The notes beneath the pieces are model-generated. The model ran no database searches, was not told the origin of the DNA, and worked only from the letters and a program-made list of their open reading frames with translations. The translations under genes were made by a program, and so were the position numbers. Positions 1 to 51,098 of a stretch of 51,098 nucleotides of DNA are shown piece after piece. Source of the stretch: Alphaproteobacteria bacterium (GTDB lineage Bacteria > Pseudomonadota > Alphaproteobacteria > Rhizobiales > Beijerinckiaceae); NCBI GenBank assembly GCA_016869435.1, contig VGEB01000009.1, forward strand, positions 1 to 51,098. Direction: 5' to 3'. Position 1 is the stretch's first letter. Each line of letters starts with the position of its first letter.

Positions 1-2
1 CC

Positions 3-179
3 TTTTACGGCGGCCAGAGGGTCGAACTCTTCGGCGGCGCGACGATCAGCGGCAAATTTGTGGGTTATGAAAACACGCTGCTCGCGATCGAGGCGGGTCT
101 GCCCGTCTACCAGAACCTCAACGGTCCGCAGATCATGAAGAACTGGCAGGCGGGCATGTCGCTGCGGTTCAAGATATAA
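3..179 (+). CDS. C-terminal end of an outer-membrane beta-barrel/transporter-like protein (partial)
   Basis: Only the last 58 residues are in the window, read in frame 3 to a TAA at 177-179; the 5' part lies outside. The fragment alternates polar and hydrophobic residues (RVELFGGATISGKFVGYENT) and ends MSLRFKI. A C-terminal amphipathic strand ending in an aromatic/hydrophobic residue is typical of outer-membrane beta-barrels recognised by the BAM complex. It resembles the ends of proteobacterial 'transporter' (toluene/phenol-type) porins, but the fragment is too short for a family assignment. It is followed by about 100 bases without a clear intrinsic terminator before nasT. Confidence 0.5.
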   Translation, partial: FYGGQRVELFGGATISGKFVGYENTLLAIEAGLPVYQNLNGPQIMKNWQAGMSLRFKI

Positions 180-278
180 CCGCGTGGATCGCAACCGGGC
201 GAGCATCGCCAGTCTGACCGCTGGCGGCGCCGCGCCCGGCATGCACGACCCACTTATGCGCGCAGCGGACGCCGCCAA

Positions 279-851
279 TTGAAAATCGTCATCGTCGACG
301 AAAGTCCTATTCGCTCCTTGATCCTGCAGGAAGGACTGCGCGAAGCCGGCTTCACGCAGGTCGAGCGCATTGGCGAAATGCATAATCTGTTGAAGCAGAT
401 TTACGCCATCGACCCCGACGTCATCCTGATCGATCTCGAAAATCCTTCGCGCGACACGCTCGAACAGATGTTTCAGGTCAGCCGCGCCGTGCGCCGGCCG
501 ATCGCAATGTTTGTCGACCAAAGCGATACGGCCTCCATTCAAGCCTCGGTCGACGCCGGCGTCTCGGCCTATATCGTCGACGGGTTGAAAAAGGAGCGCA
601 TCAAGTCGATCCTTGACTTGTGCATCTCACGCTTCGAGGCCTTCTCCAAGCTTCAGGACGATCTTGAGCGCGCCAAATCCGACCTCGAAGAGCGCAAGAC
701 GATCGAACGCGCCAAAGGCATTTTGATGAAGGCGAAGAAGCTGTCCGAAGAAGACGCCTATAAGATGATGCGCGGCGCGGCGATGCGCGAAAACAAGAAA
801 ATCATCGAAATCGCGCGCTCGGTCATCACCGCGGCGGAGATGTTCAAATGA
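279..851 (+). CDS. nasT: ANTAR-domain nitrate response regulator / antiterminator NasT
   Basis: A 190-residue protein with an N-terminal receiver-like domain (MKIVIVDESP, with DVILIDLENP near residue 48 at the phospho-acceptor position) and a C-terminal ANTAR RNA-binding domain (about residues 130-185, with IERAKGILM and EDAYKMMR). In Azotobacter and Paracoccus NasT binds the leader RNA of nitrate assimilation operons and prevents termination; NasS holds it inactive until nitrate or nitrite binds. The start is a TTG, since no in-frame ATG or GTG fits the conserved N-terminus, and there is no obvious strong Shine-Dalgarno. The stop overlaps the nasS start in an ATGA, implying translational coupling. 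The leader at 2222-2270 carries a matching RNA target. Function is inferred from domains plus the NasS neighbour and leader. Confidence 0.92.
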   Translation: MKIVIVDESPIRSLILQEGLREAGFTQVERIGEMHNLLKQIYAIDPDVILIDLENPSRDTLEQMFQVSRAVRRPIAMFVDQSDTASIQASVDAGVSAYIVDGLKKERIKSILDLCISRFEAFSKLQDDLERAKSDLEERKTIERAKGILMKAKKLSEEDAYKMMRGAAMRENKKIIEIARSVITAAEMFK

Positions 852-1996
852 GCGGCGAAGCGCATGTGAAAATCGGATTCATTCCGCTTGTCGACGCCGC
901 CGCGCTGCTGATCGCCGCGCACAAAGGATTCGTCGCGGCGGAAGGACTTGATCTCGAATTGATCCGGGAAGTGTCGTGGGCCAACATCAGAGACAAGCTG
1001 GCCATCGGCCGGTTCGATGCGGCGCATCTTCTGGCGCCGATGGCGGTCGCCTCGACTCTCGGACTGGGCCATGTGCGCGTCCCGCTCGCGGCGCCGATCA
1101 ATCTCGCGACGAATGGCAATGCGATTGCGGTGTCTATGGCGCTTTACGCGGAGCTCGCCGCCGAAGGCGAGGTCGCGCACCCGGGGCAAACCGCGCGCAC
1201 GCTGGCGACGCTCGTCGCCCGCCGCCGCGCCGAAGGGCGAGAGCCGCTGACGTTCGGCATGACCTTCCCGTTCTCCATGCATAATTATCAGCTGCGCTAT
1301 TGGATGGCGGAAGGCGGCGTCGATCCGGATGAAGATTTGCGACTGATCGCTTTGCCGCCGTCTTACATGGTGGAAAATCTCGCGCGCGGCCAGCTCGACG
1401 GATTTTGCGTCGGCGCGCCCTGGAGTTCGGTCGCGGTCGACGCCGGCGTCGGCGTCATTCTGCATTTTGGTTGCGAGATTTTCGAGCGCGCGCTGGAAAA
1501 GGTGCTCGCTCTACGCGAGAGCGTGGCCGACGAAGAGCCCGATCTTGTCGCCGCGCTGCTCCGCGCCCTCTGCAAAGGCGCCGCCTATGTCGATGCGCCG
1601 CAAAATCTGGAGGAAGTTTCGCAAATTCTCTCGCGCCCGGAATTTGTCGGCGTCGACGCCGAGATCATTCAGCGCGTGCTGACCGGCCGCCTGCGCGTCC
1701 AGGGTCCGGAGACGCGAGAGCGCGTCGATTATCTCATCATTGGCGAAGAGAGCGCGACGCGGCCCGATCCGCGCCAAGCCGAATGGATCTATGCGCAAAT
1801 GCTTCGATGGGGGCAGACGCGCTATTCCCCTGCCATGGCCGACAGGGCGAAGGGCGTCGTACGCCCCGATCTGTTCGACGCCGCCATCGGAGGCGTGCAG
1901 GTTCAACGTGAGATTAAGGCGTTCGCGGGACCGTCCTTCGACGGCCGCAGCTACGCGGATTATCTCGCCGGATTCGCGATCGGACAGCGTCTCTAG
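848..1996 (+). CDS. nasS: Nitrate/nitrite sensor NasS (NrtA/CmpA-like, cytoplasmic)
   Basis: A 382-residue member of the NrtA/CmpA family of ABC-type nitrate/bicarbonate-binding proteins. It begins VKIGFIPLVDAAALLIAAHK and contains features typical of the family (PIN-LATNGNAI, LPPSYMVENL, FCVGAPW). It has no signal peptide or lipobox: the charged segment MSGEAHVK runs straight into the first beta strand. No NrtB or NrtC permease genes are nearby. These points and the 4-base overlap with nasT argue for the soluble regulator NasS rather than a transport component. Known NasS proteins sequester NasT without nitrate or nitrite and release it when ligand binds. The following 389 bases are non-coding and contain the promoter and leader of the nas operon. 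Confidence 0.9.
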   Translation: MSGEAHVKIGFIPLVDAAALLIAAHKGFVAAEGLDLELIREVSWANIRDKLAIGRFDAAHLLAPMAVASTLGLGHVRVPLAAPINLATNGNAIAVSMALYAELAAEGEVAHPGQTARTLATLVARRRAEGREPLTFGMTFPFSMHNYQLRYWMAEGGVDPDEDLRLIALPPSYMVENLARGQLDGFCVGAPWSSVAVDAGVGVILHFGCEIFERALEKVLALRESVADEEPDLVAALLRALCKGAAYVDAPQNLEEVSQILSRPEFVGVDAEIIQRVLTGRLRVQGPETRERVDYLIIGEESATRPDPRQAEWIYAQMLRWGQTRYSPAMADRAKGVVRPDLFDAAIGGVQVQREIKAFAGPSFDGRSYADYLAGFAIGQRL

Positions 1997-2090
1997 CTTT
2001 CTGTCATGTCGCGCTTTCTATCGCCGAACCGGTTTCCACTTCGGCGGAAAGCGCTCTAAGCGCCAAACCGCTGTTCAAAAGCGCCACCCA

Positions 2091-2109
2091 TTAGGCGCCT
2101 TGCGCCTAA
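2091..2109. promoter_or_regulatory. Perfect 8-bp dyad upstream of the nas promoter, candidate activator site
   Basis: TTAGGCGC and GCGCCTAA form an exact inverted repeat around a 3-base centre, about 112-131 bases upstream of the predicted nas start site. NtrC enhancers are dyads of similar size at such distances from sigma-54 promoters, so an NtrC-type role is a reasonable guess. The bases do not closely match the classical TGCAC-N7-GTGCA consensus. It could instead be a stem-loop ending the nasTS transcript, although no T-run follows. Confidence 0.35.
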
Positions 2110-2195
2110 GCATTCGGCGCCCGAGCGCGCTGACCGCCGTCGGCTATGATGGCAGAACGTCCGTATTATCAACACGAGACTCGACTGGGCCCATC

Positions 2196-2211
2196 TGGCC
2201 CGAATCGTGCA
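2196..2211 (+). promoter_or_regulatory. Sigma-54 (RpoN) promoter of the nitrate assimilation operon
   Basis: TGGCCCG-AATC-GTGCA matches the -24/-12 consensus TGGCACG-N4-TTGCA except at two bases, with the invariant GG (2197-2198) and GC (2209-2210) exactly 10 bases apart. If C2210 is -12, transcription starts near 2222, leaving a leader of about 164 bases before the first gene. Sigma-54 control by NtrC under nitrogen limitation is usual for assimilatory nitrate operons. The element lies directly before the ANTAR target hairpins, so limitation and nitrate signals would be integrated here. Confidence 0.72.
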
Positions 2212-2221
2212 ACGCTCCTAT

Positions 2222-2270
2222 CGGTCAACGACGACCGCCGGTCCGCCGGAACGAGCCCAAGGCTGGGCTC
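2222..2270 (+). promoter_or_regulatory. Two-hairpin ANTAR (NasT) RNA target in the nas leader
   Basis: Hairpin 1 has stem CGGTC/GACCG (2222-2226 with 2233-2237) around the six-base loop AACGAC. Hairpin 2 has stem GAGCCC/GGGCTC (2253-2258 with 2265-2270) around the loop AAGGCT. They are separated by a 15-base linker. Both loops have A at position 1 and G at position 4, as described for RNAs bound by ANTAR antiterminators. Given nasT just upstream, this is very probably the NasT binding site. Hairpin 1 starts at the predicted first transcribed base, unusually close to the 5' end. Confidence 0.82.
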
Positions 2271-2304
2271 CGTCACAGAAGCGGTTTCGCAAATTGCGGC
2301 GCCC
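2265..2304 (+). promoter_or_regulatory. Alternative leader hairpin that competes with ANTAR hairpin 2
   Basis: GGGCTCCG (2265-2272) can pair with CGGCGCCC (2297-2304): four pairs, one T/C mismatch, then three pairs. Since 2265-2270 is also the 3' arm of ANTAR hairpin 2, the two structures exclude each other, as expected of a terminator/antiterminator switch. The weakness is the 3' side: the next bases, TTCGGTCGTGTT, are not a proper T-tract, so intrinsic termination here is uncertain. A second possible partner for GGGC is GCCC at 2317-2320, which is followed by GTTTCT. Confidence 0.4.
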
Positions 2305-2385
2305 TTCGGTCGTGTTGCCCGTTTCTCGCAGACTTGGCGAAGCGACCTGTGACCGGACCGTTCGGCCGTTCAGCAGAGTCGACAC

Positions 2386-3618
2386 ATGACAGGATTGCAC
2401 CTTTTTAGCAGTCGCGAAAAGATCGTCGTCGTCGGCGCGGGCATGGCGGCGACGCGTTTCGTCGAGGAACTGACGAACCGGGCGCCGGATCGCTACGACA
2501 TCCTGGTGATCGGCGAAGAGCCACGGCTCGCCTTTAACCGCGTGCTGCTGTCGTCCGTGCTTGCCGGGGATTTGTCGGTCGATGACATCGAACTCAAACC
2601 CCGGCATTGGTGGCGCGCCGCCGGCGTCTCCACGCTAAGCGGCCGCAAGGTCGTCGGGATCGACGCCGCCGCCCGGCGCGTCGTTCTCGATAATGGAGAC
2701 AGCGTCGACTATTCGAAACTCTTGCTCGCGACGGGTTCGCAGGCGGTGAGGCTGCCGATCGAGGGCGCCGGTCTGCCCGGGGTTCACACGTTTCGCGACG
2801 TGCAGGACGTCGAGGCCCTGTCCCGGCTCGAAGGCAGAGGCGCCCGCGCGATCGTCATCGGCGGCGGCCTTCTTGGACTCGAGGCGGCCTATGGGCTGGC
2901 GCGGCGCGGCGTCGACGTGACGCTCGCCCATGTCATGGATCGGCTGATGGAGCGCCAGCTCGATGCGGCGGCCGCCGACATCCTGCGCCGCCTCGTCGAA
3001 GAGAAGGGCGTGCGGGTGCTTCTCAACGCCAATACGACCCGCATCGCCGGATCGGGCCGCGTCGAAGGCATCGAATTCGCCGACGGTCGGACGGCTCCGG
3101 CCGACGCCGTGATTTTCGCTGTCGGCATTCGGCCGAACGCCGATCTCGCGCGACAGGCCGGCCTTAACGTCGGGCGGGGCGCGATCGTCGACGACGGCCT
3201 CGAAACCAGCGAAGCGGGCGTGTTCGCCATTGGCGAATGCGCCGAACATCGTGGCGTCTGTTACGGCCTCGTCGAGCCCGCCTATGAGCAGGGACGCGCT
3301 CTCGCCATGCGCCTCGCCGGTGAAGAGGCGTCCTATTGCGGCAGCGTCGTCTCGACAAACCTCAAAGTGTCCGGCGTGAGCGTTTTCTCGGCCGGCGATT
3401 ATCTCGGCCAAGGCGATGCGCGCCGCATCGTCTGCAAGGACCCGCGCATGGGAATCTATCGCAAGCTCGTCTTGCGCAACGACAGGCTCGTGGGCGCGAT
3501 CCTGGTCGGAGACACCAGCGGGGCGGCCGATTTCCTCGATCTCATCCGCTCGGGCGCGGACATTTCGGCGATGCGCGACGATTTGATGTTCGGCGCGCCC
3601 GTCCAGAAGGCCGCCTGA
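2386..3618 (+). CDS. NirB/NasC-like FAD-NAD(P) oxidoreductase, nitrate/nitrite reductase electron-transfer subunit
   Basis: A 410-residue pyridine nucleotide-disulphide-type oxidoreductase. An FAD-binding Rossmann motif lies at residues 12-22 (KIVVVGAGMAA) and an NAD(P)-binding GxGxxG-like motif near residue 155 (AIVIGGGLLGLEA). The second FAD motif (GVFAIGECAEH) lies near residue 278, and a C-terminal reductase dimerisation domain follows. The region LAFNRVLLSSVLAG is typical of the NirB and NasB/NasC N-terminus. It stops where NirB would continue into BFD [2Fe-2S] and sirohaem domains, so it is a stand-alone flavin module; the missing [2Fe-2S] domain sits instead at the C-terminus of NasA here. 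It probably delivers NAD(P)H electrons to NasA or to the nitrite reductase. It is the first gene of the operon, one base before nirA. Confidence 0.85.
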   Translation: MTGLHLFSSREKIVVVGAGMAATRFVEELTNRAPDRYDILVIGEEPRLAFNRVLLSSVLAGDLSVDDIELKPRHWWRAAGVSTLSGRKVVGIDAAARRVVLDNGDSVDYSKLLLATGSQAVRLPIEGAGLPGVHTFRDVQDVEALSRLEGRGARAIVIGGGLLGLEAAYGLARRGVDVTLAHVMDRLMERQLDAAAADILRRLVEEKGVRVLLNANTTRIAGSGRVEGIEFADGRTAPADAVIFAVGIRPNADLARQAGLNVGRGAIVDDGLETSEAGVFAIGECAEHRGVCYGLVEPAYEQGRALAMRLAGEEASYCGSVVSTNLKVSGVSVFSAGDYLGQGDARRIVCKDPRMGIYRKLVLRNDRLVGAILVGDTSGAADFLDLIRSGADISAMRDDLMFGAPVQKAA

Positions 3619-3619
3619 C

Positions 3620-5374
3620 ATGTCCGTCGATTTCACGCTCGACCAGAAGCGCTATCTCGAAGGATTTGCGGCCGGCTTCTCCGCTCGCGGCGGACAGAAG
3701 GCGCCGCCCGCGCAAGCGCAGCCGATGGGTCCCGACGCTGCTCATTTTGCCGCGCAGGATCGCGTCGCGGCGGCCGGCGGCAAGCTGTGCGATCAGGAGA
3801 AATGGAAGCGCGAAGAGCATCCGTTCGACGCCTGGCCGCGCCTTGTTGCGCAAGCGAAGGAGAACGCGCCGCCCAAACCCGCCGACAATTTTCGCTGGCG
3901 CTTCTACGGACTCTTTTATGTCGCGCCGGCCCAGGACGCCTATATGTGCCGGCTGCGCATCCCCAATGGCGCGCTCAATCATTGGCAGTTCGCCGGCCTT
4001 GCCGATCTCGCCGAAAATTACGGAGGCGGCTATCTGCATGTGACGACGCGCGCCAACATTCAGATCCGCGAGGTCGCCCCGAAAGACGCGGCGAACATCG
4101 TCGAGGCGATTCAGGATCTGGGCCTGTGGAGCAAGGGCTCGGGCGCCGACAACATCCGCAACGTTACCGGCACGCCGACTGCCGGCGTCGACCCGCAGGA
4201 GCTCATCGATACGCGCCCCTATGCGCGGGCGATGCATCATCACATCCTCAATGATCGCTCGCTCTACGGCCTGCCGCGCAAGTTCAACATCGCCTTTGAT
4301 GGCGCCGGACTCATCGGCGCGCTGGAAGACACCAACGACATCGGCTTTCAGGCCGTCGCGGTAAAGGACGGCTGCGGCGTCGCGCCGGGCGTCTATTTCC
4401 GTCTCGCGCTCGGCGGCATTACCGGCCACAAGGACTTCGCCCGCGATACGGGCGTCATCGTGCCGCCGGAGGAGGCGGTGGAGGTCGCCGACAAGGTTCT
4501 GCGGGTCTTCATCGACCATGGCGACCGTACCAACCGCGCCAGGGCGCGCCTCAAATATGTGCTCGACGCTTTCGGCTTCGACAAATTCCTCGCCGCGGTC
4601 GAAGAAAAACTCGGCCGCAAGCTGCTTCGCGTCGACGCCGAGGCGATCGAGGCGCGTCCGCGGCAGGATCGCGCCGCCCATATCGGCGTGCATCCGCAGA
4701 AACAGGCGGGCTTCAATTGGATCGGCGTCGCTTTGCCGGTCGGTCGTTTTACCCCCGAGCAGGCGCGCGGTCTTTCGAAGATCGCGCGCCAATTCGGCGA
4801 TGGCGGATTGCGCCTCACGGTCTGGCAGAATGTGCTGATCACCGGCGTCGCCGACGAAAGCGTCGCCGGGACGGTTGCGGCGATCGAGGCGCTCGGTCTT
4901 TCGACCCAGGCCTCGCCGATTCGCACCGGGCTCGTCGCCTGCACGGGAAATTTCGGTTGTCGCTTCGCCGCCGCCGACACTAAACGGCACGCCGAAGACA
5001 TCGCGGCGCATTGCGAGGCCGCGGCGCCGATCGACACGCCGATCAACATTCATCTGACCGGCTGCCATCACTCATGCGCCCAGCATTATATCGGCGACAT
5101 CGGACTGATCGGCGCGCGCGTGCCGATCAATGACGAGGGCGACACGGTCGAGGGCTACCACATTCTCGTCGGCGGCGGCTTTGCGGAAGACGCCCGCATC
5201 GCCTCGGAGCTTCAGCAGAATGTGAAAGCGGACGAGGCGCCGGAAGCGGTGGCGAGAATTCTTCGCGCCTATCGAAAGAACCGCGCGAGCGCGGAGGAAA
5301 CTTTTGTCGCTTTCGCGCGGCGCTGTGACATCGACAGGCTGCGCGGCCTTGTGAATGAGGAGAGCGCGGCGTGA
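3620..5374 (+). CDS. nirA: Sirohaem/[4Fe-4S] assimilatory nitrite reductase, NirA type
   Basis: A 584-residue member of the nitrite/sulphite reductase family, reducing nitrite to ammonium with six electrons. It contains two ferredoxin-like halves (about residues 90-200 and 350-420) and the sirohaem-[4Fe-4S] ligand cysteines in ACTGNFGCRF (about residue 440) and TGCHHSC (about residue 481). Its length fits ferredoxin-dependent NirA rather than the roughly 800-residue NADH-dependent NirB. The N-terminus has the motif LDQKRYLEGFAAGF, which recurs in altered form in the next gene product. The ATG lies one base after the preceding stop, and the end overlaps the following gene. Nitrite reductase rather than sulphite reductase follows from its place between nas genes. 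Confidence 0.88.
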   Translation: MSVDFTLDQKRYLEGFAAGFSARGGQKAPPAQAQPMGPDAAHFAAQDRVAAAGGKLCDQEKWKREEHPFDAWPRLVAQAKENAPPKPADNFRWRFYGLFYVAPAQDAYMCRLRIPNGALNHWQFAGLADLAENYGGGYLHVTTRANIQIREVAPKDAANIVEAIQDLGLWSKGSGADNIRNVTGTPTAGVDPQELIDTRPYARAMHHHILNDRSLYGLPRKFNIAFDGAGLIGALEDTNDIGFQAVAVKDGCGVAPGVYFRLALGGITGHKDFARDTGVIVPPEEAVEVADKVLRVFIDHGDRTNRARARLKYVLDAFGFDKFLAAVEEKLGRKLLRVDAEAIEARPRQDRAAHIGVHPQKQAGFNWIGVALPVGRFTPEQARGLSKIARQFGDGGLRLTVWQNVLITGVADESVAGTVAAIEALGLSTQASPIRTGLVACTGNFGCRFAAADTKRHAEDIAAHCEAAAPIDTPINIHLTGCHHSCAQHYIGDIGLIGARVPINDEGDTVEGYHILVGGGFAEDARIASELQQNVKADEAPEAVARILRAYRKNRASAEETFVAFARRCDIDRLRGLVNEESAA

Positions 5375-6978
5375 CCCACATGTCTTCTCCGCCATTTCTC
5401 ATTCCGCCGAGCGCGCCGTTCACGCCCGAGCAGCGCGCGTGGCTCAGCGGCTTCTTTGCCGGCTTCGCCGCGCCCGATGACGGCGCCGTCACACCGCTTA
5501 CGCCTGAAGCCAACGCCGCCGTTCTGGCTCGCGCGCCGGGCGACGGCGACGATGGCGAAGCGCCCTGGCATGATCAGACGCTGGCGCTCGATGCCCGCAT
5601 GCAACTCGCCCAAGGACGGCCGCTGCGTCGTCGCATGATGGCGGCCATGGCGCAGCAGGACTGCGGCCAGTGCGGCTATAATTGCGAGACCTACGCCGAC
5701 GTGCTCGCCTCCAAGAAGGAAACGCGGCTCAATCTTTGCGCGCCCGGCGGCAAGGACACGGCGCGGATGCTGAAGGCGCTTGCAGCGGAGCTGGATGAGG
5801 CGCCGGCGCCGGCCCTTGCGCTGGCGGAGCCCGCCGTCGTCTTGGAGAGCGTTGTCGCGCCGGCGCCCGGCCGCTCGCGCGACAATCCGGTGCGTGCGAC
5901 TTTTCTGTCGCGCCGGCGCCTCAACCATGAAGGCTCGGAAAAGGACACCTGGCACATCGAATTCGACATCGGCGCGAGCGAACTCACCTACGCCGTCGGC
6001 GATAGTTTCGGCGTGTTTCCTAAGAACAGTCTCGGCCTCGTCGATCAGATCATCGCCATGCTCGGCGCCTCGCATGTGACGCCGATCAATGACAAGACTC
6101 TGCGCGACGTGTTGCTAAGCGACGTCTCGCTATCTCCGGCGCCGGATGCGCTGTTCGAATTGATCTCCTTCGTCACCGGCGGCGCGCAGCGTGATAAGGC
6201 CCGCTTGCTGGCGCAAGGCGAGGATCCTGATGGCGACGCCACAACGCTCGACGTGCTCGCCGTGCTGCAGAAATTTTCCAATGCGCGGCCCCATCCAGAG
6301 GCTTTTGTCGAAGCGCTGGAGCCGCTGCAGCCGCGGCTATACTCCATTTCGTCCTCGCCAAAGGCCTCGCCGGGACGCCTGTCGCTGACCGTCGACGCCG
6401 TTCGTTACGTGATTGGAAAGCGCAAGCGCCTCGGCGTCGCCTCGACCTTCCTCGCCGAGCGCATTGCACCGGGCGACAGAATTCCCGTCTATGTGCAGCC
6501 GGCGCATGGCTTCAGCCTGCCTGACGATCCGGCGACGCCGATCATTATGGTCGGGCCCGGCACCGGCGTCGCGCCGTTTCGCGCCTTTCTGCAGGAGCGC
6601 GCCGCGACGCATGCGAGCGGCAAAAACTGGCTCTTCTTCGGCCATCAACGCTCCGCCTGCGATTTTTTCTACGCCGATGAATTCGAAACGATGAAGGCGA
6701 CCGGCCTGCTCACTCGGCTGTCGCTCGCCTGGTCGCGCGACGGGGCGGAGAAATTCTATGTGCAGGACCGCATGGTCCAGGCCGGCCGCGAGTTATGGGC
6801 ATGGCTTGCGGAAGGCGCGCATTTCTACGTCTGTGGCGATGCTCAGCGCATGGCCAAGGATGTCGAGCGCGCGCTCGTCGACGTCGTCGCCGAATTCGGC
6901 GCCCGCGGCGCCGATGAGGCGGTCGCCTTCATCGCGCAGCTCAAAAAGAGCGGACGCTATCAACAGGATGTCTATTGA
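5371..6978 (+). CDS. CysJ-like FAD/NADPH flavoprotein with an Fe-S cysteine cluster, electron donor for the nas reductases
   Basis: A 535-residue protein built from an N-terminal segment PFTPEQRAWLSGFFAGF, a cysteine motif CGQCGYNC near residue 97 (with a further Cys near 120), and a ferredoxin-NADP reductase-like FAD/NADPH module. The last shows RLYSISSSPK near 321, the nucleotide motif GPGTGVAPFRAF near 395 and a C-terminal KSGRYQQDVY. Unlike CysJ it lacks the FMN-binding flavodoxin domain. The cysteine motif probably binds an Fe-S cluster replacing FMN. It likely passes NADPH electrons to NirA or NasA. The start used is GTG 5371, overlapping the nirA stop; ATG 5380, three codons on, is an equally good choice. 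Confidence 0.82.
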   Translation: MTHMSSPPFLIPPSAPFTPEQRAWLSGFFAGFAAPDDGAVTPLTPEANAAVLARAPGDGDDGEAPWHDQTLALDARMQLAQGRPLRRRMMAAMAQQDCGQCGYNCETYADVLASKKETRLNLCAPGGKDTARMLKALAAELDEAPAPALALAEPAVVLESVVAPAPGRSRDNPVRATFLSRRRLNHEGSEKDTWHIEFDIGASELTYAVGDSFGVFPKNSLGLVDQIIAMLGASHVTPINDKTLRDVLLSDVSLSPAPDALFELISFVTGGAQRDKARLLAQGEDPDGDATTLDVLAVLQKFSNARPHPEAFVEALEPLQPRLYSISSSPKASPGRLSLTVDAVRYVIGKRKRLGVASTFLAERIAPGDRIPVYVQPAHGFSLPDDPATPIIMVGPGTGVAPFRAFLQERAATHASGKNWLFFGHQRSACDFFYADEFETMKATGLLTRLSLAWSRDGAEKFYVQDRMVQAGRELWAWLAEGAHFYVCGDAQRMAKDVERALVDVVAEFGARGADEAVAFIAQLKKSGRYQQDVY

Positions 6979-6986
6979 GGCCGCTC

Positions 6987-9728
6987 ATGCTCGATGGAAT
7001 CCTGGCGCCGGCGCCCAACGAAAATCTGCAGGCCGATGCGTCGCCTATTCAGACGACGGCGACGCGATCGACCTGCCCCTATTGCGGCGTCGGCTGCGGC
7101 GTGCTCGCCTCGCCGGGCAAGAGCGTCAGCGGCGATCCCGCCCATCCGGCAAACTTCAGCCGACTCTGCTCCAAGGGCTCGGCGCTCGACGAAACGCTCG
7201 GGCTGGATGGGCGCCTTCTCTATCCGATGGCGCATCAGGCTAACGGCGCCTTGGCGCGGGTGAGCTGGGATGCGGCCCTGGACGAAGCCGCAGATGGCCT
7301 TCGTCGCATTATCGACCGGCACGGCCCCGACGCCGTGGCAGTCTATCTCTCGGGCCAGCTGCTGACCGAAGACTATTATGTCGCCAACAAGCTGATGAAA
7401 GGCTTCATCGGCTCCGCCAATGTCGACACCAATTCGCGATTGTGCATGGCGTCGACGGTCGCCGGCCACAAGCGCGCCTTCGGCGCCGACGTGGTGCCTG
7501 GCTGCTACGAAGACCTCGACCAAGCCGACCTTATTGTGCTCGTCGGCTCGAACGCCGCCTGGTGTCATCCGATTCTCTTTCAGCGCATCATGCGCAACAA
7601 GGAGGAGCGCGCCGCCAAGGTCGTCGTCATCGACACGCGCCGCACCGCGACGGCGGAAAGCGCCGACCTGTTCTTGCAGATCGCGCCGGGGGCGGATCAG
7701 GCGCTGTTCTGCGGCTTGCTTGTCCATCTCGCAAAGGCCGCCGCCTGCGACGATGATTACGTCCGCCGCCACACCGAAGGATTGAAAGACGCCTTGAAGG
7801 CGGCGCAGACCATCGCGCCGTCGATCGAAGCGACGGCGAGGTCGACAGGGCTGCGCGAGGTCGACATCGCGTCGTTCTTTGAAATCTTCGCGGAGACGCC
7901 GCGTACGGTGACTGCGTTCTCGCAGGGCGTCAATCAGTCGGCGCAGGGAACGGACAAGGTCAACGCGATCATCAATTGCCATCTCGCGACAGGCCGCGTC
8001 GGCAAGCCCGGCGCGTCGCCCTTCTCGCTGACCGGCCAACCCAACGCGATGGGCGGCAGAGAAGTCGGCGGGCTCGCGAACAGCCTCGCCGCGCATATGG
8101 GCTTCGACGCGGAAAGCATCGATCGGGTTCGCCGTTTCTGGAATGCGCCGCGCATCGCAAAGCGCGAAGGCCTAAAGGCGGTGCAGATTTTCGACGCCGT
8201 CGCGCGCGGCGACATCAAGGCGTTGTGGGTCGTCGGCACCAATCCCGCGGCCTCTCTTCCGAACGCCAATGCGGCGCGCGCCGCGCTCGCAAAGCTCGAA
8301 CTCTTTATCGTCTCGGACAATGTCGCGTCGAACGATACGATCAACGGCGGCGCGCATCTGCTGCTGCCGGCGCAGGCCTGGGGCGAAAAAAGCGGCACGG
8401 TGACGAATTCCGAGCGGCGCATTTCCCGTCAGCGCGCCTTCCTGCCGGCGCCAGGCGAAACCCGCGCCGACTGGTCGATTTTCGCCGGCGTCGCCCGACG
8501 GATGGGATTTGAAGGATTCGACTACCGATCATCTGCCGATGTCTTTCGCGAGCACGCCGCTCTGTCGGCGTTCGAAAATGACGGCTCGCGCGCGTTCAAC
8601 ATCTGCGGGCTGGCGAAGCTGAGCGACGCCGAATATGACGCGCTCGAGCCGACGCAATGGCCGATTCATGCGGGCGAGCGCAAGGGCCGCGCGCGCCTCT
8701 TCGCCGAAGGCGGCTTTTTCTCGAAAAACGGACGAGCGAAATTCATCGCGCCGGCGACGCCCGGCTTGGCGACTCCGCTGACGAAGGATTTCCCGCTTCG
8801 ACTCAACACCGGCCGCATCCGCGATCAATGGCACACGATGACGCGCACAGGCCTTAGCCCCCGGCTCGCGCGACATCTTGCCGAACCCTTCATCGAGATG
8901 GGCGCGTCGGACGCCGGTCGCTTTGGCGTCGAGGACGGCGAATTCGCGCGCGTCGCCACGCCCTATGGCGATTGCGTGCTGCGCGCGGTCGTGACCGATC
9001 GTCAGCCGCCCGGGCATATTTTCGCGCCGATCCACTGGACCGATGAAACCGCCGCCGCCGCGCGCGTTGGAGGGCTCGTCGCGCCATTCCTCGATCCGTT
9101 CTCCGGGCAGCCTGAATCCAAGGCGACGCCAGCGGTCGTGACGCCGGTGCGCTTTGCGCGTCAGGGCTTCGTGCTTTCCCGTAAGCCGATGGCGTTGCGC
9201 GAAGGCCTGTGGTGGACACGGGTCGCCGTCGCGAAAGGCTTTGGCTATCGCGTCGCCGGCGATCTGCAAGATGGCGATTGGGCGGACATTATCCGCGCCG
9301 CTACGGCGAGCGACGACGTCATCCAGTTCATCGACGAAACGAGGAGCCTTTTGTCCGGCGCCGCCTTCGTCGACGACCGGGCGACTCTCATCTGGGCGCT
9401 TGCGCCGTATGCGCCGCCTTGGGAGCTCGCGCTCGAACTCTTCGCCCGCGAAGGTCTCGCTCGATCTGAGCGCCTGTCGCTCCTGTCCGGTCGATCGGGA
9501 CGACAGATCGCGAATGACGGCCCGCTCATCTGCTCATGCTTCGGCGTTGGGCAGAAGAAAATCGAAGCGGCGATCGCACAAGGGTGTCGCACCGCGCCCG
9601 AAGTCGGCAAGGCGACGCGCGCCGGCTCCAATTGCGGCGGATGTCGGCCGGAAATCGAACGTCTCATCAAGGCTTTTCTCGCCGTCGCGCCGTCGGCGAA
9701 TGGGATGACAGCGACGCAACACGCATAA
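6987..9728 (+). CDS. nasA: Assimilatory nitrate reductase catalytic subunit NasA
   Basis: A 913-residue molybdopterin oxidoreductase of the cytoplasmic NasA/NarB group, reducing nitrate to nitrite. An N-terminal [4Fe-4S] motif CPYCGVGC starts near residue 29, with the fourth ligand in RLCSKGSAL. Bis-MGD-binding regions follow (LTGQPNAMGGREVGGLAN, WVVGTNPAAS). A molydopterin dinucleotide-binding domain lies near residue 600 (NTGRIRDQWHTMTRTG). A BFD-like [2Fe-2S] domain occupies about residues 845-895 (ICSCFGVG and SNCGGCRPE). There is no twin-arginine signal, as expected for an assimilatory enzyme. I chose ATG 6987, preceded by GAGG at 6977-6980, over the TTG at 6975 that overlaps the previous stop. 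Confidence 0.95.
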   Translation: MLDGILAPAPNENLQADASPIQTTATRSTCPYCGVGCGVLASPGKSVSGDPAHPANFSRLCSKGSALDETLGLDGRLLYPMAHQANGALARVSWDAALDEAADGLRRIIDRHGPDAVAVYLSGQLLTEDYYVANKLMKGFIGSANVDTNSRLCMASTVAGHKRAFGADVVPGCYEDLDQADLIVLVGSNAAWCHPILFQRIMRNKEERAAKVVVIDTRRTATAESADLFLQIAPGADQALFCGLLVHLAKAAACDDDYVRRHTEGLKDALKAAQTIAPSIEATARSTGLREVDIASFFEIFAETPRTVTAFSQGVNQSAQGTDKVNAIINCHLATGRVGKPGASPFSLTGQPNAMGGREVGGLANSLAAHMGFDAESIDRVRRFWNAPRIAKREGLKAVQIFDAVARGDIKALWVVGTNPAASLPNANAARAALAKLELFIVSDNVASNDTINGGAHLLLPAQAWGEKSGTVTNSERRISRQRAFLPAPGETRADWSIFAGVARRMGFEGFDYRSSADVFREHAALSAFENDGSRAFNICGLAKLSDAEYDALEPTQWPIHAGERKGRARLFAEGGFFSKNGRAKFIAPATPGLATPLTKDFPLRLNTGRIRDQWHTMTRTGLSPRLARHLAEPFIEMGASDAGRFGVEDGEFARVATPYGDCVLRAVVTDRQPPGHIFAPIHWTDETAAAARVGGLVAPFLDPFSGQPESKATPAVVTPVRFARQGFVLSRKPMALREGLWWTRVAVAKGFGYRVAGDLQDGDWADIIRAATASDDVIQFIDETRSLLSGAAFVDDRATLIWALAPYAPPWELALELFAREGLARSERLSLLSGRSGRQIANDGPLICSCFGVGQKKIEAAIAQGCRTAPEVGKATRAGSNCGGCRPEIERLIKAFLAVAPSANGMTATQHA

Positions 9729-9746
9729 GCAAAGAAGGAGCACAGT

Positions 9747-11009
9747 ATGAAACTCGCGGATTTCAAGAAGGCTGGTCATTGGCCCACGCTGCTTGCGGCC
9801 TTCCTTTACTTTGATGTCAGCTTCATGGCTTGGGTCTCACTCGGGCCGCTGATGATTTACATCGCCAAGGACATGCCGATTTCGGTCGAGGACAAGATCT
9901 CGCTGGTCGCCATTCCTGTTCTGGGCGGGGCGTTTTTCCGCGTGCCGCTGGGACTGCTGGCGGACGCGATCGGCCCGAAGATGACGGGCATCCTCGCGCA
10001 GGCGGTCGTGATGTTCGCCGTATCTCTCGTGTGCGTCTTTGGACTGACAAGTTCGATCGCGATCGCGCTTTTCGGTCTTTCGCTCGGAATCGCCGGCGCT
10101 TCCTTCGCCGTCGCGCTGCCGCAGGCCGGCCGTTGGTATCCGCCGCAATATCAGGGTCTGGTGATGGGAATCGCGGGCGCCGGCAATATGGGCGTGGTGC
10201 TCGACACGCTGTTCGCGCCGTCGATCGCCGAGGCGTTTGGCTGGCGCACGGTCTATGGCGTTCTGCTGGCCTTGATGGTTCTCGTGCTCCTTATCTATTC
10301 ATTGGCCGCCAAGGATGCGCCCGGCGCCAAAACCAAGACTGACTTTTCCGGCTATGGCAGAATGCTTGCGGACTCGGACAGCCGCTGGTTCATGTTCTTC
10401 TACTTCATCACCTTCGGCGGCTTTGTCGGTCTCGCCTCGGCGCTTCCGCTCTATTTCACGACGCAATATCACGCGACCGGAGTCGCCGCCGGTTTAATGG
10501 TTGCGCTGATCGTCGCCTTCGGCTCTGGATTCAGGCCGGTCGGCGGCTATATCGCTGACCGCATCGGCGGGGTGAAGGCCTTGTCCTTCCTCTTCCTTAT
10601 CGTCGCCGCCTGCTATTTCGCCGTCGCCTTTCTTCCGGCCGGACCGGCTCCGGCGAAGGGCGTCGCGGGTTGGAACCTGATGCAGCTGCCGCCCGTCGCC
10701 TTTGCGGCGGTGGCGCTGTTCTCCATCGGCGTGCTGTCGCTGGGCATGGGCAATGGCGCGGTGTTCCAGCTGCTGCCGCAGCGCTTCCGCCGCGAGATCG
10801 GCGCGATGACCGGGCTTGTCGGCGCGGCAGGCGGATTCGGCGGATTCTTCCTCGCCAAGACTCTCGCCCTGTCCAAGGGAGCGACCGGCGGCTTTACGGC
10901 CGGCTTCGTGTTCTTCGGTTTCCTTGCGCTGCTAGGTCTCGTAGGTTTGATTTTCGTGAAAACGCGCTGGCGCACGACCTGGGGCGCCGTTTCCGGCGCG
11001 CGAATCTGA
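9747..11009 (+). CDS. NarK/NrtP-type nitrate/nitrite transporter (MFS)
   Basis: A 420-residue major facilitator with about 12 hydrophobic segments. Nitrate-porter features are visible: RVPLGLLADAIGPK after helix 2, GIAGAGNMGVVLDT in helix 5 (nitrate signature) and GSGFRPVGGYIADRIGG in the second half. It imports nitrate or exports nitrite at the inner membrane and replaces an NrtABC system, which is absent. A strong AAGGAG lies 8 bases before the ATG. It sits 18 bases after nasA in the same operon. Confidence 0.93.
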   Translation: MKLADFKKAGHWPTLLAAFLYFDVSFMAWVSLGPLMIYIAKDMPISVEDKISLVAIPVLGGAFFRVPLGLLADAIGPKMTGILAQAVVMFAVSLVCVFGLTSSIAIALFGLSLGIAGASFAVALPQAGRWYPPQYQGLVMGIAGAGNMGVVLDTLFAPSIAEAFGWRTVYGVLLALMVLVLLIYSLAAKDAPGAKTKTDFSGYGRMLADSDSRWFMFFYFITFGGFVGLASALPLYFTTQYHATGVAAGLMVALIVAFGSGFRPVGGYIADRIGGVKALSFLFLIVAACYFAVAFLPAGPAPAKGVAGWNLMQLPPVAFAAVALFSIGVLSLGMGNGAVFQLLPQRFRREIGAMTGLVGAAGGFGGFFLAKTLALSKGATGGFTAGFVFFGFLALLGLVGLIFVKTRWRTTWGAVSGARI

Positions 11010-11021
11010 GAATGAGAAGCT

Positions 11022-12731
11022 TTGGTGTCGGTCCGCGTCGTTCATGATTTGCAGGTCGAAGCGGGCTTTGCGACGCAAAAGGGCCGGCGCCCCGACAATC
11101 AGGACTATGTCGCGCTTAGCTTCGGTCCGAGCGGCGCCGGCGCCTTGCAGGGCGTCGTCGCCGCCGTCGCTGACGGCGTCGGCGGTCACAAGGGCGGACG
11201 CGCGGCTGCCGAGACCTCAGTGCGCGCGTTCATCGACGGCTATTATGCGCAGCCCGAGACTTTGGGCGTCGCTCGGGCCGCCGCCCGCTCGCTCGAAGCG
11301 GCGAACGGCTGGATCGCGGCCCAGTCGCGAGTCGACCCTGCTTTGGAAGGGATGGCGACGACATTCAGCGCGCTGATCCTGTCGCGCAGAAACGCCTTCA
11401 TCCTTCATGTCGGCGACACACGCATCTATCGGCTCGCCGGCGACGGCCTCGAAAGATTGACCAAGGATCACACCTTTGGTCGGGGCGATTTCGCGCATGT
11501 GCTGCGCCGCGCCGTGGGTTTCGAGGATTCGCTTTTATTCGATCACGGGCTGCATAATCTCAATCTCCATGATCGATTTCTGCTGTGTTCTGACGGCGTC
11601 CACGGCGTATTGCCCGACGAGCGGCTTGGCGCGCTTCTGGCCGAACGGCGCGCGCCGCAGGAAACCTCCGAGAGCATCGTCGAGGCGGCGCTGGAGATGG
11701 GCAGCAATGACAATGTCACCGCGCTTGTCGTCGACGTCGTCGACGTGCCGCCCGCCGACGAGCGCGCCTTGTCGCGCGCTTTTGCAGGTCTGCCCATTCG
11801 CGAATTGCCGTCGATCGGAGACATTGTCGACGATTTTCGAATTGACGCGCTTCTCTCCGAAGGCCGTTACAGCCGATTGATGCGGGCCACCGATCAGGAC
11901 AGCGGAAAAGCAGTCGTGCTGAAGTTTCCGCATCCGCGCGTCGCCGACGACGCCTCCTATCGCATGGCCTTCGTCAACGAAGCCTGGGTGGCGGCGCGGG
12001 TGAGAAGTCCGTTCGTAGGCGAAGTGATCGAACTGCTTCCGGGCCGACAAAGCCGGCTTTATTCCGTGATGCCCTATTATGATGGCGAAACGCTGGAACG
12101 CCGGCTGCGCCGCGAACCGCGAGTCGATCTTGCGGAAGGCGTCTCGATCGCTGCGCGCCTGTCGCGCGCCATCGCGACCTTGCATCGCTGCGGCATCATC
12201 CATCGCGATATCAAGCCCGAGAACGTCATCCTGCTCAAGGACGGCGGGCTGCGGCTTGTCGATCTTGGCGTCTGCCGCGCGTCGAATCTCGAGAATTTGC
12301 CGGAAGCGCATGCGCCCGGCACGCCGAGCTACATGGCTCCGGAGCTTTTCGACGGCGCCGCCGGCGACGAAGCGTCAGACCTTTTCGCGTTCGGGGTGAC
12401 GGTTTATCGCATGTTCAGCCGCAGCTATCCTTACGGCGAAATCGAGCCCTTCAGCAGGCCGCGCTTCACGAAACCCCTGCCGCTCGCGCAAAAGAGGCCC
12501 GACCTTCCGGCGTGGCTCGACGCGGCGATCCTTAAGGCGATCGGCGTGCAGCCAGGCGACCGTTTCGGCGACGTGTTGGAATTCGCCTTCGAACTCGAAA
12601 ATGGCTCGGCGCGCGCGCAGCCGCTGACGCTGCACAAGAAGTCGCTCTACGAACGCAACCCGGTCATTTTCTGGCAGACGCTCTGCTTGTTGCTCGCGCT
12701 TCTGTTGGCGATTTCCGTCTTCCATCGATAG
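11022..12731 (+). CDS. Bifunctional PP2C-type phosphatase / Ser-Thr protein kinase with C-terminal membrane anchor
   Basis: A 569-residue fusion. Residues 1-245 form a PP2C phosphatase, with RRPDNQDYV, the metal motif DGVGGHKGG near residue 51, HVGDTRIYRL, and GSNDNVTALVVDV. Residues 270-530 form a protein kinase, with the catalytic loop HRDIKPENV near residue 394 and a VDLG sequence where DFG is usual, followed by an APE-like MAPELF. The C-terminus carries one transmembrane helix (FWQTLCLLLALLLAISVF). Such fusions recur at the end of proteobacterial nas operons, but the substrate is unknown; NarK or the reductases are possible. The start is TTG 11022 or GTG 11025, 13-16 bases after the transporter stop, with GAGAAG upstream. 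Confidence 0.88.
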   Translation: MVSVRVVHDLQVEAGFATQKGRRPDNQDYVALSFGPSGAGALQGVVAAVADGVGGHKGGRAAAETSVRAFIDGYYAQPETLGVARAAARSLEAANGWIAAQSRVDPALEGMATTFSALILSRRNAFILHVGDTRIYRLAGDGLERLTKDHTFGRGDFAHVLRRAVGFEDSLLFDHGLHNLNLHDRFLLCSDGVHGVLPDERLGALLAERRAPQETSESIVEAALEMGSNDNVTALVVDVVDVPPADERALSRAFAGLPIRELPSIGDIVDDFRIDALLSEGRYSRLMRATDQDSGKAVVLKFPHPRVADDASYRMAFVNEAWVAARVRSPFVGEVIELLPGRQSRLYSVMPYYDGETLERRLRREPRVDLAEGVSIAARLSRAIATLHRCGIIHRDIKPENVILLKDGGLRLVDLGVCRASNLENLPEAHAPGTPSYMAPELFDGAAGDEASDLFAFGVTVYRMFSRSYPYGEIEPFSRPRFTKPLPLAQKRPDLPAWLDAAILKAIGVQPGDRFGDVLEFAFELENGSARAQPLTLHKKSLYERNPVIFWQTLCLLLALLLAISVFHR

Positions 12732-12765
12732 CGACGCCATGGGAGGCTCGCTATGGCCGCAGGGG

Positions 12766-13443
12766 TCACGCCCAGCGCATAAAGCTGTGCAATGTCGCGC
12801 TCAGGGCGCCGCCGGTTAAAAGGAGTGTCGCGCCAAGCGCGACAAACGCCACAAGGTTGAGCGTGAGACCGTTCGCAACCCCGACCAACGCCAGAACGCC
12901 GAGCACGATGACGGCGAGGCCTGCCAGTCCCTGCACGCCGGCCGAGCCAAAGGCCAACTCGCAGGCAAGAGTGTCGCCGCTTGAAGGAATCGCGCCGGCT
13001 TTGCTTCTCAAGGATTCCTGCCCGAGGGCGTGCAGCTGCCATACCGTATTGCTGCTGAGGAGCAGAGCGGACCCGAAAGCGATGGTGGCGATCGGGATCA
13101 ACGCGGTCGGCTGAATGCCGAGCAATGCGAGCACGCCCAGAACGATGCCGGCGACGGCGACGAGGAAAACGACGGACAGGCTGCCGCCGCCAAACCCCTC
13201 AAGCTGGGCGACCGTCGAGCCGGCCGGGAATATGATGCGCGCATACTCAGACAGCATGGCGCCCGCCAGAACCAGCAAAGCGGCGCCAAAAACAATCGTG
13301 TCGATCGCGGCCATCATTGGCGCGTTCACGCCCGAAAGGCCGACGATGGCGATGACGACGGTGGCGAGGCCGCCGACTGCGTCGGCGAGGCCGCCATAGA
13401 TCGCAGTTTCGCGAAACGCCGATTCTCGAGAGGCAATGGACAT
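12766..13443 (-). CDS. Polytopic membrane protein of unknown function (paralogue A)
   Basis: A 225-residue protein with about six hydrophobic segments in three pairs, each pair resembling the next (IVGLSGVNAPMMAAIDTIVF, GVLALLGIQPTALIPIATIA, GVLALVGVANGLTLNLVAFV). The layout, Gly/Ala-rich helices separated by a short loop, recalls DUF308/HdeD-type acid-stress membrane proteins, but I do not see enough to assign it. The ATG at 13443 has GGAGAAG just upstream; an upstream extension is open but lacks support. It lies downstream of the closely similar gene at 13556-14215 on the same strand, and converges with the nas operon. Confidence 0.75.
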   Translation of the reverse strand: MSIASRESAFRETAIYGGLADAVGGLATVVIAIVGLSGVNAPMMAAIDTIVFGAALLVLAGAMLSEYARIIFPAGSTVAQLEGFGGGSLSVVFLVAVAGIVLGVLALLGIQPTALIPIATIAFGSALLLSSNTVWQLHALGQESLRSKAGAIPSSGDTLACELAFGSAGVQGLAGLAVIVLGVLALVGVANGLTLNLVAFVALGATLLLTGGALSATLHSFMRWA

Positions 13444-13555
13444 GACGTCTTCTCCACACTCGATGTCGCCCGCGCGGGCGGAACGATGCGCAATTCCAAT
13501 TAGCGTCGGATTCACATCGTCAAGACCAATCAAAGAGGTCGGCGCTCACCTGCCG

Positions 13556-14215
13556 TCAAACCGCGCGCATAAAGCTGAGGAGGATCGCGTTGAGGCTGCC
13601 TCCCTTGAGAATCAAAGCCGAACCGAGAATGAGCAACGCCATGAGGTTGAATGTCAGGTCATAGGTGGCGCCTGAGGCGCCAAGAATGCCGAAGATGATC
13701 GCGGCCAATCCCGCGAATGTCTGGACGCCAAGCGAGTCAAACGCCATCTGATATTCGAGCATGTCTCTTAAACTCGCTTGGCCCTTTGCCGACGCGCGGC
13801 TGATCGCGTTGAGGCGCCACGCTGAGACGCTGCTCAAAACGAGCGCCGCCCCGAATATGATCGACGCGATCGGCGTCAGTACAGCAGAGTTCACGTCGAG
13901 CAGCGCCAGCACGCCAAGCGCGGCGCCGGCGGCGCTCAGCAGAATCACGGCGATAGGAGCGTAAGCGGCGGGGTCGCTGACCGGGGTCTTCGCGATGACC
14001 TCGACAGAGGCCTGAGTATAATGCGCGAACAGGGTTCTGCCCTGCGCCAACAGCGCGACGCCGAACAGAATTGTCGCGATCGCGGCCAGGATCGGCGCAT
14101 AAAGTCCCGCGATTCCGAAGATGGCGAGGAGAACGGTTACGATTCCGCCAATGTCATCAATCAAGCCAAAAGCGGCGCGCTCGCGGCAGGTCGAGCGCTG
14201 GATAATTGTCGACAT
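13556..14215 (-). CDS. Polytopic membrane protein of unknown function (paralogue B)
   Basis: A 219-residue paralogue of the neighbouring protein, with the same three helix-pair repeats (IFGIAGLYAPILAAIATILF, GVLALLDVNSAVLTPIASII, FGILGASGATYDLTFNLMAL) and an almost identical ending, LSFMRAV versus HSFMRWA. The start ATG 14215 follows GGGAGA. The pair probably arose by tandem duplication and may form a heteromer. They are 112 bases apart, so paralogue A may have its own promoter. Function is unknown; a role in envelope stress is only a guess from topology. Confidence 0.75.
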   Translation of the reverse strand: MSTIIQRSTCRERAAFGLIDDIGGIVTVLLAIFGIAGLYAPILAAIATILFGVALLAQGRTLFAHYTQASVEVIAKTPVSDPAAYAPIAVILLSAAGAALGVLALLDVNSAVLTPIASIIFGAALVLSSVSAWRLNAISRASAKGQASLRDMLEYQMAFDSLGVQTFAGLAAIIFGILGASGATYDLTFNLMALLILGSALILKGGSLNAILLSFMRAV

Positions 14216-14345
14216 AGGCAGTCTCCCGCCTTGCATCAAAGACAGCAACTAAAATAGCGGCGATTCCGGCCCGGCAAGATTGCCGCCTCAAACCCTTCAG
14301 ACATCGTGGCGCTGTTCGGAAAATCCTGCGTCCGCCTCAAATTGC

Positions 14346-14386
14346 TTGACATTCTGAGTATGATGCAGTAGAAATTTGATCATACT
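14346..14386 (+). promoter_or_regulatory. Promoter with overlapping 8-bp inverted repeat (operator candidate)
   Basis: TTGACA at 14346-14351 is a perfect -35 box, and TAGAAA at 14369-14374, 17 bases on, is a fair -10. The inverted repeat AGTATGAT (14357-14364) and ATCATACT (14379-14386), with a 14-base spacer, overlaps the spacer, the -10 box and the predicted start region. This is where a repressor would bind. The AT-rich stretch stands out from its GC-rich surroundings. It points towards the small ORF at 14490 and the PepSY gene at 14803. The regulator is unknown. Confidence 0.5.
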
Positions 14387-14489
14387 AATTGGCGGACCAA
14401 GATCGATTCAATTCGCTGCGAGCGAGTGCGCTGCAAGGCCGAGCCAAACTCAGCCAAACGCATGCAGATGTAATACACGGGAAGACGCA

Positions 14490-14594
14490 ATGTGGAGCGG
14501 ACAGACATGGCTCCTTGCCGTCGCGATATGGGCAATAATCGCGATTGGCGTCGTCGTTTATCTGGTCGTCGAGCGGCGGCGCGATAAAAGGTGA
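14490..14594 (+). CDS. Small single-helix membrane protein (34 residues)
   Basis: The frame starts MWSGQTWLLAVAIWAIIAIG and continues VVVYLVVERRRDKR: one 20-25 residue transmembrane helix and a strongly basic tail, giving an N-out/C-in topology. GGGAAG lies about 6 bases before the ATG. It sits between the promoter at 14346 and the PepSY gene, so it could be the first gene of that transcript. The composition is too regular to be chance, but I recognise no family. Confidence 0.5.
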   Translation: MWSGQTWLLAVAIWAIIAIGVVVYLVVERRRDKR

Positions 14595-14802
14595 CGTCCT
14601 CGTAAAGGACGAGCCGGCGCTGGTCCCAACTGCCCAAATGACCGGGACTCCCGATCGTATGATTGGCGCACGGCAAAGCGCGGATTGTTACGTCCTATGC
14701 TGCATTTCCTGAGACCCGCAGCTTCAGTTGACAAGGTCGCTTGAAGCAGGTGGGATCAGATGCGACGAGGCGCGAGCGCGCCGGCGGATTGAAGCTAGCA
14801 TA

Positions 14803-16011
14803 ATGGTTGAAAGAACGATCGAAGCCGGCTCCAAGAAAGAGGCGGCGTCGCCGTTGCGCATCGGGCGTCGGCGCGAAGTCGCACGCAAGGTCTTTCTGCA
14901 GGTTCATCGAACCATCGGCCTCTTCGCCGGGGCCGTGTTCGTTTTAGTTGGGCTCAGCGGCGCCGTTCTCGCGTTTCGCGAGAATATCGACGAACTGCTG
15001 AATGCTTCAATCATGCGCGTCGATACGCCCACCCAGACCTTTTACCGCTCGCCGGACGAAATTCTCGGCGCCGCCCTTGCGGCGATGCCGACTGACGGAA
15101 AGGCGGAAAGACTGACGATGCCGCGTCATCCAGAATCGGCCGCGGCGATAACCTATATGGTTGAGACGGACGATCTCGAGACCGACGTCTATCAAATGTT
15201 CGTCGATCCGTACACGGCGAAAGTCAAAGGAGAGCGCCTTTATCTGGGCCGCGGCAGCGTATTTTCGCAGCCTTTCATCCCGTTCCTCATGAATTTCCAT
15301 TGGACGTTGCTGCTTGGAGTCAACAACGCCTATGTCCTCGGTTCGATCGCCATAATTGTTTTCATCTCCCTCCTCGTCGGACTTTATCTGTGGTTTCAGG
15401 TCACTGGCGATTGGCGATTGGGCTTGAAAATCAAATGGGGCGCCAGCGCCGAACGACTTGCCTTTGACGTGCACCGAAGCGTCGGCATTTATTGCGCCGC
15501 CATATTGTTGGTCATGTTATTCACTGGCGTCGCCATGATCTTCAAGCCGGCGACGCAGTCAGTGACGAGTTTGTTTTCTCCCGTACATCCTAATGTTGAT
15601 TATGGAAAATCGACGCCGCTGCCAGGCCATTCGCCCATCGGCGTCGGCGCTGCCGTCGCCGCCGCGGATAAAATCTTTCCCGATGGGCGACTCCACTGGA
15701 TTCTGCTGCCAAGCGCGCCGAGCGGCGTCTATATCGTCGGCAAGCAATCGGACGATGAACCGAACCGAACCAAGACAAGCAGAAATGTCAGCGTCGATCA
15801 GTATAGCGGCGAGCTTCTCCAGGTGCAGGACCGCAATGGCTTCACTGCCGGCGAGAAATTTCTGGAATGGCTGTTCCCGCTGCATTCGGGCGAAGCTTTT
15901 GGAGCGATCGGACGTTCGGTCGTGCTTGCGATCGGGCTGACGCCGCTTGTGCTTTACGTTACGGGCTTCTTGAGGTGGCGGCAAAAGCGCCGCGCAAGAA
16001 GGCGCGCGTAA
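14803..16011 (+). CDS. PepSY-associated transmembrane protein (PiuB-like)
   Basis: A 402-residue inner-membrane protein of the PepSY_TM family. A first helix (HRTIGLFAGAVFVLVGLSGA) is followed by a large periplasmic PepSY-like domain (about residues 60-160). Further helices follow near 190, 255 and 385 (LALIGLTPLVLYVTGFLRW-like end), with a basic tail RQKRRARRRA. Conserved HR (QVHRTIGL and DVHRSVGIY) and NFHW histidines could coordinate haem or metal. Relatives are linked to siderophore or metal-chelate reduction and uptake. ATG 14803 was chosen because it places a short basic leader before helix 1; TTG 14728 is also open. The operator candidate at 14346 suggests regulated expression, for example by metals, which is inference. 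Confidence 0.8.
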   Translation: MVERTIEAGSKKEAASPLRIGRRREVARKVFLQVHRTIGLFAGAVFVLVGLSGAVLAFRENIDELLNASIMRVDTPTQTFYRSPDEILGAALAAMPTDGKAERLTMPRHPESAAAITYMVETDDLETDVYQMFVDPYTAKVKGERLYLGRGSVFSQPFIPFLMNFHWTLLLGVNNAYVLGSIAIIVFISLLVGLYLWFQVTGDWRLGLKIKWGASAERLAFDVHRSVGIYCAAILLVMLFTGVAMIFKPATQSVTSLFSPVHPNVDYGKSTPLPGHSPIGVGAAVAAADKIFPDGRLHWILLPSAPSGVYIVGKQSDDEPNRTKTSRNVSVDQYSGELLQVQDRNGFTAGEKFLEWLFPLHSGEAFGAIGRSVVLAIGLTPLVLYVTGFLRWRQKRRARRRA

Positions 16012-16050
16012 TACAATAAAGTCGCGCCACATCGCTTTACATATTTCCGA

Positions 16051-16617
16051 TCATTGTCCGACGAAGATCGGCATCTCGATCGTGTCCTCGGCGTTTTTCG
16101 CCTCGCCGAAAGCGAGCTTGAGCAGATATTTCCCCTTATGCGCGACGCTCGCGTCCAAAGTCACGAAGCCGCTTGTGCGCGGCCCCGCAGGTATGGCGTT
16201 TATTTCTTTCAGACCGCCGTCGGATTGGACCTGATAGAAAGACAGGGCGACGGATTCGTTTCTCGCTTCCTTTTCCATGAGCGTGACGGAGAAAATGACC
16301 TTCCCCGTTCCCGGCACGCGATCGCAATATTCGTCATATTTGCTCAGATCGTCCGTCGCGCCTCCGGCGCTTTCGTCCGAGTCCGGCAGGAAATAGGTCG
16401 TGAGATGCACGGAATAGAAATCGCTTACTCCGAGACATTCGGAAATCGTGCGATCGCCGGCCTTCACGGCCGGCTGCAGCGTATGCGCCTTCCAAAAATC
16501 AGTCGCATATTGATTGAGCGCCGGACCCCATAGGCGATAGGTAAACGCCGCGCCGTTGACGCTAATCAGCAGAATGATGGCCACGAAAACCAATAAATTC
16601 AGACGTCCCGGACTCAT
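16051..16617 (-). CDS. Membrane-anchored periplasmic protein of unknown function
   Basis: A 188-residue protein with an N-terminal uncleaved-anchor-like helix (LLVFVAIILLISVNGAAFTY) and a soluble domain of about 155 residues containing two cysteines (SECLG and DEYCDRV). The rest alternates in a beta-rich pattern ending MPIFVGQ. I do not recognise the family. It is convergent with the PepSY gene (40 bases apart) and lies just downstream of the CopC-like gene on the same strand, so the two may be co-expressed and both act in the periplasm. Confidence 0.7.
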   Translation of the reverse strand: MSPGRLNLLVFVAIILLISVNGAAFTYRLWGPALNQYATDFWKAHTLQPAVKAGDRTISECLGVSDFYSVHLTTYFLPDSDESAGGATDDLSKYDEYCDRVPGTGKVIFSVTLMEKEARNESVALSFYQVQSDGGLKEINAIPAGPRTSGFVTLDASVAHKGKYLLKLAFGEAKNAEDTIEMPIFVGQ

Positions 16618-16716
16618 CGCTTGCGATTCCTTTCACCTGCGCCGAAGAGCAATGTCGTATTTATCGCCTGATCATGTTCGCCTGTCGCCCGCGCTCCTAT
16701 TCGGAAAGCGCGCCGC

Positions 16717-17199
16717 TCAAGGGCGCACCTCGAACTCCCAGGCGCCGCTGACGAGATGGCCGTCCGCTGAGAGCGCCCGATAGCGAACCGTATATTTACC
16801 GGGAGTCAAACGATTGACGCTCACCGATACATGGCTCGGATCGGCGCTGTCGATCGCTGCGTCGCGCTTGTCGACTCTTTCGCCCGAAGCGCTGACGACC
16901 GCCAAGGCGGCAAAGGCGTCGCGGATGCCGGCGTCATACCACACCTCCACCTTTCCGACATCTTCGGCGCCGACGCCGCCTTGCTCAGGCGAAGTGCGGA
17001 CGACGATCGCATGCGCCAAGATGATTTTGGCTCCCGCGGCGTCTTGCATTGGGCGCGACGGGCCGATGAGGCCTGTCGCGGGTTCGGGCGCGCCGACCAG
17101 GAGGAGCGCGGCGAAGGACATAAGGCGCGCACGCGCGTTGCCGGAAGTTCCGGACGCGTTTTCTTGACGGAAGGGTATTGCCTCTTCGCTCTTTCTCAT
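16717..17199 (-). CDS. CopC-domain periplasmic protein with displaced N-terminal histidine
   Basis: A protein of about 160 residues whose last 100 form a CopC/YobA immunoglobulin-like fold: HAIVVRTSPEQG near residue 63, a central KVEVWYD strand, LTPGKYTVRYRALSADGH and GAWEFEVRP at the end. CopC proteins bind Cu(II) with the mature N-terminal His plus the Asp and His of the DGH motif, here D146 and H148. The only hydrophobic signal-like stretch (MSFAALLLVG) ends some 25 residues before His63, so ordinary cleavage would not expose that His as residue 1. The start is uncertain (17199, or 17121 at the internal Met before AALLL). Location next to HupE- and PepSY-type genes fits metal homeostasis. 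Confidence 0.75.
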   Translation of the reverse strand: MRKSEEAIPFRQENASGTSGNARARLMSFAALLLVGAPEPATGLIGPSRPMQDAAGAKIILAHAIVVRTSPEQGGVGAEDVGKVEVWYDAGIRDAFAALAVVSASGERVDKRDAAIDSADPSHVSVSVNRLTPGKYTVRYRALSADGHLVSGAWEFEVRP

Positions 17200-17540
17200 A
17201 TGGCCAAGTCCGATTCGATCATGCGAACCATTGCCGGTAATGATATGCGCGGCGCTGGGCCGCCAGATTTTCATACTCTCACAGACTGAACCAAGAGCGC
17301 CATCGCGGCGCCCCGGCGTGGTCGTATATCTTCTTAAACTCTTTGGAGTTCGCCTTGACGCTTCCCGTTTGGCCTCCTTCGGGAGCGCCGCCGCTCCCCG
17401 CTCAGGCGGTGGGGCAGGGCGATTGAGAGCTGTCTCCACGCCAGAGAAGGGCGGACTTGAGCTTGCCCTGCCCTCCGGATATGCAACTTTTCGGAAAAGT
17501 GCATACGTCGCGGGCTCGCCGCGCGTCAAGGGAGCGTCCC
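17200..17540. other. Divergent intergenic region between the CopC-like and HupE-like genes
   Basis: No convincing gene. It holds an exact 9-base inverted repeat GGGCAGGGC (17412-17420) and GCCCTGCCC (17465-17473) with a 44-base spacer, then the 24-base palindrome at 17481-17504. Both sit on the HupE side, suggesting dedicated control of that gene. I see no T-rich terminator and no strong -35/-10 pair for the CopC-like gene. Confidence 0.4.
17481..17504. promoter_or_regulatory. 24-base near-perfect palindrome before the HupE-like gene
   Basis: ATGC-A-ACTTTTC-G-GAAAAGT-GCAT: eleven paired bases on each side, with one unpaired A and a single central base. It ends 36 bases before the ATG of the HupE-like gene, where a transcription factor could control the promoter. 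Its low GC content contrasts with the surroundings. It could be the operator of a metal-responsive dimeric repressor; this is inferred from the neighbouring genes. Confidence 0.5.
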
Positions 17541-18680
17541 ATGAAGCGGTTGCGAAAGAGTGCGCTCATTGCGGTTTTGGCGTTTGTCGCAACTGCGTCG
17601 CCGGTCCACGCCCATACAGCGGATATTTCCAGCAGCCGCATCGTGCCCGAGGGGCACGGTCAGTATCGCGTCGAGGTCGGCTTTTTGGGAACTGACATCG
17701 AGCGCATGTTCGCCGAGAACAAGCCGAAGGCCGACGACGTCGATCTTACCGAACCTGGCGTCATCGAGGGGATGATCGGCAAATTTATCCAGAAGCGCGT
17801 CGATCTGCAGAATGCGGAAGGTCAAACCTGCCCAAGCTCGGTCGTTTCGGTCGGCGAAGACCCCGCCAATCCTTACGACTCGAAAGTGGTGCTGCGGATG
17901 GATTGCAGCGCCGTTCAGGGTCAGATCTTTTACAACCCCTCGAGACTTCTCGAAGCGCAGGGACGCCGGGCGAAACATCTCGTCGGCATCGGCGAGCAGC
18001 GCGACGAATCCAAGTTGACCGAGGCGCAGCGCATGGGCCGGGAGCCGGCGCCCGGACAGGTCATGATCTATCCCGGCGACGCGATGATCGACCTCTCCAA
18101 GCCGCTGCTGACGCCCTGGCAGCTCACGCCGAAATTCTTTGCGGCCGGCGTCGAGCATATCATGACCGGCTATGATCATCTGTGCTTCCTGATCGCCGTG
18201 ATGCTGTGGGCGACGCGCATCTGGCCGGTCGTCAAGATCGTGACCGCTTTCACGGTGTCGCACTCGGTGACGCTGTCGCTCGCCGCGCTGGAACTCGTCA
18301 ATCTGCCGAGCAGCTGGGTTGAGATCGCGATCGCCCTGTCGATCATTTATGTCGCCGTCGAAAACTTCTTTACGAGAAAGGTCGACGGGCGCTGGCGCGA
18401 CACATTCGCGTTCGGCTTTATCCATGGCTTCGGCTTTGCGAGCGGCTTGATCGAACTCGGCGTGCCCCAGCGCGCCATCGTTCCGGCGTTGGCGAGTTTC
18501 AACATCGGCGTCGAGGTCGGTCAAATTGGCGTCGTGATGATCGTTCTCCCCTTGCTTCTTCTGGTTGACAAGACGTTCACTCACGGACAGCGCAGCTCGC
18601 TTGTCGTCTGGGTTTGCTCGGCGATTATCGCCTGTTTCGGCGTCTACTGGCTCGTCGTGCGCATTTCCGAGCTGGGCTAG
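17541..18680 (+). CDS. HupE/UreJ_2-family membrane protein with a periplasmic N-terminal domain
   Basis: A 379-residue protein. Residues 1-24 are a clear signal peptide ending SPVHA, predicted to expose His25 (HTADISSSRI) as mature residue 1. A beta-rich periplasmic domain of about 170 residues follows. The membrane part begins with the family motif HIMTGYDHLCFLIAVM near residue 212, then TAFTVSHSVTLSLAA, FGFIHGFGFASGLIELG and three more helices. HupE/UreJ proteins are linked to nickel transport, and related proteins to cobalt or copper. The His-rich intramembrane motifs fit metal passage, but the metal is not determined here. GGGAG lies before ATG 17541. It is preceded by a 24-base palindrome and is divergent from the CopC-like gene. 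Confidence 0.8.
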   Translation: MKRLRKSALIAVLAFVATASPVHAHTADISSSRIVPEGHGQYRVEVGFLGTDIERMFAENKPKADDVDLTEPGVIEGMIGKFIQKRVDLQNAEGQTCPSSVVSVGEDPANPYDSKVVLRMDCSAVQGQIFYNPSRLLEAQGRRAKHLVGIGEQRDESKLTEAQRMGREPAPGQVMIYPGDAMIDLSKPLLTPWQLTPKFFAAGVEHIMTGYDHLCFLIAVMLWATRIWPVVKIVTAFTVSHSVTLSLAALELVNLPSSWVEIAIALSIIYVAVENFFTRKVDGRWRDTFAFGFIHGFGFASGLIELGVPQRAIVPALASFNIGVEVGQIGVVMIVLPLLLLVDKTFTHGQRSSLVVWVCSAIIACFGVYWLVVRISELG

Positions 18681-19092
18681 CGGAAACGATCCGTCGTCTT
18701 CTCGCGTATCCTCAATGCTTCCAGTGAGCCCGAGCGAGGCCAACGTGAGACTTCCGCCACCCGAGCTTCAGAAGCGGTAAAATTCGCGACGACTCTTGCG
18801 GTGTCTGCTTCCAGACGACGTTTCCTAACGGCTCAAAATTCATTGGCGAATTCGCTGTCAAGCCAGCCGACAAGTGTAGGCCGCCGGCAGCACAGTCGTG
18901 GAAGGCCTCGGAGCGCCGGCGAATGGTAAAATCGCGCCGATGGACTTTCCCATCTCTAGTGTCTAGTTCAAGAGCGGGCTGGGTTTCCTTTGACGCAGAC
19001 TTCGAGCTGGCGAATGCGCGGCGGACTCGCGCACGCGACAGCCGTGCGGAATGGAGACGCGACCCTTGAGAATTGTTTTTGGAGGAAATCTG
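18681..19092. other. Non-coding gap of 412 bases
   Basis: I see no gene with plausible codon use and no intrinsic terminator after the HupE-like gene. The last 20 bases contain GGAGGAAA, the ribosome binding site of the next gene. The promoter of the HdeA-like pair must lie in this gap, but I find no convincing -35/-10 match. Confidence 0.4.
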
Positions 19093-19389
19093 ATGAGAAA
19101 GCTGATATTTGCGCTCGTTGCGGCGGGAGCGTTCGCGCCAACGCTGTCCGACGCGCAGGTCAAAATCGACATGACGCGGATCACCTGCGCCGAAATGCTG
19201 GCGATGCCGGCGAGCGATCGGGCTGATTTCGCCGCCTTCATGAGCGGATGGTTCGCGCAGAAAAGCGGCCGCACCTTCATCGATCTGAACAAATTTCTCA
19301 AGAATTCGGCCAGCGTCAGGGATTGGTGCGCGTCCAACCCGAATGAATCCGTTATGGCTGGTCTGCAGCGCGCTTTTGAGCAGAAGTAA
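19093..19389 (+). CDS. HdeA/HdeB-like periplasmic protein (copy 1)
   Basis: A 98-residue secreted protein with a signal peptide of about 21 residues (MRKLIFALVAAGAF...SDA) followed by ITCAEMLAMPASDRADFAAF, GWF, and a second cysteine in VRDWCASNP. The two cysteines (32 and 79) lie 47 residues apart, as in HdeA/HdeB acid-stress chaperones, where they form a disulphide. The predicted role is a small helical periplasmic chaperone or stress protein. The ATG at 19093 has a strong GGAGGAAA in front. It is followed 17 bases later by a paralogue. Confidence 0.78.
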   Translation: MRKLIFALVAAGAFAPTLSDAQVKIDMTRITCAEMLAMPASDRADFAAFMSGWFAQKSGRTFIDLNKFLKNSASVRDWCASNPNESVMAGLQRAFEQK

Positions 19390-19406
19390 TGAGGACGGGA
19401 AAGCAC

Positions 19407-19700
19407 ATGAACCGCAAACTTATCTTCGCTGGCGTGCTGGCCGCCGTCGCAGTCGCCGTCCCAGCCAACGCGCAGGTCATGATCGAGATGTCGGAAATCA
19501 CCTGCAAGCAGTTCGCCGAATACGACGCCGAAACTCAGGACTTCATCGCCAATTGGATGCGGGGCTATTTCAGCGCCAAGAACAACATGACCGTGATCGA
19601 CTCGCGTAATGTGAAGCGCAACACCGACAAAGTCGTGCGCTATTGCAAGAAAAAGCCGAAGTCGTTCCTGATGGAAGCGATTCAAAAAAGCGTCCACTGA
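19407..19700 (+). CDS. HdeA/HdeB-like periplasmic protein (copy 2)
   Basis: A 97-residue paralogue of the preceding protein, with a signal peptide (MNRKLIFAGVLAAVAVAVPANA) and the same core: ITCKQFAEYDAETQDF, WMRGYFSAKNN, VVRYCKKKPKS. Cysteines 33 and 80 are again 47 residues apart. It is much more basic than copy 1 (KRNTDK, CKKKPKS), so the two could bind different clients or pair with each other. GGGAAAG precedes ATG 19407. The pair ends at a strong intrinsic terminator, making a two-gene operon. Confidence 0.8.
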   Translation: MNRKLIFAGVLAAVAVAVPANAQVMIEMSEITCKQFAEYDAETQDFIANWMRGYFSAKNNMTVIDSRNVKRNTDKVVRYCKKKPKSFLMEAIQKSVH

Positions 19701-19711
19701 TCGAACGAAGG

Positions 19712-19740
19712 GCACGGCCTCAAGCGGCCGTGCGCTTTTT
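19712..19740 (+). terminator. Intrinsic terminator after the HdeA-like pair
   Basis: GCACGGCC (19712-19719) pairs perfectly with GGCCGTGC (19726-19733) around a six-base loop, followed by GCTTTTTG. It lies 12 bases after the stop of copy 2 and is the clearest plus-strand terminator near a gene in the window. Confidence 0.88.
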
Positions 19741-20116
19741 GTCTTCAGGCAAGTCATTCAATTGCGGGCGCTTGGGGGTGGCCGTCGCGTCGCCATTTTT
19801 TCCTCCGCGCAAAATTTGCTTTGGGCCTCGGCTTAACCCGCTGAGATCATCGTCGTTCCAGCATGGGCCGAACGCAAACATCACTAACGGCGACTTAACG
19901 GATTTTCGATCGCGTCCAATTCTTAAGCAGCTTGGGCGTCACGGCGACTGTCGCCGCTGCTCGTTTGCTGAGCAATGGTTGCATGCGCGGCGCGCCGGCG
20001 CGTCTTGCAGCGCCTTGATTTGAGTAATCCACGCTTTATTTCCTCAAAGTGCTTGCGCTGAGCCGCCGCTCATATGCAATGCGCTTTGCACTCGGCGGCC
20101 AGCGAGGAATGTCAGC
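19741..20116. other. Non-coding region upstream of pckA
   Basis: No credible ORF. It includes AT-richer stretches (for example near 19795-19815 and 20020-20045) that probably contain the pckA promoter, though no -35/-10 pair with good spacing is visible. GAGGAATG lies just before the pckA start. Confidence 0.35.
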
Positions 20117-21721
20117 ATGGCGAACGCGGCGATGTGGCGGGCGGATGACGTCGGGGTATCAGCGGTAGACGACCTGGACCTCTCCACGCGGGCGCGGCGC
20201 AATTGCGAAGCGAGGGAGCTTTTCGACGAGGCGATACGGCGCGGCGAGGGACTCGAGGCCTCGACCGGCGGGCTTGTCGTTGAAACGGGCGTCCACACTG
20301 GCCGTTCGCCGAAGGACAAATTTATCGTTTGCGATGCGCTGACCAACCAGACGATCTGGTGGGACAATAATCAGTCGATGACGCCCGAGCAGTTCGATCT
20401 GCTGCACGACGACATGGCGGCGCATGCGCGTCGATTGAAGCTCTTTTCTCAGGACCTTTGTGCCTGCGCCGCCCCTTCGCATCGGCTCAATATTCGCGTT
20501 TTCACCGAATATGCCTGGCATGCGCTCTTTGCGCGCCATCTTTTCGTCCCAGCCGAAGGCCCTTCCGATAGCTTTGAGCCGCAGCTGACGATTCTGGACC
20601 TCCCCTCCTTTCAGGCGGACCCCGCGCGTCACGGCTGTCGCTCCGGCACGGTCATCGCGATAAATTTCGCAAGAGGCGTCGTTCTGATCGGCGGCACGCA
20701 ATACGCCGGGGAGATCAAGAAATCGATCTTCACCTGTCTCAACTATCTTCTGCCCGCGAAAGGCGTGTTGCCGATGCACTGCGCCGTCAATGACGGTGAG
20801 GGCGGGTCCGCCGTGTTCTTTGGGCTCTCCGGGACGGGCAAGACGACTCTGTCCGCCGATCCGACGCGCAGCCTGATCGGCGATGACGAGCATGGATGGG
20901 ACCAAAACGGCCTCTTCAACTTTGAAGGAGGCTGTTACGCCAAAGCGATCCGCCTGTCGCAGCAGTCGGAACCGGATATCTTTGCGGCGTCGCATCGTCG
21001 TGGCGCCATCCTCGAAAATGTGTCGTACGATCCACGCGCCGGCAGGTTCGATTTCAACGATGATTCGAAAACCGAAAACACGCGGATCGCCTATCCGCTC
21101 GGCTTTATTCCCAACGCGTCGCCGACTCGCTGCGCCGGCCATCCGCGCAATATCGTGATGCTGACCTGCGACGCCTTTGGCGTCCTCCCGCCGATCGCGC
21201 GTCTGACGCCCGCGCAGGCCATGTATCATTTCCTCTCGGGCTACACCGCCAAAGTCGCCGGGACGGAGCGCGGTGTCAAAGAGCCCCAGGCGACGTTCTC
21301 CGCCTGCTTCGGGGCGCCCTTCATGCCGCGGCGGCCGACCGAATACGCTAATTTGCTGCGCGATTTCATCTTGTCCAGCCAGGCGAACTGCTGGCTGGTG
21401 AATACCGGCTGGTCCGGCGGTCCTTACGGCGGCGGGCGTCGGATGCCGATTGCGGCGACCCGCGCACTGCTGCAGGGCGCGCTTGACGGCTCCCTCGCGC
21501 AAGGAGACTTCCGAATCGATCGGTCGTTCGGCTTGAGCGTGCCGGCTTGCGCTCCCGGCGTTGACTCGAAAATGCTCGATCCGATCCAGACCTGGGCGTC
21601 GCGCGAGGATTTTGACCAGACTGCGAAAAGGCTCGTCCGCATGTTCGAGGCGAATTTCCGCGCGCTCGCGCTTGTCGTCGATCAGCAGGTCCTCGACGCC
21701 CAGCCCGGCCGCATCCGTTAA
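20117..21721 (+). CDS. pckA: Phosphoenolpyruvate carboxykinase (ATP)
   Basis: A 534-residue enzyme converting oxaloacetate and ATP to PEP, CO2 and ADP in the cytoplasm. Visible motifs are [11 protein letters not shown] near residue 60, the PEPCK-specific kinase-1a loop [11 protein letters not shown] near residue 236, and the kinase-2/metal region [20 protein letters not shown]. Substrate Arg and Lys residues occur in [20 protein letters not shown]. The length is normal for the ATP-dependent family and clearly different from the GTP family. It is directly upstream of the leucine catabolic genes but separated by 82 bases. It supplies PEP from C4 acids generated by amino-acid breakdown. Confidence 0.96.
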
Positions 21722-21803
21722 CCCTTTCGGCGCCGTCGCAGCTTGAAACTTGGGCGACTGGAGAAAATATAGGCTCTATCACCGTGCGCCATCGGAGATG
21801 CGC

Positions 21804-22973
21804 ATGCGCCACTGGACGCCCACCTTCGACTTCGATCTCGGCGACGTCGCCGATCGCGTGCGCAGCGCGACCGAAGCCTTCGCGACGGCGGAAATTGCGC
21901 CGCTGGCGCAGCAGATCGATGCGCAGAATTCTTTCCCTTCGGATCTTTGGCAAAAGCTCGGCGCTCTCGGCGCCTTGGGATTGACCGTGCATGAGCGCTA
22001 CGGCGGCTCGGGAATGGGTTATCTCGAACATGTCCTCGCCATGGAGGAAATCAGCCGCGCATCGGCGTCGGTGGGTTTGTCCTACGGCGCCCACTCCAAT
22101 CTCTGCGTCAACCAGATTCACCGAAACGGTTCCGAAGAGCAAAAACAGCGGTATCTGCCGAATCTCGTCTCCGGCCGTCACGTCGGCGCGCTGGCGATGT
22201 CGGAGCCCGGCGCGGGATCGGACGTCACCGACATGAGGCTCAGCGCGATCAAGCGCGGCGATCGTTACATTCTCAACGGCAGCAAGATGTGGGTGACGAA
22301 TGGTCCCGACGCCGACGTCGTCATCGTTTACGCCAAGACGGACCCTGGCGCCGGACCGCACGGCATAACCGCCTTTATCGTCGAGCGGGCCTTTCCCGGC
22401 GTTTCTTCAAGCGCCAAGCTCGACAAGCTCGGCATGCGCGGCTCCAACACATGCGAACTCCTGTTCGAGGACTGCGAGGTTCCACAAGAAAATGTGCTTG
22501 GCCTGCCCGAACGCGGCGTCAACGTGCTGATGAGCGGACTCGATTATGAGCGCGCGGTGCTCGCCGGCGGACCGCTCGGAATCATGCAGGCCTGCATGGA
22601 CGTCGTGCTGCCCTATGTGCATGAACGCAAGCAATTCGGTCAGCCGATCGGCGAGTTCGAGCTGATGCAGGGCAAGCTCGCCGACATGTATACCGCGGTC
22701 ATGGCGACGCGCGCCTATGTCTACGCCGTCGCCAAGGCCTGCGATCGGGGCCGCGTGGCGCGAAAGGATGCGGCGAGCGCCATATTATTCGCCGCCGAGC
22801 GCGCGACGTGGATGGCGCTCGAAGCCATTCAGTGCCTTGGCGGCAATGGCTATATGAATGATTATCCGACGGGCAGATTGCTGCGCGACGCCAAGCTATA
22901 CGAGATCGGCGCCGGGACAAGCGAAATCCGGCGCATGTTGATCGGGCGCGAGCTCTTTCAGGAGACGGCCTGA
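21804..22973 (+). CDS. ivd: Isovaleryl-CoA dehydrogenase
   Basis: A 389-residue acyl-CoA dehydrogenase oxidising isovaleryl-CoA to 3-methylcrotonyl-CoA in leucine degradation, passing electrons to ETF. It has [26 protein letters not shown] and [20 protein letters not shown]. The decisive feature is [20 protein letters not shown] near residue 245: isovaleryl-CoA dehydrogenases carry their catalytic Glu there (the E of YERAVL) rather than near the C-terminus. ATG 21804 was chosen over ATG 21798 because GGAG lies six bases in front of it. A weak TTGAAA and TATAGG with a long 19-base spacer lie upstream at 21743-21773. It starts the leucine operon. Confidence 0.94.
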
Positions 22974-22988
22974 CTTTGGATTGAATCT

Positions 22989-24596
22989 ATGCCCCGCCTC
23001 GACAGCCTCGTGAATTCGAAAGACGCGGATTACGCGAAGAATTTCCAGTGCATGGCCGAGCGGGTCGCCGAACTCAAGCGGATTGCGGGGGAGATTCGCC
23101 TTGGCGGCGACGAGGCGGCGCGCAAGCGTCATCTCGCGCGCGGCAAAATGCTGGCGCGTCAGCGCATCGACGCGCTGATCGATCCAGTGTCGCCCTTTCT
23201 CGAAATCGCGCCCTTCGCCGCGCATGGCATGTATGACGGGCGCGTCGCGGCGGCCGGGGTCGTCGCCGGGGTCGGGCGGGTGCGCGGCCGCGAATGCATG
23301 ATTGTGGCCAACGACGCCACGGTCAAAGGCGGCGTCTACTTTCCCGTGACCGTGAAGAAACATCTTCGCGCTCAGGAGATCGCAGCTCAGAACAATCTGC
23401 CCTGCCTGTATCTTGTCGACTCAGGCGGCGCCAATCTGACGAGCCAGGAGGACGTTTTCCCTGACCGAGATCATTTCGGGCGCATTTTCTACAATCAGGC
23501 GACGATGTCGTCGCGGGGCATCGCGCAAATCGCGGTCGTCATGGGGTCGTGCACGGCCGGCGGCGCCTATGTGCCGGCGATGTGCGACGAAACCATCATT
23601 GTGCGCAATCAAGGCGCGATATTTCTGGCGGGGCCGCCTCTCGTCAAGGCGGCGACCGGCGAGGAAGTGAGCGCCGAGGAGCTCGGCGGGGCCGACGTAC
23701 ATTGTCGCCGCTCCGGCGTCGCCGACCATTGCGCCGAGGATGACGCACATGCACTGCAGATCGCGCGCGATATCGTCGGCAATCTCGGACCTGCTGGAAG
23801 CATGGCGGTTCCAGTGACAAAGCCTGCGGAGCCCTATTACGACCCCGCCGAGATCTATGGTCTGCTGCCGCATGATCCGCGAAAGCAGTTCGACATACGC
23901 GAGGTGATCGCGAGGCTCGTCGACGCTAGCGAATTTGACGAGTTCCGCAAGCTCTATGGCCCGTCGCTGGTGACGGGTTTCGCGCACATCAATGGCTATC
24001 CGGTCGGGATCGTCGCCAATAATGGGGTCTTATTTCCCGAGAGTGCGCAGAAAGGCGCGCATTTCATTGAACTTTGCGTAAGGCGCAAGACGCCACTGCT
24101 GTTCCTGCACAACACGACGGGCTTTATTGTCGGCGCCAAATATGAAAGCGCTGGCGTCGCCAAGGAAGGGGCAAAAATGGTGACGGCCGTGGCGACCGCC
24201 GCGATCCCAAAGCTCTCCATCATCGTTGGCGGCAGTTTTGGCGCGGGCAATTACGCGATGTGCGGACGCGCCTATTCGCCGCGATTCCTGTGGATGTGGC
24301 CTGGCGCGCGGATCGGCGTCATGGGCGGCGAGCAGGCGGCAAGCGTGCTGAGCCGCGTCAAGCGGGAAGCCATGGAGAAACGGCGCAAGGATTTTTCGGC
24401 TGCCGAGGAGGAAGAATTTTCTCGCCCAATTCGCGAGCAGTATGAGCGCCAAAGCCTGCCGCTCTATTCGAGCGCGCGGCTTTGGGACGACGGCGTCATC
24501 GACCCGCTCGACACGAGACGAACGCTCGCGCTCGCGCTATCTTTCGCGTTGAGGGCGCCGATCGAAGAAACGCGTTTCGGCCTATTCCGCATGTGA
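22989..24596 (+). CDS. Methylcrotonoyl-CoA carboxylase beta subunit (carboxyltransferase)
   Basis: A 535-residue carboxyltransferase that carboxylates 3-methylcrotonyl-CoA with biotin-bound CO2. The crotonase-like halves show [17 protein letters not shown] at the start, [32 protein letters not shown], and in the second half [31 protein letters not shown] and the [10 protein letters not shown] motif. The Q-E-D-V-F-P segment and overall length favour MccB over propionyl-CoA carboxylase PccB. It sits 15 bases after ivd, with the biotin subunit two genes on. Confidence 0.94.
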
Positions 24597-24605
24597 GCGA
24601 GTTTT

Positions 24606-25397
24606 ATGACGGCCTTGCTGCAAACGATTGACGCCGCCACAGGCGTCGCGACCCTGACGCTGAACCGTCCGGAAAAACGCAATGCGCTCGACTCCGAACT
24701 CATCGGCCTGCTCAAGGACGCCGTCGAATCATTAGATGCGCGCGCCGATGTTCGAATCATCACCATTGAGGGCGCCGGAGACTATTTTTGCGCGGGCGGC
24801 GACATCGGCTCGATGATCAGGGTCGCGCAGGGCTCCTCATATGCAAATGAACAGGACGCCTTGGCGCTCGCTCGAATGCTCCTTGTCGTCGACGCCGTAT
24901 CGAAGCCGACGATTGCTCTGGCCAAGGGCGTCGTCATCGGCGGAGGCGTCGGACTGCTTGCCTGCTGCGATATCGTCATCGCCGCCGATGACGCGTCGTT
25001 CTCTCTCAGCGAAGTGCGGCTGGGGTTGCTTCCGGCGATCGTCGCCCCCTTCTTGATTCGAGCGATCGGCTTGCGGCAGTTACGCCGGTATGCCTTGACG
25101 GCGGAGCGCTTCTGCGCCGCTGAGGCGCAGATGCTGGGCCTTGTTCATCGCGTGACGCCAAAGTTCGAACTCGGTCTGGCGCATGCAGCAATCGTCGCCG
25201 ATCTGCTTCGCGGCGCGCCGGGCGCGCAGGCCGACGTCAAGAGCTTCTTCGCCGAATGCGACGGCCAAGGCGTCGAGGCGGAGCTCTTGCGCGAGGCTGC
25301 GCACCGTCTCGCAGCAAGGAGAAATAGCGCCGAGGCGCTGGAAGGATTGACCGCCTTTCTCCAAAAGCGCCCGCCAGACTGGATCGCGGCCGATTGA
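24606..25397 (+). CDS. Enoyl-CoA hydratase, probably methylglutaconyl-CoA hydratase
   Basis: A 263-residue crotonase-family enzyme with the oxyanion-hole regions EGAGDYFCAGGDI near residue 58 and VVIGGGVGLLACCDIVIA near residue 107, and SEVRLGLLPAIVAPF, in which the Glu residues used for hydration are expected. Being between the two carboxylase subunit genes, it most likely hydrates 3-methylglutaconyl-CoA to HMG-CoA. A second role in the valine route (methacrylyl-CoA hydration) is possible, as no other hydratase is present here. It ends one base before the next gene. Confidence 0.88.
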   Translation: MTALLQTIDAATGVATLTLNRPEKRNALDSELIGLLKDAVESLDARADVRIITIEGAGDYFCAGGDIGSMIRVAQGSSYANEQDALALARMLLVVDAVSKPTIALAKGVVIGGGVGLLACCDIVIAADDASFSLSEVRLGLLPAIVAPFLIRAIGLRQLRRYALTAERFCAAEAQMLGLVHRVTPKFELGLAHAAIVADLLRGAPGAQADVKSFFAECDGQGVEAELLREAAHRLAARRNSAEALEGLTAFLQKRPPDWIAAD

Positions 25398-25398
25398 A

Positions 25399-27405
25399 AT
25401 GATGCGCAAGCTCCTCATCGCGAATCGCGGCGAGATCGCGTGCCGAATCATGCGAACTGCAAAAAGACTGGGCGTCGCGACGGTCGCGGTCTATTCCGAG
25501 GTCGACGCGCTCGCGATGCATGTCGAACTTGCGGATGAAGCCTATCTGCTCGGACCGGCGCCAGCGCGCGAGAGCTATCTTTCGATCGAGAAGATTATCG
25601 ACGTCGCAAAGCGTTCTGGGGCGGACGCCATACATCCCGGCTATGGTTTTCTTTCCGAGAACGCGGATTTCGCTGAAAGCTGCGCCGCGAATGGACTGAT
25701 CTTCGTTGGACCGCCGCCGCGCGCGATGCGTCTTCTTGGCGCAAAGAGCGCAGCCAAGGCCGCGATGGCGCAGGCGGGCGCGCCCGTCGCGCCTGGTTCA
25801 AGCGGCGGCGACGACGCCGAACTCATCGAGGCTGCGCGCGCCATCGGCTTTCCATTGCTCGTCAAGGCGTCGGCCGGCGGCGGCGGCAAGGGCATGCGCG
25901 TCGTTCGAGCGCCCGAAGAATTGCCGTCGGCGATCGAAAGCGCCCGGCGCGAAACGCGCGCCGCCTTTGGCGACGATTCGCTGTTCATCGAAAAATATTT
26001 CTCCGGCTATAAACATGTGGAAATCCAAATCTTCGCGGACGCGCATGGCGGCGTCATCTCCTTTTTCGAGCGCGACTGCTCCCTGCAGCGCCGGCGCCAA
26101 AAAATCATCGAAGAGACGCCGGCGCCCGGCCTGTCGCAGTCTCTGCGCGCACGGATGAGCGAGGCTGCGGTCAGGGCGGCGCGCGCGTCGGGCTATATCG
26201 GCGCCGGCACGATCGAATTTCTGGTCGGCGACGACCACTTCTATTTTCTCGAAATGAATACGCGGCTGCAGGTCGAACATCCGGTGACGGAGATGGTGTC
26301 GAATCAGGACCTCGTCGAATGGCAGTTGCGCGTCGCCTGCGGCGCGACGCTTCCCATGACACAGGACGATCTGAGACTGAGCGGCTGCGCGATCGAGGCG
26401 CGAATCTGCGCGGAAGAGCCGGCTCGAGGCTTCATGCCTTCGGCCGGCGACATTATTCACTTTCGTGCGCCGCCGCGCGCGCCTTTCCTGCGCATCGACT
26501 CCGGCGTTCGCGCCAGCGACCGCGTCACGCCTCATTATGACTCGCTCCTCGCGAAGCTGATCGTCTTCGGCGAGAACCGCGCGCAGGCGCTGGCCCGCTT
26601 GCAGGCGGCGCTGGATGAGGTCGAGATCGTCGGCGTCGCTACGAATCTCGATCTGCTGCGGGCGATCTCCGCGAGTGACACGATGGCGCGCGGGGATTAC
26701 GACACTGAGTTTGTGGCGAACAATATCGAAACGCTGACCCAGCCTGTCGCGCCGGACGTGGAGTTGGATCGCGTCCTACTTGCGGCGGCGAGCGCGATTT
26801 TTCTGTCGGTCGTACGACGGACGGCGCTGGATTCGAACAGAGCCGCAGGCGACGAGTGGTCGCCCTGGGCTCAAGCTGACGCATGGCGACTCTATGACTC
26901 CGCCGGCTGTGAAGTGAGAGTCGCTCATGCGGGCAGGGCGCTCTCTGCGCACATCGCCAATCCGCGGCCCGGCGGCTTTTTGCTGAACTTTGGCGGAGTC
27001 GTCGGCGCTGTCGAGGTCGAAGCTCTCAGCGATCGCCTCCTGCTGTTTATCAGCGGTGTGAAGCACGAGATCGGAACCGTCACGCTCGACGACGGCGTGG
27101 TCGTCATTCTGCGCGGCAGGAACTATGTGCTGAATTGGCTGCAAACGGCGGCTTCCTCCCACAGCCAAGGGTCGTCGGAGGAACGCGTGCTTGCGCCGAT
27201 GCCGGCGACCGTGACCCGCGTCGCCGTGAAGATGGGCGACGCGGTCAGCAGGGGTCAGACGCTCGTGGTTCTTGAGGCGATGAAAATGGAAATCGCCATG
27301 GCTGCGCCGCATGACGGCATCGTCAGGAACGTCGCCTGCGCAGCGGGCGACATGGCAAAGGAAGGCGCCGAACTCGTTTCGCTGGCGCGAAAGGAGGACG
27401 TATGA
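25399..27405 (+). CDS. Methylcrotonoyl-CoA carboxylase alpha subunit (biotin carboxylase + biotin carrier)
   Basis: A 668-residue biotin-dependent subunit. Residues 1-450 are biotin carboxylase, with KLLIANRGEIACRIMRT, HPGYGFLSENADFA, ATP-binding KASAGGGGKGMRVV, ERDCSLQRRRQKIIEE and EMNTRLQVEHPVTEM. A middle linker domain follows. The C-terminal biotinyl domain carries EAMKMEIAMAAPHDG, whose Lys (about 629) is biotinylated by BirA. It works with the carboxyltransferase encoded by the gene at 22989. Its stop overlaps the HMG-CoA lyase start in ATGA. Confidence 0.95.
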   Translation: MMRKLLIANRGEIACRIMRTAKRLGVATVAVYSEVDALAMHVELADEAYLLGPAPARESYLSIEKIIDVAKRSGADAIHPGYGFLSENADFAESCAANGLIFVGPPPRAMRLLGAKSAAKAAMAQAGAPVAPGSSGGDDAELIEAARAIGFPLLVKASAGGGGKGMRVVRAPEELPSAIESARRETRAAFGDDSLFIEKYFSGYKHVEIQIFADAHGGVISFFERDCSLQRRRQKIIEETPAPGLSQSLRARMSEAAVRAARASGYIGAGTIEFLVGDDHFYFLEMNTRLQVEHPVTEMVSNQDLVEWQLRVACGATLPMTQDDLRLSGCAIEARICAEEPARGFMPSAGDIIHFRAPPRAPFLRIDSGVRASDRVTPHYDSLLAKLIVFGENRAQALARLQAALDEVEIVGVATNLDLLRAISASDTMARGDYDTEFVANNIETLTQPVAPDVELDRVLLAAASAIFLSVVRRTALDSNRAAGDEWSPWAQADAWRLYDSAGCEVRVAHAGRALSAHIANPRPGGFLLNFGGVVGAVEVEALSDRLLLFISGVKHEIGTVTLDDGVVVILRGRNYVLNWLQTAASSHSQGSSEERVLAPMPATVTRVAVKMGDAVSRGQTLVVLEAMKMEIAMAAPHDGIVRNVACAAGDMAKEGAELVSLARKEDV

Positions 27406-28355
27406 GCGTACCCTCCCGCGTCACCATCGTGGAAGTCGGCCCGCGCGACGGCCTGCAGAACGAGAAACTGGCGCTATCGCCGCAGATGCGGGCCGAACTT
27501 ATCAATCGTCTCGCCGCCGCGGGAGTGATCCGCATCGAAGCCGGGAGTTTCGTCTCGCCGACAGCCGTGCCGCAAATGGCGGGCACTGATCAAACTCTCG
27601 CGCTGATCTTGAAGCAAAATCTGCGGCTCGCCGTGCTGGTTCCAAACCTTCGTGGACTTGCCGACGCCCTCGCTGCGGGGGTGGATGAGATCGCCGTATT
27701 CGCCGCCGCTTCCGAGACCTTCTCGAAACGCAATATCAACTGCTCGATCGAGGAAAGCCTTCAACGATACGCCGAAGTCGTCGCAGAGGCGCGCCGCCAT
27801 GGCGTCAGCGCGCGCGGCTATGTCTCTTGCGTCCTGGGCTGTCCTTACGAAGGAGCGATTGATGGCGCAAGGGTCGTATCAGTCGCCGGCGCGCTTCTCG
27901 AGATGGGCTGCTTCGAAGTATCGCTCGGCGACACCATTGGCGTCGGCGGGCCGCTGCAAGCCCGCCGATTGGTGGAACGCGTGGCGCGGGTTGCGCCGCT
28001 CGACAGGATCGCGGTGCATTTCCATGACACCTACGGACAGGCGCTCGCCAATATTTTCGCCTGCCTCGAAACCGGCGTCTCTATCGTCGACAGTTCGATC
28101 GCAGGCCTCGGCGGCTGCCCCTTCGCGCCGGGGGCTGCAGGAAACGTCGCGACCGAGGACGTCGTCTACATGCTTCAGAGAATGGACGTTGAAACCGGCG
28201 TATCGCTCGATCGCCTCTTAGCGGCGGGGGCCTTCGCCTGCGCACAGCTCGATCGGGCGCCGGCGAGTCGCGTGGCGCAGGCCTATGGGGCGCGCGCGAG
28301 CTTGTCAAAAAGCTACGCCGCGACAGGTTTACGGTCGACGACTCGCGGTAAATGA
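27402..28355 (+). CDS. Hydroxymethylglutaryl-CoA lyase
   Basis: A 317-residue TIM-barrel enzyme splitting HMG-CoA into acetyl-CoA and acetoacetate, the last leucine step. It shows VEVGPRDGLQNEK with the catalytic/metal Arg and Asp near residue 14, VHFHDTYGQALANI with metal His residues, and the family signature GLGGCPFAPGAAGNVATEDV containing the catalytic Cys near residue 240. The length is typical of bacterial enzymes. It overlaps the preceding gene by 4 bases. Confidence 0.95.
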   Translation: MSVPSRVTIVEVGPRDGLQNEKLALSPQMRAELINRLAAAGVIRIEAGSFVSPTAVPQMAGTDQTLALILKQNLRLAVLVPNLRGLADALAAGVDEIAVFAAASETFSKRNINCSIEESLQRYAEVVAEARRHGVSARGYVSCVLGCPYEGAIDGARVVSVAGALLEMGCFEVSLGDTIGVGGPLQARRLVERVARVAPLDRIAVHFHDTYGQALANIFACLETGVSIVDSSIAGLGGCPFAPGAAGNVATEDVVYMLQRMDVETGVSLDRLLAAGAFACAQLDRAPASRVAQAYGARASLSKSYAATGLRSTTRGK

Positions 28356-28359
28356 CGCC

Positions 28360-29511
28360 ATGTCATCCTATTCTGAATTGAGCGCCGAGCAGGAGGCCAT
28401 CCGCGAGATGGCGCGAGACTTTGGGCGCGACCGCCTCGCGCCCTTTGCGCTCGATTGGGACCGCGAGCATGTCTTCCCGGTCGACACCCTACGCGACGCC
28501 GCGGCGCTGGGCATGGCTGGAATCAATGTGCGGGAGGCGTCAGGCGGCGCCGGACTGACGCGTCTTGACGGCGTGCTGATCTTCGAGGCGCTCGCCATGG
28601 GCTGCCCGACGATCGCCGCCTACCTCTCGATTCACAACATGTGCGCGACTCTGATCGACGCTTTCGGGAGTGAGCGTCAGATTGACAAATGGCTGCCGAA
28701 GCTCGTGACGATGGAGCTTCTATCGAGCTACTGCCTGACGGAATCCGGTAGCGGATCGGATGCGGCGGCGCTGCGCATGCATGCGACGCATAGCGGCGAT
28801 CACTACGTCTTGAACGGCGCCAAACAATTCATTTCGGGCGCCGGGGCGGGCGGCGACGATCACCTCTATGTCGTCATGGCGCGAACCGGCGAGCCGGGCC
28901 CGAAAGGCATATCGGCTTTCGTCGTCGAAGGCGGAACGCCGGGTTTGAGTTTCGGCGCGATCGAGCGAAAAATGGGGTGGAACGCCCAGCCGACGCGCGT
29001 CGTCATCTTCGACGACTGCCGCGTGCCTGCCGAAAATCTTATCGGACGCGCGGGCGACGGGTTCAAGATCGCGATGGCTGCGCTGGACGGCGGCCGTCTC
29101 AACATCGCCGCCTGTTCGCTCGGCGGCGCGCAGTCGGCCTTCGATCACGCGCTGCGCTACATGAGCGGCCGCAAAGCGTTCGGTCGCGCGCTCGACGAAT
29201 TCCAGGCGCTGCAGTTCCGGCTCGCCGACATGGCCACGCAGCTTGAAGTCTCGCGCACCTTTCTGTGGCGGGCGGCGGCGGCGCTCGACGGCAAGGCCCC
29301 CGGGGCCACGACTTTATGCGCCATGGCGAAGCGCGTCGTCACCGACGCCGGCTTTGCGGTCGCCAATGAAGCATTGCAGCTTCACGGCGGCTATGGCTAC
29401 TTAAGCGAATATGGAATCGAAAAGATCGTTCGCGATTTGCGCGTTCATCAGATTCTCGAAGGAACGAATGAAATCATGCGCGTCATCATCGCGCGATCGT
29501 TCTTGACGTAG
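28360..29511 (+). CDS. Isobutyryl-CoA dehydrogenase
   Basis: A 383-residue acyl-CoA dehydrogenase, with YCLTESGSGSDAAALRM, GAKQFISGAGAGGDDHLYVV, LHGGYGYLSEYGIEKIVRDL and catalytic Glu in the C-terminal LEGTNEIMRVII. The Ala/Gly-rich GAGAGGDDHLY and the short acyl pocket residues fit the isobutyryl-CoA group, and it is followed by 3-hydroxyisobutyryl-CoA hydrolase. It converts isobutyryl-CoA to methacrylyl-CoA in valine degradation. The chosen ATG 28360 gives the usual short leader MSSYSELS; an upstream extension would overlap the lyase gene. Confidence 0.88.
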   Translation: MSSYSELSAEQEAIREMARDFGRDRLAPFALDWDREHVFPVDTLRDAAALGMAGINVREASGGAGLTRLDGVLIFEALAMGCPTIAAYLSIHNMCATLIDAFGSERQIDKWLPKLVTMELLSSYCLTESGSGSDAAALRMHATHSGDHYVLNGAKQFISGAGAGGDDHLYVVMARTGEPGPKGISAFVVEGGTPGLSFGAIERKMGWNAQPTRVVIFDDCRVPAENLIGRAGDGFKIAMAALDGGRLNIAACSLGGAQSAFDHALRYMSGRKAFGRALDEFQALQFRLADMATQLEVSRTFLWRAAAALDGKAPGATTLCAMAKRVVTDAGFAVANEALQLHGGYGYLSEYGIEKIVRDLRVHQILEGTNEIMRVIIARSFLT

Positions 29512-29515
29512 CAAC

Positions 29516-30589
29516 ATGGACGTCATCGCTTCGCGCGAAGGTCGCCTCGGACGCATTGTCCTCAACAGGCCGCAGGCCCTCAATACGCTGACGCTGCCGA
29601 TGGTGCGGGCGTTTCGGCGCGCGCTCGACGAGTTCGGCGAGGACGATGGCGTTTGCGCCGTTTTCGTCGCCGGCGCCGGCGATCGTGGTCTGTGCGCCGG
29701 CGGCGACGTGAGGGTTCTTTACGAGCTGGAGACTGCGCAGAAGCGGCGTTTCGCCGATTTCTGGCGCGAGGAATATGAGCTGAACGCCCGCATAGCCTCC
29801 TTTCCCAAGCCCTATGTCGTGATCATGGATGGAATCGTCATGGGCGGCGGCGTCGGCATTTCCGCGCATGGCAATCGGCGGGTTGTGACCGAGCGCAGCC
29901 GGATCGCCATGCCGGAAGTCGGCATCGGATTCTTTCCTGATGTGGGCGCGAGCTGGCTTCTTTCCCGGGCGGGCGCAATCGGGCCCTATATGGCGCTGTC
30001 GGCGGCGTCGGTGACGGCGGCCGACGCGATCGACGCCGGTCTTGCCGATCTAACGATCCATTCAGGAGATATCGAGCGGCTGATCGACGAGCTCAAAGTG
30101 ATCGACGTCGCCGAGGATGTCGACGCCGCCTTGCGGCGTCTCGCGCGCCGGCCGGATGACGGTCAGCTCTCGCCGTACCGCCGACTACTCGCCGAAGCGA
30201 CCGCGCATGAGAAGCTCGGCGATGTGATCGCGGCCTTCGAGCGTGAGGGATCGGAATTCTCCCTGCGCGCCGCAGCGGACATCGGGTCGAAGTCGCCGAC
30301 GGCCCTGAAAGTCACGCGCGCATTGCTCCAGCGCGCCGCGCAGGCTCCAGATCTCGAAACCTGTCTGACCAATGAATTCAAGGCGGCCTGCCGCATGCTC
30401 GAGACTCACGATCTTTATGAAGGCATTCGCGCAGCGATCATCGACAAGGACCGGCGGCCGAAATGGTCGCCGGACAGGCTCGACGCGGTCAGCGACGAAG
30501 CGATCGAAGAGATTCTCGGCGGCGATGCGACGCCGCTTCCGACGTTTAAAAGCTGGAATCCGTCGCCATATCCTCCTTGGGAGAGCTAA
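29516..30589 (+). CDS. 3-Hydroxyisobutyryl-CoA hydrolase
   Basis: A 357-residue crotonase-superfamily thioesterase that frees 3-hydroxyisobutyrate from its CoA ester. The sequence shows LNRPQALNTLTLPMV at the N-terminus, DRGLCAGGDVRVLYE near residue 60, MDGIVMGGGVGISAHG near 105 and MPEVGIGFFPDVGASWLLSR near 135, with the hydrolase-type Glu and Asp in that last segment. The length of about 350 residues, longer than hydratases, and the final KSWNP are typical of the family. It lies 4 bases after the dehydrogenase. Confidence 0.93.
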   Translation: MDVIASREGRLGRIVLNRPQALNTLTLPMVRAFRRALDEFGEDDGVCAVFVAGAGDRGLCAGGDVRVLYELETAQKRRFADFWREEYELNARIASFPKPYVVIMDGIVMGGGVGISAHGNRRVVTERSRIAMPEVGIGFFPDVGASWLLSRAGAIGPYMALSAASVTAADAIDAGLADLTIHSGDIERLIDELKVIDVAEDVDAALRRLARRPDDGQLSPYRRLLAEATAHEKLGDVIAAFEREGSEFSLRAAADIGSKSPTALKVTRALLQRAAQAPDLETCLTNEFKAACRMLETHDLYEGIRAAIIDKDRRPKWSPDRLDAVSDEAIEEILGGDATPLPTFKSWNPSPYPPWES

Positions 30590-30608
30590 GGGGCCAGAGG
30601 ATGATGTC

Positions 30609-31799
30609 ATGAGCGCTGCCGCACCTGTCGTCATCATCGGCGCCGCGCGCACGCCGATCGGCGCGTTTCTGGGCGAGTTGAAGGATATCGCTTCGCCGCA
30701 ACTGGGCGCGCACGCAATCGAAGCCGCGGTAACGCGCGCCAGACTGGATCCAAACGACATCGACGAAGTCGTCATGGGCTGCGTTCTCTCCGCCGGCCTC
30801 GGCCAGGCGCCGGCGCGTCAGGCGGCGCTCGGCGCTGGGCTGCCTGAGTCAACCGGCGCGGTCACCGTCAACAAGATGTGCGGCTCCGGCATGAAGGCGG
30901 TGATGCTCGCCAGCGACCAGCTCGCGGCGGGAGGCGCGCGCATCGCGGTCGCCGGGGGCATGGAGAGCATGAGCAATGCGCCCTATTTGCTCGATCGCGC
31001 GCGCACCGGTTACCGCATGGGCCACCGCAAGGTCCTCGATCACATGTTTTTGGACGGTCTCGAAGACGCCTATGAAAAAGGCCGGCTGATGGGGTCGTTC
31101 GCCGAGGATTGCGCGACGGAATATCAATTTACCCGCGAGATGCAGGATGCATTTGCGGCGACATCGCTGTCGCGCGCGCAGCGCGCCACAAACGACCAAT
31201 CCTTCGCTCAGGAGATCGCGCCGGTCACGCTCGGCAAAGGCGCCAATGCGCGAATGATCGCCAGCGACGAACTGCCGGGCAAAGCCAAGGCGCAGGATAT
31301 CCCGCGGCTCAAGCCGGTGTTCAGAGAGGATGGAACGATCACCGCCGCCAACGCCAGCGCCATATCGGATGGGGCCGCGGCGCTGGCGCTGATGCGCGCC
31401 GATGACGCCGAGCGTACAGGCGCGAAGCCGCTGGCGATCATTCGTGGCTACGTCACCGTCGCCGGCGCGCCGAGCCGTTTTTCCGTCACGCCGATCGAAG
31501 CGATCCGAAAACTCATGGATCGGGTCGGCTGGACGACCGGCGACGTCGACCTCTTCGAAATCAATGAAGCCTTTGCCGTCGTCGCCATGGCGGCGATGCG
31601 CGACCTCGACCTGCCGCACGATAAGGTCAATGTTCGCGGCGGCGCTTGCGCGCTCGGGCACCCGATCGGCGCGTCCGGCGCCAGGATCATTGTCACGCTT
31701 CTTTCCGCTTTGGAGGCGATGGGGCTGAAGAAAGGCGTCGCGGCGCTCTGCATCGGCGGCGGAGAAGCCACCGCCATGGCCATCGAACGGCTAAGCTAG
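30609..31799 (+). CDS. Acetyl-CoA C-acetyltransferase (thiolase)
   Basis: A 396-residue thiolase II. The nucleophilic Cys is in NKMCGSGMKAVMLAS near residue 91; the second-site motifs are NEAFAVVAMAA and GGACALGHPIGASGARI with the catalytic His, and the reactivating Cys lies in AALCIGGGEA near residue 380. It interconverts acetoacetyl-CoA with acetyl-CoA and would process the acetoacetate from leucine and tyrosine after CoA activation; no CoA-transferase gene is seen here. ATG 30609 is preceded by AGAGG and was chosen over the far upstream extension that overlaps the hydrolase. Confidence 0.92.
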   Translation: MSAAAPVVIIGAARTPIGAFLGELKDIASPQLGAHAIEAAVTRARLDPNDIDEVVMGCVLSAGLGQAPARQAALGAGLPESTGAVTVNKMCGSGMKAVMLASDQLAAGGARIAVAGGMESMSNAPYLLDRARTGYRMGHRKVLDHMFLDGLEDAYEKGRLMGSFAEDCATEYQFTREMQDAFAATSLSRAQRATNDQSFAQEIAPVTLGKGANARMIASDELPGKAKAQDIPRLKPVFREDGTITAANASAISDGAAALALMRADDAERTGAKPLAIIRGYVTVAGAPSRFSVTPIEAIRKLMDRVGWTTGDVDLFEINEAFAVVAMAAMRDLDLPHDKVNVRGGACALGHPIGASGARIIVTLLSALEAMGLKKGVAALCIGGGEATAMAIERLS

Positions 31800-32105
31800 C
31801 GTCAGTGTCTCCTATCAGGCTCCCCGATCGATATGTTCAACCTGCGGCGCTTGCAAGTCTGCGCTTCAGCGAGTCGCGGCGATGCGGCATGCATCCATGA
31901 ACGTTCCGAAATTATCGATCGCGAACGTGTCGCGTCGTTCGATCGAGAGGAAACGAACGAATTCGCCACGCAACGACATCCGTCTCGAAATGAGGAAGAA
32001 TCAAGACGTCGATTTCCCGCGCTGCGGCGCGAAATCACAAAAAAATTGTCGCGGCGCCGTGACGCCTCGCTTCGCCGCGCTACTTCGCTCATCAGGAGCG
32101 GGGCG
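31800..32105. other. Untranslated leader or promoter region before the 2-oxoacid dehydrogenase genes
   Basis: The reading frame of the E1alpha gene stays open through this stretch, but the translated sequence (arginine and serine rich) has no family similarity, so I treat it as non-coding. It contains an inverted repeat GATTTC-CCGCGCTGCGGCGC-GAAATC at 32011-32036 with an inner GCGC/GCGC pairing, followed by ACAAAAAAATTG. The last bases hold AGGAG (32094-32098), the E1alpha ribosome binding site. An operator for a branched-chain keto acid regulator could sit here. Confidence 0.4.
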
Positions 32106-33203
32106 ATGGGAAACATTGAGATGGGCTTCGATCTCCCAGTAGATTTCGTCCAGCTGCTGTCGCCAAGCGGCGAGATGAGCAAGGCGGCCAGCAAATCGGC
32201 AAAGGATATTGACCGGCTGGTCCAATTCTATCGCGCGATGACGCGAACCAGGACCTTCGACAATAAGGCGATCAGTCTTCAGCGCACCGGACAATTGGGC
32301 ACATTCGCCTCCGCGCTTGGTCAGGAGGCGATCGGCGTCGGAGCGGCGGCGGCGATGGAAGAGCGCGACGTTCTCGTGCCGTCCTATCGCGATCATGCGG
32401 CGCAATTCTATCGCGGCATGTCGATGTCCGAATGTCTGCTCTATTGGGGCGGCGACGAGCGCGGCAGCGATTTCAAGAACGCGCGCGGCGATTTTCCAAA
32501 TTGCGTGCCTGTCGCGACTCAGGCGCCGCACGCGGTCGGCGCGGCCTATGCGCTGATGATGCGGAAGGAGGATCGCGTCGTCGTCACTTTCATCGGCGAC
32601 GGCGGCACCTCCAATGGCGCCTTTTATGAAGCGCTGAATATGGCGGGAGTCTGGAAAACGCCGGTCGTCTTCATCATCAACAATAATGGCTGGGCGATAT
32701 CGACGCCGCGAGAACTCGAAAGCGCGGCGGAAACCCTGGCGCAAAAGGCGGTCGCCGCCGGCATCGACGGACGCCAGGTCGACGGCAATGACGTCGTCGC
32801 CGTCCATGAAGTCGTGCGCCGGGCGATCGAAAAGGCGCGATCGGGCGGCGGACCGACGCTGATCGAAGCGATCACCTATCGTCTCGGCGATCACACCACC
32901 GCCGACGACGCCTCGCGCTATCGCGATCCCGAGATTGTTCGCGCGCAGTGGACGCGAGAACCGATCGCCCGGCTGCGCGCCTACCTTGTCAGCGAAGGCG
33001 CCTGGTCGAAGGAGCAGGAGGCCGAGCTTCTCAAGGCAAGCGCCGAAGAAGTCGATCGGGAAGTCGCCGCCTATCTGAACGCTTCGCCGCTCAGCGTCGA
33101 CGCGATGTTCGAGCATCTATACGCGAAGCTTCCCGAGTCCATGCAGTGGCAACGCGAAGAGGCGCGCCGCTTCGCGCAATCGAGCGGGAAGGGCCATGTC
33201 TGA
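32106..33203 (+). CDS. Branched-chain 2-oxoacid dehydrogenase E1 component, alpha subunit
   Basis: A 365-residue thiamine diphosphate-dependent decarboxylase subunit. It shows GTFASALGQEAIGVGAA, PSYRDHAAQFYRGMSM, the TPP motif GDGGTSNGAFYEALN followed by NNNGWAIS, and the phosphorylation-loop region YRLGDHTTADDASRYRD. The start ATG 32106 has AGGAG seven bases in front. It decarboxylates the keto acids of leucine, valine and isoleucine. A pyruvate dehydrogenase role cannot be excluded from sequence alone, but the surrounding catabolic genes favour branched-chain substrates. It overlaps the beta gene by 8 bases. Confidence 0.87.
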   Translation: MGNIEMGFDLPVDFVQLLSPSGEMSKAASKSAKDIDRLVQFYRAMTRTRTFDNKAISLQRTGQLGTFASALGQEAIGVGAAAAMEERDVLVPSYRDHAAQFYRGMSMSECLLYWGGDERGSDFKNARGDFPNCVPVATQAPHAVGAAYALMMRKEDRVVVTFIGDGGTSNGAFYEALNMAGVWKTPVVFIINNNGWAISTPRELESAAETLAQKAVAAGIDGRQVDGNDVVAVHEVVRRAIEKARSGGGPTLIEAITYRLGDHTTADDASRYRDPEIVRAQWTREPIARLRAYLVSEGAWSKEQEAELLKASAEEVDREVAAYLNASPLSVDAMFEHLYAKLPESMQWQREEARRFAQSSGKGHV

Positions 33204-34176
33204 AATCACTTTGGTCGAGGCGGTCAATCTGGCGCTGGCCCGGGCGATGGACGAGGACGGCGACGTGCTCCTGCTCGGCGAAGACATCGGCGTCAACGGC
33301 GGCGTGTTTCGCGCCACCAACGGCTTGCAGGCGCGCTTCGGCCGCGCGCGCGTCATCGACACGCCTCTGGCCGAGGGCGGCATCGCTGGGGTCGCGGTCG
33401 GCATGGCGGCGATGGGGTTAAAGCCCGTCGCCGAAATTCAGTTTTCGGGTTTCATCTATCCGGCGATCGATCAGATCATCAATCACGCGTCCCGCTTGCG
33501 CAATCGCACGCGCGCGCGGATGACCTGCCCGATGGTCCTGCGTTCGCCTTGCGGGGCCGGCATTCATGCGCCCGAGCATCACTCGGAAAGTCCAGAGGCG
33601 ATGTTCGCCCATATGCCAGGTCTGCGCGTCGTCGCGCCGTCTTCGCCGGCGCGGGCGTACGGGTTGCTCCTGGCGTCAGTGCGCGATCCCGACCCGGTCA
33701 TTTTCCTTGAGCCGACGCGGCTCTATCGCCTGTTCCGTGAAGAGGTCGTGGACGATGGCGTCGAGTTGCCGCTCGACGCCTGCTTCATGTTGCGGGAAGG
33801 CGCCGATGCGACAATCGTGACCTGGGGCGCGATGGTCCCGGAGACGCTCGCCGCCGCCGAGAAGCTCGAAGAAGAGGGCGTCACGGTCGACGTGATCGAC
33901 GTCGCGACCTTAAAGCCGCTCGACGTCGAAACGATTCTGCGCTCCGTCGAAAAGACCGGACGCTGCGTCATTGTCCATGAAGCGCCGCGCACGGCGGGCT
34001 TTGGCGCCGAGATCGCCGCCGAAATCGCCGAGCGCGCGCTTTATTCGCTGCTGGCCCCGATCAAGCGGGTCACCGGCTATGACGTCGTCGTGCCGCTCGC
34101 AAAATTGGAGAAGCAATATATTCCGAGCGTCGATCGCATCGTCGACGGCGTTCGCCAGGCGATGGAGGCGTCATGA
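33196..34176 (+). CDS. Branched-chain 2-oxoacid dehydrogenase E1 component, beta subunit
   Basis: A 326-residue transketolase-like subunit that completes the E1 heterotetramer. Seen are LLGEDIGVNGGVFRATNGL near residue 28, DTPLAEGGIAGVAVGMA, MVLRSPCGAGIHAPEHHSES with the conserved His pair, and the C-terminal transketolase domain (VIDVATLKPLDVETI, VIVHEAPRTAGFGAEIAAEI). It overlaps both neighbours (8 bases with E1alpha, 4 with E2), which supports stoichiometric expression. Confidence 0.9.
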   Translation: MSEITLVEAVNLALARAMDEDGDVLLLGEDIGVNGGVFRATNGLQARFGRARVIDTPLAEGGIAGVAVGMAAMGLKPVAEIQFSGFIYPAIDQIINHASRLRNRTRARMTCPMVLRSPCGAGIHAPEHHSESPEAMFAHMPGLRVVAPSSPARAYGLLLASVRDPDPVIFLEPTRLYRLFREEVVDDGVELPLDACFMLREGADATIVTWGAMVPETLAAAEKLEEEGVTVDVIDVATLKPLDVETILRSVEKTGRCVIVHEAPRTAGFGAEIAAEIAERALYSLLAPIKRVTGYDVVVPLAKLEKQYIPSVDRIVDGVRQAMEAS

Positions 34177-35273
34177 ACATTTTTCGTCTTCCCGATCTCG
34201 GAGAGGGGTTGCAGGAGGCCGAACTCGTGGAGTGGCGCGTCGCCGCCGGCGAGGACGTCAAAGTCGATCAGCCGCTCGTCGCAGTCGAAACCGCCAAGGC
34301 CGTCGTTGAGATCCCATCGCCTCTGGCCGGCCGGATCGAGCGGCTGTTCGCTTCCGCCGGAGACGTAATCCGGATCGGCGCGCCGCTGGTGGGCTTTGAA
34401 GGCGCGGGGGAGGATACTGGATCGGTGGTCGGCGCCGTTCAGCACGGGGCTGCAATCGTCCGCGACCAGCCGATATCCGTCAGTCATGGCGGCGGCGCGC
34501 TGCGGGCGACGCCTGCTGTGAGGGCGCTGGCGCGCAAGCTTAACGTCGATCTTGCCATGGTCACGCCATCTGGCGCCGATGGCCTCATCACTGTCCAGGA
34601 CATCGAACGCGTGGCGCGCATCTTGAGCGAGACGGTAGCCGCCGAGCCGTTGCGCGGCGCCCGTCGCGCGATGGCGCATAATATGGCGCAGGCGCAGGCG
34701 GAAGTCGCCGCCGCCACAATCGTCGACGACGCCGACATCAACGCTTGGGCTGCGGGGACCGATACGACCGTTCGTCTGATCCGGGCGCTTGTTAAGGCCT
34801 GCGCGGCGGAGCCTGCGCTCAACGCCTGGTTCGAGCCTCACGCCTTCGCGCGACGGGTGATGAAAAAGATAGACCTTGGCGTCGCCGTGGACCTTTCCGA
34901 AGAGGGTCTGTTCGTGCCTGTCCTGCGGGATGTCGGCAATCGCGACGCGCAAGACTTGCGCAAGGGGCTGGACAAGATGCGGAAGGACGCGGCGGCGCGG
35001 CGCATTCCGCCGGAGGAACTGCGCGGCGCGACCATCACCCTTTCGAATTTCGGCATGATCGCGGGACGCTACGCCGCGCCGATCGTGCTGCCGCCGACGG
35101 TCGCGATCCTCGGGGCCGGCCGCATGCGCGACGAGGTCGTCGCCGTCGATGGCGCGCCGACGGTGCATCGGATTGTGCCGCTTAGCCTCACCTTCGATCA
35201 TCGTGTGGTGACCGGCGGCGAAGCCGGCCGCTTTCTCGCCGCGATTATTGCCGATTTGGCGCTTGCCTCGTAA
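34173..35273 (+). CDS. Dihydrolipoamide acyltransferase (E2) of the branched-chain 2-oxoacid dehydrogenase
   Basis: A 366-residue E2 with one lipoyl domain (residues 1-75, lipoylated Lys42 in VETAKAVVEIP), a linker, a peripheral-subunit-binding domain (about 110-145, ATPAVRALARKLNVDL with the GADGLITVQDIE end) and a catalytic domain. The active-site segment reads FDHRVVTGGEAGRF near residue 340. The usual HRxxDG has Thr in place of Asp; this occurs in some E2 lineages as far as I recall, but is worth noting. It transfers the acyl group to CoA. No E3 (dihydrolipoamide dehydrogenase) is encoded nearby, so a shared Lpd must serve. It converges with the next gene, 5 bases apart. Confidence 0.9.
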   Translation: MNIFRLPDLGEGLQEAELVEWRVAAGEDVKVDQPLVAVETAKAVVEIPSPLAGRIERLFASAGDVIRIGAPLVGFEGAGEDTGSVVGAVQHGAAIVRDQPISVSHGGGALRATPAVRALARKLNVDLAMVTPSGADGLITVQDIERVARILSETVAAEPLRGARRAMAHNMAQAQAEVAAATIVDDADINAWAAGTDTTVRLIRALVKACAAEPALNAWFEPHAFARRVMKKIDLGVAVDLSEEGLFVPVLRDVGNRDAQDLRKGLDKMRKDAAARRIPPEELRGATITLSNFGMIAGRYAAPIVLPPTVAILGAGRMRDEVVAVDGAPTVHRIVPLSLTFDHRVVTGGEAGRFLAAIIADLALAS

Positions 35274-35278
35274 AGCGG

Positions 35279-35905
35279 TCACGCATCGGGCTGTGCTTGA
35301 GGATGCGCCGCCAAAAAGGCGGGGTGCGCGGCGCAGGCGGCGTCCACCGATTGGATGCGCGGGCAGTCGTCGAGCGGCACGTCGAAACGTCGCGCATTAT
35401 AAACCTGCGGAATAAGACATAGGTCGGCAAGGGACGGCTTTTCGCCGAAAGCGAAAGGATCGGGCGAGATAAGCGCCTCGACCGCGGCAAGGCCCTCGGC
35501 GATCCAGCGTCTGCGCCACGCCGCGATCTGAGCGTCCTTGGCGCCGAATTGTCTCTGCAACGCCTCTATGACTCGCAGATTGGCAAGAGGGTGAATCTCG
35601 CAGGCGATCGTCAACGCGACCGCTCGCGCTTGCGCCGCCACAACGGGCTCTTTGGGCAGGAGGGGCGGATCAGGCGTCAGCGCGTCAAGATAATCGATGA
35701 TGGCTAGAGACTGGGTGATCAGCCTGCCGTCGTCGAGCTCGAGCGTGGGGACGATCGCCAGCGGGTTCTTTGCCCGGTAGCGAGGGTTACGCTGTTCGCC
35801 GCGCAGCAAATGGATAGGCCGGCGCTCGATGATCAGCCCCTTGAGCGCGATGGCGATGCGCACGCGATAGGCGGCCGACGAACGGAAATAGTCGTAAAGG
35901 ATCAT
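35279..35905 (-). CDS. maiA: Maleylacetoacetate isomerase (GST zeta class)
   Basis: A 208-residue glutathione S-transferase zeta-like enzyme that isomerises maleylacetoacetate to fumarylacetoacetate. The zeta-class active site SSAAYRVRIAIALKG is at residues 9-23, NPLAIVPTLELDDG near 47, and QSLAIIDYLD near 67. The C-terminal helical domain contains ACEIHPLANLRV. ATG 35905 starts the conserved YDYFRSSAAY; the open frame upstream overlaps HPPD antisense and is not coding. It is divergent from HPPD across a 69-base promoter region. Confidence 0.93.
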   Translation of the reverse strand: MILYDYFRSSAAYRVRIAIALKGLIIERRPIHLLRGEQRNPRYRAKNPLAIVPTLELDDGRLITQSLAIIDYLDALTPDPPLLPKEPVVAAQARAVALTIACEIHPLANLRVIEALQRQFGAKDAQIAAWRRRWIAEGLAAVEALISPDPFAFGEKPSLADLCLIPQVYNARRFDVPLDDCPRIQSVDAACAAHPAFLAAHPQAQPDA

Positions 35906-35943
35906 GGGCCTTTTAACCGGGTCGGCGACGCAATATCTAAATA

Positions 35944-35962
35944 GCAGCTCAGCGAGAGCTGC
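35944..35962. promoter_or_regulatory. Inverted repeat between maleylacetoacetate isomerase and HPPD genes
   Basis: GCAGCTC (35944-35950) and GAGCTGC (35956-35962) form a perfect 7-base inverted repeat around AGCGA, 12 bases before the HPPD ATG and in the shared divergent promoter region. It is either an operator for a tyrosine/homogentisate regulator or a small hairpin in the HPPD leader RNA. No regulator gene is present nearby. Confidence 0.4.
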
Positions 35963-35974
35963 ATAGGGCTTGCC

Positions 35975-37072
35975 ATGGACTCGATGTTTGGCGGCGCCGC
36001 AACGCCCGCCGAAAACCCGATGGGAACGGACGGATTCGAATTTATCGAATTCGCTCATCCGGATCCTGCGCAACTGGCTTCGCTGTTCGAAAAGATGGGA
36101 TTCGCCGCGGTCGCGCGTCACCGCTCCAAAAATGTGACGCTGTATCGACAGGGCGAGGTGAATTATGTGCTGAACGCTGAGCCGCACAGCTTCGCCGCCG
36201 AATTCCAAAAAGCGCACGGGCCCTCTGTCTGCTGCATCGGCTTTCGCGTCATTGACGCCGCGAAGGCGATGCGCCGCGCCGTGTCGCTCGGCGCCAAGCC
36301 GGTCGCGTTCGGCGTCGGCCCGATGGAGCTGAACATTCCGGCGATCGAGGGCGTCGGCGGTTCGCTGATCTATTTCGTCGACCGCTACGGCGACCAGGGA
36401 TCGATCTGGGACATCGACTTTCGGTGGATAGGGGAGCGTGATCCAAAACCCTTCGGCGTCGGCCTCACGGAAATCGACCATCTCACGCATAACGTTCGCC
36501 GCGGTCGCATGGACGCGCTCGCCAAATGGTACGAGCGCATCTTCAATTTTCGTGAGATTCGCTATTTCGACATCGAAGGCAAGCTGACGGGCTTGCGGTC
36601 TCGCGCCATGACCAGTCCTTGCGGCAAGATCCGCATTCCGATCAATGAAAGCTCCGACGAAAAGAGTCAGATCGAGGAATTTCTCGACGCCTACAAGGGC
36701 GAAGGCATTCAGCACATCGCCTGCGCCTGTCGTGATATCTACGAGACCGTTGTCGCGATGCGCAGTAACGGGCTCGACTTCATGCCTGCGCCACCGGACG
36801 CCTATTATGATGCGCTCGAGCACAGGCTGCCAGGCCATGGAGAGCCGACGCAGCGCCTCAGGGAGCTGGGAATCCTAATCGACGGCGTCACAACGGGTGC
36901 GCGCCGTCTCCTGTTGCAGATTTTCTCCAAGACGGTCATTGGCCCGATCTTCTTCGAATTCATTCAGCGCAAGGGCGATGAAGGTTTCGGCGAAGGGAAT
37001 TTCCGCGCGCTGTTTGAATCGATTGAAGAGGATCAAATCCGCCGCGGCGTCTTGAACAGGGCGGCAGGCTAG
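35975..37072 (+). CDS. hppD: 4-Hydroxyphenylpyruvate dioxygenase
   Basis: A 365-residue Fe(II) vicinal-oxygen-chelate enzyme converting 4-hydroxyphenylpyruvate to homogentisate. Two related halves are visible. Iron ligands are expected at the His in TEIDHLTHNV near residue 170, the His in IQHIACACRDI near 248 and the Glu in the C-terminal IFFEFIQRKGDEGFGEGNF near 328; these last two motifs are diagnostic. The length is standard. The homogentisate dioxygenase ATG follows after 3 bases. Confidence 0.96.
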   Translation: MDSMFGGAATPAENPMGTDGFEFIEFAHPDPAQLASLFEKMGFAAVARHRSKNVTLYRQGEVNYVLNAEPHSFAAEFQKAHGPSVCCIGFRVIDAAKAMRRAVSLGAKPVAFGVGPMELNIPAIEGVGGSLIYFVDRYGDQGSIWDIDFRWIGERDPKPFGVGLTEIDHLTHNVRRGRMDALAKWYERIFNFREIRYFDIEGKLTGLRSRAMTSPCGKIRIPINESSDEKSQIEEFLDAYKGEGIQHIACACRDIYETVVAMRSNGLDFMPAPPDAYYDALEHRLPGHGEPTQRLRELGILIDGVTTGARRLLLQIFSKTVIGPIFFEFIQRKGDEGFGEGNFRALFESIEEDQIRRGVLNRAAG

Positions 37073-37075
37073 GCC

Positions 37076-38377
37076 ATGGCGGAAACGCGCTATCTGCATG
37101 GCTTCGGCAATGAGTTCGAAAGCGAAGCCCTTCCCGGCGCCTTGCCGATCGGCCAGAACTCTCCGCAACGATGTCCCTACGGGCTCTATGCCGAGCAATT
37201 GTCCGGCTCGGCGTTCACGGCGCCAAACCACCGCAACCGCCGCTCGTGGCTTTATCGGATCAGACCTTCCGTCCTTCACGTGCGCGATCCGCATGAATTT
37301 GCGCGGACCCACTGGAACACCGCTCCCTGCCGGGAAGTCGACGCGCCGCTCGGGCAATTGCGCTGGAGCGCGCGCGAAGTCGCTGGCGACGCCGGCTCCT
37401 TCATCGAAAGCATCCACACTATCGCGACCGCGGGCGATTGCGGGTTGAGAGTCGGCATGGCGGCGCATCTCTATCTCGCGGGACAGTCGATGCGCGACGA
37501 CTATTTCTACGACGCCGACGGCGAGCTGCTGATCGTGCCGCAGCTTGGCGATCTGCGCATTTTCACCGAGTTTGGCCTCATCGAATGCACGCCGAGCGAG
37601 ATATGCGTTATTCCCAGGGGCGTGAAATTTCGGGTGGAGCTGGCTTCGGGACCGTCGCGCGGCTATGTCTGCGAAAATTACGGCGCGCCCTTCGCGTTGC
37701 CCTATCGCGGCGCGATCGGCGCCAATGGGCTCGCCAATCCGCGCGACTTTTTTGCGCCGACGGCCGCATTCGAAGACAAGGACGCGCCTTGCCGCCTCAC
37801 GATCAAATGGAGCGGCGCCCTATATCGCTGCGATATCGATCATTCTCCGCTCGACGTCGTCGCCTGGCACGGCAATTACGCGCCCTATAAATATGATCTG
37901 CGCAAATTCTGTCCGATCGGCGCCTTGCTGTTCGATCATCCTGATCCATCAATATTCACGGTCTTGACGTCTCCTTCGGACGAAAGCGGGGTCGGCAACG
38001 TCGATTTCGCGATATTTCCGCCGCGTTGGCAGGTCGCAGAACATACATTCCGGCCTCCATGGTTCCATGTGAACGTGATGAGCGAGTTCATGGGACTGAT
38101 TTACGGGCGCTATGACGCGAAGCCGTCGGGCTTCGAGCCTGGCGGCATGTCGCTGCATAATGCGATGCTGCCGCATGGCCCGGACGCGGAAGCATTCAAA
38201 CAGGCCTCAGAAGCGGATCTCGCCCCCGTGAAGATCGACGACGCTCTCGCCTTCATGTTTGAATCGCGGCTGCCGTTCTATCCAACCGCTTTCGCTCTCT
38301 CGCTTGAAACGCTGCAGAAGGATTATGCGGACTGCTGGTCTGGCTTGAGCCGTCATTTCACTGGCGATGGCCCATGA
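37076..38377 (+). CDS. hmgA: Homogentisate 1,2-dioxygenase
   Basis: A 433-residue cupin-type Fe(II) dioxygenase opening the ring of homogentisate to maleylacetoacetate. Characteristic segments are [19 protein letters not shown] at the N-terminus, [51 protein letters not shown] and the metal-binding region [20 protein letters not shown] near residue 330. Length and motifs leave little doubt. The stop overlaps the fumarylacetoacetase start by 4 bases. Confidence 0.97.
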
Positions 38378-39387
38378 AACTCGCGTCCCTCAAGAGCCGG
38401 CGCGACGGCGCGCTTATCCTCGTCTCGCGCGATCTCTCTCGGGCCGTTGCGGCAGGCTTCGTTGCGCCCACCCTGCAGTCCGCGATCGAAGACTGGGAAA
38501 CCGTGGCGCCGGAATTGCGGGCTTTGGCGGCGCGTCTCGAATGCGGGCTTCGCGAAAGCTTTCCCTTTCGCGAACAGGATTGCGCCTCCCCGCTGCCGCG
38601 CGCCTATCAATGGGCGGATGGCTCGGCCTACGTCAATCATGTCGCGCTCGTGCGAAAATCTCGCGGCGCCGAAATGCCGGAGAGCTTTTGGAGCGACCCG
38701 CTGATGTATCAGGGAGGCTCCGATGCCTTCCTCGGACCGCGCGACGAGATTCCTCTGCTCGATGAAAGGCACGAGCTCGATCTCGAAGCCGAGGTCGCCG
38801 TCGTTACCGACGATGTCCCGCTGGGCGTTACGCCGGAAGTGGCGCGCGATCACATCAAGCTTTTGATGCTGGTCAATGACGTGACCTTGCGAGGGCTGGT
38901 TCCGCCAGAGCTCGCAAAAGGCTTCGGCTTCTTCCAGTCGAAGCCCGCCTGCGCCTTTTCTCCCGTCGCCGTGACGCCTGACGAACTTGGCGACGCATGG
39001 GACGGCGGGCGACTCTCGTTGCCTCTGTTGTCCTTCGTCAATGGCGCGCCGTTCGGCCGGCCTGACGCCGGAAAGGACATGACCTTCGACTTTCCGCGCC
39101 TCATTTCTCATGCGGCGAGAACGCGGACGCTTTGCGCCGGAACGATCATCGGGTCCGGCACGATTTCCAATCGCGGCGCCGACGGCGGTCCCGGCAGACC
39201 GATTGTGCAAGGCGGGGACGGTTACTCCTGCATCGCCGAGCAACGCGTGGTGGAGAAGCTCATCGACGGCGCCCCGCGAACGCCTTTCCTGAAGGCGAGC
39301 GACATTGTGCGTATCGAAATGCGCGACGCCGAAGGCCGTTCGATTTTCGGCGCCATTGAGCAACGGGTGACGAACCCAGGCCAGTAA
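38374..39387 (+). CDS. Fumarylacetoacetase (bacterial FAH family)
   Basis: A 337-residue fumarylacetoacetate hydrolase-fold enzyme, with an N-terminal FAA_hydrolase_N-like segment (residues 1-75, [20 protein letters not shown]), then [20 protein letters not shown], metal ligands in the [16 protein letters not shown] acidic motif and [17 protein letters not shown], and [11 protein letters not shown]. It splits fumarylacetoacetate to fumarate and acetoacetate, completing the tyrosine route. It is shorter than the eukaryotic enzyme, typical of bacteria. It ends 2 bases before the convergent phenylalanine hydroxylase gene. Confidence 0.93.
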
Positions 39388-39389
39388 GG

Positions 39390-40271
39390 CTACGCGCTTC
39401 GCTTCGCGCGGAAATAATGGAAGTCGCCCCGCGAAATGATGCGATCTCCCGGCGCAATTTCATAGGGCGCGAAGTCCGAAGCGCCGCGCAGCCGATCATA
39501 GATCGCCCCAAAGTCCTGATAGCCGTCTTCGAGAAGCTTCTCGAAGCTCTCGATGACGAAATAGGTCTGCTGAAAATCGCTGATCACGTAATTCGTCCGC
39601 ATGACGCGTTCAAGGTCGAAGGCGATGCGGTTTGGCGACGAGTCTTCCAGCGAAAAGATCGTCTCCGAAGGAGACGACATGATTCCGGCTCCGAAGATTC
39701 GCAGGCCCGCTGGCGTCATGATCAGGCCGAATTCGATGGTGTACCAGTAAAGCCGCGCGAGATTATGCAATTGGCCGCGCGCCAGCGCCCGTCTGCCGCC
39801 TCTGCCGTAAGCTTCGAGAAATTGCGCATAGGCAGGATTGGCGAGGAGCGGCACATGACCGAAAACGTCGTGGAAGACGTCTGGCTCCTGCAAATATTCG
39901 AGCTCCGACTCTGGGCGAATGAATGCGCCGGCCGGAAAGCGCCGATTAGCGAGGTGCTCGAAGAAGGCGTCGTCTGGAATGAGCCCGGCCACGGGGACGA
40001 CGCTCCAGCCGGTCATTGCCTGCAAACGCCGGCTCAGGTCGGCGAAATCCGGAATGCCGGAACGCGAAAGTTCGAGCTTTTGCTTCGTCTCCAGGAACTC
40101 GTCGCAGGCGCGTCCAGGCAAAAGCTTCGCCTGGCGGGCGAAAAGCCTGTTCCAGCGGTCGTGCTCCTCGTTGCTATAGGAGGCCCAGTTCTGATCGATC
40201 GTCCAGTCCGCCTGTCGCGGCGCCTGCGCGTATCGATTTTTGCTCTCGCTCGTGAGTGGCTGCAGTCCCAT
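39390..40271 (-). CDS. phhA: Phenylalanine 4-monooxygenase
   Basis: A 293-residue tetrahydrobiopterin-dependent hydroxylase that turns phenylalanine into tyrosine. The iron ligands lie in PDVFHDVFGHVPLL (two His) and YWYTIEFGL (Glu), with GIPDFADLSRRLQAMTGW, LANRRFPAGAFIR and FIRPESELEYLQEPD before them. The bacterial form lacks the regulatory ACT domain. ATG 40271 gives a typical N-terminus; ATG 40322 is also open and would add 17 residues. The pterin recycling gene is not in the window. Confidence 0.94.
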   Translation of the reverse strand: MGLQPLTSESKNRYAQAPRQADWTIDQNWASYSNEEHDRWNRLFARQAKLLPGRACDEFLETKQKLELSRSGIPDFADLSRRLQAMTGWSVVPVAGLIPDDAFFEHLANRRFPAGAFIRPESELEYLQEPDVFHDVFGHVPLLANPAYAQFLEAYGRGGRRALARGQLHNLARLYWYTIEFGLIMTPAGLRIFGAGIMSSPSETIFSLEDSSPNRIAFDLERVMRTNYVISDFQQTYFVIESFEKLLEDGYQDFGAIYDRLRGASDFAPYEIAPGDRIISRGDFHYFRAKRSA

Positions 40272-40370
40272 CGCGGTCGTCCGTCGCGGAAGCCGTCTCT
40301 CTTCGATATATAGGCGAATCATCCCATCTTGCGAGATGACATGGCGCGGACGCGCCTTAGATGAGCGAAC

Positions 40371-41867
40371 ATGGAAGAATTATCGCATTTTATCGGCGGG
40401 CGCCGGGTCAAGGGCAAGTCCGGGCGTCTTACTGACGCCTATGAGCCGATGACGGGAGCGACGATCTCGCGCGTGCCGTTGGCGAGCCGGGACGAGGTCC
40501 GCGAGGCCGTCGACAACGCTGCTGCGGCGCAAAAGGAGTGGGCGGCGGTCAATCCGCAGCGCAGAGCCCGCGTGCTGATGAAATTTGTCGATCTGGTCGG
40601 GCGGGAGAAGGAAAAACTTGCAGCGGTTCTTGCGCGGGAGCACGGCAAGACGATCGCCGATGCGCAGGGCGAGATTCAGCGTGGCGTCGAGGTCGCCGAA
40701 TTCTGCATCGGCGTTCCGCATCTGATGAAGGGTGAATTTACCGATTCGGCAACGGCGGGCTTTGACGTTTATTCGATGCGCCAGCCGCTCGGCGTCGTCG
40801 CCGGCATTACCCCGTTCAATTTTCCGGTGATGATTCTGATGTGGAAATTCGCGCCGGCGATCGCCTGCGGAAACGCCTTCATTCTGAAGCCATCCGAACG
40901 CGATCCCGGCGCGCCGCTGTTTCTGGCCGAACTGATGCTCGAAGCCGGCCTGCCGCCGGGCGTGCTCAATGTCGTCAATGGCGACAAGGAAGCGGTCGAC
41001 GCCTTGCTCGAAGCGCCTGAAGTCAAGGCAATCGGCTTCGTCGGTTCGACGCCGGTCGCTGAATATGTCTACGCGCATGGCGCCGCCCAGGGGAAGCGTG
41101 TGCAGTGTTTCGGCGGCGCAAAGAACCACATGGTGATCATGCCCGACGCCGATATGGATCAGGCCGTCGACGCTTTGGTCGGCGCCGCCTACGGGTCCGG
41201 CGGCGAGCGCTGCATGGCGATTTCGGTCGCCGTGCCAGTAGGCGAAGAAACCGCCGCCGCGTTGGTCGCTCGGCTCGAACCGCGCGTCGAAAATCTGCGC
41301 GTCGGCCCTTCGACTGACCCTTCTGCGGATTTTGGACCGCTGATTACCCGCGCGCATTTGGAGCGAGTGAAAGACTATGTCGCTCTTGGCGCGAAGGAGG
41401 GCGCCAAACTGCGGGTCGACGGTCGCGGCTTCAAGATGCAGGGCTATGAGAACGGCTTCTACATGGGCGGCTGCCTCTTCGACGAGGTGAAGCCGGAAAT
41501 GCGGATCTACAAGGAGGAGATCTTTGGCCCCGTGCTCTCAATCGTGCGCGCACAGGGGTTCGACGAGGCGCTGTCGCTTGCGAACAATCATGAATGTGGC
41601 AACGGCGTCGCCATCTTTACGCGTGACGGCGATGCGGCGCGTGAATTCGCCTCCCGCGTCGAAGTGGGCATGGTCGGCGTCAATGTGCCGATCCCGACGC
41701 CTCTGGCCTATTATACCTTCGGCGGCTGGAAGCGATCGATGTTCGGCGATCTCAATCAGCACGGGCCTGACGCTATCCGCTTCTATACGAAGACGAAGAC
41801 CGTCGCGTCGCGCTGGCCAGGGGGCATCAGGGAAGGCGCGAGTTTCGTCATGCCGACGTTGTCTTAA
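40371..41867 (+). CDS. mmsA: Methylmalonate-semialdehyde dehydrogenase (CoA-acylating)
   Basis: A 498-residue aldehyde dehydrogenase of the MMSDH group converting methylmalonate semialdehyde to propionyl-CoA. It contains GVVAGITPFNFPVMILMWKF, GNAFILKPSERDPGAPL, FVGSTPVAEYVYAHG, and catalytic Cys in YGSGGERCMAISVAV near residue 284. It ends with the family-specific NVPIPTPLAYYTFGGWKRS. It starts 100 bases from the divergent phenylalanine hydroxylase and is followed by mmsB after 3 bases. Confidence 0.95.
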   Translation: MEELSHFIGGRRVKGKSGRLTDAYEPMTGATISRVPLASRDEVREAVDNAAAAQKEWAAVNPQRRARVLMKFVDLVGREKEKLAAVLAREHGKTIADAQGEIQRGVEVAEFCIGVPHLMKGEFTDSATAGFDVYSMRQPLGVVAGITPFNFPVMILMWKFAPAIACGNAFILKPSERDPGAPLFLAELMLEAGLPPGVLNVVNGDKEAVDALLEAPEVKAIGFVGSTPVAEYVYAHGAAQGKRVQCFGGAKNHMVIMPDADMDQAVDALVGAAYGSGGERCMAISVAVPVGEETAAALVARLEPRVENLRVGPSTDPSADFGPLITRAHLERVKDYVALGAKEGAKLRVDGRGFKMQGYENGFYMGGCLFDEVKPEMRIYKEEIFGPVLSIVRAQGFDEALSLANNHECGNGVAIFTRDGDAAREFASRVEVGMVGVNVPIPTPLAYYTFGGWKRSMFGDLNQHGPDAIRFYTKTKTVASRWPGGIREGASFVMPTLS

Positions 41868-41870
41868 GCC

Positions 41871-42746
41871 ATGGCGCGCGCGGCCTTCATCGGTCTCGGC
41901 AATATGGGCCGTCCCATGGCGGCGGCTCTGGCCCGCGCCGGCGTCGAGACGCGCGGATTCGACCTTAAGGCCTCGCTGATCGAAGCTGCCGCCGGCGACG
42001 GCGTGATCGCCGCAAGTTCTTTGCGCGATGCGATCGACGGCGCTGACGCAGCCATCACAATGCTGCAGAGCGGCGATCAGACGCTCGCCGTCTGGCGCGA
42101 AATCGCGCCGCAAGCGCGCGGCAAGCTGCTCATCGACTGCTCAACGATCGATGTCGAAAGCGCGCGCGCCGCGCATCGCCTCGCGCAAAAGAGCGGCGCG
42201 CTCTCGGTCGACGCGCCGGTATCGGGCGGCGTCGCCGGCGCGAAAGCGGCGACTCTGACCTTCATGTGCGGCGGCGAGGAGGAGGCCTTTTCAATGGCGA
42301 AGCCCATCCTCGAACATATGGGCGCGCATGTTCTTCATTGCGGCGGCGTGGGAATGGGGCAGGCGGCGAAAATCTGCAACAATCTTATGCTCGGCATCAC
42401 CATGATCGCGACGGCCGAAGCTTTTGTGCTGGCCGAAAAACTTGGTCTCTCGCATCGGGCGCTGTTCGAGGCGGCGTCGATCTCGTCGGGTCAGTCCTGG
42501 TCGCTTACGACCTATTGCCCCGTGCCGGAAATGGTCCCGGCCTCGCCAGCGAATAATGACTACAAGCCAGGCTTCATGACTGCCTTGATGCTGAAGGACC
42601 TGAGGCTCGCACAGGAAGCGGCCGCTCAGTCCGGCGCGGCCTCGCCGCTCGGGGCCGCCGCGACGCAGCTCTATGCCATCCAACAAGCCGCCGGCCAGGG
42701 CGGCGCGGATTTTTCGAGCATCATCAAGCTCATTCGCGGCGAATAG
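41871..42746 (+). CDS. mmsB: 3-Hydroxyisobutyrate dehydrogenase
   Basis: A 291-residue beta-hydroxyacid dehydrogenase oxidising 3-hydroxyisobutyrate to methylmalonate semialdehyde with NAD. The Rossmann motif is FIGLGNMGRPMA at residue 6; substrate-binding VDAPVSGGVAGAKAATLTFM follows near 120, and catalytic Lys is in GMGQAAKICNNLMLG near 170. It uses the product of the hydrolase at 29.5 kb and feeds MmsA. The operon mmsAB is thus physically split from the upper valine genes by the Phe/Tyr block. Confidence 0.95.
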   Translation: MARAAFIGLGNMGRPMAAALARAGVETRGFDLKASLIEAAAGDGVIAASSLRDAIDGADAAITMLQSGDQTLAVWREIAPQARGKLLIDCSTIDVESARAAHRLAQKSGALSVDAPVSGGVAGAKAATLTFMCGGEEEAFSMAKPILEHMGAHVLHCGGVGMGQAAKICNNLMLGITMIATAEAFVLAEKLGLSHRALFEAASISSGQSWSLTTYCPVPEMVPASPANNDYKPGFMTALMLKDLRLAQEAAAQSGAASPLGAAATQLYAIQQAAGQGGADFSSIIKLIRGE

Positions 42747-42853
42747 CGTGAAGCGCCAACAATCTTGATGTTGAAACAGAGGCGACATAGCGTGCGCCTA
42801 TAGCTGCGCCAGGATCAATCCCATTCTGTCCACGTTTTAAAAGGAGGTGACAC

Positions 42854-43861
42854 ATGTCGAATCATTTTACCGGTCTCAGTCTCGGTCCGCCGCTTGGCGA
42901 TCAAAGATTGGATCTGTGCGATCTCTATGCGTTCCAATCGCCGAGCGATCCTTCACGGACGGCGATCATTCTCAATGCCAATCCCACCTGCGATGAGTTT
43001 CATCCTGAGGCCATCTATCGGCTCAACATCGACAATGACGGCGATTGCTTGACCGATATCGCGATCACCTATGTGTTTTCGCCCAAACAGAACGGCCGGC
43101 AGGCTTTCGACGTTTACCTGGCGCGCGGCGCTGAGTCGCGTTCGCCGGAACCCGTGGGCGAAAAGATCGTCTCCGGCGCAGAGGTTTCCTTCGGCGCCAA
43201 GCCGAATATCGTCCGAGCGGGCGATTTCACCTTCTTCACAGGCGTTCGCAGCGACGCGTTCTTCTTCGACTACGATGGCATTCTGGCCTTGTACGACACG
43301 TCCGGCGGCAGAAATTTCACCGCGCCGCATCTCGGCGGCAAATCTCCCTGGACAGGCAAGGATTCGAACACTGAGGCAAATATTCTGTCGACTGTGGTCG
43401 AGATGCCGACGAGCGCTCTCGGCGGCAAGCCAGGGGTCCGAATCTGGGGACGCTGCAGCGTGCGTCGCGACGGAAAACTGATTCACGCCGACCGCGCGGG
43501 CCATCCGTCAGTCAGCAGCTTCTTCAATACCGACGAAACGAAGGAGGAATATAACGCCAGCGAGCCCGTGAACGACCGCAAGCGCTGGCTCGAACAGTTC
43601 ATCCATCTCATGGGGCACACCGGTGACTACACGAGGGATGAGGCGATCAAGGCGATCGACGAGCATGGCATCCTGCCGGATATGCTCAGCTTCGATCCCG
43701 CAAAGTCTGCCGGCTATCCGAATGGCCGCACCTTCACGGATGACGTCATCAATTTCCGGCTGTCATTTCTTTCAAAGGGCGAAATTCCCCCGGACGGGTT
43801 GAAGCCGCATACCGACACTTTGCAAGAATTCCCCTACATCGGAACGCCGCACCAAAAGTAA
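42854..43861 (+). CDS. DUF4331-family protein
   Basis: A 335-residue protein matching the DUF4331 pattern: DQRLDLCDLYAFQSPSDPSR, TAIILNANPTCDEFHPEAIY, YRLNIDNDGDCLTDIAITYV, followed by beta-rich repeats and FTFFTGVRSDAFFFD. No signal peptide is visible in MSNHFTGLSLGPPLG, so this copy appears cytoplasmic. The function of the family is not known to me. AAGGAGGTGA in front of the ATG is close to a perfect ribosome binding site, the strongest in the window, suggesting high expression. A stem with T-tracts lies after the gene. Confidence 0.82.
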   Translation: MSNHFTGLSLGPPLGDQRLDLCDLYAFQSPSDPSRTAIILNANPTCDEFHPEAIYRLNIDNDGDCLTDIAITYVFSPKQNGRQAFDVYLARGAESRSPEPVGEKIVSGAEVSFGAKPNIVRAGDFTFFTGVRSDAFFFDYDGILALYDTSGGRNFTAPHLGGKSPWTGKDSNTEANILSTVVEMPTSALGGKPGVRIWGRCSVRRDGKLIHADRAGHPSVSSFFNTDETKEEYNASEPVNDRKRWLEQFIHLMGHTGDYTRDEAIKAIDEHGILPDMLSFDPAKSAGYPNGRTFTDDVINFRLSFLSKGEIPPDGLKPHTDTLQEFPYIGTPHQK

Positions 43862-43877
43862 GTGGCAGGCCCAAAAA

Positions 43878-43904
43878 AACGGGCGCGCTGGCGGCGCGCC
43901 CGTT
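43878..43904. terminator. Bidirectional intrinsic terminator between DUF4331 and DUF992 genes
   Basis: AACGGGCGCGC (43878-43888) pairs without mismatch with GCGCGCCCGTT (43894-43904) around TGGCG. On the minus strand the stem is followed by seven T residues (A-run at 43873-43879), so it is a strong terminator for the DUF992 gene. On the plus strand only TTCTTG follows, which is weaker for the DUF4331 gene. Confidence 0.88.
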
Positions 43905-43929
43905 CTTGCATCCCTTGCGCGGTCCAATA

Positions 43930-44475
43930 TTACCGATGCGCGCGGGTCTTCTTTGGGGCGGGGGCGGCCGGCGGCGGCGGCGGCGGCGTCACCGGCATAT
44001 ATTGCAGACTGACATTGCCGACGCCGGCGGAAAGATTGGCGCCGGTGCCCAAGGAGACGGAGAGCGGCTGCAGGGAGATGGTCTTGTTTGAGCCGCCAAC
44101 GAGAAGAGCGCCGCCTGCCCCGGCTCCAATCGCGAGCGACCCTTCGGCGCCGATATAATCTCCCGCCAATGCGCCGGGCGCAACGCTGTTGGTGGCCGCA
44201 AGCACATTCCAAACGAGCTTGCCCGGACCGCTGATGCCGATATTGGCGCCGACATTGGTCAGCCTGCCGATGTAATGCTGCGGCGGGCTGCCTTTGGCGT
44301 CCGTGTAAACGCAGTCGAGCGCCTGATTCTCTATGATGATCATGCCGACGCCGCCGGAGACATGGCAAAGAAGGGCGCCGACCTGCACGGATTGCGCCAT
44401 GGCGGCGCCGGGCGCAAGCGCGATTGCGAAGGACATCGCGCAAATGGCGCGTCCGACCGAAAAGCGAAACATCAT
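43930..44475 (-). CDS. DUF992-family secreted protein
   Basis: A 181-residue protein with a signal peptide (ICAMSFAIALAPGAAMAQ) and the DUF992 pattern: VGALLCHVSGGVGMII near residue 32, LDCVYTDAKG with the second Cys, HYIGRLTNVGANIGI, GSLAIGAGAGGALLVGG and SLQYMPV. It ends in a proline-rich tail, TPPPPPPAAPAPKK. The predicted location is the periplasm or outer membrane, where the glycine-rich strands would form a small beta structure. Function is unknown. GGAG precedes a tandem ATG ATG start. Confidence 0.85.
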   Translation of the reverse strand: MMFRFSVGRAICAMSFAIALAPGAAMAQSVQVGALLCHVSGGVGMIIIENQALDCVYTDAKGSPPQHYIGRLTNVGANIGISGPGKLVWNVLAATNSVAPGALAGDYIGAEGSLAIGAGAGGALLVGGSNKTISLQPLSVSLGTGANLSAGVGNVSLQYMPVTPPPPPPAAPAPKKTRAHR

Positions 44476-44662
44476 TGATCTCCATTATGGTTGCGGAATT
44501 TTACCGCGCGGGCGGGACTGTAATCGCGAATAGCGCAAAAAGTAACCCCACGTCGAACTCTTTGAACCGCCGCGGGAATATTCGCACACAGGCGGATGGC
44601 CGCACGCGCCGGCGTGCATGGCGGTGCGAGGTCGTCGAGGGCTCGCCGGCCCCACGCGACCG

Positions 44663-44815
44663 CTACAGCCTGCCGATCAGCGCCATGACGACGACGATCG
44701 CGAGCACGGCGCCGACGCCGCCGCCGGGGCCATATCCCCATCCAGAACTATAAGGCCATGTCGGAAGCGCGCCGAGCAGCAGCAACAACAGGACGACGAT
44801 CAGGACTGTCGAGAG
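44663..44815 (-). CDS. DUF3309-type small membrane protein without a canonical start codon
   Basis: The minus-strand frame reads STVLIVVLLLLLLGALPTWP, then YSSGWGYGPGGGVG and a second helix ending MALIGRL, stop at 44663-44665. This is the DUF3309 pattern of about 50 residues with two hydrophobic segments. Where the family starts with Met, the codon is CTC (44813-44815). AAGGAG lies 9 bases upstream and would serve it, yet no ATG, GTG or TTG occurs in frame between the upstream stop and the tandem TTG codons near 44785-44788, inside the first helix. It is either a non-canonical start, a TTG start giving 41 residues, or recent loss of the start codon. Confidence 0.6.
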   Translation of the reverse strand, partial: LSTVLIVVLLLLLLGALPTWPYSSGWGYGPGGGVGAVLAIVVVMALIGRL

Positions 44816-45000
44816 CTGGATGAACTCCTTGGCGGCCGCACATTTCCGCGCGACCTTTCATCCGCAACTCTCACGTTGGACGAATGTTCCTTGCCAGCCG
44901 CTCAGCGCAGATATGGCGCGATTGGCTCTGCTTGCTTTCGAGTCTCGCGCGCCTACTTCAACACGAGAGGCGCCGCGACCAAGCGGAAGCCAAACAAAGA

Positions 45001-45042
45001 ACGGCTCGCGACCTCGGATGTAAAGGCGCGAGCCGTTTTTTT
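45001..45042. terminator. Strong hairpin terminator downstream of the cupin gene
   Basis: ACGGCTCGCG (45001-45010) pairs perfectly with CGCGAGCCGT (45027-45036) around a 16-base loop. Seven T residues follow on the plus strand (45036-45042). On the minus strand the stem is followed by the T-rich TTCTTTGTTTG, which would end the cupin transcript (stop at 45055). The stronger T-run faces a plus-strand transcript for which no gene is visible. Confidence 0.82.
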
Positions 45043-45054
45043 CGTGGCTATCCC

Positions 45055-45549
45055 TTAGGGATTGGCGGGCGTGGCCGGCGCGATATTAAGACGCGGGTCG
45101 TCTTTCGGATCGTAATAGTCGATCTTCCATGGGCCCGCCGCATTGATCTGAAGAACCGAGTCCTCGTCGACGAAGACGTAATGCAGCACGCCCGCAGGCA
45201 TTGAGATAAAGCTGCCGGCAGGAAGTTCTTCGACGCTGGCGCGGTCGGCTGACTGCCCTCTGCCGAAGCTGAACGCGCCCGAAATAATCGTCACGAGCTC
45301 GACCTTGGGATGCGTGTGCGGCGGAACGCGATAGCCCTTCGGCGCCTTGATGCGGACGACGAAATCTCCTTCTTTTGTCGGATCTCCATAGAGCACCGCC
45401 ATCTCCGCGCCGCCGGGCAGCGATGTCGGCGCCGGCGCCCATTTGATGTCGCCCGGGAGAAAGGCGCGATGCGCGTCGACCGCTCCGGCTTGAGCCGATC
45501 CGCCTACGGCGAGAAGCCCCGCGAATAGAATCCCTAGTCTTGTTTTCAT
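45055..45549 (-). CDS. Secreted cupin-domain protein
   Basis: A 164-residue protein with a signal peptide (MKTRLGILFAGLLAVGGSAQ) and one cupin barrel: VRIKAPKGYRVPPHTHPKVE near residue 80 holds the His-His-Glu metal ligands of motif 1, and PAGSFISMPAGVLHYVFVDE the second motif His. It ends in DYYDPKDDPR. Periplasmic cupins of this sort (ChrR/DUF4437-like) have varied, mostly unknown substrates. AGGAGAG lies before ATG 45549. The open frame further upstream is not supported. Confidence 0.83.
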   Translation of the reverse strand: MKTRLGILFAGLLAVGGSAQAGAVDAHRAFLPGDIKWAPAPTSLPGGAEMAVLYGDPTKEGDFVVRIKAPKGYRVPPHTHPKVELVTIISGAFSFGRGQSADRASVEELPAGSFISMPAGVLHYVFVDEDSVLQINAAGPWKIDYYDPKDDPRLNIAPATPANP

Positions 45550-45643
45550 CAGTCTCTCCTGTCGCGCTTTTGTCTTCTCAAGCGGCGCTGCACTCTCGTC
45601 GGCGCCGCATGCAGATCGACACATATAGGGCGCGATTGCGGAG

Positions 45644-46714
45644 TCAGCTCCACCAGAAGATCGCTGCGATGATGACGTAAAGACCGACAAGAGCCGCGCC
45701 GTCGACGATATCGGCGCGGCCGTCTACGGTCACAACAGTGACCACCAAGACTGAAAGAAACAGCGCCGCCGCGAGAATTGGCGGCACCGCGAGCGTGAAG
45801 GGCGCAGCGCCGCCAATCGCAAAGCTGACGAGCACAAGAACCGGAACAAGCGCCACGGCGACCTGGAGCGCCGAGTTGAGAATAACGCTGACCGCGAGGT
45901 CCGCCTTGCCTTGCGCCGCAAGCCGGACGCCGACGAGATTTTCGACGGCGTTGCCGGCGATCGCGACGATGACAAAGCCGGAAAAGGCTTCGCTGACGCC
46001 TAGCGTTTCGATCGCCGGGCCGAGCGCATCGACAAACCAATCGGACACAAAGCCCGCGGCGACGCCGCAAATGGCGAGAACGCCAATCGCCGCGCCAAGC
46101 GGCCACGCCTGGAGGCGCGCATGAGTCTCGACGGGCAGCGCGCGCTGGCCCTGTCTCAGCATGGCCTGGGTGAGAACAAGAAAAACGAACAGCAGCACGA
46201 TGGCGCAAACGACGGCCAGCTCCTGTTCATGCGCGCCACTTGGCAGATGCAGCTCCTGAGCGAGCGTCGGCAGCACCAGCGCCGACACCGCCAGAAGGAG
46301 CAGCGTCGCGATCATTCGCGGCGATTGGCTCTCAAAGCAAAGAATGCCGCGTCTCCAGCCGCCGGCGACAAAAGCGAGCCCGAGAACCAGGAGAGCGTTC
46401 GACAGGATGGAGCCGATCAGCGAAGCCTGCACGACGGTCAGCAACCCGGCCTTAAGCGCAAAGATGCAGACAAACAGTTCCGGAAGATTGCCGACCGCCG
46501 ACTGAACGATTCCTGTCGTCGCCGGCGAGAGTCGATTGCCGAGCTGGTCAGTCGCCTCGCCGATGGCATGCGCGACGCTCGCGAGCGCCACGGCTGACGC
46601 GATGAAATTTTCGATTGATCCGGCCTGCGCAAAATGCATCGCCGCCGCGACTCCGACGAACGCCGCCGGCAGCGCCGTGGCGGCGAAGATTTTCCCGTCA
46701 GCGGCTCCGATCAT
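45644..46714 (-). CDS. Calcium/proton antiporter (CaCA superfamily, Cax type)
   Basis: A 356-residue inner-membrane exchanger with about ten helices in two inverted repeats. The alpha-repeat motifs are TTGIVQSAVGNLPELFVCIF near residue 68, with the ion-binding GNxPE pattern, and GFVIVAIAGNAVENLVGVRL near 250 with GNAVEN. It exports Ca2+ (or another cation) for protons. The ATG at 46714 begins MIGAADGKIF and is preceded by AGAGGAATTCAGG. It lies on the same strand as, and 91 bases downstream of, PEP synthase. Confidence 0.9.
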   Translation of the reverse strand: MIGAADGKIFAATALPAAFVGVAAAMHFAQAGSIENFIASAVALASVAHAIGEATDQLGNRLSPATTGIVQSAVGNLPELFVCIFALKAGLLTVVQASLIGSILSNALLVLGLAFVAGGWRRGILCFESQSPRMIATLLLLAVSALVLPTLAQELHLPSGAHEQELAVVCAIVLLFVFLVLTQAMLRQGQRALPVETHARLQAWPLGAAIGVLAICGVAAGFVSDWFVDALGPAIETLGVSEAFSGFVIVAIAGNAVENLVGVRLAAQGKADLAVSVILNSALQVAVALVPVLVLVSFAIGGAAPFTLAVPPILAAALFLSVLVVTVVTVDGRADIVDGAALVGLYVIIAAIFWWS

Positions 46715-46805
46715 CCTGAATTCCTCTTTGGCGTGGCGCCGTCGCGCGATCGACCGTGGCGGCGCATGTTGCAAATTGCATTGTTCGAAAGGCGCGCGCG
46801 GTCGA

Positions 46806-49274
46806 TCAAACCGTCTGTCTTGGCGCTCTGCCGAGACGCTTCTCCAACTCGACGATCCGTCGCGTCGTCTCCAGAACCGTGTCGGGGTTGAGGCTGATCG
46901 AGTCGATTCCCAGCCGTACGAGGAATTCGGCGATTTCCGGATAATCCGAGGGCGCCTGACCGCAGATTCCGCAATGACGGCGGTTACGCTTGGCGCCTTC
47001 GATCGCCAACCGTATGATCTCCTTGACGCCTTCGTCGCGTTCATCGAAGTCGAAGGCGACAATTTCCGAGTCGCGGTCGACGCCAAGCGTCAGTTGCGTC
47101 AAATCGTTCGAGCCGATCGAAAATCCATCGAAGTGTCTCGAAAATTGATCGACCATCATGACGTTGTTCGGAATTTCGCACATGACGTAAATTTCAAGTC
47201 CGTTCTTGCCGCGTTCGAGACCAAGCTCGCCCATCAGAGAAAGAACTTTCTCCGCCTCTTCGATGCGGCGGCAGAAGGGAATCATCAGCTTGACGTTCGT
47301 CAGGCCCATGTCATCGCGCACGCGATTCATCGCCGCGCATTCAAGTGCGAAGCCGTCCCGATAGGCGGGGTGCGCATAGCGCGCCGCGCCGCGAAAGCCG
47401 ATCATTGGATTGGCTTCGCGAGCTTCGAAAACGGCGCCACCGAGCAATGACGCATATTCATTGCTCTTGAAGTCGGACATGCGCACGATGACGGGCTTGG
47501 GATAAAACGCCGCCGCGATCGCGCCGACTCCTTCCGACAGCCGCGTCACAAAGAATTCGCCGGGGCTCGCGTAATTAGCGGTCAGTCTCGCAATTTCGGC
47601 GCGTTCGCCCGCTTCAAGCCGTTCAGGATGCGCAAGCGCCATCGGATGCGCCTTGATCGAATCCGCGATGATGAACTCCATGCGCGCGAGACCGACGCCG
47701 TCGTTGGGCAACGCCGCAAGGCTGAAGGCGATGTCCGGATTGCCGACGTTCATCATCACGTGAGTGGCCGGCTTCGACAGAGTCGACAGATCGACTCTTT
47801 CCACGTCAAAGTCGATGCCGCCTTCATAGACCTTTCCGACGTCGCCCTCGGCGCAGCTCACCGAAATCAGGTCGCCGGTGCGGATGAGGCGCGTCGCCAC
47901 GTCAGTGCCGACGATCGCCGGAATGCCAAGTTCGCGCGCGACAATCGCCGCATGGCAGGTGCGGCCGCCGCGATTTGTCACGATGGCCGCGGCGGATTTC
48001 ATCACGGTGCCCCAATCGGGCGAAGTCGTGTCGGCGACGAGAATCTCGCCGGGAATGAATGTGGAGAGTTCGCGGGCGTGTTCGATCACCCGCGCCTTGC
48101 CGCTGGCGATCTTGGCGCCGACCGCGCGTCCTTCGACGATCGCTGCGCCGTGTTTCGTCGCCTTGTAAATTTCGGCGATGTTTCGGTCGCGGCGAGACGC
48201 GACCGTTTCGGGGCGCGCCTGTACGATATAAAGGCGTCCGTCGACGCCGTCCTTGGCCCATTCGATGTCCATTGGACGGCGCGCGCCTGCTTTGGCGCTA
48301 TAATGCTCCTCGATCGTCATGGCCTGTCCGGCCAGCGTCAGCGCCTCGTCGTCGGAGATGCAGAATTTCTCTCTTTCCTTGACGTCGGTCGGGAGGTTCC
48401 GCGTCGTCGCCCTGCCGTGATCGGAGAACACCATCCGGATCTTTTTTGCGCCGAGCGCGCGCTTCAAGATGGCGCGCTTGCCCAGCCGATAGGTCGGCTT
48501 GAAGACATAGAATTCGTCCGGATCGACCGCTCCCTGCACCACGTTTTCGCCAAGACCGTAGGCGCCGGTGATGAACACGACGTCCTCGAATCCGCTTTCG
48601 GTGTCGATCGTGAAGACCACGCCGGATGCGGCCAAGTCCGATCGCGCCATTTTCATCACGCCGACGGAGTTGAACACTTTGAAATGATCGAAGCCGTTGT
48701 CGATGCGGTAGCGGATGGCGCGGTCGGTGAACAGGCTCGCGAAGCAGTGGCGAACCGCGTCGAGAACGGCCGCCGCGCCGCGTACGTTGAGATAGGTGTC
48801 ATGCTGGCCGGCGAAACTTGCGCTCGGCAAATCTTCGGCCGTCGCCGACGAGCGCACGGCGACCGTCAGATCGTCGCCATATTCCTCGGTGAGGCGGGCC
48901 AGAGCGCCGCGAATTTCGGCCTCCAGATCTGGCGGCGTTTGCGCGCCGTAAACAATGTCGCGCGCCGCCGCCGCCCGTTTCGCGAGATCATCGACGTCAG
49001 ATGGATTCAGACCGTCGAGCGCCGCCGTAAGGGCGGGCCACGCGCCAGCCAGGTCGAGCATATAGCGATAGGCTTCGGCGGTGACGGCGAAGCCGTTGGG
49101 CACCAGGATGCCTTTCGCCGTCAGCTCTCTGTACATTTCGCCAAGCGAAGCGTTCTTGCCGCCGACGAGCGGCACGTCGGCGATGCCGACCTCGCCGAAA
49201 AAGCGAATGAAGCGCGCCGACGGATGCGCCGGACGAGCATTGGCGGACAGGGCGGAATCGGCCGTTTCAGTCAT
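46806..49274 (-). CDS. ppsA: Phosphoenolpyruvate synthase
   Basis: An 822-residue enzyme making PEP, AMP and phosphate from pyruvate and ATP. The N-terminal ATP-grasp domain has LVGGKNASLGEMYREL and VRSSATAEDLPSASFAGQ near residue 120. The swivelling domain has the phospho-His in GGRTCHAAIVARELGIPAIV, His about 441. The C-terminal PEP-binding barrel has FSIGSNDLTQLTLGVDRD and the catalytic Cys in HCGICGQAPSDYPE. Order and length match PpsA rather than PPDK. Start ATG 49274 was chosen; two further Met codons upstream (49307, 49325) are possible and none has a strong Shine-Dalgarno. It could supply PEP for gluconeogenesis or serine-cycle metabolism. Confidence 0.94.
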   Translation of the reverse strand: MTETADSALSANARPAHPSARFIRFFGEVGIADVPLVGGKNASLGEMYRELTAKGILVPNGFAVTAEAYRYMLDLAGAWPALTAALDGLNPSDVDDLAKRAAAARDIVYGAQTPPDLEAEIRGALARLTEEYGDDLTVAVRSSATAEDLPSASFAGQHDTYLNVRGAAAVLDAVRHCFASLFTDRAIRYRIDNGFDHFKVFNSVGVMKMARSDLAASGVVFTIDTESGFEDVVFITGAYGLGENVVQGAVDPDEFYVFKPTYRLGKRAILKRALGAKKIRMVFSDHGRATTRNLPTDVKEREKFCISDDEALTLAGQAMTIEEHYSAKAGARRPMDIEWAKDGVDGRLYIVQARPETVASRRDRNIAEIYKATKHGAAIVEGRAVGAKIASGKARVIEHARELSTFIPGEILVADTTSPDWGTVMKSAAAIVTNRGGRTCHAAIVARELGIPAIVGTDVATRLIRTGDLISVSCAEGDVGKVYEGGIDFDVERVDLSTLSKPATHVMMNVGNPDIAFSLAALPNDGVGLARMEFIIADSIKAHPMALAHPERLEAGERAEIARLTANYASPGEFFVTRLSEGVGAIAAAFYPKPVIVRMSDFKSNEYASLLGGAVFEAREANPMIGFRGAARYAHPAYRDGFALECAAMNRVRDDMGLTNVKLMIPFCRRIEEAEKVLSLMGELGLERGKNGLEIYVMCEIPNNVMMVDQFSRHFDGFSIGSNDLTQLTLGVDRDSEIVAFDFDERDEGVKEIIRLAIEGAKRNRRHCGICGQAPSDYPEIAEFLVRLGIDSISLNPDTVLETTRRIVELEKRLGRAPRQTV

Positions 49275-49582
49275 GACGAGCTCATTTTGGCGGGGGCTAT
49301 GTGTCATTAGCCTATAGGGCCGCAATTATTGCAGGCGCGAGGCGATCGTGAGCACATGCACAGAATTTCTTTGCTCCGGGCGCGTTTCCCGTCGCATCGC
49401 CGCTCGTATTGGCTTAAGGATAGGCTCGTGGAGGCCGATTCTGTCCTATGAAAAACGCTTACCTCGCATGCGGCGGCCAAAACTTGACCTAGTGGTCGAG
49501 ATTTGGCCGGATTCTTAACCATAATAGGAATCTGACCGGACGGCTGGCCAAATCCAGCTCGTGCTATTGAGGAGGGCGCTAA
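49275..49582. promoter_or_regulatory. Divergent promoter region with a CtrA-like box at 49515-49522
   Basis: No gene is visible between ppsA and the coiled-coil gene. TTAACCAT at 49515-49522 is an exact copy of the half-site recognised by the alphaproteobacterial cell-cycle regulator CtrA. It lies 61 bases before the coiled-coil gene, as in many CtrA promoters. There is no second TTAA at the right spacing, so support is limited. GAGGAGGG just before 49583 is the ribosome binding site. Confidence 0.4.
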
Positions 49583-50095
49583 ATGGATTCGCTGGATCTG
49601 GATCAGGTGATGGACGAAATCATCCCGAGGGGAGACAACAGGCCCCAGGCCCCGAATTATCCGGCCCGTCAGCGGCTGCGCGCGCCCGACGACGCCCTGG
49701 CGGCGCTAGATCTCGTGTCTCAGGCCGCCGCCGCCATACAAGAGCTTGAGAAACAGTCGGCTCAAGCGGTGGCGCGGGCGCATACCACCGCCAACGCGGT
49801 GAGAGAGAAGCTGGAGCGCGCCGAAGAGCGCGCCGACCGGGCCGAAGCGGCGGCACGCAATTCGGAAGCCGAAGTCGCCGAACTGTCCGCGGCGCTCGTT
49901 CACGCGCGCAACGACCTCGAGGCGATGCAGTCGCTGATCGAGGCGACGCAGGCCGAGCTTACAGCCATGGAGCAGCGGGCGCTCGCCGCAGAAACGCGGG
50001 CGATAGAATCCGACGCCTCGGTCCAAAGGATCGTCGACGCCATTCGAACGCAGCTTCCGGTCAAGGTCGCCGAACAGGCCAAGCCCGCCGCCTGA
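49583..50095 (+). CDS. Coiled-coil protein of unknown function
   Basis: A 170-residue soluble protein. The first 45 residues are proline and arginine containing and probably unstructured (MDSLDLDQVMDEIIPRGDNR). Residues 50-155 are a continuous alanine-, glutamate- and arginine-rich helix with heptad spacing (VREKLERAEERADRAEAAAR, SEAEVAELSAALVHARND), expected to form a coiled-coil dimer. There is no signal peptide or membrane helix. The low-complexity sequence gives no reliable family. A strong GAGGAGGG precedes the ATG and a CtrA-like box lies upstream. Confidence 0.72.
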   Translation: MDSLDLDQVMDEIIPRGDNRPQAPNYPARQRLRAPDDALAALDLVSQAAAAIQELEKQSAQAVARAHTTANAVREKLERAEERADRAEAAARNSEAEVAELSAALVHARNDLEAMQSLIEATQAELTAMEQRALAAETRAIESDASVQRIVDAIRTQLPVKVAEQAKPAA

Positions 50096-50271
50096 CGCGC
50101 AGATCTCGCGCCCTCCGGAGTCGGCCGCCGGGCAGATTTGGCGGCCCCATCGCGCTCTCAAAGCGGCGAGGCGTAGGCTTGCGCTCTGATTAAGTTCGCT
50201 CTTAATGTATTGAATTTATTAATTAATCGATATCAAGCGCTGTGGGCCGATGCGGCTCGGCGCTCGAAGGT

Positions 50272-51098
50272 TCAGCCTCCAAAGAACCCCCGCATCGCCG
50301 CAAACAGGCCCTTCCGGCCTTCCGCAGCCGGGGGCGTTTGCATGGCGCCTTCGGCTTGGAGCCGCTCAGCGTCAAGTTCGACGCCGGCGCGCGCGACGAG
50401 CGCGGCGAGCGTCGGCGCTTCATGGGCCGGCGCCCACCCGCCGTCGCGCCGCAAGTCGAGATAGGCGTCGAGCATGTCGGCGGCGTCCGCCGCGCCGACC
50501 TGCTCGAAATGGGCGCGCGCCCGATCGACCGTATCGGCGTCGGCGATCTGGCGCGCGGCGTTCGTCGCTTCGCGCCGCACGCCGTCGTCGAGCGCCAGAG
50601 CGACGCGCGCCTCGCGCAGCGCAGCGGCTTCCGGCTCCTTAAAGAGCGCGCGCAGGAGCCGCGCCTCTTGCATGGCGTCGATGCCCGAATGGGCCATGCC
50701 TCGGGCGCCGCAGGCGTCGAGATAACGCGCCAGGAGAGACGGCGCGCCGCGCGCCCCGGCAGCTTCGGCGCAGGGCCGCACGGACTGCGCGAATTCGCCG
50801 CCGCGCGCAACCGCCGCCGCCAGCGCCGGGTCGGCGCTAAAAGCGCCATAGCCGCCGAACTGCCGAAGCCGCGCGCGGGCAGGCTCGGTCGCGCCGATCA
50901 CAAGCGCGGCGAAACTTACCTGGGCCAGAGGCTCGAGCGCCTCCCACAGACCGGGCGGCTCGAAGCGGGCGGCGACCTCGGCGCGCGAGAGGGCGCTGTT
51001 GAGCGACGCGACAAGCTTGTCGCAGCGGCCTCTCAGCCCGGCGGCGCGTTCCGCCACGGCGCGGGCGGCGGCGCCGGTCGCGGCGCGCGCGCAGTCGG
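50272..51098 (-). CDS. Alanine/arginine-rich protein of unknown function (5' end beyond the window)
   Basis: The frame is open from the window edge to the stop at 50272, so the start may lie outside; the first possible in-window start is GTG 51057. The 260-plus residues are helical and alanine-rich (FAALVIGATEPARARLRQFG, EARLLRALFKEPEAAALREA), with a short Gly/Phe tail AAMRGFFGG. I see no signal peptide, membrane helix or known motif. High-GC coding pattern is strong on this strand and the antisense frames are broken. The following 110 bases are AT-rich with a weak ATTAAG/CTTAAT hairpin at 50189-50206 but no convincing terminator. Confidence 0.6.
   Translation of the reverse strand, partial: DCARAATGAAARAVAERAAGLRGRCDKLVASLNSALSRAEVAARFEPPGLWEALEPLAQVSFAALVIGATEPARARLRQFGGYGAFSADPALAAAVARGGEFAQSVRPCAEAAGARGAPSLLARYLDACGARGMAHSGIDAMQEARLLRALFKEPEAAALREARVALALDDGVRREATNAARQIADADTVDRARAHFEQVGAADAADMLDAYLDLRRDGGWAPAHEAPTLAALVARAGVELDAERLQAEGAMQTPPAAEGRKGLFAAMRGFFGG

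Follow-up and report, generated by a model that had tools for sequence, protein, structure and literature searches.

How is the signal of a NasS-NasT pair passed on to the nitrate-assimilation genes that follow it, and does the RNA leader in between act on transcription termination, as in the relatives described so far, or on the start of translation? We addressed this question in a window of 51,098 nucleotides (the whole stretch of DNA analysed), in which the genes and the leader RNA elements described below lie on the plus strand. The source bacterium is a methanotroph. The nasT gene (279-851, TTG start) encodes a 190-residue receiver and ANTAR RNA-binding regulator, with both the receiver domain (PF00072, 36.8 bits) and the C-terminal ANTAR domain (PF03861, 66.6 bits) scoring above their cut-offs, and no other product in the genome matches ANTAR at E<=0.001. 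Solved relatives cover almost the whole protein (6wsh and 1s8n) or its ANTAR part (4akk). The overlap with nasS (848-1996) that a first-pass annotation of this DNA had reported is present and spans 4 bases. The nasS product is a nitrate-sensor-like protein of 382 residues (PF13379, NMT1_2 domain, 241.7 bits), and its best solved relatives are the regulatory domains of NrtC/CmpC-type subunits, followed by NrtA. The NrtA/NMT1-like fold and the coupling of the gene to nasT mark it as the probable sensor of the pair, with putative nitrate binding.

The start codon at 2386, the predicted point of control, opens a gene (2386-3618) for the NADH/FAD half of a NirB-type nitrite reductase, whose 410-residue product matches TIGR02374 with 404 bits over its N-terminal half, short of the 578 required for the whole protein. 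It is followed by genes for a NirA-family nitrite/sulfite reductase (3620-5374; NF007126, 995.6 bits, cut-off 523), a sulfite-reductase-flavoprotein-like reductase subunit (5371-6978; NF004859, 870.9 bits, cut-off 432), a probable assimilatory nitrate reductase of the molybdopterin oxidoreductase type (6975-9728; PF00384, PF01568, and PF04324) and a NarK-type nitrate/nitrite transporter (9747-11009; TIGR00886, 234.4 bits, under the cut-off of 311.7). For the 6975-9728 product, all NCBIfam nitrate reductase models stayed below cut-off (NasC, 382 versus 1100 bits).

Between nasS and this operon, the sigma-54 promoter that had been proposed at 2196-2211 is borne out by comparison: this -24/-12 element, TGGCCCGAATCGTGCA (TGGCCCG-AATC-GTGCA), which has GG-N10-GC, is present in 17/17 aligned leaders, namely the window and 16 genus relatives. 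The spacing from the C of the -12 GC to the first hairpin, P1, is 10 to 12 bases in all 10 leaders of a wider set and 11 to 12 bases in 7/7 leaders of a second set, though three of these seven carry GG-N10-GT. By this promoter geometry P1 is predicted to form the 5' end of the transcript, and the start so predicted does not fall downstream of 2240, the limit that the first-pass annotation had set for its own reading. The genome encodes both RpoN and the activator NtrC (705 bits, cut-off 558.6) to go with the promoter, and a palindromic block at 2091-2121, strongly conserved in the alignment of 17 leaders and lying ∼100 to 130 bp upstream of the predicted start, is a possible candidate for an NtrC-type activator site.

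The two hairpins are present in the sequence as had been claimed, with loops AACGAC and AAGGCT that both carry A1 and G4. P1 (2222-2237, CGGTC-AACGAC-GACCG, loop 2227-2232) and P2 (2253-2270, GAGCCC-AAGGCT-GGGCTC, loop 2259-2264, AAGGCU in the RNA) thus form an ANTAR dual-hairpin motif of two closely spaced six-base loops. When we counted A1/G4 hexaloop hairpins with stems of at least 5 pairs and at most one G-T, the two strands of the window together held 42 (20 + 22), among which two pairs are spaced by 3 to 40 nt, P1-P2 and another at 29324-29384. Since a second such pair sits in the same window, the P1-P2 pair alone could be due to chance; it is its conservation in the 17 leaders that leads us to take it as real. 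No Rfam family matched the window at its gathering score, and between 2000 and 2450 there was just a sub-threshold RF02600 match on the minus strand.

The stems and loop bases, on whose conservation the original reading had staked itself, are largely kept. P1 is present in 17/17 aligned leaders, whereas position 1 of the P2 loop is G in two of them (G035 and G036). Among 34 leaders read, found by models that contain these loops and with divergent hairpins picked by eye, P1 has A1 and G4 in all 34 and P2 has G4 in all 34, but A1 of P2 is kept in 30 and replaced by G in G035, G036, G009, and G024. The alignment of related leaders for covariation, proposed at the same time, gave a p of 0.00005 for P2 when pairing with its own partner was compared with pairing across leaders, and comparison supports P1 as well.

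Covariance models built stepwise found the element in 23/39 genus genomes. Model R1, made from close relatives alone, was used in the genus, and with R2 and R3 the search extended to other genera and a second family. Later matches that lay outside all models when found came from G229, G203, G164, G118, and G356, and from another family of the order (G707, G681, G637, G423, G557, and G653), where the leaders stand before nrtA-like genes. The named isolate Methylocystis rosea SV97 carries the same leader. L172, which lies inside coding sequence, was not counted as a member; neither were L173, L174 to L179, a G331 match without locus, L142, L194, L054 (E 0.01), eight matches at E>=0.15, and the five weakest of a further search, and a second G029 match (707-791) was dropped as a scaffold join with N. 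Relatives with shorter stems, and loci on the other strand, escaped a strict scan for two A1/G4 hairpins.

The first reading ended at 2270, yet the conserved element extends past this point to the start codon at 2386. The leader RNA, ∼165 nt long (2222-2385), looks by comparison of relatives like a conserved two-state RNA. In one set of helices, the strand CGGUCCG (2239-2245) makes a long-range pairing with 2354-2360 (H1), for which G118, G033, G024, and G229 have differing but complementary sequences, and GUCACAG (2272-2278) pairs with 2347-2353 (H2), the variant in G013 being GUCACAA/UUGUGAC. Further in, 2308-2319 pairs with 2336-2347 (P3b). The other set includes a small linker hairpin, PL (2238-2249, CCGG-UCCG-CCGG), that excludes H1, and an alternative partnership of the 2308-2319 strand with P1 (H3, or anti-P1) that would destroy P1. 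It also includes a hairpin over the ribosome-binding region (RBS hairpin, 2343-2381), composed of H4 and an apical hairpin, B*. The predicted Shine-Dalgarno sequence AGAG (2375-2378) lies in the 3' arm of the RBS hairpin (2364-2381), and the hairpin hides at least half of the predicted Shine-Dalgarno pairs in 19/19 leaders. The 3' strands of three other helices supply its 5' arm (2343-2359), P3b giving its last part, H2 the whole strand, and H1 the greater part, and these helices therefore compete. This part of the leader, past 2270, points to control of translation start over terminator control.

Evidence for the helices comes from 16 leaders in which each strand was scored against its own partner and against partners from the other leaders. 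Own partners were favored for H1 (p 0.0035), H2 (0.0006), H4 (0.00015), B* (0.0005), and PL (0.00045), and the same held when shuffling was confined within families (0.014, 0.0015, 0.006, 0.001, and 0.0035, respectively); for P3b the values were 0.007 and 0.044. Seven strand combinations that were not predicted showed no own-partner advantage (p 0.25 to 0.93). Kinship inflates these permutation p-values, since 6/43 local and 5/38 long-range control tiles also fell below 0.05, among them a local one upstream of the promoter with 0.0003 (0.0004 in another run). Against these tiles, H1 and H2 beat 38/38 long-range placements (best tile 0.0059), H4 beat 43/43 local ones (best tile 0.0003), and B* and PL beat 42/43. 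The 16-leader test omits near-copies (G203, G061, and close relatives other than the window) and keeps the borderline G653 (E 0.0098); for G118 and G653 the model aligned just 94 and 68 nt, and H1 and the RBS helices there were set by position and duplex scoring. In an alignment fitted to the structure 96.3% of cells are paired and 20/44 pairs have changed on both sides, figures that, owing to this fitting, we do not use as main evidence.

With shuffled partners, p was at or below 0.05 for H1 in 2/9 leaders, for H2 in 3/9, and for the RBS hairpin in 4/9, and in the window alone neither H1 (p 0.59) nor the RBS hairpin (p 0.41) did better than shuffles. The H3 strands are complementary in 9/9 leaders, with p<=0.03 against shuffled partners in seven; they showed no covariation (p 0.16 to 0.24) because they hardly vary, and for H3 the comparison thus shows conserved complementarity only. 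Taken across leaders, the comparison shows P1, P2, and the promoter to be conserved and lends evolutionary support to H1, H2, PL, B*, H4, and P3b. A ribosome-site hairpin and an alternative fold exclusive with it accordingly both appear conserved, on p-values inflated by kinship and with null shuffles in the window taken alone.

We consider it probable that the leader is a translational switch operated by NasT, rather than an antitermination device. When nitrogen is short, the NtrC/RpoN-type promoter would start the RNA at P1. Without nitrate, NasS would hold NasT, the 2308-2319 strand would capture P1 as H3, the linker would fold on itself as PL, and the RBS hairpin would cover the ribosome-binding region and leave the operon untranslated. 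With nitrate, free NasT would clamp P1 and P2 and block H3, upon which 2308-2319 would pair with 2336-2347 as P3b, and H2 and H1 would zip up, so that the RBS hairpin loses its 5' arm and the ribosome site becomes accessible. Binding by NasT, the fold that it favors, and the effect on translation are what we infer. On the polarity of such a switch, equilibrium folding was equivocal: with P1 and P2 held, predicted exposure of the ribosome site rose in 9/19 leaders and fell in 5/19 (mean 0.37 to 0.40), and the 5' arm of the RBS hairpin shifted the wrong way in 4/19. The OFF ensemble had a lower free energy than ON in 19/19, a comparison biased by the definition of ON, which forbade all ribosome-site pairing.

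In the available portions of the literature, NasR/NasT systems (Klebsiella, Paracoccus nasA, and Bradyrhizobium nosR) are described as classical antitermination, and here too NasT on P1-P2 could prevent a leader terminator, the RBS hairpin being a U-poor or Rho-assisted one. A leader of the same genus before an nrtA-like gene (L026) shows, by eye, P1, P2, a GCCGCTG/CAGCGGC stem, and eight T, a stem that our terminator scan (loops <=8) did not list, and a hidden ribosome site would also favor Rho-dependent loss of the RNA. This simple scan, with the same loop limit, returned no terminator-like site in 1900-2600, and thus no intrinsic terminator overlapping P2; in the 17 aligned leaders the RBS hairpin is not immediately followed by a U run, and what is conserved is the pairing over the ribosome site. 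On the scan we rejected intrinsic termination for the window, with G423 and G557 excepted. In these two the apical stem is followed by a short U run, and the window has a run of five T of its own at 2402-2406, within the gene and ∼20 nt past the RBS hairpin; for these reasons we keep termination as a reading that is unlikely but deserves attention.

The folded leader could also be real while NasT favors the opposite fold or affects RNA stability and not ribosome access, which we judge improbable. Equilibrium folding leaves the polarity unfixed, and the P1-P2 linker takes part in H1 as well as in PL, so that NasT could favor either; against this, H3 destroys P1, and clamping of P1 should therefore oppose the H3 fold. 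In the published accounts available, moreover, NasT acts positively on nas genes, though in a Bradyrhizobium nasT mutant narK-bjgb-flp is reported, in the part of the work at hand, to have risen. That the conserved block is coding sequence or a set of DNA sites, and its folds a by-product of high G+C, seems very remote. Local complementarity is indeed frequent at this G+C and shuffled partners often pair equally well, but compensating changes occur in several lineages of two families and most control placements were negative. Since the distance from P1 to the start codon differs in frame between close relatives and the window has no in-frame start codon between the stop at 2350 and 2386, we rejected a coding origin.

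The translational switch that we favor would sit within a circuit of an already known type, NasS-NasT with a hexaloop leader and a sigma-54 promoter. Of the complete circuit first described here, what stands is the NasS-NasT pair with the conserved two-hexaloop target and the sigma-54 type promoter next to it, in a genome that encodes RpoN and NtrC; a strict A1 in P2 and novelty in kind are not supported. Combined Ntr and nitrate control does not look new in kind, as the Klebsiella nas operon is described in the accessible text of PMC5424462 as subject to NtrA/NtrB/NtrC control plus NasR antitermination. That system likewise combines Ntr-controlled initiation with an ANTAR protein on the two-hexaloop leader of a nitrate operon, but NasR itself senses nitrate and its leader has an intrinsic terminator, which our scan did not find here. 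In the available descriptions of Paracoccus denitrificans, a NasS-NasT sensor/antiterminator pair also stands upstream of nitrate-assimilation genes and NasT binds the nasA leader (hairpins HI and HII); unlike here, this is described as transcription antitermination, NtrC is reported to act on nasT expression, and a switch like that of H1, H2, and the RBS hairpin does not figure in those descriptions. Bradyrhizobium diazoefficiens shares NasT hairpins in nitrogen-gene leaders (nosR and nirA), the nosR one being described, in the sections available, as terminator control. The suggestion that such a circuit may be undescribed in this lineage agrees with our search of the literature on Methylocystis or methanotrophs with NasT/NasST, which found no study.

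The Bradyrhizobium nirA leaders that we examined have one hexaloop hairpin directly complementary to the ribosome site, simpler than the leader in the window. The chances seem to us evenly balanced that ANTAR proteins naturally control translation initiation, the Hyphomicrobiales having a conserved NasT-operated switch at the ribosome site ahead of nitrite/nitrate reductase or nitrate-uptake genes, and the Bradyrhizobium nirA leaders a simpler form with a hexaloop hairpin as the competitor of that site. PAL is a protein with an ANTAR domain. The NmPAL light switches, as far as the available account goes, share the idea of ribosome access governed by an RNA-binding protein, in an engineered setting as opposed to a natural element conserved across genera. 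Ramesh et al. (2012), in the accessible part, remarked that terminators are absent from many ANTAR target RNAs and that these could work at the level of translation, which was left unverified; their putative translational ANTAR element (Figure S3) shares the same idea and differs in being an unverified example.

The leader would make the question of Ramesh et al. directly testable: it is an RNA of ∼165 nt whose start is set by its promoter, its alternative helices are named, compensating variants of it exist in nature, and a named isolate carries it. If the switch is true, NasT picks the fold that lets ribosomes start, whereas its relatives are mainly described as preventing early termination of transcription, and one short RNA could combine the nitrogen-limitation and nitrate signals in methanotrophs.

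The stretch opens contig C9 in a genome of 3.16 Mb whose NasT is 97% identical to that of Methylocystis sp. B8, 94% to that of sp. H62, and 93% to that of M. rosea SV97; Methylocystis is placed in Hyphomicrobiales. As the first-pass annotation had claimed, nasT (279-851) and nasS (848-1996) overlap. NasT contains receiver and ANTAR domains, with one ANTAR match at E ≤ 0.001 in this genome, while NasS carries an NMT1_2 domain and has as its closest solved structures the regulatory domains of NrtC/CmpC-type subunits, followed by NrtA. The leader is followed by genes for a NADH/FAD protein of NirB type, a reductase of the NirA family, and a flavoprotein-type reductase subunit. Next come genes for what is probably an assimilatory nitrate reductase, for a transporter of NarK type, and, at 11022-12731, for a 569-residue protein that joins a PP2C phosphatase to a protein kinase. 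Model scores for NirB, the nitrate reductase, and NarK lie under the whole-protein cutoffs.

The sigma-54 (-24/-12) element at 2196-2211 and the hexaloop hairpins P1 (2222-2237, loop AACGAC) and P2 (2253-2270, loop AAGGCT) lie where the initial reading had placed them, and the genome encodes RpoN and a clear NtrC. The promoter and P1 recur in every leader of an alignment of 17, made up of the window and 16 relatives from its genus. The first loop base of P2 is G in two of the 17; an A at this position is reported to be important for ANTAR targets. In our reading of 34 leaders, four (L157, L158, L161, and L162) have P2 loops GAAGTA or GACGAT, with G first and G4 kept. The distance from the C of the -12 GC to P1 is 10 to 12 bases in 10/10 leaders of one set and 11 to 12 bases in 7/7 of a second, three of which have GT replacing GC. 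Given this spacing, P1 should be the transcript 5' end, and the predicted start thus does not fall downstream of 2240, where the first-pass annotation had seen its reading at risk. About 100 to 130 bp upstream of the predicted start lies a strongly conserved palindromic block (2091-2121), a candidate activator-binding site.

A simple scan of 1900-2600 listed no intrinsic terminator. The alignment revealed a second strongly conserved block that reaches the start codon at 2386 and is complementary to the first. A coding origin of this block was rejected: three close relatives differ in the distance from P1 to the start (164, 165, and 166), and no in-frame start follows the stop at 2350 before 2386. 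Two long-range helices can be drawn: H1 pairs CGGUCCG (2239-2245, between P1 and P2) with CGGACCG (2354-2360), and H2 pairs GUCACAG (2272-2278) with CUGUGAC (2347-2353), enclosing P3a and P3b (2308-2319 with 2336-2347). The strands of H1, H2, P3b, and P1 all have alternative partners. A ribosome-binding-site (RBS) hairpin at 2343-2381, composed of helix H4 and apical hairpin B*, lays its 3' arm over the ribosome-binding region, while its 5' arm (2343-2359) is assembled from three 3' strands: that of P3b contributes its end, that of H2 the whole, and that of H1 most of its length. Self-folding of the linker into hairpin PL (2238-2249) excludes H1. The P3b 5' strand is also complementary to the 3' half of P1, and this pairing (H3) would destroy P1 and P3b together. 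Because strands are shared, the folds {P1, P3b, H2, H1} and {H3, PL, B*, H4} are mutually exclusive.

We compared own with cross-leader pairing in 9 and then 16 leaders, with P1, P2, and the start codon as the reference points for locating the strands. With 16 leaders, own pairing was favored for H1 (P = 0.0035), H2 (0.0006), H4 (0.00015), B* (0.0005), PL (0.00045), P3b (0.007), P1 (0.002), and P2 (0.00005), and shuffling within families gave 0.014, 0.0015, 0.006, 0.001, 0.0035, and 0.044 for H1, H2, H4, B*, PL, and P3b, respectively. H3 was not significant (P = 0.16) because its strands barely vary, and seven strand combinations without predicted pairing gave 0.25 to 0.93. These permutation values are inflated by kinship, since same-geometry control tiles from neighboring and coding sequence reached P < 0.05 in 6/43 local and 5/38 long-range cases. 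H1 and H2 nevertheless outdo all 38 long-range tiles and H4 all 43 local ones; B* and PL outdo 42 of the 43. The remaining tile, at -330 (P = 0.0003), lies in the window upstream of the promoter near the palindromic region, which may be the reason for its low value. The H4 and B* geometries placed at 15 nasT starts gave 0.87 and 0.39, and that of H4 within the first gene 0.58.

Both sides are changed in H2 of G013 (GUCACAA with UUGUGAC), and related genomes carry further variants of H2 (GUCACGG/CCGUGAC in G164), of H1 (UCCAUCGG/CCGAUGGA in G118, GGUUCC/GGAACC in G033, and GGUCCC/GGGACC in G024), and of the ribosome-site helix (CCCCGU/ACGGGG in G118 and ACCCCU/AGGGGU in G423). Against dinucleotide-shuffled partners, H3 reached P ≤ 0.03 in 7/9 leaders, the RBS hairpin P < 0.05 in 4/9, H2 in 3/9, and H1 P ≤ 0.05 in 2/9, and in the window alone H1 (0.59) and the RBS hairpin (0.41) were no better than shuffles. 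The case for two folds therefore rests on comparison between leaders and not on the window alone.

The RBS hairpin covers at least half of the Shine-Dalgarno pairs, predicted with what we take to be the 16S tail, in 19/19 leaders. When P1 and P2 were held in equilibrium folding, ribosome-site exposure rose in 9 of the 19 and fell in 5 (mean, 0.37 to 0.40); the 5' arm left the ribosome site in the window (0.11 to 0.02), G035 (0.69 to 0.11), and G013 (0.18 to 0.01) and shifted toward it in 4/19. Equilibrium folding thus leaves the direction of the switch unfixed.

A first covariance model, built from 15 close relatives, reached divergent genus members (23/39 genus genomes matched). The second, run on 298 family genomes, gave any match at E ≤ 0.1 in 31, including genomes absent from its building: G229 (E = 1e-20), G203 (2e-19), G164 (5e-9), and G118 (2e-5). 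The third, from alignment A7 with G229, G203, and G164 added, newly matched G356 and, among 397 order genomes, six of another family; the downstream gene there is nrtA-like, and the element is therefore not bound to one gene. Matches at E ≤ 0.01 numbered 28/397 for family genomes and 8/397 for order genomes, the latter including the window's own and G009; the model-aligned length is just 94 nt in G118 and 68 nt in G653. Within the genome of the window, no clear match other than the leader emerged (runner-up, E = 0.69). In G009 a leader (L161/L166, contig C2) precedes NirB-like and nitrate-reductase-like genes on a contig other than that of nasST, and an open frame after nasS resembles, by eye, a transposase. 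A leader duplicated around N in G029 (L116, contig C164, ~549-791) was read as a scaffold-join artifact.

The first-pass observation was confirmed, and the circuit it proposed holds, but its kind is already known: according to PMC5424462, Klebsiella nitrate assimilation combines NtrA/NtrB/NtrC control with NasR antitermination, likewise joining Ntr and ANTAR-protein control, so that the promoter and hexaloop part is a known arrangement. No study of a NasST circuit in Methylocystis or methanotrophs appeared among the open-licence titles listed, which is not proof of absence. Ramesh et al. (2012) report that, where the organism has ANTAR genes, ~30% of hits overlap a terminator, and they suggest action on translation for others, with one unverified example. 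Among the open-licence papers listed we saw no natural, tested case of ANTAR/NasT translational control, again not proof of absence; the light switch of PMC11381354 is engineered.

Bradyrhizobium-type nirA leaders (L042-L110, e.g., L048) contain 51 hairpins CAGC-AACGNN-GCTG, 38 of which precede a GGAG ribosome-site pattern; the site is GGAGCTTCG in 37/38, complementary to the hairpin loop and 3' arm 66 to 98 nt away. These sites scarcely vary and so give no covariation test; the leaders look like a simpler form of the same idea. Before an nrtA-like gene in the same genus, L026/L135 show, by eye, two hexaloop hairpins, an overlapping stem, and then eight T, the stem being absent from the terminator scan output. 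Because L026/L135 read by eye as the classical form, both designs seem to be present in one genus.

Under nitrogen shortage, the sigma-54 promoter would begin transcription at P1. Without nitrate, NasS would hold NasT, as reported for Paracoccus in PMC3795266, H3 would capture P1, and the RBS hairpin would form. Nitrate would release NasT to clamp P1 and P2 and block H3, whereupon P3b, H2, and H1 would consume the 5' arm of the RBS hairpin and open the ribosome site. The comparative steps of this scheme are supported by the comparison between leaders, and we infer that NasT binds, which fold it favors, and how translation responds. For the extended leader the preferred reading is a translational switch operated by NasT; this is a prediction, and it would be a novel form within the known kind of circuit.
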